Shown piece by piece: positions 1 through 64,000 of a stretch of 64,000 bases of DNA. Positions within the stretch are counted from its first letter, which is position 1; every line of letters begins with the position of its first letter. The notes under the pieces were generated by a model. It did no database searches. It had not been told where the DNA came from and saw only the letters and a list, made by a program, of their open reading frames with translations. The translations under genes and the position numbers were made by a program. The stretch lies in contig SUXO01000001.1 in assembly GCA_015060885.1 (NCBI GenBank), positions 62,001 through 126,000 of the forward strand. Direction: 5' to 3'. This DNA comes from Bacteroidales bacterium. GTDB lineage: Bacteria; Bacteroidota; Bacteroidia; Bacteroidales; Bacteroidaceae.

Positions 1-693
1 GAATTCACCGAGAAGGTCAACAAGTTCGGTAAGGAGTTCCCCGACCTCGACAATGTTGCCGCAATATGCGTCTACCCCAACTTCGCTCAAATAGTGAGCC
101 AGACGCTGGAAGAGGACTATGTGGGCATAGCCTGCGTATCGGGCGGTTTCCCCTCGTCACAGACATTCCAGGAGATTAAGGTGGCCGAAACAGCAATGGC
201 AATACACGATGGTGCTACCGAGATTGACATTGTTTTGAGCGTTGGCAAGTTCCTTTCGGGCGACTACGAAGGAGTGTGCGACGAGATACAGGAACTCAAA
301 AACGTATGTGGCGACAAGCACCTCAAAGTGATACTCGAAACAGGAGCCTTGAAGAGTGCCGAAAACATTAAAAAAGCATCGATTTTATCGATATATTCGG
401 GTGCCGACTTCATAAAGACATCGACAGGCAAGGAGTCACCTGCCGCCACCCCCGAGGCAGCATATGTAATGTGCAGCACCATCAAGGAGTACTACCAGAA
501 GACAGGCCGCAAAATCGGTTTCAAGCCCGCCGGCGGCATAAATACCGTGCACGATGCACTCGTGTACTATACAATAGTAAAAGAATTGCTGGGCGAGGAG
601 TGGCTCACAAACAAACTGTTCCGCCTGGGAACAAGCCGCCTTGCAAACTTGTGTTTGAGTGAGATTGTGGGCAAGGAGATGAAATTCTTCTAA
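1..693 (+). CDS. deoC: Deoxyribose-phosphate aldolase, 5' end missing
   Basis: Catalyses reversible cleavage of 2-deoxyribose 5-phosphate to glyceraldehyde 3-phosphate and acetaldehyde in cytoplasmic deoxynucleoside breakdown. The reading frame is open from base 1 (EFTEKVNKFGKEFPD...), so the ORF-track start at base 94 (GTG) is only an internal codon and the true start lies outside the window. About 230 residues are visible. The Schiff-base lysine lies in FIKTSTGK and the phosphate-binding turn in KPAGGI, both typical of class I DeoC. The gene ends at TAA, 20 bp before a strong hairpin shared with the convergent prenyl synthase gene. Family assignment is firm; only the missing N-terminus limits it. 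Confidence 0.95.
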   Translation, partial: EFTEKVNKFGKEFPDLDNVAAICVYPNFAQIVSQTLEEDYVGIACVSGGFPSSQTFQEIKVAETAMAIHDGATEIDIVLSVGKFLSGDYEGVCDEIQELKNVCGDKHLKVILETGALKSAENIKKASILSIYSGADFIKTSTGKESPAATPEAAYVMCSTIKEYYQKTGRKIGFKPAGGINTVHDALVYYTIVKELLGEEWLTNKLFRLGTSRLANLCLSEIVGKEMKFF

Positions 694-712
694 AAAAGAA
701 TAATCACCAAAT

Positions 713-746
713 AAAAAATCCAATCACTTTTGTGATTGGATTTTTT
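713..746. terminator. Bidirectional terminator between deoC and the prenyl synthase gene
   Basis: A perfect 15-bp inverted repeat (713-727 with 732-746) has a TTTT loop, with an A-run on one side and a T-run on the other. It can therefore end transcription from both convergent genes. Its right arm reaches the stop codon of the minus-strand gene. Confidence 0.85.
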
Positions 747-1719
747 ATTTGACACGGGATATTACATAATCGAGATAAGCCACAAGTGCATCACGGCAAT
801 CGTCCGGAATAGCCTGCGGCAAACAAGCAAGAGCCTGGGTGCGCAATTGCTCTATTTTGTCGAGGGCATACTGTACCCCACCCTCCTTTTTCGACAGCTC
901 AATAAGCGATTCTATCTCCATTTCACCGAGCTCTTTTCCTTCTGTAAGCTTACGGTTTATTGCAGCGACAAAAGGCTCCGACGATGTGCGTAGGACATAC
1001 AAAGCAGGCAGTGTTATTTTACCCTCACGCATATCACTGCCTGTGGGCTTGCCTATATCGGATGTATAATAGTCGAAGATATCGTCTTTTATCTGGAAAC
1101 AGATGCCGAGCAATTCGCCGAACTTGCGGAACGCAGCTGCAACAGCCTCGCTTGCACCTGCCGACAGAGCTCCTATAAAAGCACAGGATGCAAAAAGGGA
1201 TGCTGTCTTACCCTTTATTATATTAAGATAGTTTTCTTCGTCATAAACGCCGTTCCGTTGCACCTGCAACTGCATTATTTCGCCGCTTGAAAGAGCGCAA
1301 CCAAGTTGCGATAATTGCTCGATGATTTCGATGTTTTTTGTCTTTGCAGCATTGCTCAAAGAGAGCGAAAACAGGTAGTCGCCGGTGAGAATTGCAATGC
1401 GGTTACCGTAAAGGGCGTTCAACGATGGGAGGCTGCGACGCATGGCACTTTCATCGACCACATCATCGTGCAAGAGACTTGCCGTGTGCAACAGCTCCAA
1501 CGAAGCCGCAGCAGCGTGTGTCACGGACGAAACAGCACCGCAACTCTTTGCTGCAAGCAACAGCAACATAGGCCTCATCATTTTGCCCACAGACGACGAC
1601 ACACTGCACAATGTCGAATTCAACAGCGGTATTTCACTATTGAATTGGGCATTGTAATACTCCTTAAAAACTTCAAATTCCTGTTTTATAGGAGCCTGTA
1701 TGACCGTCTTTAAATCCAT
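745..1719 (-). CDS. Trans-polyprenyl diphosphate synthase (octaprenyl type)
   Basis: Class I isoprenyl chain elongase, 324 aa, the usual length for IspB/HepT-like enzymes that make the side chain of menaquinone. The first Asp-rich motif is LLHDDVVDES near residue 85 and the second is DDIFDYY near residue 213. Both bind the Mg-diphosphate substrate. The final chain length cannot be read reliably from sequence; a quinone-tail synthase is inferred because Bacteroidales use menaquinone. The gene is transcribed alone from the minus strand, divergent from polA across 267 bp, with a -7-like box about 80 bp before the start codon. The ATG gives a normal family N-terminus (MDLKTVIQAPIKQEF). Confidence 0.9.
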   Translation of the reverse strand: MDLKTVIQAPIKQEFEVFKEYYNAQFNSEIPLLNSTLCSVSSSVGKMMRPMLLLLAAKSCGAVSSVTHAAAASLELLHTASLLHDDVVDESAMRRSLPSLNALYGNRIAILTGDYLFSLSLSNAAKTKNIEIIEQLSQLGCALSSGEIMQLQVQRNGVYDEENYLNIIKGKTASLFASCAFIGALSAGASEAVAAAFRKFGELLGICFQIKDDIFDYYTSDIGKPTGSDMREGKITLPALYVLRTSSEPFVAAINRKLTEGKELGEMEIESLIELSKKEGGVQYALDKIEQLRTQALACLPQAIPDDCRDALVAYLDYVISRVK

Positions 1720-1801
1720 TTATGAGATTTATGGGTTATTTATACAGCACAACAACCCGGTAGCGACACGAGCAGTTGCAGCTATTTTAACATCGTTGCC
1801 A

Positions 1802-1809
1802 CAAAAGTA
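1802..1809 (-). promoter_or_regulatory. Bacteroidetes -7 box for the prenyl synthase gene
   Basis: The minus strand reads TACTTTTG, matching the TAnnTTTG consensus, in the polA/prenyl synthase divergent spacer. I see no clear TTTG -33 element at the right distance. The rest of the spacer (1720-1986) is AT-rich. It holds an AATTTTTG near-match on the plus strand and a short hairpin (GAACCT/AGGTTC) just upstream of polA. Confidence 0.5.
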
Positions 1810-1986
1810 ATAAAAAAGAATATGGATAGTAGCATAATTTTTGTATTTTTACACTCGGTTATGGTTTATTGGGAACTATATTCACGTTGTTTTTTAAATT
1901 ATGCCTGCACCGTGACAGGCGGGAGAGAATTATTTTTACGTAATTTAAAAGAACCTGCCTTTTAAAGGTTCAAAACAGTTTCTCGA

Positions 1987-4818
1987 ATGGAAAAACTCTT
2001 TTTACTCGATGCATACGCACTTATTTACCGTGCATATTACGCATTCATAAAGAACCCCAGGATAAACTCGAAAGGGTTCAACACATCGGCAATTCTGGGC
2101 TTTGTAAACACCCTTGAAGATGTTATAAAAAAGGAACATCCAACACATTTGGGAGTTGCCTTTGACCCACGCGGAAAAACATTCCGCCACGAAGCTTATG
2201 AGCTTTATAAGGCGCAACGTGAGGAGACACCGGAGGTTATACGCGAGTCGGTGCCTGTAATAAAGGAGATACTTAAAGCATATAACATACCGGTATTCGA
2301 AGTGCCGGGTTTTGAGGCCGATGATGTTGTGGGAACACTGGCAAAACAGGCGGAAAAAAGGGGAATTATTACATATATGATGACTCCCGACAAGGACTAC
2401 GGGCAACTGGTTTCGGAACACGTATTCATTTACAGGCCGAAATATGGTGACAAGGAGTTCGAAGTGATGGGTGTGGAACGTGTAAAGGAAAAATTCGGCA
2501 TTGAGCAGACCTGCCAGGTAATAGACCTGTTGGGGCTTATGGGCGACGCAAGCGATAACATACCAGGCTGCCCGGGAGTAGGTGAAAAGACCGCACAAAA
2601 ACTCATTACTGAATTCGGCAGCATTGAGAACCTTCTCGACAACACAGACAAATTGAAAGGCGCACTCAAAAGCAAGGTCGAAGAGAACCGCGAAAAAATT
2701 CTGTTCAGCAAATTCCTTGCAACCATAAAGACCGATGTTCCCATAGAACTTGATATGGAACTTTTAAAACGCAAGCCGGCTAACGAAGAGGAACTCACTC
2801 GCCTACTCGACTTTTACGAATTGCGTGCACTCAAAGAGAGAGTGAAGAAAACAAACTTCGCCCCCTCACTCTTCGGCGATACCTTGCAACCCACTGAAAA
2901 TGCCGGCACCGATGAAAAAGGTAAAAAGGTAAAAAACGAGCCGCAACAAGGCTTTCTCTTTGATTTTTTTGCCGACGAAGGTACGGGCGAAGAAAAAAAA
3001 TCGAGCCATTTGAGCTTAAAAGATACCCCGCACAGCTATAAACTCATTGACACAGAAGAGGATATATATAGTTTTCTTTCTGCTATAAAAAATTACAAAA
3101 CTGTGTGCATAGACACCGAAACCACAAGCACCAACGCTTTGGAGGCCGAACTTGTGGGAATTTCCATTTCGGTAAAAGAGGGCGAGGCTGTCTACATACC
3201 ATTTTCACAAAACAGGACAGCAGCCACTACCCGACTCGAAATTCTGCGCCCGCTCATAGAAGACGAAACAATATGCAAGGTGGGACAGAATATAAAATAT
3301 GACCTTACCGTTCTTGCCAACTACGGAGTTGAACTGCGTGGAAAACTTTTCGATACAATGATTGCACACTATGTGCTGCAACCCGAACTTTACCACGGGA
3401 TGGACTACCTTGCCGAAATTTATCTCAACTATGAAACAATAAAGATAACGGAGCTCATCGGCGCAAAGGGCAAGAACCAGAAAAATATGCGCGACCTCTC
3501 CCCTGCCGAAGTTTGCGATTACGCTTGTGAAGATGCCGACATTACCCTGCGACTGAAAAACATCCTGGAACAGGAGATTAAGAACGAAGGCATAGAGGAA
3601 CTATTCTATAATATTGAAATGCCGCTTATCCCCGTGCTTGCATATATGGAACGCAACGGGGCACGCATAGACAGCAACGCACTGCGCGAGACCTCTACCC
3701 TGCTTGGCAAACGTTTGGAGGAGATTGAAAACGGAATTTTTGAACAGGCCGGCGAGGTATTCAACATTGCATCGCCCAAACAGGTGGGCGACATACTCTT
3801 TGGCAAGCTCAAAATTGTTGAGAAACCCAAAAAGACAAAAACGGGACAATTTGTAACATCGGAAGAGGTTCTTGCGCAGTTACAGAACCGCCACCCTATT
3901 GTTAAAAATATTTTACAATACCGAGGGCTTAAAAAGCTGTTGAGCACCTATATCGACAGCCTCCCTTCACTTGTAAACCCACGCACAGGGAAGATACACA
4001 CATCGTACAACCAGACAGTGACAGCCACCGGACGATTGAGTTCGAGCAACCCCAACCTGCAAAACATTCCAATACGCGACGAGGAGGGCAAAGAGGTGCG
4101 CAAAGCCTTCATTCCCGACGATGGATGCCTGTTCCTGTCGGCCGACTACTCACAGATTGAATTGCGTATTATGGCCCACCTGAGCGGTGACAAGAATATG
4201 ATTGAGGACTTTTGCAGCGGTCACGACATACACGCTGCAACAGCAGCAAAGATATACAGAAAACCAATTGAGGAGGTTACAAAAGACGAACGCCGCAAAG
4301 CAAAAGTGGCCAATTTCGGCATCATTTACGGTATTTCGGTATTTGGCCTTGCCGAGAGAATGAACGTGAGCCGCCCCGAAGCAAAAGTACTTATCGACAA
4401 CTATTTCGAAACATATAAAGGAGTGGCCGAATACATTGAAAAATGTAAACAAACAGCCAAACTCAACGGCTATGTTGAAACCATATTCCACCGCAAGCGT
4501 TTCCTGCCCGATATAAACTCGCACAATGCCGTTGTGCGCGGATATGCCGAACGAAACGCAGTGAACGCACCCATACAGGGAAGTGCAGCCGATATAATAA
4601 AGGTTGCAATGATAAACATTTACCGCCGTATGAAGGAGCAACAGATGCGCTCCACAATGATATTGCAGGTACACGACGAACTTAACTTCAACGTGGTGCC
4701 AAGCGAAAAAGAGGCCCTGCAAACACTTGTGGTCGAGGAGATGCAACGTGCCTTCACAATGCGTGTTCCCCTTGTTGCCGACTATGGTTGGGGCGCAAAC
4801 TGGTTAGAGGCACACTGA
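1987..4818 (+). CDS. polA: DNA polymerase I with proofreading domain
   Basis: Repair and Okazaki-fragment-processing polymerase, 943 aa. An N-terminal 5'-3' exonuclease/flap domain (about 1-290) carries GFEADDVVG and GDASDNIPG. The 3'-5' exonuclease domain (about 345-540) keeps its acidic metal ligands in CIDTETTS, KYDLTVL and DADITLRL, so proofreading looks intact, unlike Taq-type enzymes. The polymerase domain (about 560-943) has motif A DYSQIELR, the O-helix KVANFGIIYG and motif C QVHDEL. A low-complexity linker near residues 300-340 separates the first two domains. The start ATG lies just after a short hairpin. The gene is followed 141 bp later by ychF, which has its own promoter. Confidence 0.98.
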   Translation: MEKLFLLDAYALIYRAYYAFIKNPRINSKGFNTSAILGFVNTLEDVIKKEHPTHLGVAFDPRGKTFRHEAYELYKAQREETPEVIRESVPVIKEILKAYNIPVFEVPGFEADDVVGTLAKQAEKRGIITYMMTPDKDYGQLVSEHVFIYRPKYGDKEFEVMGVERVKEKFGIEQTCQVIDLLGLMGDASDNIPGCPGVGEKTAQKLITEFGSIENLLDNTDKLKGALKSKVEENREKILFSKFLATIKTDVPIELDMELLKRKPANEEELTRLLDFYELRALKERVKKTNFAPSLFGDTLQPTENAGTDEKGKKVKNEPQQGFLFDFFADEGTGEEKKSSHLSLKDTPHSYKLIDTEEDIYSFLSAIKNYKTVCIDTETTSTNALEAELVGISISVKEGEAVYIPFSQNRTAATTRLEILRPLIEDETICKVGQNIKYDLTVLANYGVELRGKLFDTMIAHYVLQPELYHGMDYLAEIYLNYETIKITELIGAKGKNQKNMRDLSPAEVCDYACEDADITLRLKNILEQEIKNEGIEELFYNIEMPLIPVLAYMERNGARIDSNALRETSTLLGKRLEEIENGIFEQAGEVFNIASPKQVGDILFGKLKIVEKPKKTKTGQFVTSEEVLAQLQNRHPIVKNILQYRGLKKLLSTYIDSLPSLVNPRTGKIHTSYNQTVTATGRLSSSNPNLQNIPIRDEEGKEVRKAFIPDDGCLFLSADYSQIELRIMAHLSGDKNMIEDFCSGHDIHAATAAKIYRKPIEEVTKDERRKAKVANFGIIYGISVFGLAERMNVSRPEAKVLIDNYFETYKGVAEYIEKCKQTAKLNGYVETIFHRKRFLPDINSHNAVVRGYAERNAVNAPIQGSAADIIKVAMINIYRRMKEQQMRSTMILQVHDELNFNVVPSEKEALQTLVVEEMQRAFTMRVPLVADYGWGANWLEAH

Positions 4819-4891
4819 TTTATACAACCCCTATAAGATAACGGTTATATAAAGAGGTTATTGGCAATTTTTTACTTACAAAATTATTCGC

Positions 4892-4932
4892 TATTTTTGC
4901 ACTGCCTTTCGCAAAGAGGGCAGTGCAAAAAA
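4892..4932 (+). promoter_or_regulatory. ychF promoter overlapping a 13-bp palindrome
   Basis: TATTTTTG at 4892-4899 is a perfect -7 box. An inverted repeat of 13 bp (TTTTTGCACTGCC and its complement, 4894-4906 and 4920-4932, loop of 13) begins inside the box and ends 27 bp before the ychF ATG. The transcript would begin within or just after the left arm. The palindrome could be an operator or a 5'-leader hairpin. Confidence 0.55.
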
Positions 4933-4959
4933 TTTAATAACGGAATAAGATACAAGAAT

Positions 4960-6063
4960 ATGGCTTTGAAAGCAGGAATTGTGGGCTTGCCCAATGTAGG
5001 AAAATCGACACTTTTCAACTGCCTGTCGAGTGCAAAAGCACAGGCAGCAAACTTCCCCTTCTGTACCATCGATGCACAGCTGGGACAAATAACAGTACCC
5101 GATGAGCGACTCAACAAACTCGCCGAGATTGTTCACCCCGGCCGCATAGTACCCGCCACATGCGACATTGTGGACATTGCAGGCCTTGTAAAAGGCGCAA
5201 GCAAAGGCGAGGGACTGGGCAACCAATTCCTGGGCAACATACGTGAAACCGATGCCATAATACACGTTCTGCGCTGTTTCGACAACGACAACATTGTACA
5301 CGTCGACGGTTCTGTTAACCCTGTGCGCGACAAGGAGATTATCGACATTGAGTTACAGTTGAAAGACCTTGAAACCATTGAAAACCGCATAAAACGTGTA
5401 GAGAAACAGGCACGTGTGGGCGGCGACAAGCAGGCAAAACTCGAATACGATGTACTAATGCGGTACAAGGATGCTCTGGAAGCGGGAAAATCGGCCCGTA
5501 CAGTGGTTTTTGAGACCGAAGACGAGCAGAACATAGCAAAGAATCTCTTCCTTCTCACATCGAAGCCGGTTCTCTATGTGTGCAATGTCGATGAAACATC
5601 GGCTGCCAAAGGCAACAAATACGTAGATGCAGTGCGCGAAGCTGTGAAAGATGAGAATGCCGAACTGCTAATAATTTCGGCACAGACCGAAGCCGACATT
5701 GCCGAACTCGAAAGCTACGAGGAGAAGCAGATGTTCTTGGAGGATATGGGGCTTACAGAGTCGGGCTGCGACCGACTTATAAAGGCCATATACTCTCTTT
5801 TGAACCTGCAAACATTCATCACCGCCGGCGAAATGGAGGTAAAGGCATGGACATTCCGCAAGGGATGGAAAGCACCCCAGTGCGCAGGTGTCATACACAC
5901 CGATTTCGAGAAAGGATTCATTCGCGCCGAGGTGATAAAGTATGACGATTATATAAACTATGGTTCCGAAGCAGCAGTGAAAGAGGCCGGAAAGATGGGT
6001 GTCGAGGGCAAGGAGTATGTGGTACAGGACGGCGATATAATGCACTTCCGCTTTAATGTATAA
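4960..6063 (+). CDS. ychF: Redox-regulated Obg-family ATPase/GTPase YchF
   Basis: Universally conserved P-loop NTPase of the Obg family. It prefers ATP over GTP, binds ribosomes and affects the oxidative-stress response. The protein is 367 aa when started at 4960 (MALKAGIVGLPNVGKST), matching the family length. The ORF-track start at 4861 lies upstream of the promoter and adds 33 unrelated residues, so I reject it. Visible motifs are the P-loop GLPNVGKST, switch II DIAGLVKGASKGEGLGN and a C-terminal TGS-like domain ending VQDGDIMHFRFNV. The stop is 6 bp before lgt, so the two genes are probably cotranscribed. Confidence 0.95.
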   Translation: MALKAGIVGLPNVGKSTLFNCLSSAKAQAANFPFCTIDAQLGQITVPDERLNKLAEIVHPGRIVPATCDIVDIAGLVKGASKGEGLGNQFLGNIRETDAIIHVLRCFDNDNIVHVDGSVNPVRDKEIIDIELQLKDLETIENRIKRVEKQARVGGDKQAKLEYDVLMRYKDALEAGKSARTVVFETEDEQNIAKNLFLLTSKPVLYVCNVDETSAAKGNKYVDAVREAVKDENAELLIISAQTEADIAELESYEEKQMFLEDMGLTESGCDRLIKAIYSLLNLQTFITAGEMEVKAWTFRKGWKAPQCAGVIHTDFEKGFIRAEVIKYDDYINYGSEAAVKEAGKMGVEGKEYVVQDGDIMHFRFNV

Positions 6064-6069
6064 AGAATT

Positions 6070-6906
6070 ATGGACACCCTCTGCCACATAGTATGGAACC
6101 CCTCGACAAGCCCGTTCTCTATATTCGGGTTCGAGGTGCGTTATTACTCATTATGTTGGGTAATGGCTTTAATGACAGGTTATTACATTGTACATTACCT
6201 GTACAGGAAACAGAATGTAAAGGATGAACTTTTTGAGCCGCTCTTTATGTACTGTTTCATTGGTATCCTTGTGGGCGCACGTCTGGGACACTGCCTTTTT
6301 TACGAGCCCGATTATTACCTTAATAACATAACGGAGATGTTCCTCCCCATAAAGATTACAGCCGACGGATGGAAATTCATCGGTTATCAGGGACTCGCGA
6401 GCCACGGAGGAACCATAGGAATTATAATAGCACTTATCCTTTACCGTTATAAAACGAAATTGTCCATAAGATGGGTGTTCGACATTATATGTATTGCCAC
6501 ACCCCTTGCAGTGTCGTTCATACGAATAGGAAATTTTATGAACTCCGAAATTCTGGGCCGCGCAACCGACAGCCCGTTGGGTATAATTTTTGCACAGGTC
6601 GACAATGTTCCACGCCACCCGGCACAGCTATATGAGGCTATCGCCTACATAATAATAGGTATCGGCGGATGGTTGCTGTACAAGAAATTCCCGCAGTTGA
6701 TAGGTAGCGGATTCTTTTTCGGCTACTGCCTCTTGACGGTTTTCACATTCCGCTTCTTTGTCGAATTCTTAAAGGAGGTGCAAGTGGAATTTGAACAGAA
6801 TATGACACTCGATATGGGACAGTGGTTGAGTATTCCGTTCATTATAATTGGCGCAGCAGGCGTTGCAAACGGAATAAGGATATTGTCAAAAAAAGGTGAC
6901 GCATAA
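6070..6906 (+). CDS. lgt: Prolipoprotein diacylglyceryl transferase
   Basis: Inner-membrane enzyme that moves diacylglycerol from phosphatidylglycerol to the lipobox cysteine of prolipoproteins, the first step of lipoprotein maturation. The protein is 278 aa with about seven hydrophobic segments. Family signatures are visible: YQGLASHGG with the conserved His, and FIRIGNFMNSEILGR followed by RHPAQLYEA. It sits directly behind ychF and ends at a very strong terminator. Several lipoproteins in this window (the small one near 33 kb and the DUF1573 protein of the island) would be its substrates. Confidence 0.96.
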   Translation: MDTLCHIVWNPSTSPFSIFGFEVRYYSLCWVMALMTGYYIVHYLYRKQNVKDELFEPLFMYCFIGILVGARLGHCLFYEPDYYLNNITEMFLPIKITADGWKFIGYQGLASHGGTIGIIIALILYRYKTKLSIRWVFDIICIATPLAVSFIRIGNFMNSEILGRATDSPLGIIFAQVDNVPRHPAQLYEAIAYIIIGIGGWLLYKKFPQLIGSGFFFGYCLLTVFTFRFFVEFLKEVQVEFEQNMTLDMGQWLSIPFIIIGAAGVANGIRILSKKGDA

Positions 6907-6954
6907 AGTAAACCCCAAAGTTTGGAAAAACTTTGGGGTTTACTTTATTTTTGG
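6905..6954 (+). terminator. Rho-independent terminator after lgt
   Basis: A perfect 19-bp stem (6905-6923 with 6928-6946) with a GGAA loop is followed by TTATTTTT. It overlaps the lgt stop region and ends the ychF-lgt unit. Confidence 0.9.
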
Positions 6955-6995
6955 TAATAATATAGATGTTGACCATAAATGTTTTTTCGCGTCTT

Positions 6996-7052
6996 TGTCA
7001 TCTCGAACCTTGTGTGAGAGATCCCTCGTCGCTTTGCTCTGTCGGGATGACA
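6996..7052. repeat. REP-like imperfect palindrome in the lgt-catalase gap
   Basis: TGTCATCTCGAAC (6996-7008) is answered by GTCGGGATGACA (7041-7052) as an imperfect inverted repeat, with GAGAGATCCCTCG between. This looks like the short GTCAT...ATGAC palindromic repeats scattered in many bacterial intergenic regions. Only one copy lies in this window. The rest of the gap up to 7107 shows nothing else. Confidence 0.5.
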
Positions 7053-7107
7053 TTGACATAAAGGGCGTAGGTCAACTGCAATATTCTCTCTTTATTTTTT
7101 TATGGTA

Positions 7108-8616
7108 CTATATGCTACGTGTGGCATCCAAACGCTCCTTTATGCCCAACGATGCAAGGTGTTTAACCTTGTCGGGTGAAAGGTTCAGTGCATCGGCTAT
7201 GCGCAGGCCATACTCGGCATCGGCAAGGTAACAATGCGCTGCGTGGCGATATTTTATATTATCGGTTACAGGCATCATATCCTCGGCGGTGTTGCTTATC
7301 AACAGTTTGCGTTTCTCCTCGGTGAGCAGACGATAAAGATTGCCGGGTTGGCAGAAACAGTCATCGGTGCGGTCATCGTGGTAGTCGTAACGGCCGGCAT
7401 CGGCACCGATAGGGGAGTGCGCACCGGGATAATCCTTCACCTGCCACTCACCTATACTGTTGGGCGAATAACCTTTTGTTGCACCGTTGTTATCGTCGAC
7501 ACGCATAAGGCCGTCGCGGTGGAAACTATGCATAGGGCAGCGGGGACGGTTAACCGGTATCTGGTCGTGATTTACACCAAGCCTGTAACGCTGGGCATCG
7601 CCATAGGAGAAGAGCCTGCCCTGCAACATCTTATCGGGCGAGAGGCCAATACCGGGAACAATGTGGGCAGGGTTAAATGCAGCCTGTTCTATCTGGGCAA
7701 AATAGTTATCGGGATTTCTGTTGAGTTCCATTATACCCACCTCGATGAGTGGAAAATCCTTGTGGCTCCATACTTTGGTGAGGTCGAACGGGTTTTCCTT
7801 ATGATTGCGTGCCTGCTCCTCGGTCATTATCTGGAAACAGAGTTTCCAGCGTGGATAGTCGCCCGTTGCAATTGCATTGAAGAGGTCGCGGCCGTGGCTT
7901 TCACGGTCTTTTGCTATGACAGCGGCAGCCTCCTCGTTGCTTAAATTCTTTATTCCTTGCAGAGTTATAAAATGGAATTTCACCCACACACGCACTCCCT
8001 GTGCGTTAATAAGACTGAATGTGTGTGAACCGAAACCGTGCATATGACGGTAGGTTGCAGGTATGCCACGGTCGGACATTACAATGGTCACCTGGTGAAG
8101 TGCTTCGGGAAGCATTGTCCAGAAATCCCAATTACTCTGCGGAGAGCGAAGATTGGTCTGCGGGTCACGTTTTATGGCGTGGTTAAGGTCGGGAAACTGT
8201 AAAGGGTCGCGCAAAAAGAATACAGGAGTGTTGTTTCCCACAAGATCCCAGTTACCCTCTTCGGTGTAGAAACGCACTGCGAAGCCTCTTATGTCGCGCT
8301 CGGCATCGGCTGCACCCCGCTCGCCGGCCACGGTTGAGAAGCGTACAAGCACATCGGTTTTCTTGCCCACTTGCGAGAATAGCGATGCACAGGTGTAGCG
8401 CGTGACATCGTTCGTTACTGTAAAGGTACCGAAAGCACCGCTCCCTTTTGCATGCATACGGCGTTCAGGGATTACCTCACGGTCGAAGTGGGCAAGTTTC
8501 TCTATGAGCCAGTTGTCTTCGAGCAATACCGGCCCGCGGCTGCCGGCTGTCAAGGAATTGGTATTGTCGCTCACAGGAGCCCCGGACTCATTTGTAAGAT
8601 GTTTTTTATTATCCAT
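7108..8616 (-). CDS. katA: Monofunctional haem catalase
   Basis: Splits hydrogen peroxide into water and oxygen in the cytoplasm. The 502 aa are typical of small-subunit clade 3 catalases. The catalytic His lies in [12 protein letters not shown] near residue 54, the distal-pocket region in [20 protein letters not shown], and the proximal haem Tyr in [12 protein letters not shown] near residue 338. The N-terminus ([15 protein letters not shown]) matches the family start. Codon use is C-rich at third positions, suggesting strong expression. It stands alone on the minus strand between lgt and mutS. The gene name follows common usage; katA and katB cannot be told apart here. Confidence 0.95.
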
Positions 8617-8727
8617 AATATATTCTGTTTAGTTATAACATTTTATAAACCGAACAATTTGGATAAAAGTTTGTAAATGAGAATAAAAAATAAATATTCC
8701 ATCTTTTTGATTGGAAACAAATAAAAT

Positions 8728-8760
8728 GTGGGTGACCCAAAAGTGAAATGGGTCACCCAC
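8728..8760 (-). terminator. Hairpin in the mutS-catalase gap, probable mutS terminator
   Basis: A perfect 12-bp stem (8728-8739 with 8749-8760, GTGGGTGACCCA type) with a 9-base loop is followed on the minus strand by ATTTTATTT. A weaker hairpin around GGCTTGCGAAGCC lies nearer mutS (about 8793-8817). The 299-bp gap 8617-8915 otherwise holds only a doubtful 82-codon minus-strand ORF that runs through both hairpins. Confidence 0.6.
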
Positions 8761-8915
8761 GTTTGTAGGGAGGTTGGATAAAAAGAGCTATTTTTAGGCT
8801 TGCGAAGCCCGAAAAAACGCAGTTTACTAAGCGTAAATGAGTATTTTTCGGTCAAGCGTAACAACAAAAGAGCCTTTTTAGTCAGCCTCATTTCAGTAAT
8901 CTCCGGAGCAGGGAT

Positions 8916-11537
8916 TTATTTTACAATCTTCTGTATCTCATTAAGTTTATTCAACGCTTCGAGCGGAGTGAGGTTATTCACGTCTATGCCCAGAATTTCG
9001 TCACGCACTTGTGAGAGGACAGGGTCGTCGAGCTGGAAGAAATTAAGCTGAACACCTTCGCGGCTCTCGGCAATTTCGGTTGCAGGGGCCTTTTTAAGGT
9101 CGCCACGGTTGTCATTGGCTTCGAGTTTGCTCAATATCTGTTCCGAGCGTCTTATTACACTCTTGGGCATACCTGCGAGCTTTGCAACGTGGATACCGAA
9201 AGAGTGTTCGCTGCCGCCCACCATTAGCTTGCGCAGGAATATTACGCGACCATCGATTTCACGTACCGATACATTGTAGTTCTTTATGCGCGGGAAACTC
9301 TTCTCCATTTCGTTGAGTTCGTGATAATGGGTGGCAAAGAGTGTGCGGGCACGGCCGCGTGCATTTTCGTGTATATGCTCAACAATGGCCCAGGCAATGG
9401 ACATACCGTCGTATGTCGATGTTCCGCGGCCAAGCTCGTCGAAGAGCACAAGGCTACGCCCCGAAAGGTTGTTGAGAATGCTTGCAGCCTCGGTCATTTC
9501 GACCATAAAGGTTGACTCGCCGGCCGATATATTGTCGCTTGCACCGACACGTGTGAATATCTTGTCGACAAGGCCTATGTGGGCACTCTCGGCCGGAACA
9601 AAACAACCTATCTGCGCAAGCAGTGTTATGAGGGCTGTCTGTCGCAGAAGAGCCGACTTACCTGCCATATTTGGACCGGTGACAATTATTATCTGCTGCT
9701 TGTCGCTGTCGAGGTAGAGGTCATTGGGGATATAATCCTCGCCAACCGGCATCTGACGCTCTATAACAGGGTGGCGGCCCTGCTTTATATCGAGAATATT
9801 TTCCTCGCTTATCACAGGCCTTATGTATTTATAGGCGCGTGACACGTTGGCAAACGAGAGCAGGGTGTCGAGGCGGGCCAGGAGGGTAGCGTTCTGCTGT
9901 ATCGAGGGTATGTACGATGCAAGGTCCGTTACAATCTCACCGAAAATGCGCCCTTCGAGCGCAAGAATCTTCTCTTCGGCACCAAGTATCTTTTCTTCAT
10001 ACTCTTTGAGTTCTTGTGTAATGTATCGCTCGGCATTTACAAGTGTCTGCTTGCGTATCCACTCTTCGGGAACATTATCCTTGTATGTGTTGCGCACTTC
10101 AATATAATAACCGAACACGTTGTTGAACGATATTTTAAGGCTTGGTATTCCTGTGCGCTCACTCTCGCGCTGCTGCAACTGCATAAGGTAATCCTTGCCG
10201 TGATAGGCTATGGCACGCAATTCGTCGAGCTGCTCATTGACACCGTCGGCCACAACACCTCCCTTGTTCAGCAGAAGAGGCGGTTCGGGAACAATCTCAC
10301 GGGCTATACGGCTGCTTATGTCGGCACAACAATCGAGGCGGGCACCAATACTCTTTATAACCTCGTTCGACGACTCTTCACACGCCTTTTTTATAGGTTC
10401 TATGGCTTGCAGGGCTATCTTCAACTGCACAAGCTCGCGTGGTGACACTCGCGCAGCCGCCACCTTTGAGATTATTCGTTCAAGGTCGCCTATCCTGTGA
10501 AGCTGCTCATCGACGATGTCGCGGAATTCGGGCTCGCGGAAGTAATATTCCACAATATCAAGACGCTCATCGATTGGTTTCTTGTCTTTTAGGGGGAATA
10601 CCAGCCAGCGTTTGAGCAGACGGGCTCCCATAGGTGTAATGGTCTTGTCTATCACAGAGAGCAACGAGGAACCGCCGTCGTGCATACTTCCCATAAGTTC
10701 AAGACTGCGGATGGTAAACTTGTCGAGCCTCACATAACGCTCCTCTTCAATGCGTGAAATGGTGCGTATGTGCGATATCTGGTTATGCAGTGTCACGCCA
10801 AGATAGTGCAGAATGGCACCGGCTGCTACTATTCCACTGCGCAAGTGGCTTATGCCGTAACCTTTGAGATTCTTCGTTTCGAAATGCTTTGTAAGTTTCT
10901 CATTGGCAAATTCGTCGGTAAAAACCCAGTCGTCGAGTTCAAAGGTGAGCAGCTTGCTGCCGAAACACTCCTCGAAACGTTTTTTGTTTCCACGCTCGAA
11001 AAGTACCTCTTTGGGACGGAAATTGACAAGGAGTTTATCTATGTAATCGAATGTTCCTTCGGCCACAAGGAACTCGCCGGTTGAAATATCGAGGAACGAT
11101 ACACCGCACATAGGCTTTCCAAAGTGTACTGCTGCAAGAAAGTTATTCTCCTTATAGTCGAGTATGTTGTCGTTTATTGAAACACCGGGTGTAACAAGCT
11201 CTGTTATTCCACGTTTCACCAATTTCTTGGTCATTTTGGGATCTTCGAGCTGGTCGCAAATGGCAACACGCTTGCCGGCACGCACCAGTTTAGGGAGATA
11301 AGTGTCGAGTGCGTGAAAAGGAAAACCGGCCATTTCGGTAGCCTGTGCCGAAGGGTTTTTCCCGTTGGAACGTTTTGTGAGCGTTATTCCAAGTATCTCC
11401 GACGCTATGACTGCGTCGGAACAGTATGTTTCGTAAAAATCGCCGCAACGGAACAGAAGCACTGCATCGGGGTGCTTTGCTTTAAGTTCCAAAAACTGGC
11501 GCATCATGGGGGTTACAGCTGTCTCTTTTTCGGCCAT
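8916..11537 (-). CDS. mutS: DNA mismatch repair protein MutS
   Basis: Mismatch-recognition ATPase, 873 aa, full length. The mismatch-binding domain I carries the Phe-X-Glu motif in [12 protein letters not shown] near residue 28. The ABC-type ATPase domain has Walker [14 protein letters not shown] near residue 615 and Walker [13 protein letters not shown]. The C-terminal helix-turn-helix dimer region ends [14 protein letters not shown]. The start fits the family ([15 protein letters not shown]). It is transcribed alone from a TACCTTCG-type promoter. No MutL lies nearby, which is normal for this phylum. Confidence 0.98.
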
Positions 11538-11558
11538 AAGATTTATTTAAATATTATG

Positions 11559-11566
11559 CGAAGGTA
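11559..11566 (-). promoter_or_regulatory. mutS -7 box
   Basis: The minus strand reads TACCTTCG, a common Bacteroidetes variant of TAnnTTTG, 22 bp before the mutS start codon. TTGTCG lies about 20 bases further upstream, near where a -33 element would sit. Confidence 0.5.
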
Positions 11567-11660
11567 ACTTTTTTTAGCGACAATTTTACCATTGAGCAGC
11601 AAAAAAGGAAATTAAAGGACAAATTATCGGCCGAAATATTCAATTACTACTTTTTTTATA

Positions 11661-11668
11661 TATTTTTG
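11661..11668 (+). promoter_or_regulatory. leuS -7 box
   Basis: TATTTTTG matches TAnnTTTG exactly, 72 bp before the leuS ATG. An imperfect dyad (ATTACATCTAC / GTAGATAGTAAT) follows in the leader at about 11676-11702. Confidence 0.6.
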
Positions 11669-11740
11669 TAGGTTATTACATCTACATAGTAGATAGTAAT
11701 AGTTTTATGAAAAGAAGACAAAATAATAAACATACAAAAA

Positions 11741-14572
11741 ATGGGATACAATTTTAACGAGATTGAACAGAAGTGGCAGAAACGCTGGAAAGATGAGAAG
11801 ACTTACCGCATTGTAGAAAACGAGGATAAGAAAAAATTCTATGTCCTCAATATGTTTCCTTATCCATCGGGAGCAGGCCTTCACGTGGGACACCCGCTCG
11901 GATACATCGCCTCCGATATTTTTGCACGCTTCAAACGCCTTAACGGTTACAACGTACTGAACCCTATGGGCTACGATGCCTACGGACTCCCGGCCGAGCA
12001 ATATGCAATACAGACAGGACAACACCCCGCAATAACCACCGAACAGAATATAAACCGCTATCGCGAACAGCTCGACAAGATTGGTTTCTGTTTCGACTGG
12101 GACCGTGAAATAAGAACCTGTGATGCCGAGTACTATCACTGGACACAGTGGGCATTCATAAAGATGTTCAACCACTATTACGACAACAAGGCAAAATGCA
12201 GCCGCCCCATAAGCGAACTTATTGAAAAACTGGGAAAAGAGGGTAGTGCCAACATAGATGCCGCCTGCACAAGAGAGATTAATATTTCGGCTGCCGAGTG
12301 GAATGCCATGAACTATAAGGAGCAGCAGGAACTGCTTATGAACTGGCGCATAGCCTTCCTCAACGAAACTATGGTGAACTGGTGTCCGCAATTGGGTACC
12401 GTGCTTGCCAACGATGAGGTTGTCGACGGAGTATCAGAACGAGGAGGTTTCCCCGTGGTACAAAAGAAGATGAAACAGTGGTGCCTGCGCGTATCGGCCT
12501 ATGCACAACGCCTGCTCGACGGGCTCGACAGAATAGACTGGACTGACTCACTCAAAGAGACACAACGCAACTGGATAGGCCGCAGCGAAGGAACCGAAAT
12601 GCAGTTCCACATAAAGGACAGCGATATTGAATTTACTATATTCACAACCCGTGCCGACACAGTGTTCGGAGTAACATTTATGGTACTTGCACCCGAAAGC
12701 GAACTTGTGGCACAACTCACGACTGCTGAACAGAAAGAGGCTGTCGATGCATACCTCGACCGCACAAAGAAACGTACCGAGCGCGAACGTATGATTGACC
12801 GCAATGTAACAGGCGTGTTCACCGGTTCCTACGCAGTAAACCCGCTCACAGGTGAAGATATTCCTGTGTGGGTGAGTGATTATGTACTTGCGGGATATGG
12901 AACAGGAGCCATTATGGCTGTGCCTGCACACGACAGCCGCGACTATGCCTTCGCAAAGCATTTCGGTATTGAGATACGCCCCCTTATAGAGGGTTGTGAT
13001 GTGAGCGAAGAGAGCTTCGATGCAAAAGAGGGTATAATGACCAACTCACCCACCGCCGCATTTGCCGACTGCAAACTAAACCTCAACGGGCTCACTGTGA
13101 AAGAGGCCATTGCAGCCACAAAACAGTATGTTACCGAAAATAAACTCGGACGCGTAAAAGTAAACTACCGCTTGCGCGATGCAATATTCAGCCGCCAGCG
13201 TTACTGGGGCGAACCCTTCCCCATATATTACAACAACGGAATACCCACACCCATACCCGAAGAGTGCCTGCCTCTTGAACTTCCCGAAGTGGAGAAATTC
13301 CTCCCCACAGAGAGTGGAGAACCGCCATTGGGACACGCTAAAATATGGGCTTGGGATACCATAAACAACCGTGTTACAAGCAAAGAGAATATAGACAACA
13401 AAACAATATTCCCTCTCGAACTCAACACTATGCCTGGTTTTGCAGGTTCCAGCGCATACTATCTGCGTTATATGGACCCCCGCAACAACAAAGCACTTGT
13501 GTCGGAAGATGCCAATAAATACTGGCAGAATGTAGACCTCTATGTGGGTGGAACAGAACACGCCACAGGTCACCTCATATATTCACGTTTCTGGAATATG
13601 TTCCTTTACGACCTGGGAATAAGCGTAAAGGAAGAGCCGTTCCAGAAACTGGTGAACCAGGGTATGATTCAGGGCCGAAGCAATTTTGTATACCGCATAA
13701 AGGATACTAATAAATTTGTGTCGCTCAACCTATCGAAAGAATATGATGTAACACCCCTGCACGTGGATGTGAACATTGTATCGAACGATATACTGGACAT
13801 TGAGGCCTTCCGCGCTTGGCGTCCCGAATATGCCGATGCGGAATTTATTCTCGAAGATGGAAAATATATCTGCGGCTGGGCTGTGGAGAAGATGAGCAAG
13901 TCTATGTTCAACGTGGTAAACCCCGACACTATCGTTGAAAGATACGGTGCCGACACACTGCGTCTTTACGAAATGTTCCTGGGCCCCGTGGAACAATCGA
14001 AACCCTGGGATACAAACGGTATCGACGGTTGCCACCGCTTCCTCAAAAAATTCTGGGGAATGTTCTTCGACAAGAACGACAACTATATTGTTACCGACGA
14101 GGCTGCAACAAAAGAGGAACTCAAAGCATTGCATAAACTTATAAAAAAGACAAGTGATGACATTCCTGCATTCTCATACAACACAACCGTAAGTGCATTT
14201 ATGATATGCGTGAACGAATTGAGCGCGCTCAAATGCAACAAAAAAGAGATACTCGAAAAAATAGTCATACTGCTTGCACCATTTGCACCGCACATAAGCG
14301 AAGAGCTGTGGGAGAAGCTTGGCAACAACAGCACAGTGTGCGACGCACAATGGCCGGAATTCAACGAAGAGTATCTTAAAGAGGATACAATAAAGTACAC
14401 AATATCGTTCAACGGAAAAGCACGTTTCACAATGGAATTTGCAGCCGATGCCACAAATGCCGACATTGAAAAGGCAGTGCTTGCCGACGATAACAGCAAA
14501 CGATACATTGAAGAGAAACCCATCAAAAAAGTAATCATTGTACCAAAGAAAATTGTTAACGTGGTAATTTGA
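11741..14572 (+). CDS. leuS: Leucyl-tRNA synthetase
   Basis: Class Ia synthetase that charges tRNA-Leu, 943 aa. The HIGH motif appears as HVGHP inside [16 protein letters not shown] near residue 48, and the KMSKS loop in [15 protein letters not shown] near residue 720. The CP1 editing domain is present with [12 protein letters not shown] and the conserved editing Asp region [16 protein letters not shown] lineage-type insertion precedes KMSKS (residues about 650-710). The C-terminal domain ends [15 protein letters not shown]. Base composition of the coding strand is A-rich, as in the other plus-strand genes left of the candidate origin. Confidence 0.98.
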
Positions 14573-14622
14573 CATACCATTACACGGTATAAGCATTTGT
14601 AAATTACTTAAATTTTAAAGTT

Positions 14623-15576
14623 ATGAGGAAATTTTCTTTTCCAAGACCAAGTATAATGTCAGAGATTAAAAACTATCTGATGATTACATTAGGGCTTGCA
14701 TTATACTCATTTGTATGGAACTTCTTTATGAGTCCTTATGAATTTCTTATCGGCGGTATAACCGGTGTGGGAGCCATAGTGCAATACTCAGTGGGTATAT
14801 CGATGCAGTATGTATATTTTGCTCTCAATTTAATACTCATAATAATAGCCATTAAGATATTGGGTTGGAAATTTTGCATAAAGACAATTTATGCAATAAT
14901 AACAATGACAATAATGTTGAGTATAACCGAAATTCTTTTTGAAAATTTCAACGCTTATACAATTCTTGGTGCCGACAAAGAGCTGGAAGCCTGTCTTGTG
15001 GGGTCGATATTCATTGGTATAGCAATAGCAATATGCTTTTTGAATAATGGTTCCACAGGTGGAGTTGATATAATTGCAGCAATTGTAAACAAATATAAAG
15101 ATGTCAGCTTTGGCCGTGCAATGCTCTATGTCGATACTATTATAGTAACAAGCAGTTTCTTTATCATTCCATCGGATAATATAACAGTGAGTTTGTCGAG
15201 AATGTTTTATGGCTATATAACACTTGTGGTTGTGAACCTGGCACTTGATTATATGGTGAACAGCAACCGTCAAATGGTACAATTCTTTATATTCTCAAAC
15301 AAATATGAAGAGATTGGCTATTATATAACCCGCCACCTTAAACGTGGTGTCACATTACTCGATTCTGTTGGTTTCTATTCAAAAAAAGAGGGTAAAGTCA
15401 TAACTACACTTACACGTGCCAACCAGTCGAACCAATTGTTCAGTATGGTTAAGCAGATAGACCCCAACGCTCTTATTTCACAATCGAAAGTAATGGGAGT
15501 TTATGGTAACGGGTTCGACAAGATTAAAGCGAAAAAAATTAAATTGGAAGAGAATAAAACAGAGGACATTCAATGA
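14623..15576 (+). CDS. YitT/DUF161 family membrane protein
   Basis: Predicted inner-membrane protein of 317 aa in the YitT family. About five or six hydrophobic helices fill residues 15-210, including an [14 protein letters not shown] segment typical of the DUF161 repeats. The C-terminal 90 residues form the soluble DUF2179 domain ([20 protein letters not shown]). The function of the family is not established, so I give no symbol. The stop overlaps the rdgB start by four bases (ATGA), so the two are translationally coupled. Codon use is more AT-rich than in leuS. Confidence 0.9.
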
Positions 15577-16151
15577 AACTTGTTTTTGCCACAAACAACA
15601 GACACAAACTGCAAGAGGTAAGGGATATTCTTGGTGAGAGGGTAGAGGTGCTGTCGCTTAAAGATATCGATTGCAACGACGAAATACCCGAAACCGGTAC
15701 AACACTCGAAGAGAATGCCCTTATAAAAGCACGCTGGGTTAAGGAGAAATATGGTTACAACTGCTTTGCCGACGATACCGGGCTCGAAGTAGAGGCACTT
15801 GGCGGAGCTCCCGGTGTATATTCGGCACGCTATGCAGGTGAAGAGTGTGACTCACAGGCCAATATGCTTAAATTATTGGAAAATTTAACAGGCAAAAGTA
15901 ACCGTAATGCACAATTTCGTACAGTTATTGCGTTAATTATAGAGAATAAGGAAATTTTGTTCGATGGGGTGGTGAAAGGAGTCATAAGTGAAAAGAAAAT
16001 GGGGGATGCCGGTTTTGGTTACGACCCTATATTTATCCCCGATGGCTACGGAATGAGTTTTGCCCAAATGGAAAGCACGTTGAAAAACTCAATAAGCCAC
16101 AGATACAGAGCTACTGAAAAATTGAACGATTATATAAACAACAATATTTAG
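15573..16151 (+). CDS. rdgB: Non-canonical purine NTP pyrophosphatase (RdgB/HAM1)
   Basis: House-cleaning enzyme that hydrolyses dITP, ITP and XTP to monophosphates and so keeps deaminated purines out of DNA and RNA. The 192 aa are standard. Motifs are the substrate-binding start [15 protein letters not shown], the catalytic [22 protein letters not shown] and the C-terminal SHRYRA. The start ATG overlaps the preceding stop by four bases. Porz follows 42 bp later on the same strand, so the three genes may share a transcript. Confidence 0.96.
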
Positions 16152-16193
16152 AGTTCTACAAAAGAACCTGTAAGTTGTTCAAACTTTATTATT

Positions 16194-18497
16194 ATGAATA
16201 TGATTAAGAGATTTTTTATTATAGCTTTTACGCTATTCCTACCAATAAGTATGAATGCCGGTATTGGCGACTGGACACTTCATACTTCGTACTGTAATAC
16301 CACAAGCTGCCAGGTTGCAGGTGATAAAGTATATGTATTGGCATCGGGGTCACTGTTTGTTTACGACAAAAAGGATAATTCCGTATACACCTATGACAAA
16401 CAGAACAGTTTAAGCGATTTCAATATAGCATACATTAATTATTGTAAAGGAATTGATGCATTGCTGATTGTATACAAGAATGCAAATATAGATATTCTAT
16501 ATTCAAATGGCTATGTATACAATATATCGGATTTCAAGAATAAGATAATATCCAATAAGAATATAAACGGAGTAAACATATATGGCAACACAGCCTATAT
16601 AAATACCAGTTTCGGTGTAGTACTGCTCGACCTTGAAAATCTCGAATTTACAAACACATACAACCTTAACCTTAATACATATTGTTCATACACAGCCGGG
16701 AGCGATATATATATAGGAACTGAAACCGGCATTTACAAGGGTTCCGTGGAAGACAACCTGCTCGACAAGGCAAACTGGACTAAAATTAACAGCTATAAGA
16801 CATATGTTATAAACAGTATAAACGGAAAACTTATTGCAGTAATCAATGGAAAAGGTGCCTGCACACTTAAAAGCGATGGTTCGATAGAAAAAACCATTGT
16901 AGCCAATACAAAGCAGAACAAATATTCATATAACTATAATAACAGCCTTTATATAGGGTGGAATAACCAGCTTGCCATAATAAACAGCGATACCGATTAC
17001 AAAACCTACACGCCTGCAACAGAAAGTGAATTCATTATGGCCGATGGAAATGGTTTTTGGAGCTGTAAAGGGGAAAAAGGAGTAGTGGAGAGCAAAATTG
17101 CCGATACTAAAATTGTAGACGGAGAAAATTATATAATTCCCAACAGCCCCATACGCAACTATTGCGAATTTATTAAATTCTCTCAAAACAATAAACTGCT
17201 TGTTGCCGGTGGAACACTAAACTATTTCGATGTTACATTCTACCCTGGAACACTTATGGAATATGATTATTCCAGCAACAAATGGATAAACTTCCCCGAA
17301 GAAGAGATTAAAACCACAACAGGAATACAATATGTCAACCTTTGCTCAATTGACGAGGACCCGACTGAACCCGGACACTATTTTGCAAGCTCTTTCGGAC
17401 AGGGTATATATGAGTTCCGCAATGGAAAATTTGTGGCACACTACAACCATAAGAACAGCCCACTTGAATCTCCTGTACCGGCATCGATGAATTATGTCAG
17501 AATTCCGAGAGTGCAATTCGATGCAGCCGGTAACCTATGGGTTGTAAACACCAATTGCAAAGATATTGTAAAGGTACTTAAAAAAGATGGTTCCTGGGTT
17601 ATATTACCATACGATGATATTACAGATTTTCCCACAATGGTCGATATGATAATAGATTCAAGAGGATGGTTGTGGATAACATCGTACCAGGCTATTCCGG
17701 GAGTGTTCTGTGCAAAGATGAACAACACACCGTTCGATATAGCCGATGACCGAACGAAATTGGTTATAAACAACTTTATAAACCAGGATGGTACAAGTTA
17801 TAAAATAGACCAGGTATATTGCATAAAAGAGGATAAGAACGGACAGATATGGGTGGGTACCAACAATGGATTATTTGTTGTTACAGATGCCGAAAAATTC
17901 TTTAAGGATGGTGTTTTAACCCAAATAAAGGTTCCCCGCAACGATGGAACCGGCCTTGCCGACTACCTGTTTGGCGGAGCCCAGATTTCGGCCATTGAGA
18001 TAGATGGTGCCAACAGAAAATGGATAGGCACCAAGAACAACGGAATATACCTTGTGAGCAGCGACGGACTGGAAACCATACACCACTTCACAAAAGATAA
18101 TTCAATGCTGCCATCGAACGATATTACAAGCATTGCTGTAAACAAGAACAGTGGTGAAGTATTTATAGGAACAAGTGAGGGTATCGCAAGTTATGTGAGT
18201 GATGCCACCGAACCTTCACCCACCTTGCAAGAGAGTGCCGTACACGCTTATCCAAACCCCGTAAAAGCCCTGTACAACGGAGTTATTTCAATAGTTGGAC
18301 TGACACACGGTTGTGAGGTCAAAATAGTCGACACGGCCGGATATTTGATTACAGAGGGTATTTCCATTGGTGGACAGTTCACTTGGAACGGACGCAACGC
18401 ACAGGGCGAGAAGGTTTCAAGTGGAGTCTACTATGTTCTTATGTATGATGAGAACGGCGATGAAAGCCTCGCTACCAAAATACTTATTACACGATAA
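16194..18497 (+). CDS. porZ: PorZ-like two-propeller protein with T9SS sorting domain
   Basis: Secreted protein, 767 aa. It has a signal peptide (MNMIKRFFIIAFTLFLPISMNA|GIGDW), then two stretches of beta-propeller repeats (about 25-310 and 330-680, the latter with blades such as WVGTNNGLFVV and WIGTKNNGIYLV). A C-terminal type A sorting domain (about 690-767) runs from HAYPNPVKALYNG to YYVLMYDENGDESLATKILITR. This order and length match PorZ, the surface protein of the type IX secretion attachment complex known from Porphyromonas gingivalis. No other T9SS genes lie in the window. A strong terminator follows. Alternative: a generic propeller protein exported by T9SS. Confidence 0.82.
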   Translation: MNMIKRFFIIAFTLFLPISMNAGIGDWTLHTSYCNTTSCQVAGDKVYVLASGSLFVYDKKDNSVYTYDKQNSLSDFNIAYINYCKGIDALLIVYKNANIDILYSNGYVYNISDFKNKIISNKNINGVNIYGNTAYINTSFGVVLLDLENLEFTNTYNLNLNTYCSYTAGSDIYIGTETGIYKGSVEDNLLDKANWTKINSYKTYVINSINGKLIAVINGKGACTLKSDGSIEKTIVANTKQNKYSYNYNNSLYIGWNNQLAIINSDTDYKTYTPATESEFIMADGNGFWSCKGEKGVVESKIADTKIVDGENYIIPNSPIRNYCEFIKFSQNNKLLVAGGTLNYFDVTFYPGTLMEYDYSSNKWINFPEEEIKTTTGIQYVNLCSIDEDPTEPGHYFASSFGQGIYEFRNGKFVAHYNHKNSPLESPVPASMNYVRIPRVQFDAAGNLWVVNTNCKDIVKVLKKDGSWVILPYDDITDFPTMVDMIIDSRGWLWITSYQAIPGVFCAKMNNTPFDIADDRTKLVINNFINQDGTSYKIDQVYCIKEDKNGQIWVGTNNGLFVVTDAEKFFKDGVLTQIKVPRNDGTGLADYLFGGAQISAIEIDGANRKWIGTKNNGIYLVSSDGLETIHHFTKDNSMLPSNDITSIAVNKNSGEVFIGTSEGIASYVSDATEPSPTLQESAVHAYPNPVKALYNGVISIVGLTHGCEVKIVDTAGYLITEGISIGGQFTWNGRNAQGEKVSSGVYYVLMYDENGDESLATKILITR

Positions 18498-18530
18498 AAG
18501 CAAAGACTAAAATCATATATTGTATACTTG

Positions 18531-18561
18531 AACAGCCGGCGTTTGCCGGCTGTTTGTATTT
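18531..18561 (+). terminator. Terminator after porZ
   Basis: A ten-bp stem AACAGCCGGC / GCCGGCTGTT (18531-18540, 18545-18554) with a GTTT loop is followed by TGTATTT. Confidence 0.8.
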
Positions 18562-18599
18562 TGAACGATGTTTAGGTTGCACATTATTGAACCGGCCGC

Positions 18600-19020
18600 T
18601 CCTTTTCAACCGTTATTATTATATATCTTTCCTTTTTTAAATAATTAAATAAATCAACAACAATAACAAAATCGGTTAATATTGTGGATATCTTTTTCGA
18701 AAAGTGGTTTTTAATGCATTTAAATAGTTGAATATAGGTTTATTTATAGAATATAAATTCTGTAACCACTTGTTTTATAATAATATATTTAAATGTATAT
18801 TTGTATCGAAATTAAATATATACATATAACCTATTGTTAAAAACCTGTTAAAAAACTATTGATAAATGGATGTAAAAAAGTGGCAAAATAATTTGGCTTT
18901 TTAATTCAGTTCACGGCTTAATTTTTAAGTTTGTTTTTCAAAGAGAAATTGCCATTATTTTCAACCTATTTATCCCACTCTTTTCAACAACATATCAACA
19001 ATTATAAACAATGTTTTGAA
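18600..19020. other. Candidate chromosomal replication origin (oriC)
   Basis: Part of a 608-bp gap without genes, strongly AT-rich. Five DnaA-box-like 9-mers lie in one orientation: TTTTCAACC (18958), TTATCCCAC (18970), TTTTCAACA (18981), ATATCAACA (18992) and TTATAAACA (19002). They are stepped 12, 11, 11 and 10 bp. A facing group lies at 18832-18879 (TATTGTTAA, TGTTAAAAA, TATTGATAA, TGTAAAAAA), and a lone TGTGGATAT sits at 18683. A 9-4-9 near-palindrome lies at 18744-18765. By hand sampling, genes on the plus strand to the left and on the minus strand to the right share A-rich coding strands, while the other two classes do not, as expected if forks leave from here. The flanking genes converge on the gap, which is less usual at an origin. 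Confidence 0.6.
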
Positions 19021-19038
19021 CAGTTTTGAACCTTTGTT

Positions 19039-19087
19039 CATATAAATCACAAAAGCCACCGGCAAGGTGGCTTTTGTGATTTATATG
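19039..19087. terminator. Long-stem terminator after the aminotransferase gene
   Basis: A perfect 22-bp inverted repeat (19039-19060 with 19066-19087) has a GGCAA loop. It ends the lptG-ribBA-aspC unit and shields the candidate origin from read-through. Confidence 0.85.
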
Positions 19088-19105
19088 TGAAGTATGCTAT
19101 GTTTG

Positions 19106-20299
19106 TTATTTGAGTTTTGCAAGTGCCTCTTTAATGCGGCGCATAGCCTCTATAATGTTTTCGTCGCTTGTTGCATAGCTCATTCTGAAACATTCGGGAG
19201 AACCGAACGATGAACCTCCTACCGCTGCAACGTGTGCTTCTGTAAGCAGGTACATTGCCAAGTCATCGGAATTGTTTATAACCTGTCCGTTGTAGCTCTT
19301 GCCATAGAAAGAACTGCATTTAGGGAAGAGGTAGAATGCTCCTTCGGGTGTGTTTACTTCCAACCCCGGAATCTCTTTTGCAAGCTTTACAATGAGGTCG
19401 CGGCGGCGTTGGAAGGCTTTACGCATCTCCTCCACAGGTTCTTGTGAGCCGTTGTAGGCCTCTATTGAGGCTATTTGCGAAACAGAGCAGGGGCCGCTTG
19501 TATATTGTCCTTGCAGTTTATTGCATCCTTTCACAATCCAGTCGGCAGCGGCAAGGAAGCCAATTCTCCAACCTGTCATTGCATAAGCTTTTGATACACC
19601 GTTTATAATTATTACGCGGTCGCGTATTTCGCTGAACTGCGCAATGCTTTCGTGCTTGCCCACATAGTTTATGTGTTCATATATTTCGTCGGCAACAACG
19701 AATACGTCGGGGTGTTTAGCAAGTACATCGGCAAGCTCTTTGAGTTCCTCTTTTGTATACACCGAACCGGTGGGGTTCGAGGGTGAACAGAGAATCAGCA
19801 TCTTTGTTTTGGGTGTAATGGCTGCTTCGAGCTGTGCACCTGTTATCTTGAAGTTCTGTTCAATACCTGCACTTATTATTACAGGAGTACCGTCGGCCAT
19901 TTTTACCATTTCGGGATAGCTCACCCAGTAGGGGGCGGGTATAATAACCTCATCACCCTCATTCACAAGTGCCATAACAGCGTTGCACACCGATTGTTTT
20001 GCTCCGTTCGATACAGATATCTGTGCTTCGGTGTATTCGAGTCCATTCTCCTTTTTAAGCTTTTCTACAATAGCTTTGCGCAACGCAGGGTAGCCGGGAA
20101 CGGGTGAGTAGCGCGACCAGTTATCGTCAACTGCCTGTTTTGCTGCTGTCTTAATGGCATCGGGAGTGTTAAAGTCGGGTTCTCCCACACTCATATTTAT
20201 TACATCTACGCCTTGTGCTTTGAGCTCTTGGCTTTTTTGTGACATTGCCAATGTAGCCGATGGGGCTAATCTGTTGACACGGTTTGATAGTTTGTTCAT
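19106..20299 (-). CDS. aspC: Aspartate aminotransferase (class I PLP enzyme)
   Basis: Transfers the amino group between aspartate and 2-oxoglutarate in the cytoplasm. The protein is 397 aa from the ATG at 20299 (MNKLSNRVNRLAPSATLAM). The ORF-track start at 20389 lies inside ribBA and would add 30 residues unlike the family, so I reject it. The PLP lysine is in GVSKAYAMTGWRIGF near residue 237; SPSNPTGSVYTKEEL and YATSDENIIEAMRRI are the other class I marks. It is the last gene of a minus-strand run, 16 bp after ribBA. Narrow-specificity relatives (prephenate or aromatic aminotransferases) are possible, but the family I-gamma aspartate type fits best. Confidence 0.92.
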   Translation of the reverse strand: MNKLSNRVNRLAPSATLAMSQKSQELKAQGVDVINMSVGEPDFNTPDAIKTAAKQAVDDNWSRYSPVPGYPALRKAIVEKLKKENGLEYTEAQISVSNGAKQSVCNAVMALVNEGDEVIIPAPYWVSYPEMVKMADGTPVIISAGIEQNFKITGAQLEAAITPKTKMLILCSPSNPTGSVYTKEELKELADVLAKHPDVFVVADEIYEHINYVGKHESIAQFSEIRDRVIIINGVSKAYAMTGWRIGFLAAADWIVKGCNKLQGQYTSGPCSVSQIASIEAYNGSQEPVEEMRKAFQRRRDLIVKLAKEIPGLEVNTPEGAFYLFPKCSSFYGKSYNGQVINNSDDLAMYLLTEAHVAAVGGSSFGSPECFRMSYATSDENIIEAMRRIKEALAKLK

Positions 20300-20315
20300 A
20301 TTGTTATATAGTTCT

Positions 20316-21533
20316 TTATTTTTTATCGAAATGCAGTGTGTGTCCCATTCTCTCGGCCTTTGTATGCAGATATCGCGAGTTGAAATCATTGGGTTCTATC
20401 TCTATGCTTACATTTTCCATTACTTCGAGCCCGTAACTTTCGAGTCCTATTCGTTTTACAGGGTTATTTGTAATGAGGCGCATTTTATGGACACCTATTT
20501 TTCTTAGAATTTCGGCACCCACACCGTAATCCCTTTCGTCGGCTTTGAATCCAAGGCATAGGTTGGCATCCACAGTGTCCATTCCCTCTTCTTGCAATTT
20601 GTAAGCCTTCATTTTGTTCATAAGACCAATTCCGCGGCCCTCCTGGTTAAGGTATACAATAACTCCCTTTCCGGTCTTGTCGATAAGTTCCATAGCTTTG
20701 TGAAGTTGTGAACCGCAGTCACAACGTTGCGAACCGAATATGTCACCTGTCATACACGATGAATGTACTCTCACAAGAATTGGTTCATCATCTTCCCATT
20801 CCCCTTTTATAAGAGCAATATGTTCAAGTCCGTTTGATTTCTGCTTGAATGGTATGAGGCGGAAGTGGCCGTGTTCTGTGGGCATATTGACCTCTTCACC
20901 CATCTCCACAAGTGATTCCTGTTGCAGACGATACTGTATGAGGTCGCTGATGGATATTATTTTCAGGTTATGTTTTGCAGCAATTTCAATGAGCTGTGGC
21001 ATACGTGCCATAGTGCCGTCTTCGTTCATTATTTCAATAAGTGCAGCAGCGGGGTAGAGGCCTGCAAGGCGTGCAAGGTCAATACTTGCTTCGGTGTGTC
21101 CGGCACGGCGCAGCACGCCGTTATCCTGGGCATATAGGGGGTTTATGTGTCCGGGGCGTGCAAATGTATCGGCTGTGCTTGCAGGGTCGGAAAGAGCCTT
21201 TATTGTCGCCGCTCTGTCGGCTGCCGATACGCCTGTACTGCAACCATCTATTTTATCTATTGTTACAGTAAAAGGAGTTCCCAAAAGGCTGGTGTTGGTA
21301 TTAACCTGCGGGTCGAGCTGCAACTCCTTGCAACGCGACATTGTTATAGGTGCACATAGTACCCCACGGCCGTTTTTAAGCATAAAGTTTACAGCATCGG
21401 GGGTTATCTTTTCGGCTGCTATTATAAAATCGCCTTCGTTCTCTCTGTCTTCATCATCAACCACAATAAGAAATTTACCCTCTTTGAAATCCCTTATGGC
21501 ATCTTCGATAGAACTCAGTTTAAATTTTTCCAT
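20316..21533 (-). CDS. ribBA: Bifunctional DHBP synthase / GTP cyclohydrolase II
   Basis: Makes both precursors of riboflavin. The N-terminal RibB half (about 1-200) forms 3,4-dihydroxy-2-butanone 4-phosphate from ribulose 5-phosphate. The C-terminal RibA half (about 205-405) opens GTP. RibB carries [12 protein letters not shown] and [15 protein letters not shown]. RibA carries the zinc site [15 protein letters not shown] and [14 protein letters not shown]. The length of 405 is standard for the fusion. The gene lies 9 bp after the LptG-type gene, leaving no space for an FMN riboswitch directly upstream, so control is presumably from the operon promoter. Confidence 0.97.
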
Positions 21534-21542
21534 ATATATGTT

Positions 21543-23456
21543 TTATACAAGTTTCTCCTTAATTAAAATCTCTTTCAGTTCCTGTGCATTAGTCTTTACC
21601 TTGTTAAGGTCTTTGAGCAGGCGGAATCTGAATTTTACGGCTCTCACGTATATTAAAATTCCAATGGGGAATATAATGAGCGATGCTATGTTCATCCACT
21701 TCTTTGTGAATGGCGATACAATTGTATCTACCGACAGGACAGGGAAGTAGTTTATCTTTGCTACAACCTTCTTGTTTCTGCTGTTACCAAACTCTTCTAT
21801 TACCTTTTCCAGGTTATCGTTCAATTCATCTATACTGCTGTCCTTCTCCTTGAAGAAGATATCTTTTACGGCCGGCAATCTGTTCAGTTTGTTCTTTTCA
21901 ATGAATTTATCGCCGTTGTTTATTATATGGTCGAGGCGGGCAATTCCATCGGCATAGTCGGGGTCATCTATAATAACCTCTTTGAATGCTATATTGCGTT
22001 TTTCACGTATGCAGAACAGTATTCTGAAAAACTCTTTATAGGAATCCATATTGAATATGGCCGAATCTTTGTTCGATTGGTAAGTGAACAGAATTCCAAG
22101 CGGAGCCATCACGAATGTACTCAACCAGCTGCCAATAAATGTGTGCCACTCTCCCTCGCGTGCCATTTTGAAGGCCGATGTGTTGAGCAGGTAGTAGAAT
22201 ATGAAAATAGCTACCGATATTAGCACAGGATACCCAAGCCCGCCTTTTCTTACAATGGCTCCCAGCGGTGCGCCGATAAAGAAGAAGAGTATGCAGGCAA
22301 GTGAAAGGGTTATTTTGTTCCACCAGTTTATCTTACACTTGTTTAGCTCTTTGTCGAGGCTGTGTAGCAGGTTGCTCTTAATTCCATAATCGTTCCTTAA
22401 CTGTCTAATTTTAGTGAATTGAGCCTTTTTCCACACAGTCTTGTCGGCTTTTGTGGCGGTATTGTATATACTGTCGGTGTTTATTTTATATAAATTATTC
22501 CTGCTCATATATGTGGAATCTTCCGTTGTATATTCGGTATTTATGTTGAATATACTCTTAACGGCGGCTTTCCAATATATGTGGCCCACACTGTCGTTGT
22601 AAATGTTGTATGTCCTTATAGTCTGTTGCAGTTCGAGCATATTCTGGCTCTTCGCATTCTGCTTGAACACATTGTCGTCTTTCATTTCGAATTTACCGTC
22701 GGTGGGTATCATAACAATCTTTTTGCGGAATGTTTCGCGGCGGTAGGGGACATTTCTTTTGCTTATGCTCTGGTCGGTTATGTTCGAAAACTGCTCACCG
22801 GTGTACAACTGAATCATAAGGTTCTGTTCATCGGGAGTGCTGTCAATCCTTCCCGAATCGGCAACAAGAATATTGGCATTCTCAAAACCGTTCGACATAT
22901 CGTAAATCATCAGTTTGTAGAGCATACCGGTCTCTTTGTCCTTCTTCTCCACAAAAAGGTTATAACCCTTTATCTGGTCATAGAACACTCCTTCGGGTAT
23001 TTCCACCTCTGGCGATGTCTGTTTAATGGAGTAGAGAATGGTAAACAACTTCACCTGTGCGTATGGTGCCACCACATTCTGGAAATAGAACGATATTCCT
23101 CCAAGTGTTATACATAACACCAAAATGGGCATCATAATTCTGATGAGCGGTATTCCGGCAGCTTTCATTGCAAGCAGTTCGAGTCGCTCACCGAAATTAC
23201 CGAATGTCATGAGCGATGCAAGCAGTATGGCAAGCGGGAGAGCCTCACTCACAAGAGTGATGGAGCAGAGTGAGAAAAATTGTATTATAATGGTCATATC
23301 GAGTCCTTTGCCCACAAATTCATCGACCGACCTCCACAACATCTGCATAATGAAAATAAAGAGGCATATTACGAATGTGCCCGACAAAAGTTGGATAAAA
23401 CTCTTTATAATGAATAAATCCAGCTTCTTGATAATGCGGAAATGTGGTAATTTCAT
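21543..23456 (-). CDS. LptF/LptG family LPS export permease
   Basis: Inner-membrane subunit of the LptB2FG transporter that extracts lipopolysaccharide for delivery to the outer membrane. The protein is 637 aa. It has three N-terminal helices (about 15-120, LDLFIIKSFIQLLSGTFVI), a large periplasmic jellyroll-like part (about 125-390), three more helices (about 390-490, including LACILFFFIGAPLGAIVRKGG) and an unusual C-terminal extension of about 130 residues. That extension carries one more hydrophobic stretch (WMNIASLIIFPIGILIYV). The family is certain; F versus G is not, so no symbol is given. It is the first gene of the run leading into ribBA and aspC. Confidence 0.9.
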   Translation of the reverse strand: MKLPHFRIIKKLDLFIIKSFIQLLSGTFVICLFIFIMQMLWRSVDEFVGKGLDMTIIIQFFSLCSITLVSEALPLAILLASLMTFGNFGERLELLAMKAAGIPLIRIMMPILVLCITLGGISFYFQNVVAPYAQVKLFTILYSIKQTSPEVEIPEGVFYDQIKGYNLFVEKKDKETGMLYKLMIYDMSNGFENANILVADSGRIDSTPDEQNLMIQLYTGEQFSNITDQSISKRNVPYRRETFRKKIVMIPTDGKFEMKDDNVFKQNAKSQNMLELQQTIRTYNIYNDSVGHIYWKAAVKSIFNINTEYTTEDSTYMSRNNLYKINTDSIYNTATKADKTVWKKAQFTKIRQLRNDYGIKSNLLHSLDKELNKCKINWWNKITLSLACILFFFIGAPLGAIVRKGGLGYPVLISVAIFIFYYLLNTSAFKMAREGEWHTFIGSWLSTFVMAPLGILFTYQSNKDSAIFNMDSYKEFFRILFCIREKRNIAFKEVIIDDPDYADGIARLDHIINNGDKFIEKNKLNRLPAVKDIFFKEKDSSIDELNDNLEKVIEEFGNSRNKKVVAKINYFPVLSVDTIVSPFTKKWMNIASLIIFPIGILIYVRAVKFRFRLLKDLNKVKTNAQELKEILIKEKLV

Positions 23457-23614
23457 AATAATACAATTTGTATTTCACAGCCAAAACATACTTGGCCTAA
23501 TGCTTGAAATAGAACATGCTCTACTCTTGCACTATGCAAAGATAATGCAAGGTGTGAGCAATACAAAAGATTTCACACTCTTTTTAAAATAGAGTTATAT
23601 AATATATAATAAAT

Positions 23615-23640
23615 GGGGAGTGACTTATTGGCCACTCCCC
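23615..23640 (-). terminator. Hairpin after the START-like gene
   Basis: An eight-bp stem GGGGAGTG / CACTCCCC (23615-23622, 23633-23640) lies 22 bp past the stop of the minus-strand START-like gene. AT-rich sequence follows but without a clean T-run, so the call is moderate. Confidence 0.5.
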
Positions 23641-23661
23641 TTGTTTCTGGTTAAATATTTT

Positions 23662-24045
23662 TTACATACCCGATTGTCTTCTCAAAGCCTCAATCTGTAA
23701 ATCCCATAAATCCTTCTGGTCCTCAACTTCACCCTTTTCGGCAAAGTCGGTAACTACCAGAGTATGTTCCCTTGTGAGTTCGTTGAACGAAATTCTCATT
23801 TCGAAGAATGTCTGCGGGTCCTCGTCTTCCCACCTCATTTTCACATAAACTCCGTTCCTTTGAGTTACAATATGTGCGGTTCTCTGTTCTGTTTTTCCCC
23901 AATAAAAGACAAACGATTTTCCAACGTTCTCCACTCGGTCGGCAAACCACGGCGACAAGCCTGCCGCAGTTCCAATGTAACGCCATATCATATTTGCGCT
24001 ACCTTTCATCGGGTATTCGATACTGAATTTCTCTTTATTCGTCAT
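23662..24045 (-). CDS. START-like (SRPBCC fold) protein
   Basis: Small soluble protein of 127 aa belonging to the START-like domain group conserved in Bacteroidetes. It begins MTNKEKFSIEYPMKGSANMIWRYIGTAAGLSPWFAD, the usual pattern of an Aha1/SRPBCC-type helix-grip fold with a hydrophobic ligand cavity. Its ligand and role are not known. It is monocistronic, with a hairpin behind it and 289 bp in front. The tRNA gene is divergent from it. Confidence 0.85.
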   Translation of the reverse strand: MTNKEKFSIEYPMKGSANMIWRYIGTAAGLSPWFADRVENVGKSFVFYWGKTEQRTAHIVTQRNGVYVKMRWEDEDPQTFFEMRISFNELTREHTLVVTDFAEKGEVEDQKDLWDLQIEALRRQSGM

Positions 24046-24285
24046 TTTTTGAAGTTCAAAAATTGTTGCGAATTTTGTCTATTGCAGTCGCAAGATATAA
24101 AAAGATATTCAAAAAAACAATAAAACGCTAAATTATATTTAGTTAAATGCAGCGTATCACCCTTTTGAAATAACGGGGAGGCAATTTTTCTTCAATAAAT
24201 TTCAGTATGGAAGGTTTCCATTATACGAGCAGACAGACTTTAAATCCCTTCTAAAATAAATTTTTGACGAAAAAGGGCTAAAAAG

Positions 24286-24317
24286 TTTGTCTGTTTGAAT
24301 TATTAAACATATCTTTG
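24286..24317 (+). promoter_or_regulatory. tRNA promoter (TTTG -33 / TATCTTTG -7)
   Basis: TTTG at 24286-24289 and TATCTTTG at 24310-24317 are separated by 20 bp, which closely fits the Bacteroidetes primary sigma consensus. The tRNA begins 17 bp after the -7 box. Confidence 0.85.
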
Positions 24318-24334
24318 CACCGCAAAAATGCAAT

Positions 24335-24408
24335 GGCGAGATAGCTCAGCTGGTTAGAGCGCATGATTCATAATCATGAGGTCCCCGGTTCAATCCCGGG
24401 TCTCGCTA
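24335..24408 (+). tRNA. tRNA with anticodon CAT (Met)
   Basis: A complete cloverleaf can be folded by eye: acceptor GGCGAGA/TCTCGCT with a G1-U72 wobble, D arm GCTC-AGCTGGTTA-GAGC, anticodon arm CATGA-TTCATAA-TCATG, T arm CCCGG-TTCAATC-CCGGG and discriminator A at 24408. CCA is not encoded. The D loop resembles elongator tRNA-Met. A CAT anticodon can also belong to the lysidine-modified tRNA-Ile, which I cannot rule out from sequence alone. Confidence 0.88.
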
Positions 24409-24411
24409 CTG

Positions 24412-24448
24412 AAACGGAGATAGTTGAAAAACTATCTCCGTTTTTTGT
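24412..24448 (+). terminator. tRNA terminator
   Basis: A perfect 14-bp stem (24412-24425 with 24430-24443) has a GAAA loop and is followed by TTTGTTT. Confidence 0.9.
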
Positions 24449-24956
24449 TTCAACAGAAAAGGTGATTACTTGGTTCAGTAGAAATTTAGTGTGGACAAAT
24501 TAATTCTTTAATAAGTTGTACTCCCTCACGCTGCCCTTTGTATAACGAATTATCTCCTGCAATGGTAATTCTCAAAAAAGGAACCGGCACCGTTAAAATC
24601 ACAGCGGAAAGGCCTGTTGACGACAGGCCATTGTGCGAGCACTGTGTGAGCGTAGTGCGGGTATAAATTATCCTGTATAGCCGCACGGAGTGAGTTGCGC
24701 AGCACCCTGTCGGCAACAGATAGGCTTGCAGCGGCAAGCGAGGAACGAACGAGTTATATTGTGCAACAATTCACGAGCCGAGGCGTGAGCGACTGATTTT
24801 TCTCGCGTGCCGGGCGTTTGGTTCTTTGCGCGACAAAGAACGTCAAAGATATATTTCCAATGAGAGAATAACCGACAAATAACACCGAGAAGTCAAAAGC
24901 AAGAATGTTTAGTATCGTATATAGTGAGTGACCACACCTTTTTGCTACTGAGCCGA
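24449..24956. other. Unexplained 0.5-kb spacer with hairpins and a possible gene remnant
   Basis: No convincing gene. The GC content is higher than in most gaps here. It contains perfect hairpins GGCCTGT/ACAGGCC (24611-24629) and GTTCTTTG/CAAAGAAC (24821-24841). A minus-strand ORF (24486-24737) has a protein-like last 40 residues (RITIAGDNSLYKGQREG...) but an implausible front half, so it may be the tail of a broken gene. The position directly behind a tRNA gene makes an old integration scar possible. Confidence 0.4.
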
Positions 24957-26444
24957 TTAATTCACAAACCTCTTGATGAAGGGTATCTGGTTCAGCGGCA
25001 AGTCTTTCTTTATGAAGTACCCCACAAAAACAATCAGCAACAGGGTGTTCACCGCCATTCGGGCAATGCTGTTTTCTATGGGCAGTATAATGGAAACGGT
25101 ATAAAGTACAGCAAAAAGCGCAATATAACTGAAAATTCCTTTAAGGTCATATTTTGTGGGGTTGCGGCGTTGTCCCACAAAATAGGAGAGTGTCATTGCG
25201 GTGAAATAGCCGGCAAATGAGCCCACAGCGCACGCCATATAACTATATCGTGGTACAAATATTATGTTCACGGCAAAAAGAATGGCGCACCCGATGAACG
25301 AGAATATTGCTCCCCAGTAGGTTTCATCGTTCAGTTTGTACCAGAACGACAAGTTGAAATATATGCCCATAAAAATTTCTGCTGCCATTACAATGGGCAC
25401 GACCTTCAATCCTTCCCAGTAATCGGGGTTTATGAGGTGGCGCAGAATATCCATATAGAATACCACCACAAGGAATGCCATAAGCGCAATTATTATGAAA
25501 TATTTCATAGCCTGTGCATTGAGTTCCTTGCTGTTCTTTGTGGTTGTATTGCCAAAAACAAACGGTTCGTAGGCATATCGGAAGGCCTGCATAAGCATAG
25601 CCATTATGGCTGCAACCTTCACTGCTGCTCCATATATGCTCAACTCCATTTTGCCCTGTTGCCCCGGTACCAGCTGTGTATATATTATCTTGTCGGCATT
25701 GAGGTTCAGTATGCCGGCAACGCCGAGCAGCAGAAGCGGCCACGAATATTTGAGCATGCTTTTAAGCAGGGCTGTGTCGGCTGTAAAACGGAACAACCGG
25801 TATTCGGGAACAAGGAACAGAGTGATGAATGCCGTGCAAACCAGGTTTATGAAAAAGACATAGAAAGCCTGGTTGTCGGGGGTGTAAAAATTACCCATTA
25901 CATCGGGGTTTTTTGCACATATTACAGGCAACAGCAGAAACACGAACAGGTTAAGTGCTATGTTTGTGAATATGTTAAGCAGTTTGAGTGCAGCAAATTT
26001 AATGGGGCGTTTTTGAAACCTCAACAATCCGAAGGGTATCGCTTGCAGTGCATCGAGTGCCACCACCACAGCCATAATGCCCACAAATTCAGGGTGCGCC
26101 TCGTAACCCAGCGTTTGCGATATTGAAGGCAGGAAGGCAAATACCGCAAAAAGGAATATTACGCATAGTGTGCCAATAACCTGCATCGACATTGAAAAGG
26201 TCTTCGAAACGTTGGCCCCCTCCTTGCTTGCGAAACGGAAGAAGGTGGTTTCGAACCCGAATGTCAAAATCATAAGCAGCAGAGCAGTCCAGGCATATAT
26301 ATTTGTAACTACACCATAGTTGCCGCTCTCTACACTCATCTTGGCTGTGTATAACGGCACGAGCAGATAGTTGAGGAAGCGTCCCAGAATGCTGCTCATT
26401 CCGTATATTACAGTGTCTTTTGCAAGCGATTGCAGTTTGCCCAT
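24957..26444 (-). CDS. Oligosaccharide flippase (MOP/Wzx-like)
   Basis: Polytopic inner-membrane protein of 495 aa with about 12-14 hydrophobic helices, of the polysaccharide exporter branch of the MOP superfamily. It probably turns lipid-linked glycan units over to the periplasm. I start it at 26444 (MGKLQSLAKDTVIYGMSSILGRFLNYLLVP), the family-like N-terminus; the longer ORF-track version from 26561 would run 39 residues into ruvB. It is separated from ruvB by 40 bp on the same strand. No glycosyltransferases adjoin it, so its substrate is open. Confidence 0.88.
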   Translation of the reverse strand: MGKLQSLAKDTVIYGMSSILGRFLNYLLVPLYTAKMSVESGNYGVVTNIYAWTALLLMILTFGFETTFFRFASKEGANVSKTFSMSMQVIGTLCVIFLFAVFAFLPSISQTLGYEAHPEFVGIMAVVVALDALQAIPFGLLRFQKRPIKFAALKLLNIFTNIALNLFVFLLLPVICAKNPDVMGNFYTPDNQAFYVFFINLVCTAFITLFLVPEYRLFRFTADTALLKSMLKYSWPLLLLGVAGILNLNADKIIYTQLVPGQQGKMELSIYGAAVKVAAIMAMLMQAFRYAYEPFVFGNTTTKNSKELNAQAMKYFIIIALMAFLVVVFYMDILRHLINPDYWEGLKVVPIVMAAEIFMGIYFNLSFWYKLNDETYWGAIFSFIGCAILFAVNIIFVPRYSYMACAVGSFAGYFTAMTLSYFVGQRRNPTKYDLKGIFSYIALFAVLYTVSIILPIENSIARMAVNTLLLIVFVGYFIKKDLPLNQIPFIKRFVN

Positions 26445-26484
26445 TTGTATGTTGTGTGTTTTTGTTTCTTTCTTAAACAAAGTA

Positions 26485-27504
26485 TTAAAAAAGTGTTCCC
26501 TGCTCTCCGTTGTTGAAACGGTTGCGTCCCAGGTGTTTGTAGGCAAGGTCGGTGACCTCACGCCCGCGTGGTGTGCGTTTTATGAATCCCTCTTTTATGA
26601 GGTAAGGTTCGTAGACCTCCTCAATGGTTCCGCTGTCCTCGCTCAACGCTGTGGCAATGGTGCCTATGCCCACCGGTCCACCCTTGAACTTGTCGATTAT
26701 GGTACACAGAATCTTGTTGTCAATCTCGTCGAGTCCGTAACGGTCAATATTCAAGGCTTCCAACGCAGTCTTTGCAATGGAATTCGTGATGTGTCCGTCA
26801 CCCATCACCTGGGCAAAGTCGCGCACACGGCGCAACAAGGCATTTGCAATACGCGGTGTTCCTCGGCTGCGACGTGCAATTTCGTATGCAGCCTCCTCGT
26901 CGAACGACACGCCGAGTATCTGTGCCGAACGCCCGATTATGCCTGCGAGTGTCTTGCTGTCGTAATATTCAAGGTGCATATTTATGCCGAAACGGGCGCG
27001 CAAAGGGGCTGTGAGCAAGCCACTGCGCGTGGTTGCACCTATGAGTGTGAAGGGGTTGAGGTCAATCTGTATCGAACGTGCCGAGGGCCCTTTGTCAATG
27101 AGAATATCTATCCTGTAATCCTCCATAGCCGAGTACAGGTACTCTTCGACAATGGGCGACAGGCGATGAATTTCGTCTATAAACAGCACATCGTTGGGTT
27201 CAAGCGAGGTGAGTATGCCGGCAAGGTCGCCGGGCTTGTCGAGCACGGGGCCCGATGTCACTTTGAAACCCACTCCCAGTTCATTGGCAATAATGTTGCT
27301 CAATGTTGTTTTACCAAGTCCCGGAGGGCCGTGCAGCAACACATGGTCGAGCGACTCGCCACGCATCTTTGCGGCCTGTACAAAAATTTTGAGGTTGCTC
27401 ACCACCTTCTCCTGTCCGCTGAAATCGGAAAAGGAGAGGGGGCGCAGGGCGTTCTCAAACTCTTTGTCGTTATTTTTTCCGCGAATATTGAAATCTCCGC
27501 TCAT
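26485..27504 (-). CDS. ruvB: Holliday junction branch migration helicase RuvB
   Basis: Hexameric AAA+ motor that drives branch migration with RuvA. The protein is 339 aa. Walker A is [12 protein letters not shown] near residue 61, Walker B is [11 protein letters not shown], sensor 1 is [10 protein letters not shown], and the C-terminal winged helix ends in [18 protein letters not shown]. The N-terminus [14 protein letters not shown] is family-typical. Transcription starts from a TATCTTCG promoter (minus strand, 27534-27541), back to back with the promoter of the SpmAB gene. Confidence 0.98.
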
Positions 27505-27533
27505 ACTATATCCTTTAAAAAAGTTATCAACCG

Positions 27534-27592
27534 CGAAGATAATTAAAATTGCAATATCGTCGTTATTTTTTTCTTTTTATTAATTATCTTCG
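27534..27592. promoter_or_regulatory. Divergent promoters for ruvB and the SpmAB gene
   Basis: TATCTTCG occurs on the minus strand at 27534-27541 (30 bp before ruvB) and on the plus strand at 27585-27592 (52 bp before the SpmAB start). Both are the TATCTTCG form of the Bacteroidetes -7 element. Confidence 0.65.
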
Positions 27593-27644
27593 CACCTGTG
27601 GAGCGGCTCTCCGTTCACATAGTTTTCACAAATAAGATAAAAGC

Positions 27645-28880
27645 ATGGTCCTTAATTACATTTGGGTAGCATTTTTCCTTATAGCATTTGCAATCGCCGT
27701 GTGCAAGCTGGTTTTTGCAGGCGATGTAACAGTTTTTCCGGCCATAATGACATCGACATTCGACACGGCCCGCACCGCTTTTGAAATATCGCTTGGCCTC
27801 ACAGGTGTCCTTTCATTGTGGATGGGAATAATGAAGATTGGCGAGCGTGGCGGCCTTGTAGCGGCCCTTGCACGGTTGTTGAGTCCTGTTCTGTGCCGTA
27901 TTTTTCCCGACATACCCAAAGGCCATCCTGCTATGGGCACAATGTTTATGAATTTTTCGGCCAATCTGCTGGGGCTCGACAACGCGGCGACACCAATGGG
28001 CTTGAAGGCTATGCAGGAGCTGCAAGACATCAACCCGCAGAAGGATGTGGCAAGCAACCCTATGATAATGTTTCTTGTGCTCAACACATCGGGGCTTACG
28101 CTCATTCCCGTGTCGGTACTTCTTTATCGTGCCCAGCTCGGTGCAGCCAACCCCACCGATGTATTCATTCCCATACTCATTGCCACCACCGTTTCCACCG
28201 TGGTGGGGCTCATTACTACAAGCATATACCAGCGCATCAATCTATTCAACCGCACGATGATGCTCTTTCTCCTTTCAATATGTATGCTTGTCGCGTTGGG
28301 CACCTGGGGAATGATGCAGCTGTCGCAAGTGCAGATAGAGATTGTATCCACCTCGCTTGCCAACATCATACTCTTCTCGGTAATAATAATATTCATTCTT
28401 GCCGGGCTGCGTGCCAAGATAAATGTCTATGATGCGTTCATCGAGGGTGCCAAGGATGGTTTCTCCACGGCTGTGCGCATAATCCCTTATCTTGTGGCAA
28501 TTCTGGTCGCAGTGGGCGTGTTCCGCGCATCGGGCGGTATGGATGTGATTATGGGTGCCGTTGCCTGGTGTGCCGAACAGGCGGGTGTGGCCAGTGATTT
28601 CGTGGGGGCTTTGCCCACTGCCATTATGAAACCATTGAGCGGCAGCGGTGCTCGCGGAATGATGATTGATGCTATGACAACCTATGGTGCCGACTCTTTT
28701 GCCGGTCGCCTGGCTTGTCTTTTCCAGGGTGCCACCGACACCACCTTTTACATTCTCGCAGTCTATTTCGGCAGTGTGGGTATAAGGAAAACCCGCCACG
28801 CCGTTGCCTGCGGCCTTATAGCCGATGCAGCAGGAATCGTAGCCGCAATAGCGGTAGGTTATATATTCTTTGGCAATTAA
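27645..28880 (+). CDS. Fused SpmA-SpmB nucleoside-recognition (Gate) membrane protein
   Basis: Integral membrane protein of 411 aa. It joins two domains that are separate spore-maturation proteins in Firmicutes: an SpmA-like half (about 1-200, with ANLLGLDNAATPMGLKAM) and an SpmB-like half (about 230-411, with PLSGSGARGMMID and GATDTTFYILAVYFG). Both have the Gate/nucleoside-recognition fold. Bacteroidetes do not sporulate, so a transport role is inferred and the substrate is unknown. The stop is 13 bp before ybeY on the same strand. Confidence 0.9.
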   Translation: MVLNYIWVAFFLIAFAIAVCKLVFAGDVTVFPAIMTSTFDTARTAFEISLGLTGVLSLWMGIMKIGERGGLVAALARLLSPVLCRIFPDIPKGHPAMGTMFMNFSANLLGLDNAATPMGLKAMQELQDINPQKDVASNPMIMFLVLNTSGLTLIPVSVLLYRAQLGAANPTDVFIPILIATTVSTVVGLITTSIYQRINLFNRTMMLFLLSICMLVALGTWGMMQLSQVQIEIVSTSLANIILFSVIIIFILAGLRAKINVYDAFIEGAKDGFSTAVRIIPYLVAILVAVGVFRASGGMDVIMGAVAWCAEQAGVASDFVGALPTAIMKPLSGSGARGMMIDAMTTYGADSFAGRLACLFQGATDTTFYILAVYFGSVGIRKTRHAVACGLIADAAGIVAAIAVGYIFFGN

Positions 28881-28893
28881 ATAATATTAATTT

Positions 28894-29304
28894 ATGATAA
28901 GTTACCAGACCGAGGGTGTTAGGATGCCCGCAATAAAGCGTCGTGAAACAAGCGCGTGGATAAAAAGCGTTGCTGCTTCTTATGGAAAGAAGGTGGGCGA
29001 CATTGCCTACATATTCTGCAACGATGAAAAAATTTTGGAGGTGAACAAGGAGTACTTGCAACACGACTATTACACCGATATAATCACATTCGATTACTGC
29101 GAGGGCAACGTGATAAGCGGTGACCTTTTCATCTCGCTCGATACCGTCAAGAGCAATAGCGAGCTTGTGGGTGCCACATACGAGCAGGAACTCCACCGCG
29201 TTATAATACACGGAATTCTTCACTTGTGCGGAATAAACGACAAGGGTGAGGGGGAGCGTGAAATTATGGAAGCTGCCGAGAACAAGGCTCTTTCAATGCT
29301 GTAA
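28894..29304 (+). CDS. ybeY: Endoribonuclease YbeY
   Basis: Zinc metalloendonuclease that takes part in 16S rRNA 3'-end maturation and ribosome quality control. The protein is 136 aa. The metal motif is HRVIIHGILHLCGINDK near residue 106, where a Bacteroidetes-type ND replaces the more common DH at the third ligand. The substrate-loop segment YYTDIITFDY is also present. Probably cotranscribed with the upstream SpmAB gene. It converges on the deacylase gene, with only 17 bp between the stops. Confidence 0.94.
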   Translation: MISYQTEGVRMPAIKRRETSAWIKSVAASYGKKVGDIAYIFCNDEKILEVNKEYLQHDYYTDIITFDYCEGNVISGDLFISLDTVKSNSELVGATYEQELHRVIIHGILHLCGINDKGEGEREIMEAAENKALSML

Positions 29305-29321
29305 AGTGTGCGGGCGGTCCT

Positions 29322-30395
29322 TTATAATTTAAGCCCGTCGAGCATCTTTACAAAAATTTCGAGTCCCTCGCGCAGTTCGCTTATCTTTATAAACTCGTTG
29401 GCTGTGTGCGAACGGGGCGACTCGCCCGGTCCCATCTTCAAGGTGGGGAAGTCGAGCAGTGCCTGGTTCGAAAGGGTAGGGGAACCGAAGGGCACGCGGC
29501 CAAGCCCCACGGCACGTTGTACAAGCGGGTGCTCCATGCCGATCGACGACGAATTGAGGCTTGTGGAACGCGCCTTTACATCGCACTCCACACTCTCGGT
29601 TATTATCTCCAAAAGTTCTTTGTTGGAGTAGCACTCGTTGCTGCGAATATCTACCACAAAACTGCACTCGTCGGGTATCACGTTGTGCTGTGTGCCGGCC
29701 ATTATCTGTGTCACGCTCATCTTCACATCGCCCAAAAGTTCCGATGATTTGGGGAATTTATGATTGCGGAACCATTCTATATCCTTCATTGCCTTGTAAA
29801 TGGCATTCACGCCATTGTTGCGTGCTGCGTGCCCGGCCACTCCGTGTGAAACACAGTCGAGTACCATCAAACCTTTTTCGGCAATGGCGGGTTGCATACC
29901 GGTGGGCTCGCCCACAATGGCGCAGCTTATGGGCGGCAACAGCGGAATAACTGCTTCTATGCCGTTTTTGCCGCTAACCTCCTCCTCGGCCGATGCAAGG
30001 AATACCGTGTTATACTGTTGAGGCTTTTGGCATATAAGATAAAAGAGTTGTAACATTGTGACCAGCGAACCGCCGTCGTCGTTGGTGCCAAGCCCGGTTA
30101 TTGTATCGCCCTCAACTATGGGTGTGTGAGGGTGCTTGCTCCATCCGGCAACAGGTTTCACTGTGTCTATGTGGGCATCGAGCAGCAAGGTGGGGCGCGA
30201 TGCGTCGAACCCCGGCGCAATGCACCATATATTGTTCATGTGCCGGTGGACATCGAGCATAACGGGAGTGGTATGCTCAATGAACATCTGTAACTTGTCG
30301 GCTGCATCGCTCTCTTCGCGGCTCACCGATGGGGTGCTCACAAGGAGTTTGAGCAACTCCACGGCTTGGGCTATGTTTTTATCGCTAAACTTCAT
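29322..30395 (-). CDS. M20 family deacylase (ArgE/DapE type)
   Basis: Zinc amidohydrolase of 357 aa. Metal ligands are seen in LLLDAHIDTV (near residue 70), GLGTNDDGGS and SAEEEVSGKNG, and the dimerisation domain follows (about 165-275). Bacteroides species make arginine through N-succinylated intermediates, and this protein resembles the deacylase of that pathway. Acetylornithine or succinyl-diaminopimelate substrates are alternatives, so I give no symbol. It lies alone on the minus strand, divergent from prfB by about 155 bp. Confidence 0.82.
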   Translation of the reverse strand: MKFSDKNIAQAVELLKLLVSTPSVSREESDAADKLQMFIEHTTPVMLDVHRHMNNIWCIAPGFDASRPTLLLDAHIDTVKPVAGWSKHPHTPIVEGDTITGLGTNDDGGSLVTMLQLFYLICQKPQQYNTVFLASAEEEVSGKNGIEAVIPLLPPISCAIVGEPTGMQPAIAEKGLMVLDCVSHGVAGHAARNNGVNAIYKAMKDIEWFRNHKFPKSSELLGDVKMSVTQIMAGTQHNVIPDECSFVVDIRSNECYSNKELLEIITESVECDVKARSTSLNSSSIGMEHPLVQRAVGLGRVPFGSPTLSNQALLDFPTLKMGPGESPRSHTANEFIKISELREGLEIFVKMLDGLKL

Positions 30396-30486
30396 AAGGT
30401 TGTGTAGTATTGCGCAAATTTACAAGATTATTCTCTTTGCTGCAACAGTTTTTTTATCGATTATCTTTTTGTGCTCTTGTGCCGAT

Positions 30487-30517
30487 TTTGTCAAGTGAGG
30501 TAATATTTGTATCTTCG
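30487..30517 (+). promoter_or_regulatory. prfB promoter
   Basis: TTTG (30487-30490), a 19-bp spacer and TATCTTCG (30510-30517) form a textbook Bacteroidetes promoter 33 bp before the prfB ATG. It also shows that the ORF-track start at 30410 lies upstream of the transcript. Confidence 0.8.
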
Positions 30518-30550
30518 CGAACTATTTATTCAGAAACAAAGATAAATACA

Positions 30551-31666
30551 ATGATAACAGCCGACCAATTAAAGGACATTAAGGAGCGCACCGCTGCGCT
30601 TAAACAGTATCTGTCAATCGACGAGAAGATAATTCAGGTCGAAGAGGAACAGTTGCGCACCCAGGCTCCCGGTTTCTGGGATAACGCCAAAGAGGCCGAA
30701 GCGCAAATGAAAAAGGTAAAGGGCCTGCAAGCCTGGATTGAGGGATACAAGGAGGTGAACAACCGCACCGAGGAGGTGGAGATTGCTATGGAGTTCTACC
30801 GCGACGAGATGGTTACCGAAGAGGAGGTCGATGATGCCTATGCACGTGCCCTTGCAGCCATCGAGGAGCTCGAACTAAAAAATATGCTCCGCGGCGAGGC
30901 CGACGGAATGAGTTGTGTACTCAAAATAAATTCGGGTGCGGGCGGTACCGAGAGCCAGGACTGGGCATCCATGCTTATGCGTATGTATCTCCGTTGGGCC
31001 GAAGCGAACAAATACAAGGCATCGACCATCAACTTGCAGGAGGGCGACGAGGCGGGTATAAAAACCGCTACAATACAGATTGACGGTCCGTTTGCCTATG
31101 GCTATCTGAAAGGCGAGAACGGTGTGCACCGCTTGGTGCGCGTGTCACCATATAATGCACAGGGCAAGCGTATGACCTCTTTTGCATCGGTGTTTGTAAC
31201 TCCGTTGGTCGACGACAGCATCGATGTCGTAATTGAAACCGCAAAAATATCGTGGGACACATTCCGCAGTGGCGGAGCGGGTGGCCAGAACGTGAACAAA
31301 GTGGAGTCGGGTGTTCGTTTGCGTTATATGTTTACCGACCCCGACACAGGTGAGCAGGAGGAAATCCTCATTGAAAACACCGAAACACGTGACCAACCCA
31401 AAAACAAGGAGAAGGCTCTGGCCCTGTTGCGTTCAATGCTTTACGACAAGGAACTCAAACGCCGCCAGCGCGAAAAGGACAAGATTGAGGCCGGGAAGAA
31501 AAAAATCGAGTGGGGCTCACAGATTCGCTCTTATGTCTTCGACGACCGCCGTGTGAAAGACCACCGCACCAATTTCCAGACATCCGACGTAGGTGGAGTG
31601 ATGGATGGCAAAATTGACGGTTTCATCAAATCCTATCTTATGGAGTTTGCCGAGGAGGGCGAGTAA
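30551..31666 (+). CDS. prfB: Peptide chain release factor 2
   Basis: Recognises UGA and UAA and triggers peptide release. It is 371 aa from the ATG at 30551 (MITADQLKDIKERTAALKQYL). The GGQ motif is SGGAGGQNVNKVESGVRL near residue 240. The codon-recognition tripeptide is SPY (VRVSPYNAQGKRMTSF) rather than the SPF of Escherichia coli. The autoregulatory frameshift (CTT TGA C near codon 25) is absent: the equivalent stretch reads CAG TAT CTG TCA ATC GAC and is open throughout. The stop is followed after 2 bp by the CYTH gene, so the two are coupled. Confidence 0.95.
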   Translation: MITADQLKDIKERTAALKQYLSIDEKIIQVEEEQLRTQAPGFWDNAKEAEAQMKKVKGLQAWIEGYKEVNNRTEEVEIAMEFYRDEMVTEEEVDDAYARALAAIEELELKNMLRGEADGMSCVLKINSGAGGTESQDWASMLMRMYLRWAEANKYKASTINLQEGDEAGIKTATIQIDGPFAYGYLKGENGVHRLVRVSPYNAQGKRMTSFASVFVTPLVDDSIDVVIETAKISWDTFRSGGAGGQNVNKVESGVRLRYMFTDPDTGEQEEILIENTETRDQPKNKEKALALLRSMLYDKELKRRQREKDKIEAGKKKIEWGSQIRSYVFDDRRVKDHRTNFQTSDVGGVMDGKIDGFIKSYLMEFAEEGE

Positions 31667-31668
31667 GG

Positions 31669-31728
31669 ATGTCATTGGAGATAGAGCGCAAATTCCTTAT
31701 GTCATTGGAGATAGAGCGCAAATTCCTT
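31669..31728 (+). repeat. Perfect 30-bp tandem duplication at the CYTH gene start
   Basis: Bases 31669-31698 and 31699-31728 are identical (ATGTCATTGGAGATAGAGCG...), in frame, each with its own ATG. The absence of any mismatch suggests a recent slippage or unequal-exchange event. Confidence 0.97.
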
Positions 31729-32175
31729 GTTACCGGTGACAGCTACAAACAGCAGGCCTACGCTTGCGACCGCATTGCGCAAGGGTACATCTGCCGCCAG
31801 GGCGGTAATTCGGTGCGCGTGCGTGTGCGTGGCGAAAAGGGCTATCTTACCATAAAAGGGCCATCGCTCGACGGCGGGTTGAGCCGTTACGAATGGGAGC
31901 GCGAGATACCTGTGGCCGAAGCCTTGGAACTTATGAAGTTATGTCACGGAGGCATAATAGATAAGTGCCGTTATCTGGTGAAATGTGGTGCGCACACCTT
32001 TGAGGTCGATGAGTTCTATGGCGATAACGAAGGCCTTGTTGTTGCCGAAGTGGAGCTTGGCAGCCTTTCCGAGCCGTTTGAATGCCCCCCGTTCTTGGGG
32101 CGCGAAGTCACAGGCGAAGCAAAGTACTACAACGGCCATCTGTCACGTTTCCCTTATAAAATGTGGGAAAAGTAA
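31669..32175 (+). CDS. CYTH-domain protein (triphosphate tunnel enzyme)
   Basis: Member of the CYTH/triphosphate tunnel superfamily, which includes class IV adenylate cyclases and inorganic triphosphatases. The signature EIERKF (ExExK) lies at the N-terminus, and charged strands follow (VRVRVRGEKGYLTIKGP, YEWEREIP). The first ten codons are present twice in tandem, so the protein starts MSLEIERKFLMSLEIERKFL. Initiation at the second ATG (31699) gives the standard 158-aa protein; the annotated 168 aa carries an extra copy of the motif strand. Transcribed directly behind prfB. The substrate is not predictable. Confidence 0.88.
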   Translation: MSLEIERKFLMSLEIERKFLVTGDSYKQQAYACDRIAQGYICRQGGNSVRVRVRGEKGYLTIKGPSLDGGLSRYEWEREIPVAEALELMKLCHGGIIDKCRYLVKCGAHTFEVDEFYGDNEGLVVAEVELGSLSEPFECPPFLGREVTGEAKYYNGHLSRFPYKMWEK

Positions 32176-32177
32176 CG

Positions 32178-32603
32178 TTAGTCTATACCATTGCAATTGA
32201 GCAGGTTGCGCTTTTTAAGGATAGGCTTGGTAACGTAAATGCTGAACAGGGTAGCAAGGATAACCCCCAGCGTGTTAAAGAGAAAATCCCACCAGTCGCC
32301 GCCGCGGTGGCTGGTGGCCAGTTCTTGGAGCAGTTCTATTGCACCGCTGAAAAGAATGGGCCCGATTATTGCACCCCAGAATATGTTTGCAGCATTCGAT
32401 TTTATGTGCGAAACAAGGTATTCGAACCATAAAACAGTGCAGAAACCGCCATACATAAGAATGTGGGCAAGTTTATCAATGTTATTTATCTCGCTCAAAT
32501 TTGTCTTTGGCGGTTTAAAGAACGATAAATAGATTATAGCCGCCAGAATAACAAGCGACAGCGGGTATCTTTTTATAATTCTGTCAATGCGTTCTATGAA
32601 CAT
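32178..32603 (-). CDS. VanZ-like membrane protein
   Basis: Small integral membrane protein, 141 aa, with four hydrophobic helices and the pattern of the VanZ-like family (NNIDKLAHILMYGGFCTVLWFEYL; ELLQELATSHRGGDWWDFLFNTLGVILATL). VanZ itself raises teicoplanin resistance in enterococci, but most family members have no known role, and nothing here points to resistance. The stop is 2 bp from the convergent CYTH gene stop. Confidence 0.85.
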   Translation of the reverse strand: MFIERIDRIIKRYPLSLVILAAIIYLSFFKPPKTNLSEINNIDKLAHILMYGGFCTVLWFEYLVSHIKSNAANIFWGAIIGPILFSGAIELLQELATSHRGGDWWDFLFNTLGVILATLFSIYVTKPILKKRNLLNCNGID

Positions 32604-32788
32604 AATTTTTTTATTTATAGATTTGTAATCCTGTGCAAATATAACGCCCGAAAAAGGCGATTTCCACAGTTTTAAATATTTTTAATATGCGGTTTTATCT
32701 TTATTTTTCAAAAGGCCAGCGCCGAGGCATAATAATTTTGCTTTTATTAATAATTGGCGTTGTTCTTTTCAGGTGGTTAGGTAAGTTT

Positions 32789-32818
32789 ATAAGTTAATTT
32801 TTGCAAAAATTAACTTAT
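32789..32818. repeat. Perfect 30-bp palindrome upstream of the small lipoprotein
   Basis: A 15+15 perfect palindrome, ATAAGTTAATTTTTG and its complement, has no loop, so it can be a protein-binding dyad. It lies about 60 bp before the lipoprotein start. The same TTTTTGCAAAAAT core recurs once at the promoter downstream (about 32846-32858). Confidence 0.8.
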
Positions 32819-32843
32819 GGGGTGATTGTTCGATTTTTTGGCT

Positions 32844-32851
32844 TATTTTTG
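32844..32851 (+). promoter_or_regulatory. -7 box for the small lipoprotein gene
   Basis: TATTTTTG matches TAnnTTTG, 26 bp before the chosen ATG at 32878. No distinct -33 element is seen. Confidence 0.55.
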
Positions 32852-32877
32852 CAAAAATGTTTGTTAAAATAATTACT

Positions 32878-33243
32878 ATGAAAAAGTTAAGTTTTTTAAT
32901 GTCACTTTTAGTGGCTATGGTTCTTTTGAGCAGTTGTACACGACATTTGGCTGATTTTACAATCATTTCAACGCGAGATATAGCTGTTAGTCAGTTGGGT
33001 ACGAATTATGTAGAATCTGAATCTCGCGTAAAAGCAAGAGATACAAATTCTATAATATTAGGAACTGCAATGGGTATGCCCGACATTGGAGATGCCGTGG
33101 ATAAAGCTATTGGGAAATGTCAGGATGCTGTTGCGTTAACAGACGTGGTTATAAAGACACGTAGCTGGCATATTTTTCTATACGGGCAGAATAGTATTAT
33201 TGTAGAAGGAACTCCTGTGTGCCCCTCTAAAAAAAATGAATAG
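32878..33243 (+). CDS. Small predicted lipoprotein of unknown function
   Basis: 121 aa from the ATG at 32878 (MKKLSFLMSLLVAMVLLSSCTRH). The ORF-track start seven codons earlier falls in the leader, close to the -7 box. A signal peptide with lipobox LSSC predicts a lipid-anchored mature protein of about 100 residues. The body (DFTIISTRDIAVS; AVDKAIGKCQDAVALTDVVI; WHIFLYGQNSIIVEGTPV) resembles a widespread but unnamed family of small bacterial lipoproteins. It stands alone, behind a 30-bp palindrome. Codon use is more AT-rich than in neighbouring biosynthetic genes. Confidence 0.75.
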   Translation: MKKLSFLMSLLVAMVLLSSCTRHLADFTIISTRDIAVSQLGTNYVESESRVKARDTNSIILGTAMGMPDIGDAVDKAIGKCQDAVALTDVVIKTRSWHIFLYGQNSIIVEGTPVCPSKKNE

Positions 33244-33452
33244 TCTATAATTATATTCGCCATACACTTTGATTGTACGTTTTTAACAGGACCAAAGAAA
33301 AATGCCTTATCATACATATCTGCGTGAGAGATTTTTTTAAACCAATTTCAACATCTGTAGCAACAGATGCACTAATAGGATACTTTCAAATGTATATAGA
33401 TTCAGTTATAAATATGTTCTCGGCTATTTGTAAATAATTAAGGTATAACGAT

Positions 33453-33490
33453 AAAAAAGAGTGGCGAACATTTGTTTGCCACTCTTTTTT
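33453..33490. terminator. Terminator in the lipoprotein-gmd gap
   Basis: A perfect 13-bp stem AAAAAAGAGTGGC / GCCACTCTTTTTT (33453-33465, 33478-33490) has a 12-base loop. The rest of the 331-bp gap 33244-33574 shows no gene; a 91-codon minus-strand ORF crosses the hairpin and runs into gmd, and is rejected. Confidence 0.75.
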
Positions 33491-33574
33491 GTTGTTTCTT
33501 TGCTTTATAAAAACAAACAAGCGTTTCGCCCGTTTGCGAATAATAATGATTATAAACAAACAACTTAAAAGATT

Positions 33575-34663
33575 ATGAAAAAAGTTCTCATTACCGGTAT
33601 TACAGGACAGGATGGTTCGTTCCTCTCCGAATTCTTGTTGAGTAAAGGATACGATGTCCACGGAACAATACGCCGTTCATCGGTCGATTTCCGTGAGCGC
33701 ATTGCTCACCTCGAAGGAAACCCCCGTTTTCACCTTCATTATGCCGACCTGGGCGACTCTATGAGCCTTTTGCAGGTAATAGGCAAGGTTCGCCCCGACG
33801 AAATATACAACCTTGCTGCACAGAGCCACGTGCAGGTAAGTTTCGACTCTCCCGAATTTACTGCCAATGTCGATGCGACAGGCGTATTGCGCATTTTGGA
33901 GGCGGTGCGTCTTTCGGGCCTTGCAGAAACGTGCCGCATATACCAGGCATCGACATCGGAACTCTATGGCAAGGTCGAGGAGGTTCCGCAGAACGAAAAT
34001 ACCCCATTCCACCCTTACAGCCCCTACGCTGTGGCAAAGCTTTATGGTCATTGGATTGTGAAGGAGTACCGCGAGGCCTATAATATGTTCTGCTGTTCGG
34101 GTATTCTCTTCAACCACGAAAGCGAACGCCGTGGAGAAACCTTCGTTACACGCAAGATTACCCTTGCGGCTGCCCGCATTGCGCAGGGCAAGCAGGAGAA
34201 GCTCTACCTGGGCAACCTCTCTTCGTTGCGCGACTGGGGTTATGCAAAGGATTATGTCGAATGTATGTGGCTTATGTTGCAGAACGATAAGCCCGAAGAT
34301 TTTGTTATCGCAACAGGCGTACAACACTCAGTGCGCGATTTCTGCTACTATGCCTTCAAGCACGTGGGTATAGAGCTTGAATTTGTGGGCGAGGGTGCCG
34401 ACGAAAAGGGTATCGACAAGGCCACCGGCAAGGTACTCATTGAGGTTTCGCCCGATTTCTTCCGTCCCACCGATGTGGTGAACCTTTGGGGTGACCCTTC
34501 AAAGGCCCGCGAGAAACTCGGTTGGAACCCCCAGCGTACCACATTCGAACAGCTTGTAAAGATTATGGTCGACTCCGATATGGCAAAAGTTGCCGTGGAG
34601 CGCGCCGAAGAGCATATACGCACCAACCTTGCCGAATACCTGGAACGCGGAATTGTAAAATAA
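33575..34663 (+). CDS. gmd: GDP-mannose 4,6-dehydratase
   Basis: First step of GDP-L-fucose synthesis, making GDP-4-keto-6-deoxymannose. Extended SDR enzyme of 362 aa. The NADP-binding turn is [14 protein letters not shown] at residues 6-19, the substrate/cofactor region is [16 protein letters not shown], and the catalytic YxxxK is [13 protein letters not shown] near residue 150. [17 protein letters not shown] is a clear Gmd signature. Fcl follows after 9 bp and completes the pathway. Gut Bacteroidales use GDP-fucose to decorate capsule and surface glycoproteins. Confidence 0.97.
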
Positions 34664-34672
34664 CCCTTTTTT

Positions 34673-35614
34673 ATGGAAAAGAATGCAAAGATATATGTTG
34701 CAGGCCATCGTGGAATGGTAGGCTCGGCCATTGTGCGCGAGCTGCAACGTCAGGGATACACCAATATAATAACCCGTACACACGCCGAACTCGACCTCTG
34801 CCGCCAGGAACAGGTGGAACAGTTCTTCGCGGCCGAAAAGCCCGAATATGTATTCCTTGCTGCTGCAAAGGTGGGCGGTATTGTAGCCAACCACACTGCC
34901 CTTGCCGACTTTATGTACGACAATATGATGCTCGAAATGAATGTCATAAACGCTGCATGGCGCAACGGGTGCAAGAAGTTGGAGTTCCTGGGCTCTTCGT
35001 GCATCTACCCCCGTATGGCTCCGCAGCCAATGAAGGAGAGCTGCCTGCTCACGTCGGAACTCGAACCCACCAACGAGGCATACGCGCTTGCAAAGATTTC
35101 GGGCCTTAAATATTGTGAGTATCTCAACCGCCAGTATGGTACCGACTATATAAGCGTTATGCCCACAAACCTTTATGGCCCGAACGACAACTATCACCCC
35201 ACCCACAGCCACGTTCTGCCGGCTCTCATACGCCGTTTCCACGAAGCGAAGGAGGCCGGGCTGAAAGAGGTCACATGCTGGGGCGATGGAACTCCTATGC
35301 GTGAGTTCCTCTACGTTGACGACCTTGCCAACCTCTGCGTGTTCCTTATGAACAATTACAGCGGTAACGAAACGGTAAATGCCGGTACGGGCAAGGAGGT
35401 GAGTATAAAGCAATTGACCGAGCTTGTCGCAAAGGTCGTGGGCTACGAAGGGGCGATACTGTGGGATACCACAAAGCCTAATGGCACTCCCCGCAAACTG
35501 CTCGATGTGTCGAAAAGTGCGGCTTTGGGGTGGCGTTACACCACAGAACTTGAAGAGGGCATACGCCTCTCATACGAGGATTTTCTCAATAATCCAATGA
35601 GAGCCGAGCGATAG
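34673..35614 (+). CDS. fcl: GDP-L-fucose synthase
   Basis: Epimerase-reductase that turns the Gmd product into GDP-L-fucose. The protein is 313 aa. The Rossmann turn is [16 protein letters not shown] at residues 9-24, the catalytic pair lies in [15 protein letters not shown] near residue 140, and the signature [14 protein letters not shown] is present. Directly coupled to gmd. It is followed after 47 bp by proC, which is unrelated in pathway but on the same strand. Confidence 0.97.
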
Positions 35615-35661
35615 AGAGTTTTTATATATTCGCACAATAGCTGAACAACAAAAGAGAGAAA

Positions 35662-36453
35662 ATGAAAATAGCAATAATTGGAGCCGGAAATATGGGCGGA
35701 GCAATAGCACGAGGTCTTGCTCTCACCGCCGAAGGTACCGATATTTTTGTGTCGAACCCTTCGCTGCCCAAGCTCACCGCACTTAAAGAGGAGTTTCCAG
35801 CCATAAACACCACAACCAGCAACTGCGAGGCTGCACAAGGTGCCGATATAATATTCTTTGCGGTAAAGCCGTGGAAAATGGAAGAGGTAATAACCGGGCT
35901 TAAACCCTGCCTCGACTACAAAAAACAGACAATAGTTTCTGTGGCCGGTGGTGTGGGCAGTTGCGCGCTCGACGGCTGGTTACAGAAAGAGGGCGAGCCC
36001 TTGCCTGCGCTCTACATTGTTATCCCCAACACTGCGATATCATCGCGCGAGGGCGTTACCTTTATAAGCGGCAAACGCACCTGTGAAGCGGCCGACAAGG
36101 CTATGCTTGCACTCTTTTCGCCGCTCGGTTACGCCACAATGGTGAGCGAGGAACTTATCCCTGCCGGCACTTCGCTCGCGTCGTGCGGCATAGCATACGC
36201 CTTGCAATATATACGGGCAGCAGCCGAGGGTGGTGTGCAGCTTGGCTTTTCGGCCGGTGAGGCGCAATCCATTGTTATGCAGACAGTGCGTGGTGCGCTT
36301 GCCGTGCTTGCCGCCAATGGCACAACCCCCGAAACAGAAATCAACCGCGTGACAACCCCAGGCGGGCTCACACTCAAAGGCCTTGCAGCTATGGAGGCTG
36401 CCGGCTTCTCCGAAAGTGTTGCAGGCGGGTTGCAGGCCTCAACAACCAAATGA
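35662..36453 (+). CDS. proC: Pyrroline-5-carboxylate reductase
   Basis: Last step of proline synthesis, NAD(P)H-dependent. The protein is 263 aa. It begins MKIAIIGAGNMGGAIARG (nucleotide-binding turn). The catalytic/dimer domain carries SCGIAYALQYIRAAAEGGVQLGFSAGEA and the ProC signature TPGGLTLKGLAAMEAAGF near the end. The last four bases overlap the proB start (ATGA), so proC-proB are translationally coupled, and proA follows 8 bp after proB. A complete proline operon in the order C-B-A. Confidence 0.96.
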   Translation: MKIAIIGAGNMGGAIARGLALTAEGTDIFVSNPSLPKLTALKEEFPAINTTTSNCEAAQGADIIFFAVKPWKMEEVITGLKPCLDYKKQTIVSVAGGVGSCALDGWLQKEGEPLPALYIVIPNTAISSREGVTFISGKRTCEAADKAMLALFSPLGYATMVSEELIPAGTSLASCGIAYALQYIRAAAEGGVQLGFSAGEAQSIVMQTVRGALAVLAANGTTPETEINRVTTPGGLTLKGLAAMEAAGFSESVAGGLQASTTK

Positions 36454-37550
36454 CAGACAATATGCAGACTACATATAAACGTATAGCAGTCAAGGTGGGC
36501 AGCAACGTGCTCACCCGTGCTGACGGAACGCTCGATGTAACGCGCGTGTCGGCAATAGTCGACGAAATTGCCGCCTTGCGTTCAAAAGGCGTGGAGGTGG
36601 TTCTCATATCATCGGGCGCGGTGGCAAGCGGTCGCAGTGAATTGCGTGGCCTTGTCACAAAGAACCTCGACACCGTGGGGCAGCGACAGCTCTTCTCGGC
36701 AGTGGGGCAGGCAAAACTCATAAACCGTTATTATGAGCTCTTCCGTGAGCATAACATCCCTGTGGGGCAGGTGCTCACAATGAAGGAGAGTTTTGCCACA
36801 CGCCGCCTCTATCTGAACCAGCGCAACTGCATTATGGTGATGCTCGAAAACGGGGTGTTGCCCATTGTGAACGAGAACGACACGGTGAGCGTAACAGAGC
36901 TTATGTTCACCGACAACGACGAACTTTCGGGTATGATAGCCTCAATGGTCGATGCGCAGGCACTCATAATATTGAGCAATATCGACGGTGTCTACAATGG
37001 CGTGCCCGGCAGCGAAGGTGTCGAGGTTATACGTCGTGTGGAGCCGGGCAGGGAGCTTGCCGACTATATTCAGGCAACAAAGTCGAGTTTCGGTCGCGGT
37101 GGAATGATGACGAAGTGCAACATCGCCCGCAAGGTAGCCGAAGAGGGTATTGCCGTTTACATAGCCAACGGCCGTCGCGAGGGCATTCTCACTTCGTTGG
37201 TGACGGCTCCCGACAGTGTGGTATGTACCTGTTTCGAGCCCTCGGCCGGCAGTGTGTCGCCCATAAAGAAGTGGATAGCCCACAGCACGGGTTTTGTAAA
37301 GGGCACTATATTCCTTAACGAGAAGGCGGTTGCCGCAGTGTGTGGCGACAAGGCTGTGAGCATACTTCCTGTGGGTGTTGTGAGAGCCGAAGGAACATTC
37401 TATCGCGACGACCTTGTGCAGGTGGCCGGCCCCGATGGCTCGATGCTTGGCGTGGGGCGTGTGGCCTGTGACAGCGACGAAGTGAACGAGCTTGCGGGCA
37501 AGCACGGATGCAAGCCTGTTGTGCATTACGATTATTTATATCTGGAATAG
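36450..37550 (+). CDS. proB: Glutamate 5-kinase
   Basis: Phosphorylates glutamate to gamma-glutamyl phosphate, the committed step of proline synthesis. The protein is 366 aa. The amino-acid kinase domain (about 1-260) carries [18 protein letters not shown] and [18 protein letters not shown]. The C-terminal PUA domain (about 275-360) is present, so the regulated long form is encoded. Start at 36450 ([11 protein letters not shown]) gives the 4-base overlap with proC; the internal ATG at 36462 is an alternative. Confidence 0.97.
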
Positions 37551-37558
37551 AGGACAAA

Positions 37559-38806
37559 ATGGAACTTAACGATATTTTCAAGAGTGTGAAGAGCGCCTCG
37601 AAAGGGGTGCTTAAATTGAGTGAGGAGCGTGTGAATAAAGTGTTGTGCGCAGTTGCCGATGCGGCTGTGGAGTGTGCTCCCGAAATTCTTGCCGCCAACA
37701 ACGAGGATTTGGCCAGAATGTCGCCCGACGACCCCAAATATGACCGCCTTCGCCTCACGAAGGAGCGTATCGAAGCAATTGCAGCCGATATGCGCAAGGT
37801 GGCATCCCTTCCCTCGCCGCTTGGCCGCATCCTCAAAGAGAACACCCTGCCTAACGGCCTTCACATATCCCGTGTGAGTGTTCCTTTCGGTGTTATAGGC
37901 GTTATATATGAGGCGCGCCCCAATGTAAGTTTCGATGTCTTTGCCCTCTGCTTGAAGGCGGGCAGTGCCTGTGTGCTTAAAGGCGGCAGCGATGCCGAAA
38001 TGTCTAATAAGGCCATTGTGAAGGTTATACGCAGTGTGCTTGCAGGCTATGGCATAGATATACACACTGTGGAATTGCTCCCCGTGGAGCGCGAAGCGAC
38101 AGCAGCCCTGCTCAATGCTCGCGGTTATGTCGACCTGCTCATTCCTCGTGGCAGCAGCAACCTCATAAACTATGTACGCTCCAATGCCACAATCCCTGTC
38201 ATAGAAACGGGTGCCGGTGTGTGCCACACCTATTTCGATGCATCGGGTAACCTTGAAAAGGGAATGGCTATTGTGAACAATGCCAAGACACGCCGTGTGA
38301 GTGTGTGCAACGCGCTCGACTGCCTGCTTGTGAATACAGCAAGGCTGGGTGAGCTTGCAGCCCTCTGCGCCCCCTTGCAGAGCAGCAATGTGAAGATTTA
38401 TGCCGATGAAGCCGCTTACGGCGCACTTTCCGGCAACTACCCGGCATCCTTGCTCTTCCGCGCCACAGCCGACAGCTATGGTACCGAATTTTTGAGCTAT
38501 GCAATGGCGGTGAAAACAGTAGCTTCGGTCGATGAGGCCATTGCCCACATTTCGGAATACGGGTCGGGCCACAGCGAATGTATAATAGCCGAAGAGGAGG
38601 CAGCCGTGAATGCCTTTACCCTTCTGGTCGATGCAGCCTGTGTATATGCCAACGCACCCACATCGTTTACCGACGGCGCACAGTTCGGCTTGGGAGCCGA
38701 AATCGGCATCAGCACACAGAAACTGCACGCCCGTGGCCCTATGGCTCTCGACGAGATTGTCACCTATAAATGGATTATAAAAGGTAACGGGCAGGTGCGC
38801 GGGTAA
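37559..38806 (+). CDS. proA: Glutamate-5-semialdehyde dehydrogenase
   Basis: Reduces gamma-glutamyl phosphate to the semialdehyde, working with ProB. The protein is 415 aa from 37559 ([16 protein letters not shown]). The ORF-track start at 37508 lies inside proB and is rejected. Motifs are [30 protein letters not shown], the catalytic Cys in [13 protein letters not shown] near residue 260, and [19 protein letters not shown]. It ends the proline operon, 10 bp before the tandem hairpin repeats. Confidence 0.97.
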
Positions 38807-38816
38807 TTTCTGCCCG

Positions 38817-39047
38817 TTGGTTCGCTTTTCTATCAGCACTCCACGCGGCAACATATTAACGTTGCTACGCGTGACTATTGCTGAAAAGCTCACCGATAAT
38901 TAGTTGTCATTGGCTCGCTTTTCTATCCGCATCCGCTGAAAAGCTCACCGATAATTAGTTGTCATTGGTTCGCTTTTCTATCAGCACTCCACGCGGCAAC
39001 ATATTAACGTTGCTACGCGTGACTATTGCTGAAAAGCTCACCGATAA
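38817..39047. repeat. Three tandem palindromic repeats between proA and the 1308-aa gene
   Basis: Two identical 83-bp units (38817-38899 and 38965-39047) flank a 45-bp shortened unit (38910-38954) that lacks the centre and has one or two changed bases. All three are joined by the same 10-bp linker TTAGTTGTCA. Each full unit folds on itself: GCTTTTC pairs with GAAAAGC at the base, and GCGGCAAC/GTTGCTACGC stands near the tip around ATATTAAC. The units fill the whole convergent gap. They may serve as terminators or be a REP/MITE-like element. Confidence 0.9.
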
Positions 39048-39061
39048 CAAAACAGGTTTTG

Positions 39062-42000
39062 CTATTCAAAGAAACGGAAAGTATCGTACCACTTTATCTT
39101 CTTCTTTGCAAGTTCGCTGCCCTGTTTTTCGGCAAGGCGGTACCAGCGTGCGGCGGCAAACTCGTTTTTCTTTGTTCCGCGCCCCTTTTCGTAGCAGTAT
39201 GCTACACGTTCCATTGCTTTGGGGTGCCGTTGGTTTGCAGCCTCGTGGTACCAGTGGAATGCTCTCTTACGGCTCTTTTTGACATATGTGCCCTTCTCGT
39301 GGAATTGCGCCAACTTGAACTGTGCCTCTCTGTGTCCGGCCTTTGCGGCGCGGGTGTAGTAGTCGCCGGCAGGGCTTTTGCGCATTTTTCGTTTGCTTAA
39401 TCCGGCTGCAATATCCTCCTTTTCCTTTATTTGGCCAAGTATAAAGAGGGCAACGGGCTCCTCCTGTCCGGCAGCCTTCATATACCAATTGTAAGCGACA
39501 GCGCTGTCCGGTTTCACTCCAATGCCTTTCATATAGCAGTCGGCAAGTATGGTCTGCGATGCAGCGTAACCGTTCTCGGCCGAAAGGGTGTAGTATTTTA
39601 TTGCAAGCGAGTCGTTTTTGTGCGTTCCCACTCCGTGCATATAACAGCTTGCAAGGTTGTGCAGGGCTGCCTTGTTGCCCAGGTTTGCTGCTTTGCGGAA
39701 ATTTGTGAATCCTTTGATGCTGTCCTGTTCGGTGCCCAGGCCAAGCATAATGCAGACAGCTGTGTTGAAAACCGCGTCGGGGTAGCCGAGTGCAGCAGCC
39801 TCGCTGAACAGTTTGAAGGCCTCATTATACTCTTTTTCGCGGAACAGTTTGCGCCCCTCTTCGTTTTTCAGGAAGCAGTGGGCAAGCAGTTCGGGAGTGT
39901 CTATTCCTGTTATGGGCCTGATGGTGCGTTCTGCTTCGTTCCTCTGTTTCACAAGGTCGTCTATGCGGCGTGTGAACATTGTGCTGTCGGTGCTGTAAAA
40001 TGTGCCGTCGGCATATCCCTCGACATTTACATCTATGCTCCTGGCTGTGGAGTTATTGTATAGCTCAACCTTAATTTTACCATCAATGGCTGTTGCCTGC
40101 GGAACCCACAAAAGGGTACGGCGATAGTCGCGCACGCTGCTGTCGGGGCGTAGTGTGCTGTAATCGGGGGCATAGAACTGCTTGCTTTGGGTGTAACCGT
40201 ACACAAGTGTGTAGCGGGCACTGCTGCTGTGCGACAGTTGCGGTATAAGGCTGCCGGCCCTCTCTTTTTCGCTGTTGGGTATGAAGCAGGCGACATAGTT
40301 GGGCATTTCATCGTCTTGTGCATTTTTGCTCTTCCTCTCGAAGGTTATTGCATCGGGCGCATCGTCTATATCCCAGTTTCTGGGCGGTATGCCTGTTTTT
40401 TGTGTAAACAGGTGGTAGAATGTGGAATAGTCGTAAGTCTTTATACTTTTAGTGTTTCCGCTCTGGACCCTTTTTCCGTTGTATAGTTTGCGCGTGTTTT
40501 CATCGGAGCGTATCACAATCTCCTTGAAGTCCAGCATTTTGGAAACATTCACGCCGGCGGTGTACTCTTCGTTGCTGCGTGGTATGCTGTCGGTGTGGTA
40601 TTCTCCGTCGAGAACCATACCTTGTATCCAATAACACCAGTTGAGGTTGTGCCGCCAGAATGCACTGCGCATAATGTCGACCGCGGTGAGAGTGTTGTGG
40701 TAGGCAGGGTCCTGAATGAGAAAGCTGCTCTGTCTCCTTATCTTGTTCATTCCACCAAAAACATCGACTACAATGCCATTGCCGCCGCTATTTAATCCAC
40801 CGTTGCTGCCCATAACGTACCGGTCGAACGATGAAAGAGTGGGCGCACCGAGCGAATACTCTTTTATACCATAGGGTGTGGAGTGGTCGAAAATGTGGTT
40901 TACAAAAGGGGATTCATAGTGACCGTATGAGCGGTAGCCGGTGGGGTCCCACGGGTCTATGCGGTTGGTGAGGTATGTGACATCCTGGGCATACTCCCAC
41001 TCGTCGAGGAAGTCGAGGCGCATTTCACTGCGTGGCGGGCGGTAGTTGCTGCTGCGTTTCTTTTTCGACACCACCTCGACCTGTGTGAGCAGGTATTCAA
41101 AGGGGTTTATCCTTATAATCTCCTCTCTCGCCTCTTTCAGCCTCTCCTGCGTAAGTGCTTTTCCTGTGTTGCGCTCCCAATAGTCGTACAGGCGCATGGC
41201 GGGCGAAAAATAGCGGTCGAGGTTGAATGCGAATATGCTGTCTTTGGTCGAAAGCGAGTTGAGTGCAGGGGTGAGCTTTGCCACTTTCTTACCATAGAAA
41301 TCCTTTGTGTTCAGGCGAAATTCTCCCTTTTCATCGGTCTTGAAATCATATTTGGTGACATTGCTGTCGCGGTAGGTAATCTCGAACTTTACCCTGCTGT
41401 CGGGTATGGTTGTAACAATGTATTTGTCGAGCTTGCCTATCCTGCGGTTGGGTTTCTTCTTTATGAACCTCCCGTTTACGGTTATCCCTTTTTCAATGGG
41501 CTCGGCAAGGTCGGCAAATCTGTTGCACAGTTTGCTCCAATCGTACGATGTCCAGCCGTGGGTGAGCATTACAAGGTCGAGTTCACGTATGCGGTTCCCG
41601 TTTGCGGGGTTAAAGTAGCGTGCAGCATCGGGGATGTACCCTTTTACTTCGCTGCCGAGCAGCATATAGGTGTATATGTTGTAGCTGTACGATGTTGTCA
41701 GCGGTGTGTCGGCATCGGTTACTGCGAGCGAGAAGTTGCCGCCTGTGAGGGGGGTACCATCCTCGCGTTCGATGCTCAATGTGATTTTCCCGTGCGGTGT
41801 CGCTTGCAAGTTGTCGAGCGGACGGTCATTGCTCTTCACCAACAGCCTGGCAGTGGGGCGGTCATCGACAATTGTTCCGTCGTGGGTAACGAAGAACATT
41901 CTTTCGGCAAGAGGCAAGCCTTCGCCTGCAAAGAGTATCACGCGGTTTACACCTTCGGGCAATGTGTTGCGGTCTATGGCAAAATAGACACTCTTTTCAT

Positions 42001-42988
42001 TCGATGAGAAGCGTTCGTAGAAATTGGTCTTTCCGCGGTGGACCGCAGCACAACCCAGTTCCACCGGCGATACGATGGTATTCTTCACGGAAATACCTAT
42101 GGTGCTGCTGTTGTGGTCGAGTGTTATTGCAACCCCCTCGCTCTCGGCTTCGGGGAGGCGGAATTTCTTTTTGTTGCCGTGAATGGCTGCGCTGTATTTT
42201 ACCCCTTTCTGCGGGTTCAAAAGGAATGTGCCCTTTCCCATATGTTCGGGTGTGGCGGTAAAGAGCTCGTCTCCATCGGCAAACACGGTTATGCTTTTCC
42301 CGCTGTTTATGCCGTCGGGCCCGAAGATTTCATAGGCTACACGTGTTTCCACACCTTCGAGAAGGTGTCCTCCTTCGGGGTAGAATTTGATATCCCATTC
42401 GGGCAGTTTGCCGTTCTCCCATCGCATTTTACGGTCGAGGCCTGTAACGCTGCTGTCCTTGTCGATATCGACCAGGAACGCCCTGCGTCTGTCGAGCATA
42501 TTGCGGAATGTGTAATCGCCGTTCTTCACCTTGTCGAACACGGGGAATACGCGGCTGAACACTGCATCCTTGCCGCGGTTGAGCATATATCTTGTGTAGG
42601 AACGCACCTCGTAATAACCCGACAGCAGCTGCTCGTTGAGCTCAAAGGAGCCGTCGCAGGTTCCGTTGTCGTCTATCTTGTATTTCTGTGTGCGCACCAC
42701 ATACCCTTCGGGTGCCACAAGTTCCACATACAGCACACGGCTTATAGTGGTGGGAGTGTCCTGTGTGCCGCTTGTCACGTAGGCTTTGAACCAGATGCTC
42801 TCGCCCAGGTAGTAGCTGTTATTGTCGAAATGGAGGTATACACGCTCTTCGGGGAACAGTTCCTGTTTTATAACCGACCGCACAACAAGGTTGTCGAGCG
42901 TGTTGCGCAGGGTGCTGTCCTTCTTCTCTTGTGCTGTTGCCGCCAGAGTGGCGAGCAACAGGATGTATGTAAGCAATCTCTTCATCAT
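39062..42988 (-). CDS. Large envelope protein: MG2-like and TonB-plug-like domains plus Sel1 repeats
   Basis: 1308 aa, with a signal peptide MMKRLLTYILLLATLAATAQ. The N-terminal part (about 40-160) looks like a macroglobulin MG2 domain (ERVYLHFDNNSYYLGESIWFKAYV). The middle (about 390-760) has carboxypeptidase-like beta domains and a plug-like NGGLNSGGNGIVVDVFGG stretch, as in other Bacteroidetes MG2/plug proteins. Residues about 1025-1300 are Sel1/TPR-like repeats (AAALGYPDAVFNTAVCIMLG; AAKAGHREAQFKLAQF). The mix suggests a periplasmic or outer-membrane scaffold. It is 7 bp after the M56 gene in the BlaI-type operon, so it is probably the output of that sensor. Function unknown. Confidence 0.75.
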   Translation of the reverse strand: MMKRLLTYILLLATLAATAQEKKDSTLRNTLDNLVVRSVIKQELFPEERVYLHFDNNSYYLGESIWFKAYVTSGTQDTPTTISRVLYVELVAPEGYVVRTQKYKIDDNGTCDGSFELNEQLLSGYYEVRSYTRYMLNRGKDAVFSRVFPVFDKVKNGDYTFRNMLDRRRAFLVDIDKDSSVTGLDRKMRWENGKLPEWDIKFYPEGGHLLEGVETRVAYEIFGPDGINSGKSITVFADGDELFTATPEHMGKGTFLLNPQKGVKYSAAIHGNKKKFRLPEAESEGVAITLDHNSSTIGISVKNTIVSPVELGCAAVHRGKTNFYERFSSNEKSVYFAIDRNTLPEGVNRVILFAGEGLPLAERMFFVTHDGTIVDDRPTARLLVKSNDRPLDNLQATPHGKITLSIEREDGTPLTGGNFSLAVTDADTPLTTSYSYNIYTYMLLGSEVKGYIPDAARYFNPANGNRIRELDLVMLTHGWTSYDWSKLCNRFADLAEPIEKGITVNGRFIKKKPNRRIGKLDKYIVTTIPDSRVKFEITYRDSNVTKYDFKTDEKGEFRLNTKDFYGKKVAKLTPALNSLSTKDSIFAFNLDRYFSPAMRLYDYWERNTGKALTQERLKEAREEIIRINPFEYLLTQVEVVSKKKRSSNYRPPRSEMRLDFLDEWEYAQDVTYLTNRIDPWDPTGYRSYGHYESPFVNHIFDHSTPYGIKEYSLGAPTLSSFDRYVMGSNGGLNSGGNGIVVDVFGGMNKIRRQSSFLIQDPAYHNTLTAVDIMRSAFWRHNLNWCYWIQGMVLDGEYHTDSIPRSNEEYTAGVNVSKMLDFKEIVIRSDENTRKLYNGKRVQSGNTKSIKTYDYSTFYHLFTQKTGIPPRNWDIDDAPDAITFERKSKNAQDDEMPNYVACFIPNSEKERAGSLIPQLSHSSSARYTLVYGYTQSKQFYAPDYSTLRPDSSVRDYRRTLLWVPQATAIDGKIKVELYNNSTARSIDVNVEGYADGTFYSTDSTMFTRRIDDLVKQRNEAERTIRPITGIDTPELLAHCFLKNEEGRKLFREKEYNEAFKLFSEAAALGYPDAVFNTAVCIMLGLGTEQDSIKGFTNFRKAANLGNKAALHNLASCYMHGVGTHKNDSLAIKYYTLSAENGYAASQTILADCYMKGIGVKPDSAVAYNWYMKAAGQEEPVALFILGQIKEKEDIAAGLSKRKMRKSPAGDYYTRAAKAGHREAQFKLAQFHEKGTYVKKSRKRAFHWYHEAANQRHPKAMERVAYCYEKGRGTKKNEFAAARWYRLAEKQGSELAKKKIKWYDTFRFFE

Positions 42989-42995
42989 ATTGCTG

Positions 42996-44480
42996 TCAGT
43001 TTATGGGTGTTGAACCTACAAGCATCGGTCGTCTGCTTGTCTGCTGTGTTTCTGCTTTGCCGTGCCGGTATATTATGTGTGCATCGTATATGGTGTTGGC
43101 CTTTTCACCGTCCACTATTGCCGAAGCCCACTCTTTCTGCTTTATGTACTCCTCGGCAGAGGCTATCATAGCCGAGCGTATGAGCTCTATGTTGTCGACA
43201 ATGTTTTCGTTGCTTGTATTAAGCGATATGTCGCACCCTTTTATTGCAATGTCGCCGGCTTGTCCGTTATTGTCGGCAATGAATGATGCTCTCACGCTGC
43301 ATCTCCTAATATCGCTTTTTGCGATGCCCGGTGCTGTATCATTGTCTTGCAAGTTCATATATCCGTAATATGTTTCACTTGCATACCTAATGGCTGTTAC
43401 GCTCTCTTGCGGTGTCGTAGCCTTCTCTGTTGTAGCAGGTGCTGTGGCTGTTATGGTGTCGGTTGGCTGTTGCACTGCCTTTGTGGCAACCGTGGCTCTT
43501 TTTTTCTTTTTCGTTGGTACCGGGGGCGGGGGAACGGTTGTCCGGGCTGTTACAATTGGCGCAGTTTCTTCCTTTGTATGGGTTGCCGCAACGTCGGCTG
43601 TTACCTCTTTGTAGCTGTATATATATTGTGGCTTGGCAAACAACAACAGCAACAGCGATGTTGCGGGTATAAGGTAGAGCCACTTGGCGAGCCTGGCTCT
43701 GTCCGACTCTTTGCGTGCCATCATTGTAATTCTTTTGCGCACGCTGCTCTGGCTGAACCTGTTTATGAGTTGTGTGCCCGCGTTGCTTGCCGCCTTTTTG
43801 AGTATGAGCAACTGGTAGTCGCGTGCATTGTCGCTGTGCTCCATAACATATCGGTCGGCTTCGTATTCGTGTATCTCCTTTATGTCGTTTTCGAGCATAT
43901 ATATAAATGGGTTGAACCATTGGAACGCTTTTACTGCGGCAAGCAGCAGTATGTCCAGCGAGTGGCGGTGGAGTATGTGCCCCTCTTCGTGCAGGAGAAT
44001 CTCTTTTCCACACTCGTTATAGTCGCTTTCCGAAATTACAATATGGTTGAACCAACTGAAAGGGGCAACAGTGTCGGCGTGGCAGTGTATTATGGCTTTT
44101 CCACGCTGTTCGGTCCACAGTGTTCCGCGTCTTATGGCAGTGGCGGCCTTTGTGATACCCATTGCTGTTCCCAAAAGAGTGAAAGCTACCCCGGCAAGGT
44201 ATATTGCAAGGATAATGTTTTCCCATTCTATGGCGGTTGTGGCTCCTTGAATTGCTGTTGTTGCAATGTTGGTGCCTGCAACGATGTTTGCCGGTGCTTC
44301 CATTACAACGGTAAAGTGTATTTCGGCCCACGGCAGCAGTGCCGACACTACCACCGTGCCAAGCAACAGCAGGCGGTTGAGCGATGCAAATGTCTCCTTG
44401 CGCAGCAGCAACGTGAAAGGAATGTAAAGCACCGCAAGGCAGATGGTCCATTTGATTATATATACAAGGAATGCGCTCAT
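42996..44480 (-). CDS. M56 (BlaR1/MecR1-like) membrane metallopeptidase
   Basis: 494 aa. The N-terminal 110 residues hold three hydrophobic helices, then the zinc protease motif HEEGHILHRHSLD lies near residue 160 with a distal Glu in EIHEYEADRYV, and a fourth helix follows (WLYLIPATSLLLLLF, about 265). The rest is periplasmic, with a Pro/Lys-rich linker (TTVPPPPVPTKKKKRA) and no penicillin-binding sensor domain, so it does not look like a beta-lactam receptor. By analogy with BlaR1 it should cleave or inactivate the BlaI-type repressor encoded 21 bp upstream. The signal it senses is unknown. Confidence 0.88.
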   Translation of the reverse strand: MSAFLVYIIKWTICLAVLYIPFTLLLRKETFASLNRLLLLGTVVVSALLPWAEIHFTVVMEAPANIVAGTNIATTAIQGATTAIEWENIILAIYLAGVAFTLLGTAMGITKAATAIRRGTLWTEQRGKAIIHCHADTVAPFSWFNHIVISESDYNECGKEILLHEEGHILHRHSLDILLLAAVKAFQWFNPFIYMLENDIKEIHEYEADRYVMEHSDNARDYQLLILKKAASNAGTQLINRFSQSSVRKRITMMARKESDRARLAKWLYLIPATSLLLLLFAKPQYIYSYKEVTADVAATHTKEETAPIVTARTTVPPPPVPTKKKKRATVATKAVQQPTDTITATAPATTEKATTPQESVTAIRYASETYYGYMNLQDNDTAPGIAKSDIRRCSVRASFIADNNGQAGDIAIKGCDISLNTSNENIVDNIELIRSAMIASAEEYIKQKEWASAIVDGEKANTIYDAHIIYRHGKAETQQTSRRPMLVGSTPIN

Positions 44481-44501
44481 CGCTTCTCTCTTTTTCGTGG
44501 G

Positions 44502-44879
44502 TTACTGTTTTTGTATAATTTCCAACAACTCTTTTATCTCATCCTCGCTCAACTGCTCCTTTTCGACAAAGAACTTTACCAGCGAGGAGCCCGACCCTCC
44601 GAAGAACGAATCCTTAACCTCGCTCATTACCTGGTTGGTATATTGCTCCTTGCTTACAAGGGGGTAGTAAGTGTGTGTCTTGCCGGTGAGTTTGCGGAAA
44701 TCGACAAACCCTTTGTTCAGCAGTATTTTAAGGAAAGTGGATATGGTGGTGTAGGCGGGTTTGGGCGCGGGGTAACGTGCTATGATATCGTGAATACAGC
44801 CGCCTTCGGGCAATTCCCACAGGGCGTTCATTACCTGCATTTCGGCTTTTGTAAGTGTGTCGAATTTCTTTTTGCTCAT
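44502..44879 (-). CDS. BlaI/MecI-family transcriptional repressor
   Basis: 125-aa winged-helix repressor. The N-terminal DNA-binding half (FDTLTKAEMQVMNALWELPEG; YTTISTFLKILLNKGFVDF) is followed by a dimerisation half (YPLVSKEQYTNQVMSEVKDSFFGGSGSSLVKFF) containing the region cut in relatives. First gene of the operon with the M56 peptidase and the 1308-aa protein, and probably autoregulated through the tandem dyads in its promoter. No beta-lactamase gene is near. Confidence 0.93.
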   Translation of the reverse strand: MSKKKFDTLTKAEMQVMNALWELPEGGCIHDIIARYPAPKPAYTTISTFLKILLNKGFVDFRKLTGKTHTYYPLVSKEQYTNQVMSEVKDSFFGGSGSSLVKFFVEKEQLSEDEIKELLEIIQKQ

Positions 44880-44904
44880 ATCGTGATATATTTTCCGGTT
44901 GCGG

Positions 44905-44952
44905 CAAATATATTACGAAGTTTTTAGAAATCTAAACTTTTAGAAATTAAAA
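44905..44952 (-). promoter_or_regulatory. Promoter of the BlaI-type operon with two putative operators
   Basis: The minus strand reads TATATTTG (44905-44912), a -7 box 26 bp before the repressor start. On the upstream side lie two related near-palindromes starting 16 bp apart: TTTAGAAATCTAAA (44923-44936) and TTTAGAAATTAAAA (44939-44952). They cover the -33 region, a good place for a repressor dimer pair. Confidence 0.5.
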
Positions 44953-45011
44953 ATGTGAAGAACGTGCTTTTTTAACTTTCATTATTAGTAATAGGGACTT
45001 GCCGACACAAA

Positions 45012-45068
45012 ATCATCGGAACTGTCGGCAACAGTCGCGCAGTGTAATAAGAGCCTCCGGGCCCATAT
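45012..45068 (-). repeat. Left direct repeat (orphan wbqC 3' end)
   Basis: Identical over 57 bp to 50186-50242 except C45058 versus A50232. On the minus strand it still reads MGPEALITLRDCCRQFR and a stop; the difference is CCG versus CCT, both proline. It ends 10 bp before the stop codon of the O-antigen-ligase-like gene. Confidence 0.95.
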
Positions 45069-45078
45069 AATGTGTAAT

Positions 45079-46641
45079 TTACATATTTATAAATATAAGT
45101 TCATTTATTACATCTTTAATTATATTATCAATTTGTTTTGAAGGAACTTTAATTCTTTTGGTTAATATGATATTGCCTACATTGATTAAATTGTTTGTAT
45201 CGCAATTTATTTTGTAAATTAAAAACTGTTTATATAGTGGAATAAAGCGATTTGGACACATTTTTTGCGCTTTAGAATAATGAAGAATGGCATTATTATA
45301 TTGATGCTGTTTTTTATATATATCACCCAATAGTAGCTCTAAATCATAATCAGCCCAGTATTTCCTACATATCAACGCTGTTTCAAGAGACCTATTATAA
45401 TCTTCATAAAGATATAATTTTACAGAATAGTTATATAGAAAATATGGGTCATTTCCAAGTATTGACATCAAAGAGTCATATTTTGATATAAATGTATCCT
45501 TTTTAGAGGTTATATAGGCGATTTTACACCATTCTTTTTCTGCAGATATTCGTTCGATTATACGATATAGTACAATTGAAGAAAGACAAAATAATATAAT
45601 GATAAATGGATATTTGATTATGTTTTTTTTGATAAAACGAAATTTATACGCATTGTGAATTAAAATATAACTATTTATCGCAATTATAATCCAAGTAAAA
45701 GGATAGTATAGTGGATAAGAAAAGGCTCCTAAAACACCTATTGTTGCAATAGAAACAAGTGCATACATTCCGATACTTGATGGTGATTTTTTATAGCAAT
45801 GTATCATAAGACCGATGAAAATACATAATATAATCAATCCGATTATTCCGAAACATATACATATTGCAAAAAAATCATTGAATACGTGTTTTACATTGTC
45901 TGCTAATAAAGAAATATTATTGTTTGAATTTTTTGTCAACCATTCTGCTTGAAAATCCATATAATGCGCAGAAATGCCATTAAAGCCATAGCCTATTATC
46001 GGGTGCTTCTTAATCATTTCCCAAGCACTGCATAGTATCAATAAACGCCCATCTGCAGAATCTTTTTTTATAAAATACATTATCGGTAAAAGGACTATAC
46101 AGAAACAGAGAAACAACCATTGTAACCACTTCCTATACTTCTTATTAAAAACCCAAACGGAGCATGGAACAAATATTCCTGCAATTATTCCCGACCGAGA
46201 TCCAGAAAGTATTAAAGCGGTGCATATAATAGCAAATAAAGAAAGCGATAATAGTTTATGGAAGTTTTTTTTACTTATTTGTATGAGGTAGAGGCAATAA
46301 GGAGTACTTATGCTTAAACATGCAGCCAAACCTGCCGGATTGTCAAATCCTCCAACAATTTGAGGTGGAGTTTTAAATTGAAATAATTGAATTATAGCAT
46401 AAATAGATTGGCAAAAACAAATAAATACCACTGCTATAATCAAATATTTTTCATATATTTTTATTTGTTTCTTTAATAATACGATAATACATCCAATCAT
46501 ATTGCCAACAGTAACAAGACCTAATGTATATAACCATTTTGTCAGTATCTGCGTATCCGTCATTTGGGAGCTATATAGGAATGTTGCAAATATAGATAGG
46601 GTTAAAAAATATAACAGTTGTATTATTTGTATAACCATCAT
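45079..46641 (-). CDS. O-antigen-ligase-like (Wzy_C) membrane protein with TPR tail
   Basis: 520 aa, AT-rich. About ten to twelve hydrophobic helices fill residues 1-380. The Wzy_C signature region DGRLLILCSAWEMIKKHPIIGYG lies near residue 197 at the start of the large periplasmic loop. The C-terminal 120 residues are soluble, with TPR-like helices (LELLLGDIYKKQHQYNNAILHYSKAQ). Such proteins join a glycan to an acceptor (LPS core, or protein in PglL-type enzymes). No glycan locus is adjacent inside the island, so the acceptor is unknown and a peptide or protein target is only a guess. Last gene of the island run, 8 bp after the ATPase gene. Confidence 0.8.
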   Translation of the reverse strand: MMVIQIIQLLYFLTLSIFATFLYSSQMTDTQILTKWLYTLGLVTVGNMIGCIIVLLKKQIKIYEKYLIIAVVFICFCQSIYAIIQLFQFKTPPQIVGGFDNPAGLAACLSISTPYCLYLIQISKKNFHKLLSLSLFAIICTALILSGSRSGIIAGIFVPCSVWVFNKKYRKWLQWLFLCFCIVLLPIMYFIKKDSADGRLLILCSAWEMIKKHPIIGYGFNGISAHYMDFQAEWLTKNSNNNISLLADNVKHVFNDFFAICICFGIIGLIILCIFIGLMIHCYKKSPSSIGMYALVSIATIGVLGAFSYPLYYPFTWIIIAINSYILIHNAYKFRFIKKNIIKYPFIIILFCLSSIVLYRIIERISAEKEWCKIAYITSKKDTFISKYDSLMSILGNDPYFLYNYSVKLYLYEDYNRSLETALICRKYWADYDLELLLGDIYKKQHQYNNAILHYSKAQKMCPNRFIPLYKQFLIYKINCDTNNLINVGNIILTKRIKVPSKQIDNIIKDVINELIFINM

Positions 46642-46649
46642 TATTGTAT

Positions 46650-47369
46650 TTATCTTAACAGCTCATTGATTATTTTATTGTAATTTAATATAAAATATTT
46701 AGTAAAACAAAATTGTTCTGTATTTTCATAGTTGGTAAGTTCCAAACCGTAGTTTGTTATTTTGTATATTTCAGCACCAGGGTATGCAAGTAAAATTGGT
46801 GAATGTGTCGCAATTATAAATTGTGAATTGTTTTTTTCTAATTCTTTTATTTTTACAATCAATTTAAAAATACTTGATAATGATAATCCTGATTCTGGTT
46901 CATCAAAAATATATAAGCCATTGCCCGATAATCTATTTAATACAACTCCAAGAAAGCCTTCTCCATGGGAACGCTTGTGGAGTGCACCACCATAATTTTT
47001 TAATAATTTAAATCCATCTGTTATTCTATCGATTTCAGTTGCGATATTATAAAAACTTTCTGCTCTTAAAAAATACCCATCTTTATTCCTAATAGTTCCT
47101 CTCGTTAATTTAATATCGCGATACAAGGTTGAGTGAGTGTTCTGTGTTTGATAGTTTAAGAACAAACTTCCCCCCTCTGGATTAAAGCCTGCACGTATCG
47201 CAATAGCTTCAATTAAAGTGGATTTACCAGTACCATTCTCACCAATAATAAAGGTCACATTATTATTGAATTCAAATTCGTTTAAGTTTCGAATTGCAGG
47301 AATATTATATGGGTATTCCAAACGTTCTGATATCTGTTTTTCGTTGGTTATCTTTTTTATGTAAATCAT
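46650..47369 (-). CDS. ABC-type AAA ATPase (COG3910-like)
   Basis: 239-aa soluble ATPase of the SMC/ABC class. Walker A is GENGTGKSTLIEAIA near residue 43, the signature region is KRSHGEGFLGVVLNRL, Walker B is GLYIFDEPESGLSLSS near residue 152, and the switch His is in FIIATHSPILLAYPG. It lacks membrane segments and coiled coils, so it is not a transporter by itself. The family is common as a stand-alone gene of unknown role; relatives with nuclease partners act in phage defence. The start overlaps the upstream small gene by 4 bp, tying it to the two small proteins. Confidence 0.9.
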   Translation of the reverse strand: MIYIKKITNEKQISERLEYPYNIPAIRNLNEFEFNNNVTFIIGENGTGKSTLIEAIAIRAGFNPEGGSLFLNYQTQNTHSTLYRDIKLTRGTIRNKDGYFLRAESFYNIATEIDRITDGFKLLKNYGGALHKRSHGEGFLGVVLNRLSGNGLYIFDEPESGLSLSSIFKLIVKIKELEKNNSQFIIATHSPILLAYPGAEIYKITNYGLELTNYENTEQFCFTKYFILNYNKIINELLR

Positions 47370-47698
47370 TCTGAGATTAAACCCTTATCAAGTAATTCCT
47401 TTTTTAGTTTATAATATAATTCTAATTCAAGTTCTTGTTCTTGAATTGTATTATTTACATCACGAATGTTGGTAGGTGTTGAAATAACACTTTCGTCTAA
47501 TGTATCAAATGCTATTGTAATAACTTCATTGAGATTTAATTTTCTGTGCTCCCAAGAATAAAAAAGTGCATTTTCGTCCATTCCGTTAATGCTGATATTA
47601 AAATCCCCTTCTTTATTCGATATTATTATTCCAAAAGACCCGGATTTTAATGCTGCATAAATATTTTCTTCTCCGGCTTTTATTATAAAACCATTCAT
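47366..47698 (-). CDS. Small island protein, paralogue of its upstream neighbour
   Basis: 110 aa, not recognised. Predicted mostly beta (FIIKAGEENIYAALKSGSFGIIIS) with a charged C-terminal helix (ELELYYKLKKELLDKGL). It shares with the next protein the MNG start, a strand-rich front, an NEVITI/GDIIKI segment, a Thr-Pro patch and the same helix ending in KGL. No signal peptide, so cytosolic. Overlaps both neighbours by 4 bp. The pattern suggests a protein pair working with the ATPase encoded behind it. Confidence 0.7.
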   Translation of the reverse strand: MNGFIIKAGEENIYAALKSGSFGIIISNKEGDFNISINGMDENALFYSWEHRKLNLNEVITIAFDTLDESVISTPTNIRDVNNTIQEQELELELYYKLKKELLDKGLISE

Positions 47699-48030
47699 AA
47701 TAATCCTTTGCTTTTTAGCGAAGTTTCTAATGCATAAAACATTTCCAATTTTGATGGTAGTGGGGTTATATTATTATCATAAACACTTTCAATTGGTGTT
47801 GTTGTATCTTTTATATTGACAAGTCTTATTTTAATAATATCTCCTTTCTCTATCAGGTTGTATTTATGCCCAATGTGTCTGATTTTATTATCATAATCAA
47901 TGCTTGCTGAATATAAAAAAGCTCCCTTTTTATTATTTGAGTTTATAGAATTTATATGTACGATCGTTTGACCGTTCTTAACTCCAATTAGAGTTCTTTT
48001 ATTATTATAAATTATTTCTATACCATTCAT
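47695..48030 (-). CDS. Small island protein, paralogue of its downstream neighbour
   Basis: 111 aa, not recognised. It starts MNGIEIIYNNKRTLIGVKNGQTIVHIN and ends SKLEMFYALETSLKSKGLL, parallel in layout to the downstream 110-aa protein, so the pair probably arose by an old tandem duplication. No hydrophobic segment and no cysteines. The stop overlaps the next start by 4 bp, and its own start overlaps the stop of the 322-codon gene, so all three are translationally coupled. Confidence 0.7.
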   Translation of the reverse strand: MNGIEIIYNNKRTLIGVKNGQTIVHINSINSNNKKGAFLYSASIDYDNKIRHIGHKYNLIEKGDIIKIRLVNIKDTTTPIESVYDNNITPLPSKLEMFYALETSLKSKGLL

Positions 48031-48974
48031 TGTTTTTTACATTTATGTGTTGAGTATGGAGGCCAATAGCCTTGTGTTAAACAGAATTGTAAGCAAATAG
48101 AGCAACCATCAATTATTTCAGAATAACAAGATTCAAATTCTTGCTGACAGTATTCGTAGTTTTCATCTGCGGTCTTATCAAATTTTTTGCATACAAGATA
48201 TTCATATAGCATCACGCCGGCTGTGTATACCATAAATCCTGTCGCAACAGCTGTGGCAGCCCCAATAACCATAATTTCATCGCCAGGTATAGGGGTCGCT
48301 ATTGCAACTAACATTGATGTAGCTAAAACCTTATGACATAATTCACCAAAGTTTTCGTTAGATTCACTTCTTGTTTTTATCAATATGTGCTGTGTGGCTG
48401 TACGAGAGGTATGTATCATCAAACCTTGACTTTCTAGATATTGAATCTCTTTCATTCCATAGTATAGTACTGATGTTACATTAAATAACCTTTCCTGTTG
48501 TATTTGTGGTACTACTTCATAAATATCTTCATTTATTTTCAATAAAACATTGTAGTATTCCTTAATTGAGGTAGTAGAGTTGCATTCGTCAATTATTCTA
48601 TTTAAGAATTCAATTTGAATTTTTGTTAAATTTTTGACTTGTTCTACAAATCTTTTTGGGCTTATGTTGTATTCATAGATAGAGCCTTTTGTTTTACAAA
48701 TATTGGGGTTCGCATTGTAAAAATCATTATAAAAATTTTCTTTAAATTCTAACGACTCGTTAGCATTTGAATAATCGACCCCTTGTTTATGTAAGTTTCT
48801 AATTGTAATATTTAATTCTTTTGCAACTCCTTGTCCTAATTGTTTTGAAGTTTCTGGCCAATTTTCTCTGTACTCAATTTGTCTAAATCTGTTAAATTCA
48901 TCTAAATCGCTGCTACAATAGCAAAAAATAATTATCGAAAGACTTAAAAAAAGTGTTAAAATTTTGATTCTCAT
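48027..48974 (-). CDS. Secreted island protein with hydrophobic Gly/Ala segment and Cys-rich tail
   Basis: 315 aa from the ATG at 48974 (MRIKILTLFLSLSIIIFCYCSSD). The earlier in-frame ATG at 48995 adds seven residues before the signal peptide and overlaps the upstream gene. An N-terminal export signal, perhaps a weak lipobox, leads into a mainly helical body. A long apolar stretch follows near residues 216-262 (MLVAIATPIPGDEIMVIGAA), and then a tail with seven cysteines (EYCQQEFESCYSEIIDGCSIC). I recognise no family. A secreted effector, toxin or carrier is conceivable from the shape alone; an ordinary envelope protein is equally possible. Confidence 0.65.
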   Translation of the reverse strand: MRIKILTLFLSLSIIIFCYCSSDLDEFNRFRQIEYRENWPETSKQLGQGVAKELNITIRNLHKQGVDYSNANESLEFKENFYNDFYNANPNICKTKGSIYEYNISPKRFVEQVKNLTKIQIEFLNRIIDECNSTTSIKEYYNVLLKINEDIYEVVPQIQQERLFNVTSVLYYGMKEIQYLESQGLMIHTSRTATQHILIKTRSESNENFGELCHKVLATSMLVAIATPIPGDEIMVIGAATAVATGFMVYTAGVMLYEYLVCKKFDKTADENYEYCQQEFESCYSEIIDGCSICLQFCLTQGYWPPYSTHKCKKQ

Positions 48975-48978
48975 AAAA

Positions 48979-50019
48979 TTATTTAACGTTTGCATTTATT
49001 GTTATTGTATATATAGGTGTATCTAAAGAGTTAGATGCTATGTGTACCTCTCTATAAATACTGCCTTTATTTTCTGGTGTGAAATCAAATTTTAATATTA
49101 TTGATTTTCCAGGGTTTATAATGTTTTTTTTTGAACTATTTATCTTTACACAACTGCAACTCGTTAGTATATCTGAAATTTTAAGAGGATGTCCCCCGTT
49201 GTTAAATATTTCAATATTCACATTGTATGTGTGGTTTATTATGCAATTGGGTAGGTTTACTATATTTGTTGATGAGGAAATCTTTGGTGCAGAATTATTA
49301 TACATAGGATTAAGGACTTTGTTTGCTATTAATAATTCATCATAATAGTAAAATATATCTGATGCAGAATCAAATTCAAGAAGTTCCTTAGCTGTTTCTC
49401 TTGCTTCTATGGTTTTATTAAAATGTATCTGATTTTCTAATTTTAAATATAAGAGATATGGGTGTTTTCTTTTTGCAAGTAATGAGTCTATACAAATATC
49501 AGCATCTTTGTTTGTATATATTTTTGATTTTAATATTAAAGCATTATTAACCATATTTATGATATCCTTTTTATCTTTTTCATAGTTTTGGTTGTAATGA
49601 AACTCAGAGGAAGTTTCTTCTGAAAGAATTGCTTTATCAATATAATAGAAACTCTCTATTGAACTTCCAGGTACTAATTCTATTAGTTGTTTATTTGTGT
49701 TGAATACACAAGTAACAGGATAAATGTGTGGGGATAATAACTTTGAGTACCATTTGTTATCGTTGTTGTAGACATTTATAAAGTTATACAAAATACTGTG
49801 GGGCAATTTTGTATGTGTTTTTATCATTTTGAGATATTCGTTTACGGTGAAATGTGTTGAGTCTATAAGTACTATGCAGAAAGGCAGGCCTGTATTATCT
49901 GACAAACTGCGAATCTCATCTATACTTTTATTATTATATGTATAAAACTTATTTTCTTCATTAATACATGAAAGTGTAAAAAGAATACTCATAAAGTAAA
50001 AAAATAAAAAATTTTTCAT
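48979..50019 (-). CDS. Lipoprotein with C-terminal DUF1573 domain
   Basis: 346 aa. Signal peptide and lipobox MKNFLFFYFMSILFTLSC predict a lipid-anchored protein. The front half (GLPFCIVLIDSTHFTVNEYL) may be a degenerate thioredoxin-like fold without a CxxC pair. The last 90 residues are an Ig-like DUF1573 domain (LKISDILTSCSCVKINSS; KGSIYREVHIASNS). In Bacteroidetes such proteins are often encoded beside exported peptides and Wzy_C proteins. First gene of the island run, with 167 bp of AT-rich DNA in front holding only a weak promoter match (TATTTTTA on the minus strand). Confidence 0.78.
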   Translation of the reverse strand: MKNFLFFYFMSILFTLSCINEENKFYTYNNKSIDEIRSLSDNTGLPFCIVLIDSTHFTVNEYLKMIKTHTKLPHSILYNFINVYNNDNKWYSKLLSPHIYPVTCVFNTNKQLIELVPGSSIESFYYIDKAILSEETSSEFHYNQNYEKDKKDIINMVNNALILKSKIYTNKDADICIDSLLAKRKHPYLLYLKLENQIHFNKTIEARETAKELLEFDSASDIFYYYDELLIANKVLNPMYNNSAPKISSSTNIVNLPNCIINHTYNVNIEIFNNGGHPLKISDILTSCSCVKINSSKKNIINPGKSIILKFDFTPENKGSIYREVHIASNSLDTPIYTITINANVK

Positions 50020-50185
50020 TTTAATAAAAGCTAATTCGTCCGAATTTTAGGTATTTATGGCGGTGTAAAAATAATAAAAATTACATAATGTATAATTCCT
50101 ATACATATATTTTAGTAGCTTGTGTCTATATTTTTCTTTTGTAACGTTATTACAGCATTGTTTCTACAATGTATAAGGAAATATT

Positions 50186-50242
50186 ATCATCGGAACTGTC
50201 GGCAACAGTCGCGCAGTGTAATAAGAGCCTCAGGGCCCATAT
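50186..50242 (-). repeat. Right direct repeat (3' end of wbqC)
   Basis: The 57 bp end exactly one base beyond the wbqC stop codon (TCA on the plus strand at 50187-50189) and match the left copy at 56 positions. Sequence similarity stops abruptly on both sides. Confidence 0.95.
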
Positions 50243-50798
50243 TGAAAAGCAGGTCAATGATACTTAAATTGGGAATGAATCCGTGGCGTGCTGCAAATAC
50301 CTGGTAGTAGGGTTCGGGGGAGTAGCCCTCTATTGTGGCAAGGGCTTTGGGCTCGGCAATGTGGCGCAGTTCCTCCACTGCGCTATCGGGCGTGTCAACC
50401 GCTTTGCGGTCGAGTCCCAGAAGTTCACACACAACAGCGTGGAGCCGCATGTTGAAATCCATAAGGAACCCGTCGCGTTCTTGGTAGAAATGGGCAAAAT
50501 CGTCGGCGTAATAGTCGAAGAAAGGGCTTTTGCGGTAGGCGCTTACAATGGCGTTCCAGTGCAGGTGTCGCCAGTTTCCGTGTTCGCTTATACGCACATC
50601 GCGCATAGCCTGGTTGCCGTTGTGTACAATGGGTATGGTAAGGGCCTGTGTCCCGTTTTCCGTGGCTATGACAGCTCTGTTGCGAAAGGTCTGTTTCACA
50701 AACGGGGAGCTGCCGTCTATAATTATTCCATCGGAGGCATACAGGCGGGCATACAGCGGCACGGGTGCCAGGTAGAGCGGGTGTGCAAGTATGTTCAT
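50187..50798 (-). CDS. WbqC-family protein
   Basis: 203-aa protein of the WbqC-like family. Relatives are found near O-antigen and lipid genes, and their reaction is not settled. Typical stretches are YASDGIIIDGSSPFVKQTFRNRAVI, HNGNQAMRDVRISEHGNWRHLHWNAIVSAYRKSPFFDYY and DLLFNMGPEAL. The gene lies 6 bp after lepB on the same strand. Its last 17 codons and stop form the right direct repeat of the island, yet the protein looks complete, so insertion restored the coding end. Confidence 0.88.
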   Translation of the reverse strand: MNILAHPLYLAPVPLYARLYASDGIIIDGSSPFVKQTFRNRAVIATENGTQALTIPIVHNGNQAMRDVRISEHGNWRHLHWNAIVSAYRKSPFFDYYADDFAHFYQERDGFLMDFNMRLHAVVCELLGLDRKAVDTPDSAVEELRHIAEPKALATIEGYSPEPYYQVFAARHGFIPNLSIIDLLFNMGPEALITLRDCCRQFR

Positions 50799-50804
50799 TG
50801 CCGG

Positions 50805-52226
50805 TTATTTATAGCTGTCGACAAAGCGGAAGAGGCGGTTCCAGCGTATCTTGCCGTCGAACCAGCCGCGGTCCTTGTCGAGCGATAGCCATATAAGAAT
50901 GGGCTTGCCCACAATGTGGTCTTCGGGTACAAATCCCCAGCAACGCGAGTCGGCGCTGTTGTGGCGGTTGTCGCCCATCATCCAGTAGTAATCCATCTTG
51001 AATGTATAGCTGTCGCTCTCCTTGCCGTTGATGAATATTTTTCCATCCTTCACTTGCAGGTCGTTGCCCTCGTAAACGGCGATGGGGCGTTCATACACAG
51101 GCAGGTTTTCCAGCGTGAGCTTTATGCTGTCGCCGCGTTTGGGAATCCACACCGGGCCGTAATTGTCGACAGTCCAGCCGGTGTAGCCGTTGAGCGGGTA
51201 TATGCCGCGTGTCTCGTCGTTCTCGGCAGGCTCTATGGAACTCACGAGCGTGGTGTAGCGTTGCATCCGGGCAAGTGCTTTGGGTGTGAGGGGTATGAGG
51301 TAACGGCCGTTGTAGTAGCGTTTCAGGTCGTCTTTGCTTATGTCGAGCCGGCGGCGTATGCGTTCGGTCATAGGGGCTTTGAACTTTACCCAGTAGTTGA
51401 ATTGCACGTTCTCGGGGGCAACACTCTTCTGCCCGTCAATGTATATCTCCTTATCCTTTATTTCGAGGGTTTCGCCAGGGAGGCCCACACAGCGTTTCAC
51501 GTAGTTCTCGCGACGGTCCACGGGACGCCACAGTTTTTCACCGAACTGTTCGGGATGCTGTTCCATATATTTGCGGCCGGCGGTGTAGTAGAGGTCGTAA
51601 ACGGCTCTCTGCCGCTCGGTCGTGAGGCTGTCCATAATGGGCTTGTTGGGGTAGAGGCTCTCGCCTATGTAGTAGCAGTCGCTGTAATAGTCAATGACGT
51701 TGGGGTTGGTGGTGGCGGTGTCGCCGGCAGGGTAGTTGAATACCACAATGTCGCCCCGTTCAATATCTTCCCATCCGCGCACACGTTCATAATCCCACTG
51801 TATGCAGTCGAGATAGCTTTTAGTGCCTGTAACGGGCATAGTGTGTTGTGTGAGCGGCATGCTCAAAGGTGTCTGCGGCTTACGCGGGCCGTAATTCATC
51901 TTGCTCACAAAAAGGTAGTCGCCAACCAATAACGATTTTTCCAGCGACGACGACGGGATTACATAGTTCTGGAAAAAGAAGAGGTTCACAAAGTACACTG
52001 CGACAAGTGCAAACACAATGGCATCTACCCAGCTCATAACGGTGCGCACGGCGGGGTTGCTGCTTTTCTTCCACCATCCCCAGGGGATGAAACGGGTTAT
52101 GTAGTTGTCAATGATGAACGGGATTACAATAATTCCAATCCAGCTCTTTACCCATAAGAGGAACAGTATGTACAGTGTGAGGGTTACCGCAAGGCGCAAG
52201 TAATCCTTTTTGGAAGGTTTTCTCAT
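50805..52226 (-). CDS. lepB: Signal peptidase I, large Bacteroidetes form
   Basis: Cleaves signal peptides at the outer face of the inner membrane. The protein is 473 aa, longer than the usual 250-320. Two hydrophobic helices lie near the N-terminus, followed by a third (about 65-85). The catalytic Ser is in YVIPSSSLEKSLLVGDYLFVSK near residue 95, with Leu in place of the common Met after it. The general-base Lys lies in NYVKRCVGLPGETLEI near residue 240. The final GDNRHNSADSRCWGFVPEDHIVGKP box is present. The central insertion is usual for this phylum. It lies 25 bp after dapB, with wbqC behind, forming a likely operon. Confidence 0.94.
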   Translation of the reverse strand: MRKPSKKDYLRLAVTLTLYILFLLWVKSWIGIIVIPFIIDNYITRFIPWGWWKKSSNPAVRTVMSWVDAIVFALVAVYFVNLFFFQNYVIPSSSLEKSLLVGDYLFVSKMNYGPRKPQTPLSMPLTQHTMPVTGTKSYLDCIQWDYERVRGWEDIERGDIVVFNYPAGDTATTNPNVIDYYSDCYYIGESLYPNKPIMDSLTTERQRAVYDLYYTAGRKYMEQHPEQFGEKLWRPVDRRENYVKRCVGLPGETLEIKDKEIYIDGQKSVAPENVQFNYWVKFKAPMTERIRRRLDISKDDLKRYYNGRYLIPLTPKALARMQRYTTLVSSIEPAENDETRGIYPLNGYTGWTVDNYGPVWIPKRGDSIKLTLENLPVYERPIAVYEGNDLQVKDGKIFINGKESDSYTFKMDYYWMMGDNRHNSADSRCWGFVPEDHIVGKPILIWLSLDKDRGWFDGKIRWNRLFRFVDSYK

Positions 52227-52251
52227 TTTGCGAGGTTATTAGGAAACTTCT

Positions 52252-53007
52252 TTAAAAATCGAACAGGTTGCTCATGCCCAGCAGGCCGTTGTGCTCGTTC
52301 ACATACTCGGCTGCTATGACTGCGCCAAGTGCGAAACCGCTGCGGTTTTTGGCATCGTGTGTGATTGTTATGCTGTCGGCTGCCGAGTCGTATGTTATGG
52401 TGTGTATGCCGGGCACCTCGTCGCGGCGTATGGCATCAATTTTAAGTTCGCCTTCACCGGCCTGCGCACCGGGAGTGATGCTCCCGTCGGGGTTGGTAAG
52501 GTCGCCCATAATCCATTGGCTCTTGCGGTCGAGGTTGGCGAGAATACCCTCGGCGAGGGTGATGGCTGTGCCGCTGGGTGCATCGAGCTTGTGAATGTGA
52601 TGTGTCTCCTCCATTGTCACGTCGTAGTTGGGGAAACGGTTCATAATCTTTGCAAGGTAGCGGTTTACAGCCGAGAATACCGCCACGCCCAAGCTGAAAT
52701 TGCTCGACCAGAAGAGTGTCTTGCCCTCTTTCTCGCACAACTCCTTCATTTCGGGTTCGTGCTGCTGGTACCAGCCTGTGCTGCCGCTCACCACCTTCAC
52801 ACCCGCAGCCATCGCCTCTTTGCAGTTGTCGTATGCCACGGTGGGTGCAGTGAACTCAATAGCTACATCGGCCGAACGGAACGCCTCGCTGCCGAAATCT
52901 TCGCGGTTGTCAATATCTATTATTGAAACAATTTCGTGTCCTCTCTCAATGGCAATCTTCTCAATGGTCTTTCCCATTTTGCCATATCCAATAAGTGCAA
53001 TTTTCAT
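52252..53007 (-). CDS. dapB: 4-hydroxy-tetrahydrodipicolinate reductase
   Basis: NAD(P)H-dependent step of the lysine/diaminopimelate pathway, needed for peptidoglycan. The protein is 251 aa. The Rossmann turn is IGYGKMGKTIEKIA at residues 5-18, and the catalytic His-Lys region is ETHHIHKLDAPSGTAITLAEG near residue 137. First gene of the dapB-lepB-wbqC run, preceded by a TATCTTCG promoter. Confidence 0.96.
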   Translation of the reverse strand: MKIALIGYGKMGKTIEKIAIERGHEIVSIIDIDNREDFGSEAFRSADVAIEFTAPTVAYDNCKEAMAAGVKVVSGSTGWYQQHEPEMKELCEKEGKTLFWSSNFSLGVAVFSAVNRYLAKIMNRFPNYDVTMEETHHIHKLDAPSGTAITLAEGILANLDRKSQWIMGDLTNPDGSITPGAQAGEGELKIDAIRRDEVPGIHTITYDSAADSITITHDAKNRSGFALGAVIAAEYVNEHNGLLGMSNLFDF

Positions 53008-53039
53008 ATATGTTGTTTTTGTTTATCCGTTTTACAGCG

Positions 53040-53047
53040 CGAAGATA
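53040..53047 (-). promoter_or_regulatory. dapB -7 box
   Basis: The minus strand reads TATCTTCG, 33 bp before the dapB start. The element lies in the 113-bp gap behind the acyltransferase gene. Confidence 0.6.
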
Positions 53048-53120
53048 GTGAAAAATCTCTTATATTTAATACGTTTCCGCGCGCGAGTGGTTAAAAGATG
53101 TTGCGGAATATGCTTCTCCT

Positions 53121-54290
53121 CTATCTCTTCAAGAATCTTTTTGTAAGGTATCGTCGCACAGGCTCGTCATAAAGTTTCAGGCAGGCATATGCAAGCAGGA
53201 TGCTCGCTATTATGACGGTGAGCGAAATGCCCCACGTTTCGCCATGCGTGTAGAAATGCTTCTCAATGAGCCACTTGTAAAAGATGTACATTATGGGGTA
53301 GTGCACAATGTAGAGCGGGTAGGAAATGTCGCCCAGGAACTTGTTTATACGCCCTGTCACGTTGTCGCTGCAACCGCCGCAGGCACCCACCCACACTATC
53401 ACGGGGAAGAGCAGCGCAATGCAGGCAAACTCATAGAGGCTGTTGATGCTTGCCTTGCCGGTGGGGGCGATGTATGGAACCGAAAATACTGCAACGAGCA
53501 GTGTGCTGCATAGCCAGAATGCTCCTTTTACCTTGCTTGGCTTAAAGGTGCGCGAAAGCAGCATACCCACCGTGAAGGGGAACATCATGCGCACAAGGCC
53601 GCCCCAGAAGTTGACACTGTCGATGGTCCAGCCTACACCCACCATATCGTACCCCGAAATGTCGCCCACAAAGAACCAGGCGTGTACCGCACCAAGTGTC
53701 ACCGCAAGCACAGCAAGTGCTTTGGTCGGTAGGCGGCGTATGAACAGAGCGTAAAGAATGTTGCCTATATATTCGAACCACAGCGACCAGGTGGGGCCGT
53801 TCAGGGGGAACATCTCGCCATTGCCACGCACTTCGTGAGGCGCACCGGGGAGTGCCGGTACCATAAACATTGTGAGCAGTGCAGCCATCATCACCCATCC
53901 TGTCGGTGTGGTTGTGCCGTTCCACTGCCGGCACCCCTCGAAAAGGAATGCCGCAACACCAATGACCGCGCCCATTACAACCATCGGATGCAGGCGTATG
54001 AGGCGGCGTTTGAAGAAGTTGCCGAGGCTCATTCTGTCCCATCGGTCGTCATAGGCATAGCTGATTACAAACCCCGAAAGCATAAAAAAGAAATCCACGG
54101 CAATGTGTCCGTGGTTGAGTGTGGTTATGAGTCCGTCGCCCTCGCCGTTTGTAGTCCGGGCAAAGGCAAAGCCCTCGAAGATGTGATACAAAAGTACCAG
54201 CAGGGCGGCAACACCGCGCAAGCCGTCTAGCAGTTCGTAGTGGGGTTTTGTGTCGGCAAAATGTGCCGATGAAAGGGTGGTTTTTTGCAT
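53121..54290 (-). CDS. Acyltransferase 3 family membrane protein
   Basis: Integral membrane acyltransferase of the OafA/NodX class, 389 aa from the ATG at 54290 (MQKTTLSSAHFADTKPHYELLDGLRG). The ORF-track start at 54344 adds 18 polar residues with no family match. About ten helices are visible. The catalytic His-Asp region is NHGHIAVDFFFMLSGFVISYAYDDRW near residue 75, and RRLIRLHPMVVMG is conserved. It probably O-acetylates a surface glycan; the substrate is not predictable. Single gene, divergent from metG. Confidence 0.9.
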   Translation of the reverse strand: MQKTTLSSAHFADTKPHYELLDGLRGVAALLVLLYHIFEGFAFARTTNGEGDGLITTLNHGHIAVDFFFMLSGFVISYAYDDRWDRMSLGNFFKRRLIRLHPMVVMGAVIGVAAFLFEGCRQWNGTTTPTGWVMMAALLTMFMVPALPGAPHEVRGNGEMFPLNGPTWSLWFEYIGNILYALFIRRLPTKALAVLAVTLGAVHAWFFVGDISGYDMVGVGWTIDSVNFWGGLVRMMFPFTVGMLLSRTFKPSKVKGAFWLCSTLLVAVFSVPYIAPTGKASINSLYEFACIALLFPVIVWVGACGGCSDNVTGRINKFLGDISYPLYIVHYPIMYIFYKWLIEKHFYTHGETWGISLTVIIASILLAYACLKLYDEPVRRYLTKRFLKR

Positions 54291-54430
54291 TTTTCTTTCT
54301 GTTTTTCCGGTTGCAGTGTCGCAAATGTAACACATCCCGCCCAATTATGCAAATAGCGGTTTTCGCGCCCGCGTTGGCGCGCATTTTAATATTAATAATA
54401 TTTTATACCGTTAAATTGAAATTAAATGCC

Positions 54431-54438
54431 TATTTTTG
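54431..54438 (+). promoter_or_regulatory. metG -7 box
   Basis: TATTTTTG matches the TAnnTTTG consensus, 61 bp before the metG ATG, in a 209-bp divergent spacer with no other clear element. Confidence 0.55.
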
Positions 54439-54499
54439 TAGGTTACTTTGTAAAATGCACCAAAAGCGCAGCAAAATAGAAAACAAAATATAATCTCTT

Positions 54500-56557
54500 A
54501 TGGAAAAGAAATTCAAAAGAACTCTGGTTACATCGGCCTTGCCCTATGCCAACGGCCCTGTACACATCGGTCACCTTGCCGGCGTATATGTACCGGCCGA
54601 CATCTACACCCGTTACCTGCGTCTTAAAGGCGAGGAGGTTTTGTTCATCGGCGGTAGCGACGAACACGGCGTTCCCGTTACACAGCGTGCCCGCAAGGAG
54701 GGCATTACTCCGCAGGATGTGGTGGACCGCTATCATAACATCATCAAGGATAGCTTTGAGGGATTTGGTATATCGTTCGATATTTATAGCCGTACAACAT
54801 CCGAGACGCATCACAAATTTGCTTCGGAGTTTTTCCGTACGCTCTACGATGATGGCAAGCTTGTGGAGCAGACATCAAAGCAATTCTACGACGTGAAGAA
54901 TGAGAAGTTCCTCACCGACCGTGATGTTGTGGGTGAATGCCCTTATTGCCACAAACAGGCCTATGGTAACCAGTGCGAGGAGGGATGTGGTCGCGCACTT
55001 GAACCCACAGAACTTATCAATCCTCGTTCAAAGGAGACCGGTGAGGCTCCTGTGCTCAAAGAGACAAAGAACTGGTATCTGCCGCTCAATGAGTACCAGC
55101 AGTGGCTCAAAGAGTGGATTTTGGAGAGCCACAAGGAGTGGCGTCCGAATGTGTATGGCCAGTGCAAGAGCTGGCTCGATATGGACTTGCAGCCCCGTGC
55201 TATGACGCGTGACCTCGATTGGGGTATTCCCGTACCGGTTGAGGGAGCCGAGGGCAAGGTGCTTTATGTATGGTTCGATGCTCCCATCGGATATATCTCG
55301 AACACAAAGGAGCTGTGCGACAAGGAGTCCGAAAAATATGGCTCGTGGGAGCAGTGGTGGCAGAGTGAGGATACACGCCTTGTACACTTCATTGGCAAGG
55401 ATAACATTGTGTTCCACTGCATCATTTTCCCTGTGATGATGAAGGCTCACGGCAAGTATGTGATGCCCGACAATGTGCCGAGCAACGAATTCCTTAACCT
55501 CGAAGACGACAAGATATCGACATCGCGCAACTGGGCGGTATGGCTCAACGAGTACCTTGTCGACTTCCCCGGCAAGCAGGATGTACTGCGTTACGTGCTC
55601 ACAGCCAATGCCCCCGAAACAAAAGACAACAACTTCACCTGGAAGGATTTTCAGGCACGCAACAACAATGAGCTTGTTGCCGTGTATGGAAACTTCGTGA
55701 ACCGCGCGCTTGTGCTCACCAAAAAATATTTCGACGGCAAGGTGCCCGCCGCAGGCGAGTTCACCGACTACGACAAGGCCATAATTGCCGAATTTGTCGA
55801 TGTAAAGGAGAAGGTAGAGCATCTGCTCGACCAGTACAAGTTCCGTGATGCACAGAAAGAGGCAATGGAGCTTGCCCGCATAGGCAACCGTTATCTTGCC
55901 GAAACCGAGCCGTGGAAAGTTGCCAAGAGCGACCTGGGCCGTGTAGCCACAATCCTTAACCTCTCTTTGCAGCTGGTAGCCAACCTCTCTATCGCTTTTG
56001 AACCCTTTATGCCGTTCAGCAGCAAGAAACTGCGCGAAATGTTGCAGATGGACTCCTGCGAGTGGGCAAGCCTCGGCAGCATCAATCTCCTCCCCGAAGG
56101 CCACGCGCTGGGCGAGGTGGGCCTGCTGTTCGAAAAGATTGAGGACGATGCAATACAGGCGCAGCTCGACAGGCTCGAAGAGATAAAGAAGGCCAATGCA
56201 GCAGCTGCATACAAGGCCAACCCCATACGCCCCGAAATTGCTTTTGAGGATTTCGCAAAGGTCGATATCCGCGTGGGTACCGTGCTTGAATGTACCAAAG
56301 TGCCCAAGGCCGACAAGCTCTTGCAGTTCAAGATAGACGACGGCCTTGAAACCCGCACCATCCTTTCGGGCATTGCCAAGCAGTTCAACCCCGAAGAGCT
56401 TGTGGGCAAACAGGTGTGCTTTGTTGCCAACCTTGCTCCCCGCACAATGCGCGGCATTGTGAGCCAGGGTATGATACTGAGTGCCGAGGACAACGAGGGC
56501 AAGCTCTCGCTGCTCACCGTTGCTCCCGCCGCAAAACCCGGTAGCGAAGTAAAATAA
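54500..56557 (+). CDS. metG: Methionyl-tRNA synthetase
   Basis: Charges elongator and initiator tRNA-Met. The protein is 685 aa. The HIGH box is [13 protein letters not shown] near residue 17. A zinc knuckle is seen in [23 protein letters not shown] near residue 140. The KMSKS loop appears as [12 protein letters not shown] near residue 338. An anticodon-binding helical domain follows, and a C-terminal tRNA-binding OB domain (about 575-685) carries [20 protein letters not shown] and GIVSQGMIL. The flippase gene starts 15 bp later, so the glycan genes may be read from the metG transcript. Confidence 0.98.
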
Positions 56558-56572
56558 CAAGATAACCCGCCG

Positions 56573-58030
56573 ATGAGCAGTAAAGCAACCGATACATTGA
56601 AGAACGCTGTCGCAAAGAGTTTCCTTTGGGGCGGTTTGAGCAATGTCGTCTGCCAGCTGCTCAGCGTATTCTTCGGGGTATACCTTGCCCGTCTGCTGGG
56701 CCCCGAAGACTACGGCCCCGTGGGTATGCTTGCCATCTTCAATGCCATAGCAAGCTCGTTGCAGGACAGCGGTTTTGTTTCGGCCATAGCCAACCGCAAG
56801 AAGGTGGGGCACGACGACTACAATGCCGTCTTCTGGTTCAGTGTCATAACCTCTCTGGTCATATACGCACTGCTCTATGCGGCAGCCCCTCTCATTGCAG
56901 GCTTCTTCAACCAGCCTGTCCTTTTGTGGCTGGCAAGGTTCAACTTTTTGGCATTCGTGCTCAACGGGTTCGGAGTGGCCGCATCGGCCTACCTCTTCCG
57001 TGAACTTAAAGTGAAGCAGCGTTCCATAGCGTCGGTGCTTGCGTTGCTGGTGTCGGGTGTAGCAGGCATTTTGCTTGCAATGAACGGTTACTCTTACTGG
57101 GGCATTTCGGCCCAGGCAATCATATACACCCTTGTGCGCCTTGTGGTTTATTGGTACTACACCCCGTGGCACCCTTCGTTCACAGTGAGGTTCTATCCTT
57201 TGCGCTACCTCTTTGCATTCAGCCACAAACTGCTCATAACCAATATATTCCAAAGGATAAACTGGAACGTCTTTTCCTTTATATTGGGCAAGTTTTACAG
57301 CCGTGCCGACGTGGGAAACTACTCCAAGGCGGCCGACTGGTTCCGTATGGGCAGCGATATGGTCAATGTGGTGGTGAACACCGTTGCACAGCCCGTGCTT
57401 GCCAGGGTGGTCGAGGACAATGAACGGCAGTTGCGTGTGTTCCGCAAGATGATGCGCTTCACCGCCTTCGTGTCGTTCCCTCTGCTGGCGTGGCTCTCGC
57501 TCGTGTCACACGAACTCATTGTGGTTGTGCTCACCGACAAGTGGGAGGAGAGTTCGCGCATATTGCAGATAATGTGTCTTTGGGGTGCCTTTATGCCCAT
57601 ACAGTCTATGTTTACCAACCTGCTTGTGAGCCGTGGCCGCACCGACTCCTTTATGTGGTGCACCATTGTACAGGGCTCCCTGGTGCTTGCTATGCTGCTT
57701 GCTATGCATCCGCTCGGAATAAAGCCGATGCTTGTGGCCTATTGCCTCTTCAACATAGCCTGGCTCTTTGTGTGGTGTGTGCTTGTGCGGCGCGACATAG
57801 AGCTCACCATAAGAATGTTTTTGATGGATTTTGTACCGTTCCTGCTTGTTACCCTTGTGTCGGCAGGCATTGCCGGCTATCTCACAAGGGATATCGGCAA
57901 CTATGTGCTGTTGCTTGTGCTGCGCCTTTCAATAGCATCGGTACTCTATATAATATTATCGTACTTGTGCCGCTTCGAGGAGCTGCGCGAGGCTGTGGAG
58001 TATATCTTCCGCAGGAAAAAACGTGATTGA
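56573..58030 (+). CDS. Lipopolysaccharide/oligosaccharide flippase (Wzx-like)
   Basis: 485-aa polytopic membrane protein of the polysaccharide synthase/MOP family, with about 12-14 helices. The front segment AVAKSFLWGGLSNVVCQLLSVFFGVYLARLLGPEDYG is a clear family signature. It probably moves a lipid-linked oligosaccharide across the inner membrane. The next gene, a GT4 glycosyltransferase, starts 5 bp after the stop, and two more glycan-related genes follow, so this is the transport part of a surface-glycan module. Confidence 0.92.
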   Translation: MSSKATDTLKNAVAKSFLWGGLSNVVCQLLSVFFGVYLARLLGPEDYGPVGMLAIFNAIASSLQDSGFVSAIANRKKVGHDDYNAVFWFSVITSLVIYALLYAAAPLIAGFFNQPVLLWLARFNFLAFVLNGFGVAASAYLFRELKVKQRSIASVLALLVSGVAGILLAMNGYSYWGISAQAIIYTLVRLVVYWYYTPWHPSFTVRFYPLRYLFAFSHKLLITNIFQRINWNVFSFILGKFYSRADVGNYSKAADWFRMGSDMVNVVVNTVAQPVLARVVEDNERQLRVFRKMMRFTAFVSFPLLAWLSLVSHELIVVVLTDKWEESSRILQIMCLWGAFMPIQSMFTNLLVSRGRTDSFMWCTIVQGSLVLAMLLAMHPLGIKPMLVAYCLFNIAWLFVWCVLVRRDIELTIRMFLMDFVPFLLVTLVSAGIAGYLTRDIGNYVLLLVLRLSIASVLYIILSYLCRFEELREAVEYIFRRKKRD

Positions 58031-58035
58031 ATGTT

Positions 58036-59127
58036 ATGAAGAAGATATTGTTCGATAACCAGATGTTTACCTTGCAGCGTTTTGGCGGTGTAACCCGCTA
58101 TTTCGCCGACCTTGTTTACAACCTGCCTGCCGACGAGTTTGTGTCGGAGGTGCCCATGCGTTATTGCGAGAACCACTATGTGACGGAGACATACGGACAT
58201 AAATATGAAACAATAAAATTCCCGCCCAATTACAGGCTGCGTCGCAGGCTCTATCAGCTTGCCAATCGCTATTGTGCCTGGCGGGCAGTGAAGAGGGGTG
58301 ATTACGACCTTTTCCACCCCACCTATTTCAGCCCCTATTTCCTGGGTGCTGTCGAGGATAGGCAGAAACCCTTTGTGCTCACCGTACACGATATGATATT
58401 TGAGCGTTACCCGCAGGATGTACTCTTTTACGACCATACAATAGAGCACAAGAAACTGCTTGTGGAGAAAGCAACCCACATCATTGCCGTGAGCGAAAAC
58501 ACCAAGCGCGACATTGTGGAGCTGCTGGGAACATCGCCCTCAAAGATAACGGTGGTGCATCACGGCTACCGCGCTGTCACCACTGTGGCACCGCAACTGT
58601 TCGACCGCTATGTACTCTACGTGGGTGAGCGCAAGGGCTACAAGAACTTCTTCCCCTGGCTGTCGGCAGTGCGCCCTCTGTTGGTGAAGGACCCCACATT
58701 GCGCATTGTGTGCACGGGTAATCCGTTCAGCAAGGGTGAGCTGGAACTTTTTGCCCGTTGGAACATTGCCGACAGGCTTGCCCACATATCGGCCGACGAT
58801 GCGCAGATGGCATCGCTCTACCGCTATGCTCTCTGCTTTGTGTTTCCCTCACATTACGAGGGATTCGGCATTCCCATTCTCGAAGCCTTCCACAACGGCT
58901 GTCCTGTGTGCCTGAGCAATGCAAGCTGCTTTCCCGAGGTGGCCGGCGATGCGGCGGTCTATTTCAACCCTCACGACGCGCAGTCTATGCTCGATGCCCT
59001 GCAACTAGTGGTGGAGTCGCCCACATTGCGCGACGAACTGCGCCTCAAAGGGTTGCAACGTGCCGGGGAGTTCTCGCTCGAACGTATGGTGCAGAACACC
59101 TGTGACGTGTACCGTAAATTGTTATAA
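58036..59127 (+). CDS. GT4-family glycosyltransferase
   Basis: Retaining GT-B glycosyltransferase of 363 aa, using a nucleotide sugar to extend a glycan at the inner face of the membrane. I start it at the ATG at 58036 (MKKILFDNQMFTLQRFGGVTRYF). The ORF-track start is a TTG three codons earlier that overlaps the flippase stop. The nucleotide-binding domain has YVGERKGYKNFFPW, and the conserved E-x7-E region is FPSHYEGFGIPILEAFHNGCPV near residue 275. Donor and acceptor are not predictable. Confidence 0.92.
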   Translation: MKKILFDNQMFTLQRFGGVTRYFADLVYNLPADEFVSEVPMRYCENHYVTETYGHKYETIKFPPNYRLRRRLYQLANRYCAWRAVKRGDYDLFHPTYFSPYFLGAVEDRQKPFVLTVHDMIFERYPQDVLFYDHTIEHKKLLVEKATHIIAVSENTKRDIVELLGTSPSKITVVHHGYRAVTTVAPQLFDRYVLYVGERKGYKNFFPWLSAVRPLLVKDPTLRIVCTGNPFSKGELELFARWNIADRLAHISADDAQMASLYRYALCFVFPSHYEGFGIPILEAFHNGCPVCLSNASCFPEVAGDAAVYFNPHDAQSMLDALQLVVESPTLRDELRLKGLQRAGEFSLERMVQNTCDVYRKLL

Positions 59128-59146
59128 AGAATATAAATATAAGTAA

Positions 59147-61612
59147 ATGAAAATGAAGAAATTGGAGTTGAAGAAGATGTACCCGCACATACTTGCAGTG
59201 TTGGCCTTCTTTGTGATAACGGGTATCTATTTTGCCCCCACCCTTCAAGGGAAGGATATAATACAGGAGGATGCCATCAACTCGCGTGGCTGGGGTAACG
59301 ACCTGGTCGAGCATTACGAAAAGACAGGCGAGTATGGCCACTGGTCCAACGCAATGTTCGGCGGTATGCCGGCCAATTACACCTATATGCCAAAGTCCGA
59401 AAATGTGTTCCGTCACCTCGGTCGTCTTTTCACGCTTGCCTGGATGGGTGGTACCGGCCGTCACAACGGATACATATTCCTATCGCTTGTCTGTTTCTAC
59501 ATTTTCCTCATCTCCATAGGCTGCAATTCGTGGCTCTCCTTTATGGGGGCGGTGGCCTACACGCTCTGCTCCTACAACCTCATAATAGTGGGGGTGGGCC
59601 ACATGAACAAGGCGTTGGTGATGGCCACTATGGCACCGATTATAGGCGGTGTAATACTCTGTTACCGCGGCAAGCTGATGCTTGGCAGCTTTGTCACCCT
59701 TGTCTTTGCCGGAATGAATATCTACTGGAACCACCAGCAGATAAGCTATTACCTGCTGCTTGTGCTGCTCTTCCTTGCAGTGGTCTACCTCGTGTATGCA
59801 GTGCGCGAGAAGCAGTTGGCACGCTATTTCAAGGCAACAGGTGTGCTTGCCGTCGTGGCTGTTCTTGCCATACTCCCCTCCGTGGGGCAGCTGTGGCCCA
59901 CAATGGATTATGCCAAGGAGAGTGTCCGTGGCGAAGCCGTGCTTAAACCAAAAGGCGACACACAGCAGGCATCGGGCCTCGACATCGACTATGCCTATCA
60001 GTGGAGCTATGGCATTGAAGAGACACTCACCCTTATGATACCCAACATCTATGGCGCAAGCTCACATTACGACCTGGGAACCTCTTCCGAAACCTATCGC
60101 CTTTTCAGCCGTTCATACGGCGCGGCACAGGCCAAGAAGATTGTTAAGCAGATGCCGGCCTATTGGGGTGCCCAGCCTTTCACATCGGGCCCGGTGTACA
60201 TAGGCGCAATAGTATGTTTCCTCTTTGTACTGTCGCTCTTTGTGGTCAAGGGGCGTGAACGTTGGTGGCTGCTTGCCGCAACGGTGCTGTCGCTCATTCT
60301 CTCCTGGGGCAAGAATTTCCCTCTTCTCAACGAATTTTTCTTCTATAACCTACCTCTCTACAACAAGTTCCGTGCCCCCTCAATGGCGTTGGTCATAGCA
60401 TCGCTCACAATGGTTACATTGGGTGTGCTTGCCGTTGTGGAGTTTATGAAAGTGTGCAAGAGCGGCGATGAGGCTGCCAAGAAACGCCTCACCCGCGCAC
60501 TTGGAATATCATTTGCTGCAACAGGCGGCCTGTCGCTCCTGTTCGCACTCTTTGGCAGTGCCATTTTCAGTTTCGAGGCACCATCCGATACTGCCTACCC
60601 CTCGGTTCTTGCCGATGCCTTGCGTGCCGACCGTGCATCGATGCTTGCAAGCGATGCCTGGCGTTCATTCGCATTCATTGCAGCAACGGCCGTAGCCCTG
60701 TTTGCCTATATGCGTTTCTCGTTCAAGAGCCGTTACCTTTATATCGCACTCACGGTGCTTGTTATCTTCGATCTGTGGCCTGTGGCCTGGCGTTTCCTGT
60801 CGTGGAACGATTTTGTTCCCAAAAAGAAGGTCGAGGAGTTCCTCCCCACGGCAGCCGACAAACTCATTCTGCGCGACACCCACCCCAATTATCGTGTGCT
60901 CAACCTTGCTGCAAGCACCTTCAACGACTCGCGCACATCGTACTTCCACAAGTCGGTGGGCGGTTACAGCCCTGCCAAGTTGCGCCGTTACCAGGATGTC
61001 ATAGACAACTATTTCAACGGCAGCATAAATATGAACATACTGAATATGCTCAACGTGCGCTACATAATAGTTCCCGATGAGAACGATGTTCCCCAGGTGC
61101 AGGCCAACCCCGACGCTATGGGCAACTGCTGGTTTGTCGACAGCATTGTGTGGGTCGATACCCCCGACGAGGAGATTGCTGCTATTGGCGACGGCGACCT
61201 CCGCTCCACAGCCTTCATCGAGGATAGCTGGAAGGATAAGTTCCCTGCATACAGCGACTATTGCAACCCTGTCGATTCCACAGCCGTTATCGATATGCAG
61301 GAGTATGTGAATCCGGGAGTCATCAGGTACAGGAGCTATTCGCCCACTCCGCAGCTGGCAATCTTCTCCGAAGTCTATTACAAGACCTGGAAGGCTTATG
61401 TCGACGGCAAGGAGGTACCCCTGTTGCGTGCCGACTATCTGTTGCGTGCCCTGCCCCTTCCCGCCGGTGAGCACGAAATAGAACTTCGTTGTGTCGACGA
61501 GGTGATTATAGCGTCGTCAAAGATATCGTTTGCATCGTCGTTGGCAGTGGCACTCATTCTGCTTGCGATGCTGTCGTACATAATATACAAAAGTGTAAAA
61601 ACCGAAGAGTAA
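59147..61612 (+). CDS. YfhO-family membrane protein
   Basis: 821 aa. About 12 hydrophobic helices occupy residues 10-540, followed by a last helix near the C-terminus (ISFASSLAVALILLAMLSYIIY) and a periplasmic beta-rich domain between (about 560-790). This matches the Bacteroidetes YfhO type; Firmicute relatives are linked to glycosylation of lipoteichoic acid or are GT-C-like. Early loop residues PTLQGKDIIQEDA resemble the acidic first loop of GT-C enzymes. The stop overlaps the start of the GT2 gene (TAATG). Probably a lipid-linked sugar transferase, but unproven. Confidence 0.85.
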   Translation: MKMKKLELKKMYPHILAVLAFFVITGIYFAPTLQGKDIIQEDAINSRGWGNDLVEHYEKTGEYGHWSNAMFGGMPANYTYMPKSENVFRHLGRLFTLAWMGGTGRHNGYIFLSLVCFYIFLISIGCNSWLSFMGAVAYTLCSYNLIIVGVGHMNKALVMATMAPIIGGVILCYRGKLMLGSFVTLVFAGMNIYWNHQQISYYLLLVLLFLAVVYLVYAVREKQLARYFKATGVLAVVAVLAILPSVGQLWPTMDYAKESVRGEAVLKPKGDTQQASGLDIDYAYQWSYGIEETLTLMIPNIYGASSHYDLGTSSETYRLFSRSYGAAQAKKIVKQMPAYWGAQPFTSGPVYIGAIVCFLFVLSLFVVKGRERWWLLAATVLSLILSWGKNFPLLNEFFFYNLPLYNKFRAPSMALVIASLTMVTLGVLAVVEFMKVCKSGDEAAKKRLTRALGISFAATGGLSLLFALFGSAIFSFEAPSDTAYPSVLADALRADRASMLASDAWRSFAFIAATAVALFAYMRFSFKSRYLYIALTVLVIFDLWPVAWRFLSWNDFVPKKKVEEFLPTAADKLILRDTHPNYRVLNLAASTFNDSRTSYFHKSVGGYSPAKLRRYQDVIDNYFNGSINMNILNMLNVRYIIVPDENDVPQVQANPDAMGNCWFVDSIVWVDTPDEEIAAIGDGDLRSTAFIEDSWKDKFPAYSDYCNPVDSTAVIDMQEYVNPGVIRYRSYSPTPQLAIFSEVYYKTWKAYVDGKEVPLLRADYLLRALPLPAGEHEIELRCVDEVIIASSKISFASSLAVALILLAMLSYIIYKSVKTEE

Positions 61613-62355
61613 TGGCCCTTAAACCTAAATTTTCAATAATAACAGTAACCTATAACGCCTCCTCGGTGATAGAGCCCACTCTGCGCAGTGTGGCAGTGCA
61701 GAGCTACAAGAACTTCGAGTATCTGCTCATCGACGGTGCCTCCACCGACGACACTGTGACCAAGGCAGTGGGTATGGGAATTGAGTTCGCCCACATAGTG
61801 AGCGAACACGACAGCGGCCTTTACGACGCAATGAACAAGGGCATTGAACTTGCAAAGGGCGACTATCTGTGCTTCCTTAATGCCGGCGACTCGCTCTATG
61901 CCCCCGACACCCTTGAACGTATGGTTGCCGCTCTCGAAGGCTATGACACCCTGCCCGAAGTTCTTTATGGCGAAACTGCCGAGGTCGACGAGCAACGTAA
62001 CTTCATAAGGATGCGCCGTTTGAAGGCTCCCGAAAAACTCACCTGGAAGAGTTTCAAGCGTGGGATGCTTGTGTGCCATCAGGCCTTTTTCGTGCGACGT
62101 GACATTGCTCCGCTCTACGACTTGAAGTACCGTTTTTCGGCCGATGTCGATTGGTGCATAAGGGCAATGAAGAGAGCCGGCAGACTTGTCAATACACACA
62201 CAATCATAGTGAATTATTTACAGAATGGCCTATCTTTGCAGAACCATCGCGCCTCGCTTTTGGAGCGTTTCTCCATAATGAGCAAGCACTATGGCCTGCC
62301 CGTGACAATACTCAACCATCTGTGGTTTGTTGTGCGTGCCGTGATAAAGAGATAA
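61612..62355 (+). CDS. GT2-family glycosyltransferase
   Basis: Inverting GT-A glycosyltransferase of 247 aa. The start is the ATG at 61612 (MALKPKFSIITVTYNASSVIEPTL), overlapping the YfhO stop by one base; the ORF-track start at 61489 lies inside the YfhO gene. Motifs are LLIDGASTDDTV, SEHDSGLYDAMNKGIELAKGDYLCFLNAGD near residue 75, and the acceptor-side RYRFSADVDWCIRA. The layout is typical of WcaA-like colanic acid/capsule enzymes. Confidence 0.93.
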   Translation: MALKPKFSIITVTYNASSVIEPTLRSVAVQSYKNFEYLLIDGASTDDTVTKAVGMGIEFAHIVSEHDSGLYDAMNKGIELAKGDYLCFLNAGDSLYAPDTLERMVAALEGYDTLPEVLYGETAEVDEQRNFIRMRRLKAPEKLTWKSFKRGMLVCHQAFFVRRDIAPLYDLKYRFSADVDWCIRAMKRAGRLVNTHTIIVNYLQNGLSLQNHRASLLERFSIMSKHYGLPVTILNHLWFVVRAVIKR

Positions 62356-62376
62356 AAAACCTAAAAACTTATAACT

Positions 62377-63768
62377 ATGTTCAGTAAAGAGACTTACATC
62401 AATCGCCGTTCCATTCTCAAAGAGAAGGTCGGCAGCGGCCTGTTGCTTTTTCTCGGCAACGCCGAAGTTGGCGTGAACTATGCCGACAATGCCTATCATT
62501 TCCGTCAGGACTCCACCTTCCTCTACTACTTTGCTTCGGACTATTCGGGCCTCGCAGCCATAATAGACATAGACGAGAACAAGGAGATAATCTTCGGTGA
62601 CGAACTCACGATAGACGATATTGTGTGGACAGGCGTGCAGCCCACTATCAAAGAGAAGAGCGAGCGTGTGGGAATAACCGAAACAATGCCTATGTCAGCC
62701 CTTGCCACATATATAAAGAGCGCACAGGGCAAGGGGCAGAATATACACTTCCTGCCACCCTATCGTGGCGACCACAAGGTGTGGTTGCAGGAACTCCTGG
62801 GAATAAACCCTGCCGAGCAGCAAGCTGCCGTTTCTATGGCTTTTGTAAAGGCTGTGATTTCGCAGCGTAACTACAAGAGTGCCGAAGAGATTGAGCAGAT
62901 TGAGGAGGCTGTGAACGTGTCGGTCGATATGCACTGTGCGGCAATGCGCGCCGTGCGCCCCGGAACCACCGAGGCCGAAATCGTGTCGGTGGTGCAGGCC
63001 GAAGCGGCAAAGCACAATTTCAACCTTTCGTTCCCCATTATTGCCACCATAAACGGGCAGACACTCCACAACCACGCTTACGGCACCGAGCCCTTGAAAG
63101 AGGGGCAGATGTTCCTGCTCGATTCGGGTTGCGAGAATGCTATGCACTATGCCGGCGACCTCACCACCACAATGCCTGTGGGCAAGCAGTTCACCGAACA
63201 GCAGCGTACCGTGTGCAACATTCTGCGCCGTGCCCACCTTGCAGCGACATCTATGCTCGCGCCGGGTGTGGAGTACCGCAAGGTACACGAAGTCGTACTC
63301 ACCGAAATAGCAAAGGGAATGATTGACTTGGGCCTTATGAAGGGCGATGCAGCCGAGGCTGCCCGTGTGGGTGCAGCCTGTATGTTCCTCCCCCATGGTC
63401 TTGGTCATATGATGGGCCTCGATGTCCACGATATGGAGAATTTCGGCGAACTCTATGTGGGTTACGAAGAGGGCCGTTCAAAGAGCACTCTTTTCGGTTG
63501 GAAATCGTTGCGCCTTGCCAAGGCTTTGGAACCGGGCTATGTATTCACTGTTGAGCCGGGCATCTATTTCATCCCCGACCTCATTGACAAATGGCGTGCC
63601 GAGAAACAGTTTACCGATTTCATCTGCTACGACAAGCTCGATGCCTGGCGTAATTTCGGCGGAATACGCAACGAGGAGGATTACCTCATTATCGACGGCG
63701 GAGCCCGTCGCCTGGGCAAGTATAAGCCTATGGCTCCCGAAGAGATTGAGGCCGAGCACAATAAATGA
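62377..63768 (+). CDS. pepP: Xaa-Pro aminopeptidase (aminopeptidase P)
   Basis: M24 metallopeptidase that removes the N-terminal residue before proline. The protein is 463 aa. An N-terminal creatinase-like domain (1-170, FHFRQDSTFLYYFASDYSG type) precedes the pita-bread catalytic domain. Metal ligands lie in LLDSGCENAMHYAGDLTTTMP near residue 248, FLPHGLGHMMGLDVHD near residue 340 and FTVEPGIYFIPD near residue 390. Its last four bases overlap the next start (ATGA), coupling it to a membrane protein of unknown role. Confidence 0.94.
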   Translation: MFSKETYINRRSILKEKVGSGLLLFLGNAEVGVNYADNAYHFRQDSTFLYYFASDYSGLAAIIDIDENKEIIFGDELTIDDIVWTGVQPTIKEKSERVGITETMPMSALATYIKSAQGKGQNIHFLPPYRGDHKVWLQELLGINPAEQQAAVSMAFVKAVISQRNYKSAEEIEQIEEAVNVSVDMHCAAMRAVRPGTTEAEIVSVVQAEAAKHNFNLSFPIIATINGQTLHNHAYGTEPLKEGQMFLLDSGCENAMHYAGDLTTTMPVGKQFTEQQRTVCNILRRAHLAATSMLAPGVEYRKVHEVVLTEIAKGMIDLGLMKGDAAEAARVGAACMFLPHGLGHMMGLDVHDMENFGELYVGYEEGRSKSTLFGWKSLRLAKALEPGYVFTVEPGIYFIPDLIDKWRAEKQFTDFICYDKLDAWRNFGGIRNEEDYLIIDGGARRLGKYKPMAPEEIEAEHNK

Positions 63769-64000
63769 TACCGGCTATGAAGTTATCGCCTGTAATAAAG
63801 AAATGTATCTATCCGGCAGGGCTGGCATTGCTTGCCCTGCTGGTGTTTGCATATATTTTTGACCCCAAGATTGATTCAAACGGCGATAACTGCCATTACT
63901 ATATTCTTGCATCGTCACTTGCTGCCGGTAATGGCTACACCGATATGCTGGGCAATCCATCGGCTCTCTTTCCACCCGGTTACCCCCTGCTTATGGTTCC
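63765..64000 (+). CDS. Start of a polytopic membrane protein (GT39/GT-C-like?), cut by window end
   Basis: Not in the ORF track because it lacks a stop. From ATG 63765 the frame reads MIPAMKLSPVIKKCIYPAGLALLALLVFAYIF, a first membrane helix, then DPKIDSNGDNCHYYILASSLAAGNGYTD and FPPGYPLLM. An acidic residue pair just after helix 1 and an FPPGYP loop are usual in GT-C mannosyl-/arabinosyltransferase-like proteins. The ATGA overlap with pepP supports a real gene. 78 codons are visible; function is uncertain. Confidence 0.8.
   Translation, partial: MIPAMKLSPVIKKCIYPAGLALLALLVFAYIFDPKIDSNGDNCHYYILASSLAAGNGYTDMLGNPSALFPPGYPLLMV

Follow-up and report, generated by a model that had tools for sequence, protein, structure and literature searches.

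Identification of the probable chromosomal replication origin of an uncultured Bacteroidaceae genus in an intergenic gap beside aspC

A noncoding, unstranded element of about 420-430 bp (18603..19022) is very probably where chromosome replication begins (oriC) in an uncultured genus of Bacteroidaceae. The window, that is, the whole stretch of 64,000 nucleotides that we analyzed, comprises bases 62001-126000 of contig C53 from a MAG of 2.24 Mb in 64 contigs. Five box-like 9-mers at the right end of the element had been proposed as a candidate oriC in an earlier note made from the sequence of the window, and the proposal is supported by a minimum of cumulative TA skew, by conservation across the genus and by a homologue at the skew minimum of the Bacteroides mediterraneensis chromosome. 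The evidence for the core is DNA conservation in the genus, the TA-skew minimum and profile homology to origins upstream of nadA, and it is oriC by every defining feature that is testable from sequence. An oriC is a known kind of object; its relocation and an inverted repeat within it are less expected.

The element is located within a 600-bp gap between two genes that converge on it. The left neighbour is porZ (16194..18497, plus strand; type IX secretion; NF052228, 736 bits), and the right neighbour is an aspartate aminotransferase-like gene, aspC (19106..20389, minus strand), whose best family match lies below the curated cut-off. Each gene has its own terminator-like hairpin, at 18533-18552 for porZ and at 19052-19074 for aspC. 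The strong AT richness described earlier is evident, as every one of the top 420-bp segments for AT in the 64 kb begins within 18541-18641 (78%). The earlier note was also right that the flanking genes face each other, which it had counted against an origin. However, the DNA search recovered two conserved blocks in about 20 members of the genus, always in one order and at one spacing. With a profile of the right half, 35 of the 44 genus genomes gave a match, convincing in 34, and a single strong element locus per genome was found in 34 of the 44. In some members, porZ was not found on the left or aspC was not found on the right, and the element was retained; therefore, the element is conserved for itself. 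Since the element persists beside changing neighbours on either side, convergence of the flanking genes is no argument against an origin.

Strand composition was followed in 11 genus contigs of 40-293 kb, with genes called by a simple longest-ORF rule and fourfold-degenerate third positions counted per gene strand. In 11/11 contigs, fourfold T-A on the plus strand was close to -0.2 in almost every bin left of the element and close to +0.2 right of it, with the sign changing within one 5-kb bin of the element. In every contig, genes directed away from the element were T-rich and genes directed towards it were A-rich, apart from two gene classes with a value of zero, of which one was empty. The flip also holds inside each gene-strand class. 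Six contigs (G000, G007, G001, G006, G011 and G004) had the cumulative TA minimum inside the element's own intergenic gap, and the remaining five had it 1.6-5.3 kb to the right of the element; the permutation p was 0.0005 for each contig. This TA-skew change is a strand-composition switch of origin sign in all 11 contigs.

In bacteria, leading strands are usually T-rich and G-rich, and a T-rich leading strand is the sign of an origin. The strand bias that had been sampled by hand in the window proved right for nearly every gene at fourfold sites: left plus genes (leuS, porZ) and right minus genes (aspC and the gene of a 1308-aa protein) were mostly A-rich or near zero, and left minus genes (mutS) and right plus genes (metG) were T-rich. 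The direction, negative plus-strand T-A on the left and positive on the right, fits an origin and not a terminus, as had been argued. A replication terminus, in which a skew switch would meet incidental boxes, is extremely improbable. Flanking genes do converge close to some termini, but the sign of the switch is opposite, so that leading-strand genes would have to be A-rich against both the usual pattern and the Bacteroides control, and a terminus would not be expected to have DnaA boxes.

Minima of both cumulative TA and cumulative GC skew over the whole chromosome had been expected at the element. In the contigs read, the TA minimum lay at the element or within about 5 kb of it in 11/11 contigs, but the GC minimum was absent: cumulative GC skew in the window had no minimum at the element, GC4 was about equal in all four gene classes of the element's own contig and GC skew had no switch. 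Therefore, a method using GC skew only would miss this origin, and the compositional case for it is made by TA skew.

We also considered that two convergent genes might simply be separated here by ordinary AT-rich DNA, or that a small RNA gene had escaped detection there, with a skew driven by transcription. The skew does change close to a change in gene orientation, and an inverted repeat exists in the element. However, the skew flips in each gene-strand class, the element is kept where its neighbours differ, no Rfam match was found in it, and swapping the arms of the repeat gave no evidence of covariation in the genus. This explanation has next to no chance of being correct, and it is largely refuted by the flip within gene classes together with conservation beside changed neighbours.

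Further evidence that the element is an origin came from outside the genus. The B. mediterraneensis chromosome (NZ_LT635783.1) was sampled every 200 kb, and 3.60-4.03 Mb was then read through. Its leading strands are T-rich and G-rich, and its cumulative TA4 and GC4 minima, located independently of the profiles, fall in one and the same gap, which lies upstream of nadA and follows the gene whose end is at 3,789,360. Although E-values are unreliable on such AT-rich DNA, the matched places were the predicted ones: with a full-length profile built from genus elements alone, the only B. mediterraneensis match listed was the region upstream of nadA (E 9e-15; about 815 kb searched); with the genus block-B model applied unfiltered to 60 kb of this chromosome, the best match was again upstream of nadA (E 9e-6); and with the reciprocal profile of nadA-side origins, the eight best matches in 1.53 Mb were genus elements on eight contigs, with the window ninth (E 0.022). 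The genus profile also matched upstream of nadA in most of 30 nadA loci from other Bacteroidaceae. Likeness between the B. mediterraneensis oriC and that of the window's genus extends over most of the 425-position profile and includes the skew minimum, the box layout and a pair of TTTGG and CAA motifs about 42 nt apart. They differ in location, upstream of nadA in the former and beside aspC in the latter. At the TA and GC minimum, the region upstream of nadA has an origin-like core (3,789,265-3,789,676; locus L330:9265-9676). A box cluster at 3,798,950-3,801,450 of B. mediterraneensis was rejected in favour of the region upstream of nadA, as it lies partly inside genes and 10 kb off the minimum.

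The nadA location is not universal, since the element was not seen upstream of nadA in some genera (e.g., loci L358, L366, L369 and L370). In the aspC loci searched from other Bacteroidaceae genera, the element was absent beside aspC, and the aspC side is therefore specific to the window's genus. The closest aspC relatives were MAGs named 'Bacteroidaceae bacterium' from herbivore guts, and JAFYSC010000101.1 (water buffalo cecum) has the element. An order-wide search with the block-B model gave mostly background outside the family. Two exact boxes 11 bp apart were tried as an order-wide marker and discarded as too strict, being absent even from the element's own genome. mutS, leuS and several further window genes also lie less than 100 kb from the Bacteroides origin; their presence near both origins points to local rearrangement of the origin region and not to an entirely new position.

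These comparisons bear on a further alternative, in which the element is a DnaA-titrating or DnaA-reactivating locus (datA/DARS-like) near the origin and not the origin itself. A dense box cluster alone would be compatible with such a locus, as would the skew minima that lie 1.6-5.3 kb to the right of the element in some contigs. However, the minima coincide with the element in six contigs and are near it in all 11, an AT-rich part and phased triplets adjoin the boxes, and the B. mediterraneensis homologue lies at the minimum of its chromosome despite a different gene neighbourhood. We consider this alternative very unlikely, and the reading of the element as oriC is retained below.

The element contains a cluster of DnaA boxes well above chance. 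The count of TTATCCACA, the E. coli DnaA box consensus, was not exceptional in the element at up to two mismatches, because the box of this lineage is TTWTCMACA. With at most one mismatch, TTWTCMACA occurs at 10 sites in 450 bp of the window against 1.5 expected, a density reached in 0/300 first-order Markov simulations. Exact TTWTCMACA boxes numbered 58 in 20 aligned orthologues against 1.55 expected, counts that are not independent because the sequences share ancestry. The orthologue boxes stand at fixed offsets from the left edge, at about 70(-), 137(+), 148(+), 192(+), 245(-), 255(-), 391(+) and 402(+). The boxes of the window are weaker than those of most relatives and include one exact match.

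Two arrays face each other in the right part of the element. The right-facing array (18958..19022, plus strand) begins with the five 9-mers reported earlier, which we confirmed as TTTTCAACC at 18958, TTATCCCAC at 18970, TTTTCAACA at 18981, ATATCAACA at 18992 and TTATAAACA at 19002, in steps of 12, 11, 11 and 10, and it ends with TTTTGAACA at 19014. The facing group was likewise present, forming a left-facing array (18835..18865, minus strand) of TTTTTAACA at 18835, TTTTTAACA at 18846 and TTATCAATA at 18857 in 11-bp steps. The conservation expected of the boxes held in part: those at 18981 and 18992 are well kept in relatives and the one at 19002 partly, but those at 18958 and 18970 are either weak or peculiar to the window. 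At the left edge of the element lies a DnaA-box-like TTTTCAACC (18603..18611, plus strand). A proximal box (18674..18682, minus strand) is weak in the window (ATATTAACC) and TTATCAACA-like in many relatives; a distal box, ATATCCACA (18683..18691, minus strand), abuts it. Degenerate boxes fill the middle, between this tandem pair (18674-18691) and the left-facing array (18835-18865).

To the left of the tandem pair, an AT-rich stretch (18613..18655, unstranded) of conserved composition, TTATAT..TCCTTTTTTAAA, is the probable DNA unwinding element, a role assigned to this conserved block by its composition. It is followed by five tandem AAN triplets, AAC-AAC-AAT-AAC-AAA (18656..18670, plus strand), which are DnaA-trio-like (3'-NAA-5') and are separated from the proximal box by a 3-nt spacer. 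Triplet positions 1 and 2 are invariant A in 20/20 orthologues, and the third base is variable at most triplets; such a pattern would be expected if every subunit of DnaA bound three nucleotides. According to the rule published for the unwinding system, at least three NAN triplets must lie no more than 16 bp from a DnaA box (PMC8287927). The element has five with a middle A, a match easily obtained in A-rich DNA, and the phased invariance is the specific part. The genus triplets, 3'-NAA-5', do not resemble 3'-GAT-5', the commonest form, which the rule does not require; the published motif is degenerate (PMC8287927). The basal unwinding system of Bacillus subtilis oriC (boxes 6/7 and DnaA-trios; PMC6669920, PMC8287927) likewise has tandem boxes, a short spacer and phased NAN triplets adjoining AT-rich DNA. 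In contrast, the B. subtilis triplets are mostly 3'-GAT-5', and the window's origin does not adjoin dnaA and has facing arrays with an inverted repeat. Several nadA-side origins also differ from the window's genus in this respect, having GAT-like rather than AAN-like triplets; GAT-repeat triplets lie by the proximal DnaA box in loci L348, L350, L351, L353, L354 and L365.

From these data, we suggest a putative mechanism for initiation. The position and homology of the origin were computed, and we infer binding, filament formation and unwinding from the DnaA box and DnaA-trio mechanism. DnaA would fill the TTWTCMACA boxes of the left- and right-facing arrays, with helical 10-12 bp phasing, and the tandem pair at 18674-18691. 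The tandem pair would load a DnaA filament leftwards onto the five AAN triplets (18656-18670), and the filament would open the AT-rich stretch at 18613-18655. The opened DNA would then permit helicase loading and give rise to two forks, one each way.

An inverted repeat (18873-18961) of the form TTTGG-N42-CAA is placed between the facing arrays. Its left arm, TAAAAAAGTGGCAAAATAATTTGG (18873..18896, plus strand), is conserved, and its right arm, CAAAGAGAAATTGCCATTATTTT (18939..18961, plus strand), follows after exactly 42 nt. Of 20 genus members, 19 have TTTGG and CAA 42 nt apart and one has them 43 nt apart; the distance is nearly the same in most nadA-side origins. The arms pair in 87.6% of cells, a value equalled in 0/500 shuffles, against at most 64% when slid, and their complementarity exceeds that of letter-shuffled arms. 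Within the genus, however, foreign arms scored as well as own arms in the swap (p 0.80), and compensatory change was therefore not established; the swap gave p 0.019 in the nadA-side set and 0.009 in the pooled set. A hairpin or RNA reading was not adopted, since the genus swap shows no covariation despite the pairing of the arms; a protein site present in two inverted copies is an equally possible reading of the repeat. In the B. mediterraneensis core, a 13-bp perfect inverted repeat, GAAAATTATTTCT/AGAAATAATTTTC, stands at the same place as the genus repeat with a different sequence. The palindromic TGCAAAGTTAAAAACTTT is strongly conserved between the box arrays of aligned nadA-side loci and is absent from the window's genus. 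We speculate, with less than even confidence, that Bacteroidaceae origins have an undescribed inverted repeat between facing DnaA arrays, with TTTGG/CAA inner ends about 42 nt (four helical turns) apart and drifting outer arms, that moves with the origin to new gene neighbours. It is possibly a new internal element of oriC, and an initiation regulator might bind to it, or it might fold into a hairpin joining the arrays.

The genome has an intact dnaA encoding a 464-aa DnaA with domains I, III and IV. This gene is on contig C48 and the element on C53, and adjacency to dnaA/dnaN, which is common and not required of an origin, was not found. An oriC far from dnaA is usual in Bacteroidetes (PMC4755523). 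In its locus (L001, G000:C48), dnaA lies beside a ribonucleotide-reductase-like gene, with no obvious origin element. The predicted oriC of Prevotella intermedia (1,498,452-1,498,927 of OMA14; PMC4755523), compared here by its description, is similar in length, has several DnaA boxes and a skew switch and is also far from dnaA. That prediction used GC skew (PMC4755523), which is weak in the window's genus.

As far as the open literature that we searched shows, origins of gut Bacteroidaceae are mostly computational predictions. We found no description there of the window's origin or the nadA-side core, and DoriC may list nadA-side origins. A base-level core is recognizable by homology even when a MAG is fragmented. 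It could serve to estimate growth rate from read-depth gradients in uncultured family members and as a minimal origin for replicon building. The triplet pattern offers a comparative test of the DnaA-trio model in this phylum, which goes unmentioned in the text of PMC6669920 and PMC8287927.

Two other parts of the window deserve mention. At 45079-50019, beside a WbqC-like gene, GC drops to about 29% over minus-strand genes encoding an O-antigen-ligase-like protein (Wzy_C), an AAA ATPase, a DUF1573 protein and several unknowns, and this looks like a horizontally acquired block. The 1308-aa protein encoded at 39062-42988 has Sel1 repeats and a weak MG2 match, and its gene is directly adjoined by that of a BlaR1-type M56 peptidase (42996-44480).

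What the first reader, a model, noticed from the sequence alone, without database searches (positions are those of the whole stretch)
39062..44879. BlaI-type repressor and M56 peptidase controlling a 1308-aa MG2/plug/Sel1 fusion
BlaI/BlaR1 pairs usually control beta-lactamases. Here the membrane peptidase lacks a penicillin-binding domain and the third gene is a large envelope protein that joins MG2-like and plug-like parts to a Sel1 repeat tail. This suggests a separate envelope-stress or nutrient circuit.
Basis: partly seen in the sequence, partly recalled or inferred. Interest (0 to 1): 0.55.

Follow-up and report, generated by a model that had tools for sequence, protein, structure and literature searches.

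The report
BlaI–M56 operon for macroglobulin–Sel1 protein
A switch related to the one that turns on beta-lactamase in Staphylococcus has, in one lineage of ruminant-gut bacteria, a TonB-like sensor and is wired to a single operon making a very large exported protein that combines an alpha-2-macroglobulin-like body with a Sel1 repeat tail; what it senses and does is untested.

Summary
The three genes are real and at the stated coordinates: BlaI (125 aa), M56 (494 aa) and a 1308-aa exported protein, same strand, gaps of 21 and 7 bp. Sel1 is confirmed (E 4e-39). MG2 is confirmed and extended: the body models as an array of macroglobulin domains like complement C3/TEP1/alpha-2-macroglobulin, without a CxEQ thioester motif. 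"Plug-like" is not supported (0/38 relatives by Pfam; profile comparison 0.1%). M56 has the BlaR1 membrane-protease core (HEEGH...E); a proline-rich linker and TonB-C-terminal-like domain replace the penicillin-binding domain, as in many related Bacteroidota receptors. In this unnamed Bacteroidaceae genus the orthologous clade has M56 directly upstream in 17/17 testable loci and BlaI in 16/16, with differing outer flanks. None of 80 sampled M56 loci elsewhere in the family, order or phylum has a macroglobulin gene nearby. Tandem dyads (CTAAN4TTAG) overlap the predicted BlaI promoter; that tandem site is unique in the available genome. Best reading: a self-contained BlaI/BlaR1-like envelope circuit with a lineage-specific single-operon output. 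Signal and activity are unknown. New variant of a known kind.

The parts
44916..44943 (-). BlaI-type operator: tandem dyads CTAAAAGTTTAG-ATTT-CTAAAAACTTCG (CTAAN4TTAG, second half imperfect)
   Evidence: Recognisable at the same promoter in 16 of 16 loci with BlaI (15 with at most 1 of 16 mismatches, one with 3); only site in 2.24 Mb own genome. Single dyad also before 17 of 43 other BlaI genes, shuffled expectation 0.8% per upstream.
44905..44912 (-). Predicted -7 element TATATTTG (Bacteroidota TAnnTTTG type), next to and downstream of the operator
   Evidence: Sequence read directly; consensus from own knowledge of Bacteroidota promoters; not a tested promoter.
44502..44879 (-). BlaI/MecI-family repressor, 125 aa
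   Evidence: Pfam PF03965 E 3.9e-29; PDB MecI 1sd6 E 3e-13.
42996..44480 (-). M56/BlaR1-type membrane metalloprotease, 494 aa: TM core with HEEGH (164-168) and E205/E207/D209, Pro/Lys-rich linker about 292-363, TonB C-terminal-like domain about 364-474, conserved C-terminal GSTPI
   Evidence: Pfam PF05569, alignment, AF2 model, Foldseek to S. aureus BlaR1 8exq (prob 1.00) and TonB CTDs (prob 0.96-0.98, E about 0.1), hhalign to TonB_C 80%.
39062..42988 (-). Exported macroglobulin-like/Sel1 fusion protein, 1308 aa: signal peptide about 1-19, MG-domain body about 45-1000, Sel1 repeats about 1050-1290, C-terminal FRFFE
   Evidence: Pfam Sel1 and MG2; AF2 body pLDDT 80.5, pTM 0.84; Foldseek top hits complement C3/TEP1/C5/A2M, E 8e-16.

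Best explanation
A self-contained signal-to-output operon. A BlaI dimer pair sits on tandem dyads over the promoter and represses blaI-m56-MG/Sel1 (inferred from anatomy). M56, a BlaR1-type membrane zinc protease with a TonB-CTD-like periplasmic domain on a proline-rich tether, detects a change in the periplasm or cell wall, cleaves BlaI and derepresses the operon (core and motifs shown by sequence and model; cleavage and signal inferred). The output is a large exported, thioester-less macroglobulin-like protein whose Sel1 tail is a helical-repeat binding platform; it probably works as a non-enzymatic scaffold or protease/peptidoglycan-binding guard in the periplasm (inferred). The receptor cassette is generic in Bacteroidota; coupling it to this output arose once in this genus.
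For: Gene order and tight spacing. M56 in 17/17 and BlaI in 16/16 testable loci of one orthologous clade, which is a single group on the tree (SH-aLRT 98-100), with different outer neighbours (proBA in four loci, other genes in the rest). Operator at the promoter in all 16, unique in the genome. BlaR1-like model and intact zinc motif (BlaR1 HEXXH...E and direct BlaI cleavage: PMC9834060). Phe at the P1' position of the BlaI cleavage site kept in all aligned trio BlaI. Macroglobulin-array fold and Sel1 tail.
Against: No expression, binding or cleavage data exist. The P1 Asn of S. aureus BlaI is Phe/Tyr here. The TonB-CTD match is weak by sequence: Pfam below threshold, hhalign 80%, Foldseek E about 0.1. 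Two further paralogues in the same genome lack BlaI/M56 and the operator, so this regulation is not needed for the family's function in general. The genome is an incomplete MAG (88.5%), so other operator sites could be missing.
Confidence: 0.6

Rival explanations
1. The operon is a beta-lactam or cell-wall-damage resistance system that keeps the classical trigger: wall fragments or acylated targets reach M56 or BlaI indirectly, and the macroglobulin-like protein protects the wall.
For: BlaI/BlaR1 homology; in Bacillus licheniformis a peptidoglycan fragment acts on BlaI (title of PMC3305447); E. coli alpha-2-macroglobulin gene is often in an operon with pbp1C (PMC4498604).
Against: No penicillin-binding sensor domain and no beta-lactamase or PBP gene in the conserved unit.
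Confidence: 0.2
2. A TonB-linked nutrient or metal circuit: the TonB-CTD-like domain of M56 touches outer-membrane receptors and reports transport status; the third gene is part of an uptake complex.
For: TonB-CTD-like domain on a proline-rich linker; an extra secreted TonB_C-related protein lies between BlaI and M56 in about half of the loci.
Against: No TonB receptor, SusD or transporter gene in the unit; no Plug domain in the third protein; outer neighbours vary.
Confidence: 0.12
3. The adjacency is historical: BlaI/M56 regulate mainly themselves and the third gene is driven independently or constitutively.
For: BlaI-M56 pairs stand alone elsewhere; paralogues do without them.
Against: 7-bp gap, and the trio keeps together while outer flanks change completely.
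Confidence: 0.08

Closest known systems
S. aureus/B. licheniformis BlaI-BlaR1 and MecI-MecR1
   Same: Winged-helix repressor, dyad operator over its own promoter, M56 membrane zinc protease with HEXXH...E
   Different: Sensor is TonB-CTD-like, not a penicillin-binding domain; output is a structural envelope protein, not a beta-lactamase or PBP2a; operator half-site CTAA/TTAG
Bacteroidota BlaI-M56(-TonB_C) pairs
   Same: Same two genes, many with TonB_C domains after the protease core, often the same CTAAN4TTAG dyad
   Different: None of 80 sampled has a macroglobulin-like gene nearby
Bacterial alpha-2-macroglobulins (E. coli YfhM/ECAM) and complement C3/TEP1
   Same: Array of macroglobulin domains, MG2 recognisable
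   Different: No CxEQ thioester motif, shorter, Sel1 tail; no pbp1C partner
Sel1-repeat proteins (HcpC, Sel1L, AlgK, MotX)
   Same: Sel1 repeats
   Different: Here a C-terminal tail on a macroglobulin-like body, seen only in this genus among those sampled

Membership tests
BlaI/MecI repressors | Penicillinase_R domain over full length | tested here: met
   PF03965 101.8 bits, cut-off 22.6; 1sd6
BlaI/MecI repressors | Scissile Asn-Phe bond (BlaI N101-F102) | tested here: inconclusive
   Phe P1' kept; P1 is Phe/Tyr
BlaI/MecI repressors | Dyad operator at own promoter | tested here: met
   16 of 16 loci by sequence; binding not testable here
BlaR1/MecR1 beta-lactam receptors | M56 protease core with HEXXH...E | tested here: met
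BlaR1/MecR1 beta-lactam receptors | C-terminal penicillin-binding sensor (SXXK) | tested here: not met
   No transpeptidase hit in 17 members; TonB-CTD-like fold instead
TonB_C domain | Significant PF03544 match | tested here: not met
   No hit in 17 M56 members; fold and profile resemblance only
Alpha-2-macroglobulins | MG-domain array | tested here: met
   MG2 below cut-off in this protein
Alpha-2-macroglobulins | CxEQ thioester | tested here: not met
   0 of 38
Sel1 repeat proteins | Sel1 repeats above cut-off | tested here: met
   132 bits, cut-off 30.7
TonB receptor plug | PF07715 match | tested here: not met

The most novel reading that the evidence does not exclude
BlaR1-type receptors with TonB-CTD-like sensors are a general, undescribed periplasmic sensing system of Bacteroidota, and this genus has coupled it to a new class of inducible envelope guard, a thioester-less macroglobulin with a Sel1 tail.
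Probability: 0.35. Interest if true: 0.7.

Novelty: new variant of a known kind. Interest (0 to 1): 0.45.

Why it matters
BlaI/BlaR1 is a textbook antibiotic-resistance switch. Here the same switch carries a different sensor and drives an envelope protein with no link to beta-lactams. The operator is unique in the genome and the output is one operon, so it is a clean place to ask what TonB-tailed M56 receptors sense, a question that concerns many Bacteroidota.

Tried and rejected
Plug domain: rejected. Trio as a widespread system: rejected, 0 of 80 sampled M56 loci outside the genus. Sel1 tail as a family-wide trait: rejected, 72 of 84 distinct genus proteins versus 0 of 33 from other genera (a first Sel1 profile was contaminated with reverse-strand translations and was rebuilt). 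NCBIfam hits MerG/MotX/AlgK/ExoR: only shared Sel1 repeats, far below cut-offs. Literature: no paper on Bacteroidota BlaI-M56-TonB circuits or this protein family found in ten searches of the open-access library; PMC12578637 was a chance word match. Standard sigma-70 and terminator scans were uninformative.

Full report
Observation. The window's minus strand carries, in order, BlaI (44502-44879), M56 (42996-44480) and a 1308-aa protein (39062-42988), with gaps of 21 and 7 bp. Domain searches confirm Penicillinase_R, Peptidase_M56 and Sel1, and a sub-threshold MG2. The start of the third protein reads as an ordinary signal peptide without a lipobox cysteine (sequence), so it is predicted to be exported. 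The convergent neighbour is proA of a proC-proB-proA run.

Organism. The window lies in a 2.24-Mb, 88.5% complete MAG. Close relatives are Bacteroidaceae MAGs from the hindgut of ruminants (sheep, goat, buffalo, deer, yak, cattle).

The third protein. AlphaFold2 on the body without the Sel1 tail, with 61 sequences, gives pLDDT 80.5 and pTM 0.84. Foldseek's best PDB matches are complement C3, TEP1, C5, CD109 and alpha-2-macroglobulin, E down to 8e-16, covering about 500-850 columns with low overall TM-scores, as expected for a flexible chain of MG domains. No CxEQ thioester motif occurs in 38 relatives. Plug is absent. The same genome has two paralogues with Sel1 tails but no BlaI/M56 next to them; in the own genome Sel1 matches occur only in these three proteins. 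Of 84 distinct complete homologues in the genus 72 have Sel1 repeats (65 with two or more), against 0 of 33 from other genera of the family, where the protein is usually 840-940 aa.

The receptor. All 17 aligned M56 proteins keep HExGH and HExEAD. The model matches S. aureus BlaR1 (8exq, prob 1.00, E 7e-7) over the membrane and protease part, and TonB C-terminal domains over the C-terminus (prob 0.96-0.98 but E about 0.1). A proline/lysine-rich, low-confidence linker joins the two. Profile comparison of the C-terminus with TonB_C domains taken from other Bacteroidota M56 loci gives 80%, and with the extra gene 94%. That extra gene, an exported TonB_C-related protein of about 380-430 aa, lies between BlaI and M56 in about half of the trio loci. 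Pfam itself gives no TonB_C hit for these M56 proteins, so this is a fold resemblance and not a family assignment.

Conservation. Protein searches of 44 genus genomes and gene maps show an orthologous clade of 18, the window included. M56 is directly upstream in 17 of 17 where the contig reaches, BlaI in 16 of 16. They form one group on a maximum-likelihood tree. Outer flanks differ: proBA in the window and three close relatives, other genes elsewhere. Outside the genus, 80 sampled M56 loci (41 family, 20 order, 19 other Bacteroidota), all but one with BlaI, have no macroglobulin homologue within the stretch fetched, usually about 6-8 kb each side but less at contig ends. The distribution supports recruitment of this output in the genus and argues against a general partnership.

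Regulation. Upstream of BlaI lies CTAAN4TTAG-N4-CTAAN4TTnG, followed at once by TATATTTG, which fits the Bacteroidota -7 consensus (own knowledge). In L092 the element is a perfect 30-bp palindrome. It is recognisable at all 16 promoters (15 with at most one mismatch of 16, L084 with three); in L090 and L091 a BspA-type LRR gene lies between it and BlaI. The 20-bp pattern, one mismatch allowed, hits only this place in the own genome. Single dyads precede 17 of 43 other BlaI genes, against 0.8% for shuffled sequence, so CTAA/TTAG is probably the usual BlaI half-site in this family. A single site implies that BlaI controls this operon alone; that is an inference from sequence in an incomplete genome.

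Mechanism. Shown by sequence or model: operon anatomy, operator, protease core, exported macroglobulin-like/Sel1 architecture, linkage. Inferred: repression, BlaI cleavage (by analogy to S. aureus, where BlaR1 cleaves BlaI directly at Asn101-Phe102, PMC9834060; here Phe-Phe or Tyr-Phe), the periplasmic signal, and a guard or scaffold role. Bacterial alpha-2-macroglobulins are thought to trap proteases through a thioester (PMC4498604); this family lacks it, so binding or scaffolding is more likely than covalent trapping.

Verdict. A real, coherent, lineage-specific module. It works like BlaI/BlaR1; it is not a beta-lactam receptor by the features tested. New variant of a known kind.

Noticed in passing
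window 45079-50019: Block of about 5 kb (Wzy_C/TPR protein, AAA ATPase, two ~110-aa proteins, a 322-aa protein, DUF1573 protein) sits between BlaI and WbqC; in L077-L079 WbqC lies directly next to BlaI. Looks like a recent insertion.
   Followed up: partly
L011:6658-9217 (G000:C62): Second BlaI-M56 pair of the genome; the 719-aa M56 has two TonB_C stretches and a plug-like segment, no CTAAN4TTAG tandem site, no macroglobulin neighbour.
   Followed up: partly
window 42996-43020 (M56 C-terminus): C-terminal GSTPI-like motif after a flexible stretch in 16 of 17 M56 proteins; possible docking peptide.
   Followed up: no
window 39062-39090 (C-terminus of 1308-aa protein): Conserved C-terminal aromatic motif Y[DN]x[FL]xFF after the Sel1 repeats in 16 of 16 trio proteins.
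   Followed up: no
window about 44960-44995 (-): Second conserved element ATTACTAATAATNAANGTTAAA upstream of the operator in most trio promoters.
   Followed up: no
L093:1019-16765, L096:1-16095: Tandem arrays of four to five macroglobulin/Sel1 paralogues without BlaI/M56; some genomes have up to 25 matches.
   Followed up: no
L097:3687-7578: The trio's third gene is split into two overlapping ORFs in G043: frameshift or assembly error.
   Followed up: no
L090:7626-9332: BspA-type LRR gene lies between operator and BlaI, apparently joined to the operon, in L090 and L091.
   Followed up: partly

Follow-up and report, generated by a model that had tools for sequence, protein, structure and literature searches.

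Insertion accompanied by duplication of a gene tail is a well-known route by which DNA islands enter genomes. Among integrase islands of the icd type, the element brings a replacement tail for its target gene and a block of identity of up to ~250 bp (PMC10111431), and the length of this block varies from island to island (PMC12884075; PMC10111431). In E. coli, DNA with homology at one end was found to yield mostly anchor duplications of 109-950 bp, formed by a single crossover (PMC3240628). Many transfer hotspots are free of integrases, and recombination at the flanking core genes has been held responsible for them (PMC5635113). Here we analyze a 64,000-nucleotide stretch from a Bacteroidales bacterium (the window), in which the 3′ end of wbqC lies on both sides of an AT-rich insert, and compare this locus with the described systems.

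Results

Geometry of the wbqC 3′-end repeat

One long and nearly perfect direct repeat occurs in the window, a 57-bp pair (copies A and B) that is 56/57 identical (blastn E 1.9e-25) and spaced 5,174 bp from start to start. The repeat and its surroundings are as follows, in window coordinates.

44502..44879, reverse strand: blaI-like repressor, native downstream neighbor of wbqC (81-83% identical and beside wbqC in congeners G023, G016 and G015)
44880..45011, no strand: original host sequence downstream of wbqC, from the relic tail to the blaI-like gene (alignment with G023, G016 and G015)
44999..45031, reverse strand: 9-bp inverted repeat TTGCCGACA/TGTCGGCAA, across the boundary between copy A and the native flank
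45012..45068, reverse strand: copy A, distal wbqC tail and relic junction, attL/attR-like (direct repeat; flank aligns to the congeners' wbqC-blaI intergenic region)
45069..50185, no strand: AT-rich island, 5,117 bp (GC 26-34%; site without island in three congeners)
50186..50242, reverse strand: copy B, proximal junction, last 17 wbqC codons plus stop and 1 base (direct repeat)
50187..50798, reverse strand: wbqC, intact, 203 aa (Pfam PF08889, E 3.2e-36; orthologues in 39/44 congeners)

Copy B consists of two bases, 17 whole wbqC codons, the stop codon (50187-50189) and one base past the stop, which is where it begins. A reading of this DNA made earlier from its letters alone (the sequence-only reading) had placed the repeat in just this way, and the coordinates of the two copies bear it out. 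It had also described the sole mismatch correctly: CCT in wbqC (copy B) is CCG in copy A, and both encode proline. Exact identity within the repeat extends over runs of 10 and 46 bp, too short for an assembly join to be suspected. The hairpin formed by TTGCCGACA/TGTCGGCAA is a weak signal (fold z -1.8); its inverted repeat is retained by copy A and the native flank, and the island cuts it off from the working wbqC.

The 57 bp occur twice, and no more, in the window's own genome (G000), a MAG that is 88.5% complete, and not once in the viral contigs. This rules out a dispersed repeat unrelated to wbqC, which the sequence-only reading had named as fatal to its case. The window contains two other repeats. 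Between convergent genes at 38787-39047 lies an intergenic repeat made up of a pair of 96-bp copies (94%) and three units of 52 bp, and at 31669-31728 an exact 30-bp tandem duplication at the start of a 168-aa ORF (31669-32175) results in two in-frame start codons.

The island between the copies

The insert has a GC content of 26-34%, against about 50-54% in the chromosome on both flanks, and carries six genes, all on the same strand as wbqC.

45079..46641, reverse strand: Wzy_C/O-antigen-ligase-like membrane protein with TPR tail, 520 aa (PF04932, E 3.6e-17)
46650..47369, reverse strand: AAA/ABC-like ATPase, 239 aa (PF13304, E 5.7e-16)
47366..47698, reverse strand: 110-aa protein, paired with its 111-aa neighbor (no family; relatives beside the same ATPase in G664)
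47695..48030, reverse strand: 111-aa protein (no family above cut-off; relatives in G664)
48027..48995, reverse strand: putative lipoprotein, 322 aa, Cys-rich end (no family)
48979..50019, reverse strand: DUF1573/HYDIN-type Ig domain protein, 346 aa (PF07610, E 3.9e-13)

Family searches found no integrase, resolvase or transposase among these six genes. Relatives of the ATPase that are 66-74% identical occur in other families of the order, the DUF1573 protein has relatives at the domain level only, and no relative of the 322-aa putative lipoprotein was found among 150 related genomes. In plasmids and phages, matches to the island were limited to short stretches of the ATPase gene at 73-80% identity, and no relatives of the ATPase were found in viral contigs. 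By its base composition and the distribution of its genes, the island is thus foreign.

A further observation concerns the small proteins. In G664 (L112, 6640-10772), which comes from another family of the order, nine proteins of ~100-116 aa stand in tandem ahead of a 66% identical ATPase, and several of the nine are relatives of the island's 110- and 111-aa proteins. This row and its ATPase are an undescribed putative Bacteroidales module in which an ATPase accompanies paired small proteins.

The empty site in congeners

The genus sample comprised 44 Bacteroidaceae genomes, 39 of which contain wbqC. Three of those among the nearest by wbqC (G023, G016 and G015) are free of the island, and in each wbqC directly adjoins a blaI-like gene, followed by an M56 gene and a Sel1-repeat gene. 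The window has the same genes on the far side of copy A. The native stretch that leads from copy A through TTTTGTGTCGGCAAG to the blaI-like gene aligns with the congeners' intergenic region, so position 45011 and everything leftward of it is the former downstream sequence of wbqC, split off by the island. At the tail, one edge of the island reads ...AATTACACATT into the repeat and the other starts AATATTTCC... after it. Given the empty site and the aligned flank, copy A is a relic of the wbqC tail that marks the far junction, and copy B is the tail that completes the working gene. The comparison therefore supports the 3′ end of wbqC as the point of insertion, with the repeat marking both junctions, much as the sequence-only reading had proposed. 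That reading would have been undone by tandem copies in strains lacking the island; the island-free genomes have none.

Is the wbqC end an attachment site?

An insertion junction is one part of what had been claimed for this "attachment-like" end, and that part stands; the other, a dedicated attachment site, is not supported, since no other element found ends in the 57 bp. The suggested search for such elements was negative in the window's own genome, in 399 family genomes and in viral contigs, and a common attachment site across the family is rejected on this ground. Nor was an isolated wbqC tail found elsewhere among the 399 family genomes, the window's genome standing alone in the search output; extra tail matches in G022, G084 and G353 turned out to be full genes and were discarded. 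The tail repeat was present at 0/80 further wbqC loci, and neither the wbqC tail nor wbqC relatives were found in viral contigs.

Gene content behind wbqC is variable across the genus, and tail duplications there are rare. The genus scan revealed one in G035 (L039, G035:C16, 15175-15537), where 98 bp of the wbqC tail are duplicated at 94% identity around a 168-bp spacer in a genome that is 7% contaminated and on a contig that carries the wbqC locus twice, in inverted orientation. The working wbqC of G035 ends in a new sequence, DSMRVK*; an older end of its own, decayed, is retained by the distal copy.

Origin of the two copies

From the synonymous mismatch, the sequence-only reading had argued that the copies were alleles of a working gene from two hosts, and had expected one copy to match a different lineage. 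Neither does. Copies A and B are 56/57 identical to each other, and each agrees with the four nearest congeners at no more than 36-38 of the 44 coding tail positions that align. The final codons, CCRQFR*, are common to both copies and absent from every congener, so that any second donor could, on these alignments, only be conspecific or a member of a nearly identical species. The synonymous change itself is weak evidence, because a single change in the tail is silent in 40 of 168 possible cases (24%) and copy A, as a relic, is free to drift. Across the compared wbqC genes this proline codon is CCC in 29, CCT in 7 (the window's gene counted), CCG in 4 and CCA in 1; the counts, mostly CCC, set neither CCT nor CCG as ancestral. 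The allele argument is not decisive, and another lineage is not what it points to.

Other tail duplications

The tail scan covered some 1.5 Mb of the 2.24-Mb MAG, or about two thirds, and returned two cases comparable to the wbqC island. In the first (G000:C57), the 3′ end of pstB and its terminator are duplicated over 301 bp at 97.7% identity around 7.4 kb of 34% GC; the copies lie at 5219-5518 and 12946-13246 of L217 (G000:C57:66000-85900). The cargo includes a Fic protein, a GmrSD-type protein, a peptidyl-arginine-deiminase-family protein and others, without a recombinase. Coding differences between the pstB tails include one synonymous (CTG/TTG) and one non-synonymous (ATG/GTG) change, and the latter indicates that tail differences are not always silent. 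An empty site for the pstB island was looked for and not found. With most congeners the window's genome shares a pstB identity of 90-97%, and with G023, G015, G016 and G011 one of only 80-81%; from these identities, pstB has probably been replaced in that clade, which is the nearest to the window's genome by wbqC.

The second case is the tail of a GGGtGRT-family gene (G000:C31; L304, G000:C31:1-20000, 8228-11443), present in scrambled copies, where a 121-bp direct repeat of that region flanks 2.4 kb of recombinase-free cargo with 33% GC. Beyond this genome, Paraprevotella RGIG8997 (L154, 16782-19058) holds three tails of a ccsA-like gene, 37-43 bp long and ending in TGA or TAA stops, around two AT-rich inserts of ~1 kb. 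This arrangement looks like serial accretion behind one gene, and more like site-specific accretion.

Tail duplications outnumbered head duplications by 9 to 3, small counts that do not make the excess firm. The repeat lengths differ by locus (57, 98, 121 and 301 bp), and no motif common to the repeats or island ends of the tail-duplicating islands was found beyond chance, one comparison (wbqC/GGGtGRT) reaching p 0.02 among about 35. Only two tyrosine recombinases were found in the window's own genome, of 324 and 347 aa and presumably XerC/D by size, and no serine recombinase. Also in this genome (L236, G000:C11, 11911-13024), two adjacent lipoprotein-like genes are nearly identical at their starts and at their tails (88-bp repeat, 92%) and have diverged in the middle.

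Discussion

The reading that we prefer, with a probability of about 0.5, is that a foreign AT-rich cluster was brought in by one crossover in the wbqC tail, through homology and without an integrase. The donor would have been a circularized or partly trimmed fragment, a circular DNA carrying the gene cluster together with a piece of wbqC tail. One reciprocal crossover in the last part of wbqC would join the circle to the chromosome and leave, in order, a wbqC gene whose tail is complete (copy B), the cargo, the leftover tail (copy A) and the old downstream sequence. The crossover would be an ordinary homologous one, its partner DNA coming from the same or a near-identical species, and would require no dedicated integrase; the 5′ edge of the repeat may then be an illegitimate join, and the 3′ edge the place where homology ends. 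Repeats that vary in length across loci without a common core are what a single crossover predicts, and these two features, together with the missing integrase and the species-specific tail, slightly favor the homologous route. Several points count against it. The negative search for an empty pstB site and the small numbers of tail and head duplications weaken the case. At 57 bp, the repeat is short for efficient recombination of the RecA type, a MAG that is 88.5% complete could lack an integrase that the organism has, and a repeat that restores the 3′ end of a gene is the classic mark of an integrase island.

The last point leads to the strongest competitor, which we consider a serious possibility at somewhat under even odds. 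A tyrosine recombinase, since lost or acting in trans, would have used the wbqC 3′ end as attB, so that copies A and B would be attL and attR and the element would have supplied a replacement tail. The repeat takes in the end of the gene up to a point just beyond the stop codon and leaves wbqC preserved, the target is repeated at both ends of the island and uninterrupted in relatives, and known identity blocks do differ in length (PMC10111431; PMC12884075); the shortness of the 57 bp and the serial tail copies in Paraprevotella strengthen this explanation further. Against it, the island carries no integrase and the genome only the two XerC/D-sized enzymes, and the junction is unique among the 399 family genomes, the 80 further wbqC loci and the viral contigs, with no attachment core reused by related elements. 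The tail is moreover species-specific, unlike conserved attB cores, and its core is not common to the other tail-duplicating islands.

Duplication of the tail in place, by unequal exchange or an error in insertion repair, followed by neutral mutation of the non-coding copy, would dispense with a second host altogether. Near-identical, species-specific copies would be expected from it, as would a silent change in 24% of cases; yet it leaves 5 kb of foreign DNA lying exactly between the copies unexplained and requires two coupled events, which makes it improbable. A transposon that makes a long target-site duplication would likewise flank its insert with a direct repeat, but it is hardly credible here, with no transposase, no terminal inverted repeats, no related ends and 57 bp too long for a target duplication, the usual ones being far below that length.

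What most deserves to be followed up is that tail duplications recur within one genome. Bacteroidaceae may repeatedly capture small, AT-rich, recombinase-free cargo behind conserved genes, with the tail duplicated and no single attachment sequence, whether by a general integrase-free route or by an unknown enzyme that works on gene ends in trans; as a generalization this is speculative, and we give it a small chance of being right. Were the pattern seen at wbqC, pstB and the GGGtGRT gene to hold, it would provide a sequence signature for integrase-free gene acquisition in gut Bacteroidaceae. At wbqC, the duplicated tail delimits the acquired cluster to the base and shows how a conserved operon can gain cargo and remain unbroken.

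The wbqC locus resembles three kinds of described system. With icd-type islands and prophages in the 3′ ends of protein genes it shares a duplicated tail, a target whose function is kept, a relic tail at the far end and an empty site in relatives; unlike them, the wbqC island has no integrase, and no other element with its junction was found. Cis-mobilizable or decayed islands of the CIME type, flanked by att sites and devoid of their own integrase, are likewise repeat-flanked cargo without a recombinase, but neither a helper integrase nor a related complete element was found for the wbqC island. The single-crossover, homology-facilitated insertions studied experimentally have repeats of 109-950 bp, compared with 57 bp here, and have never been observed in this organism; what they have in common with the wbqC island is foreign DNA placed beside one stretch of homology, with the anchor duplicated in part and over a variable length (PMC3240628).
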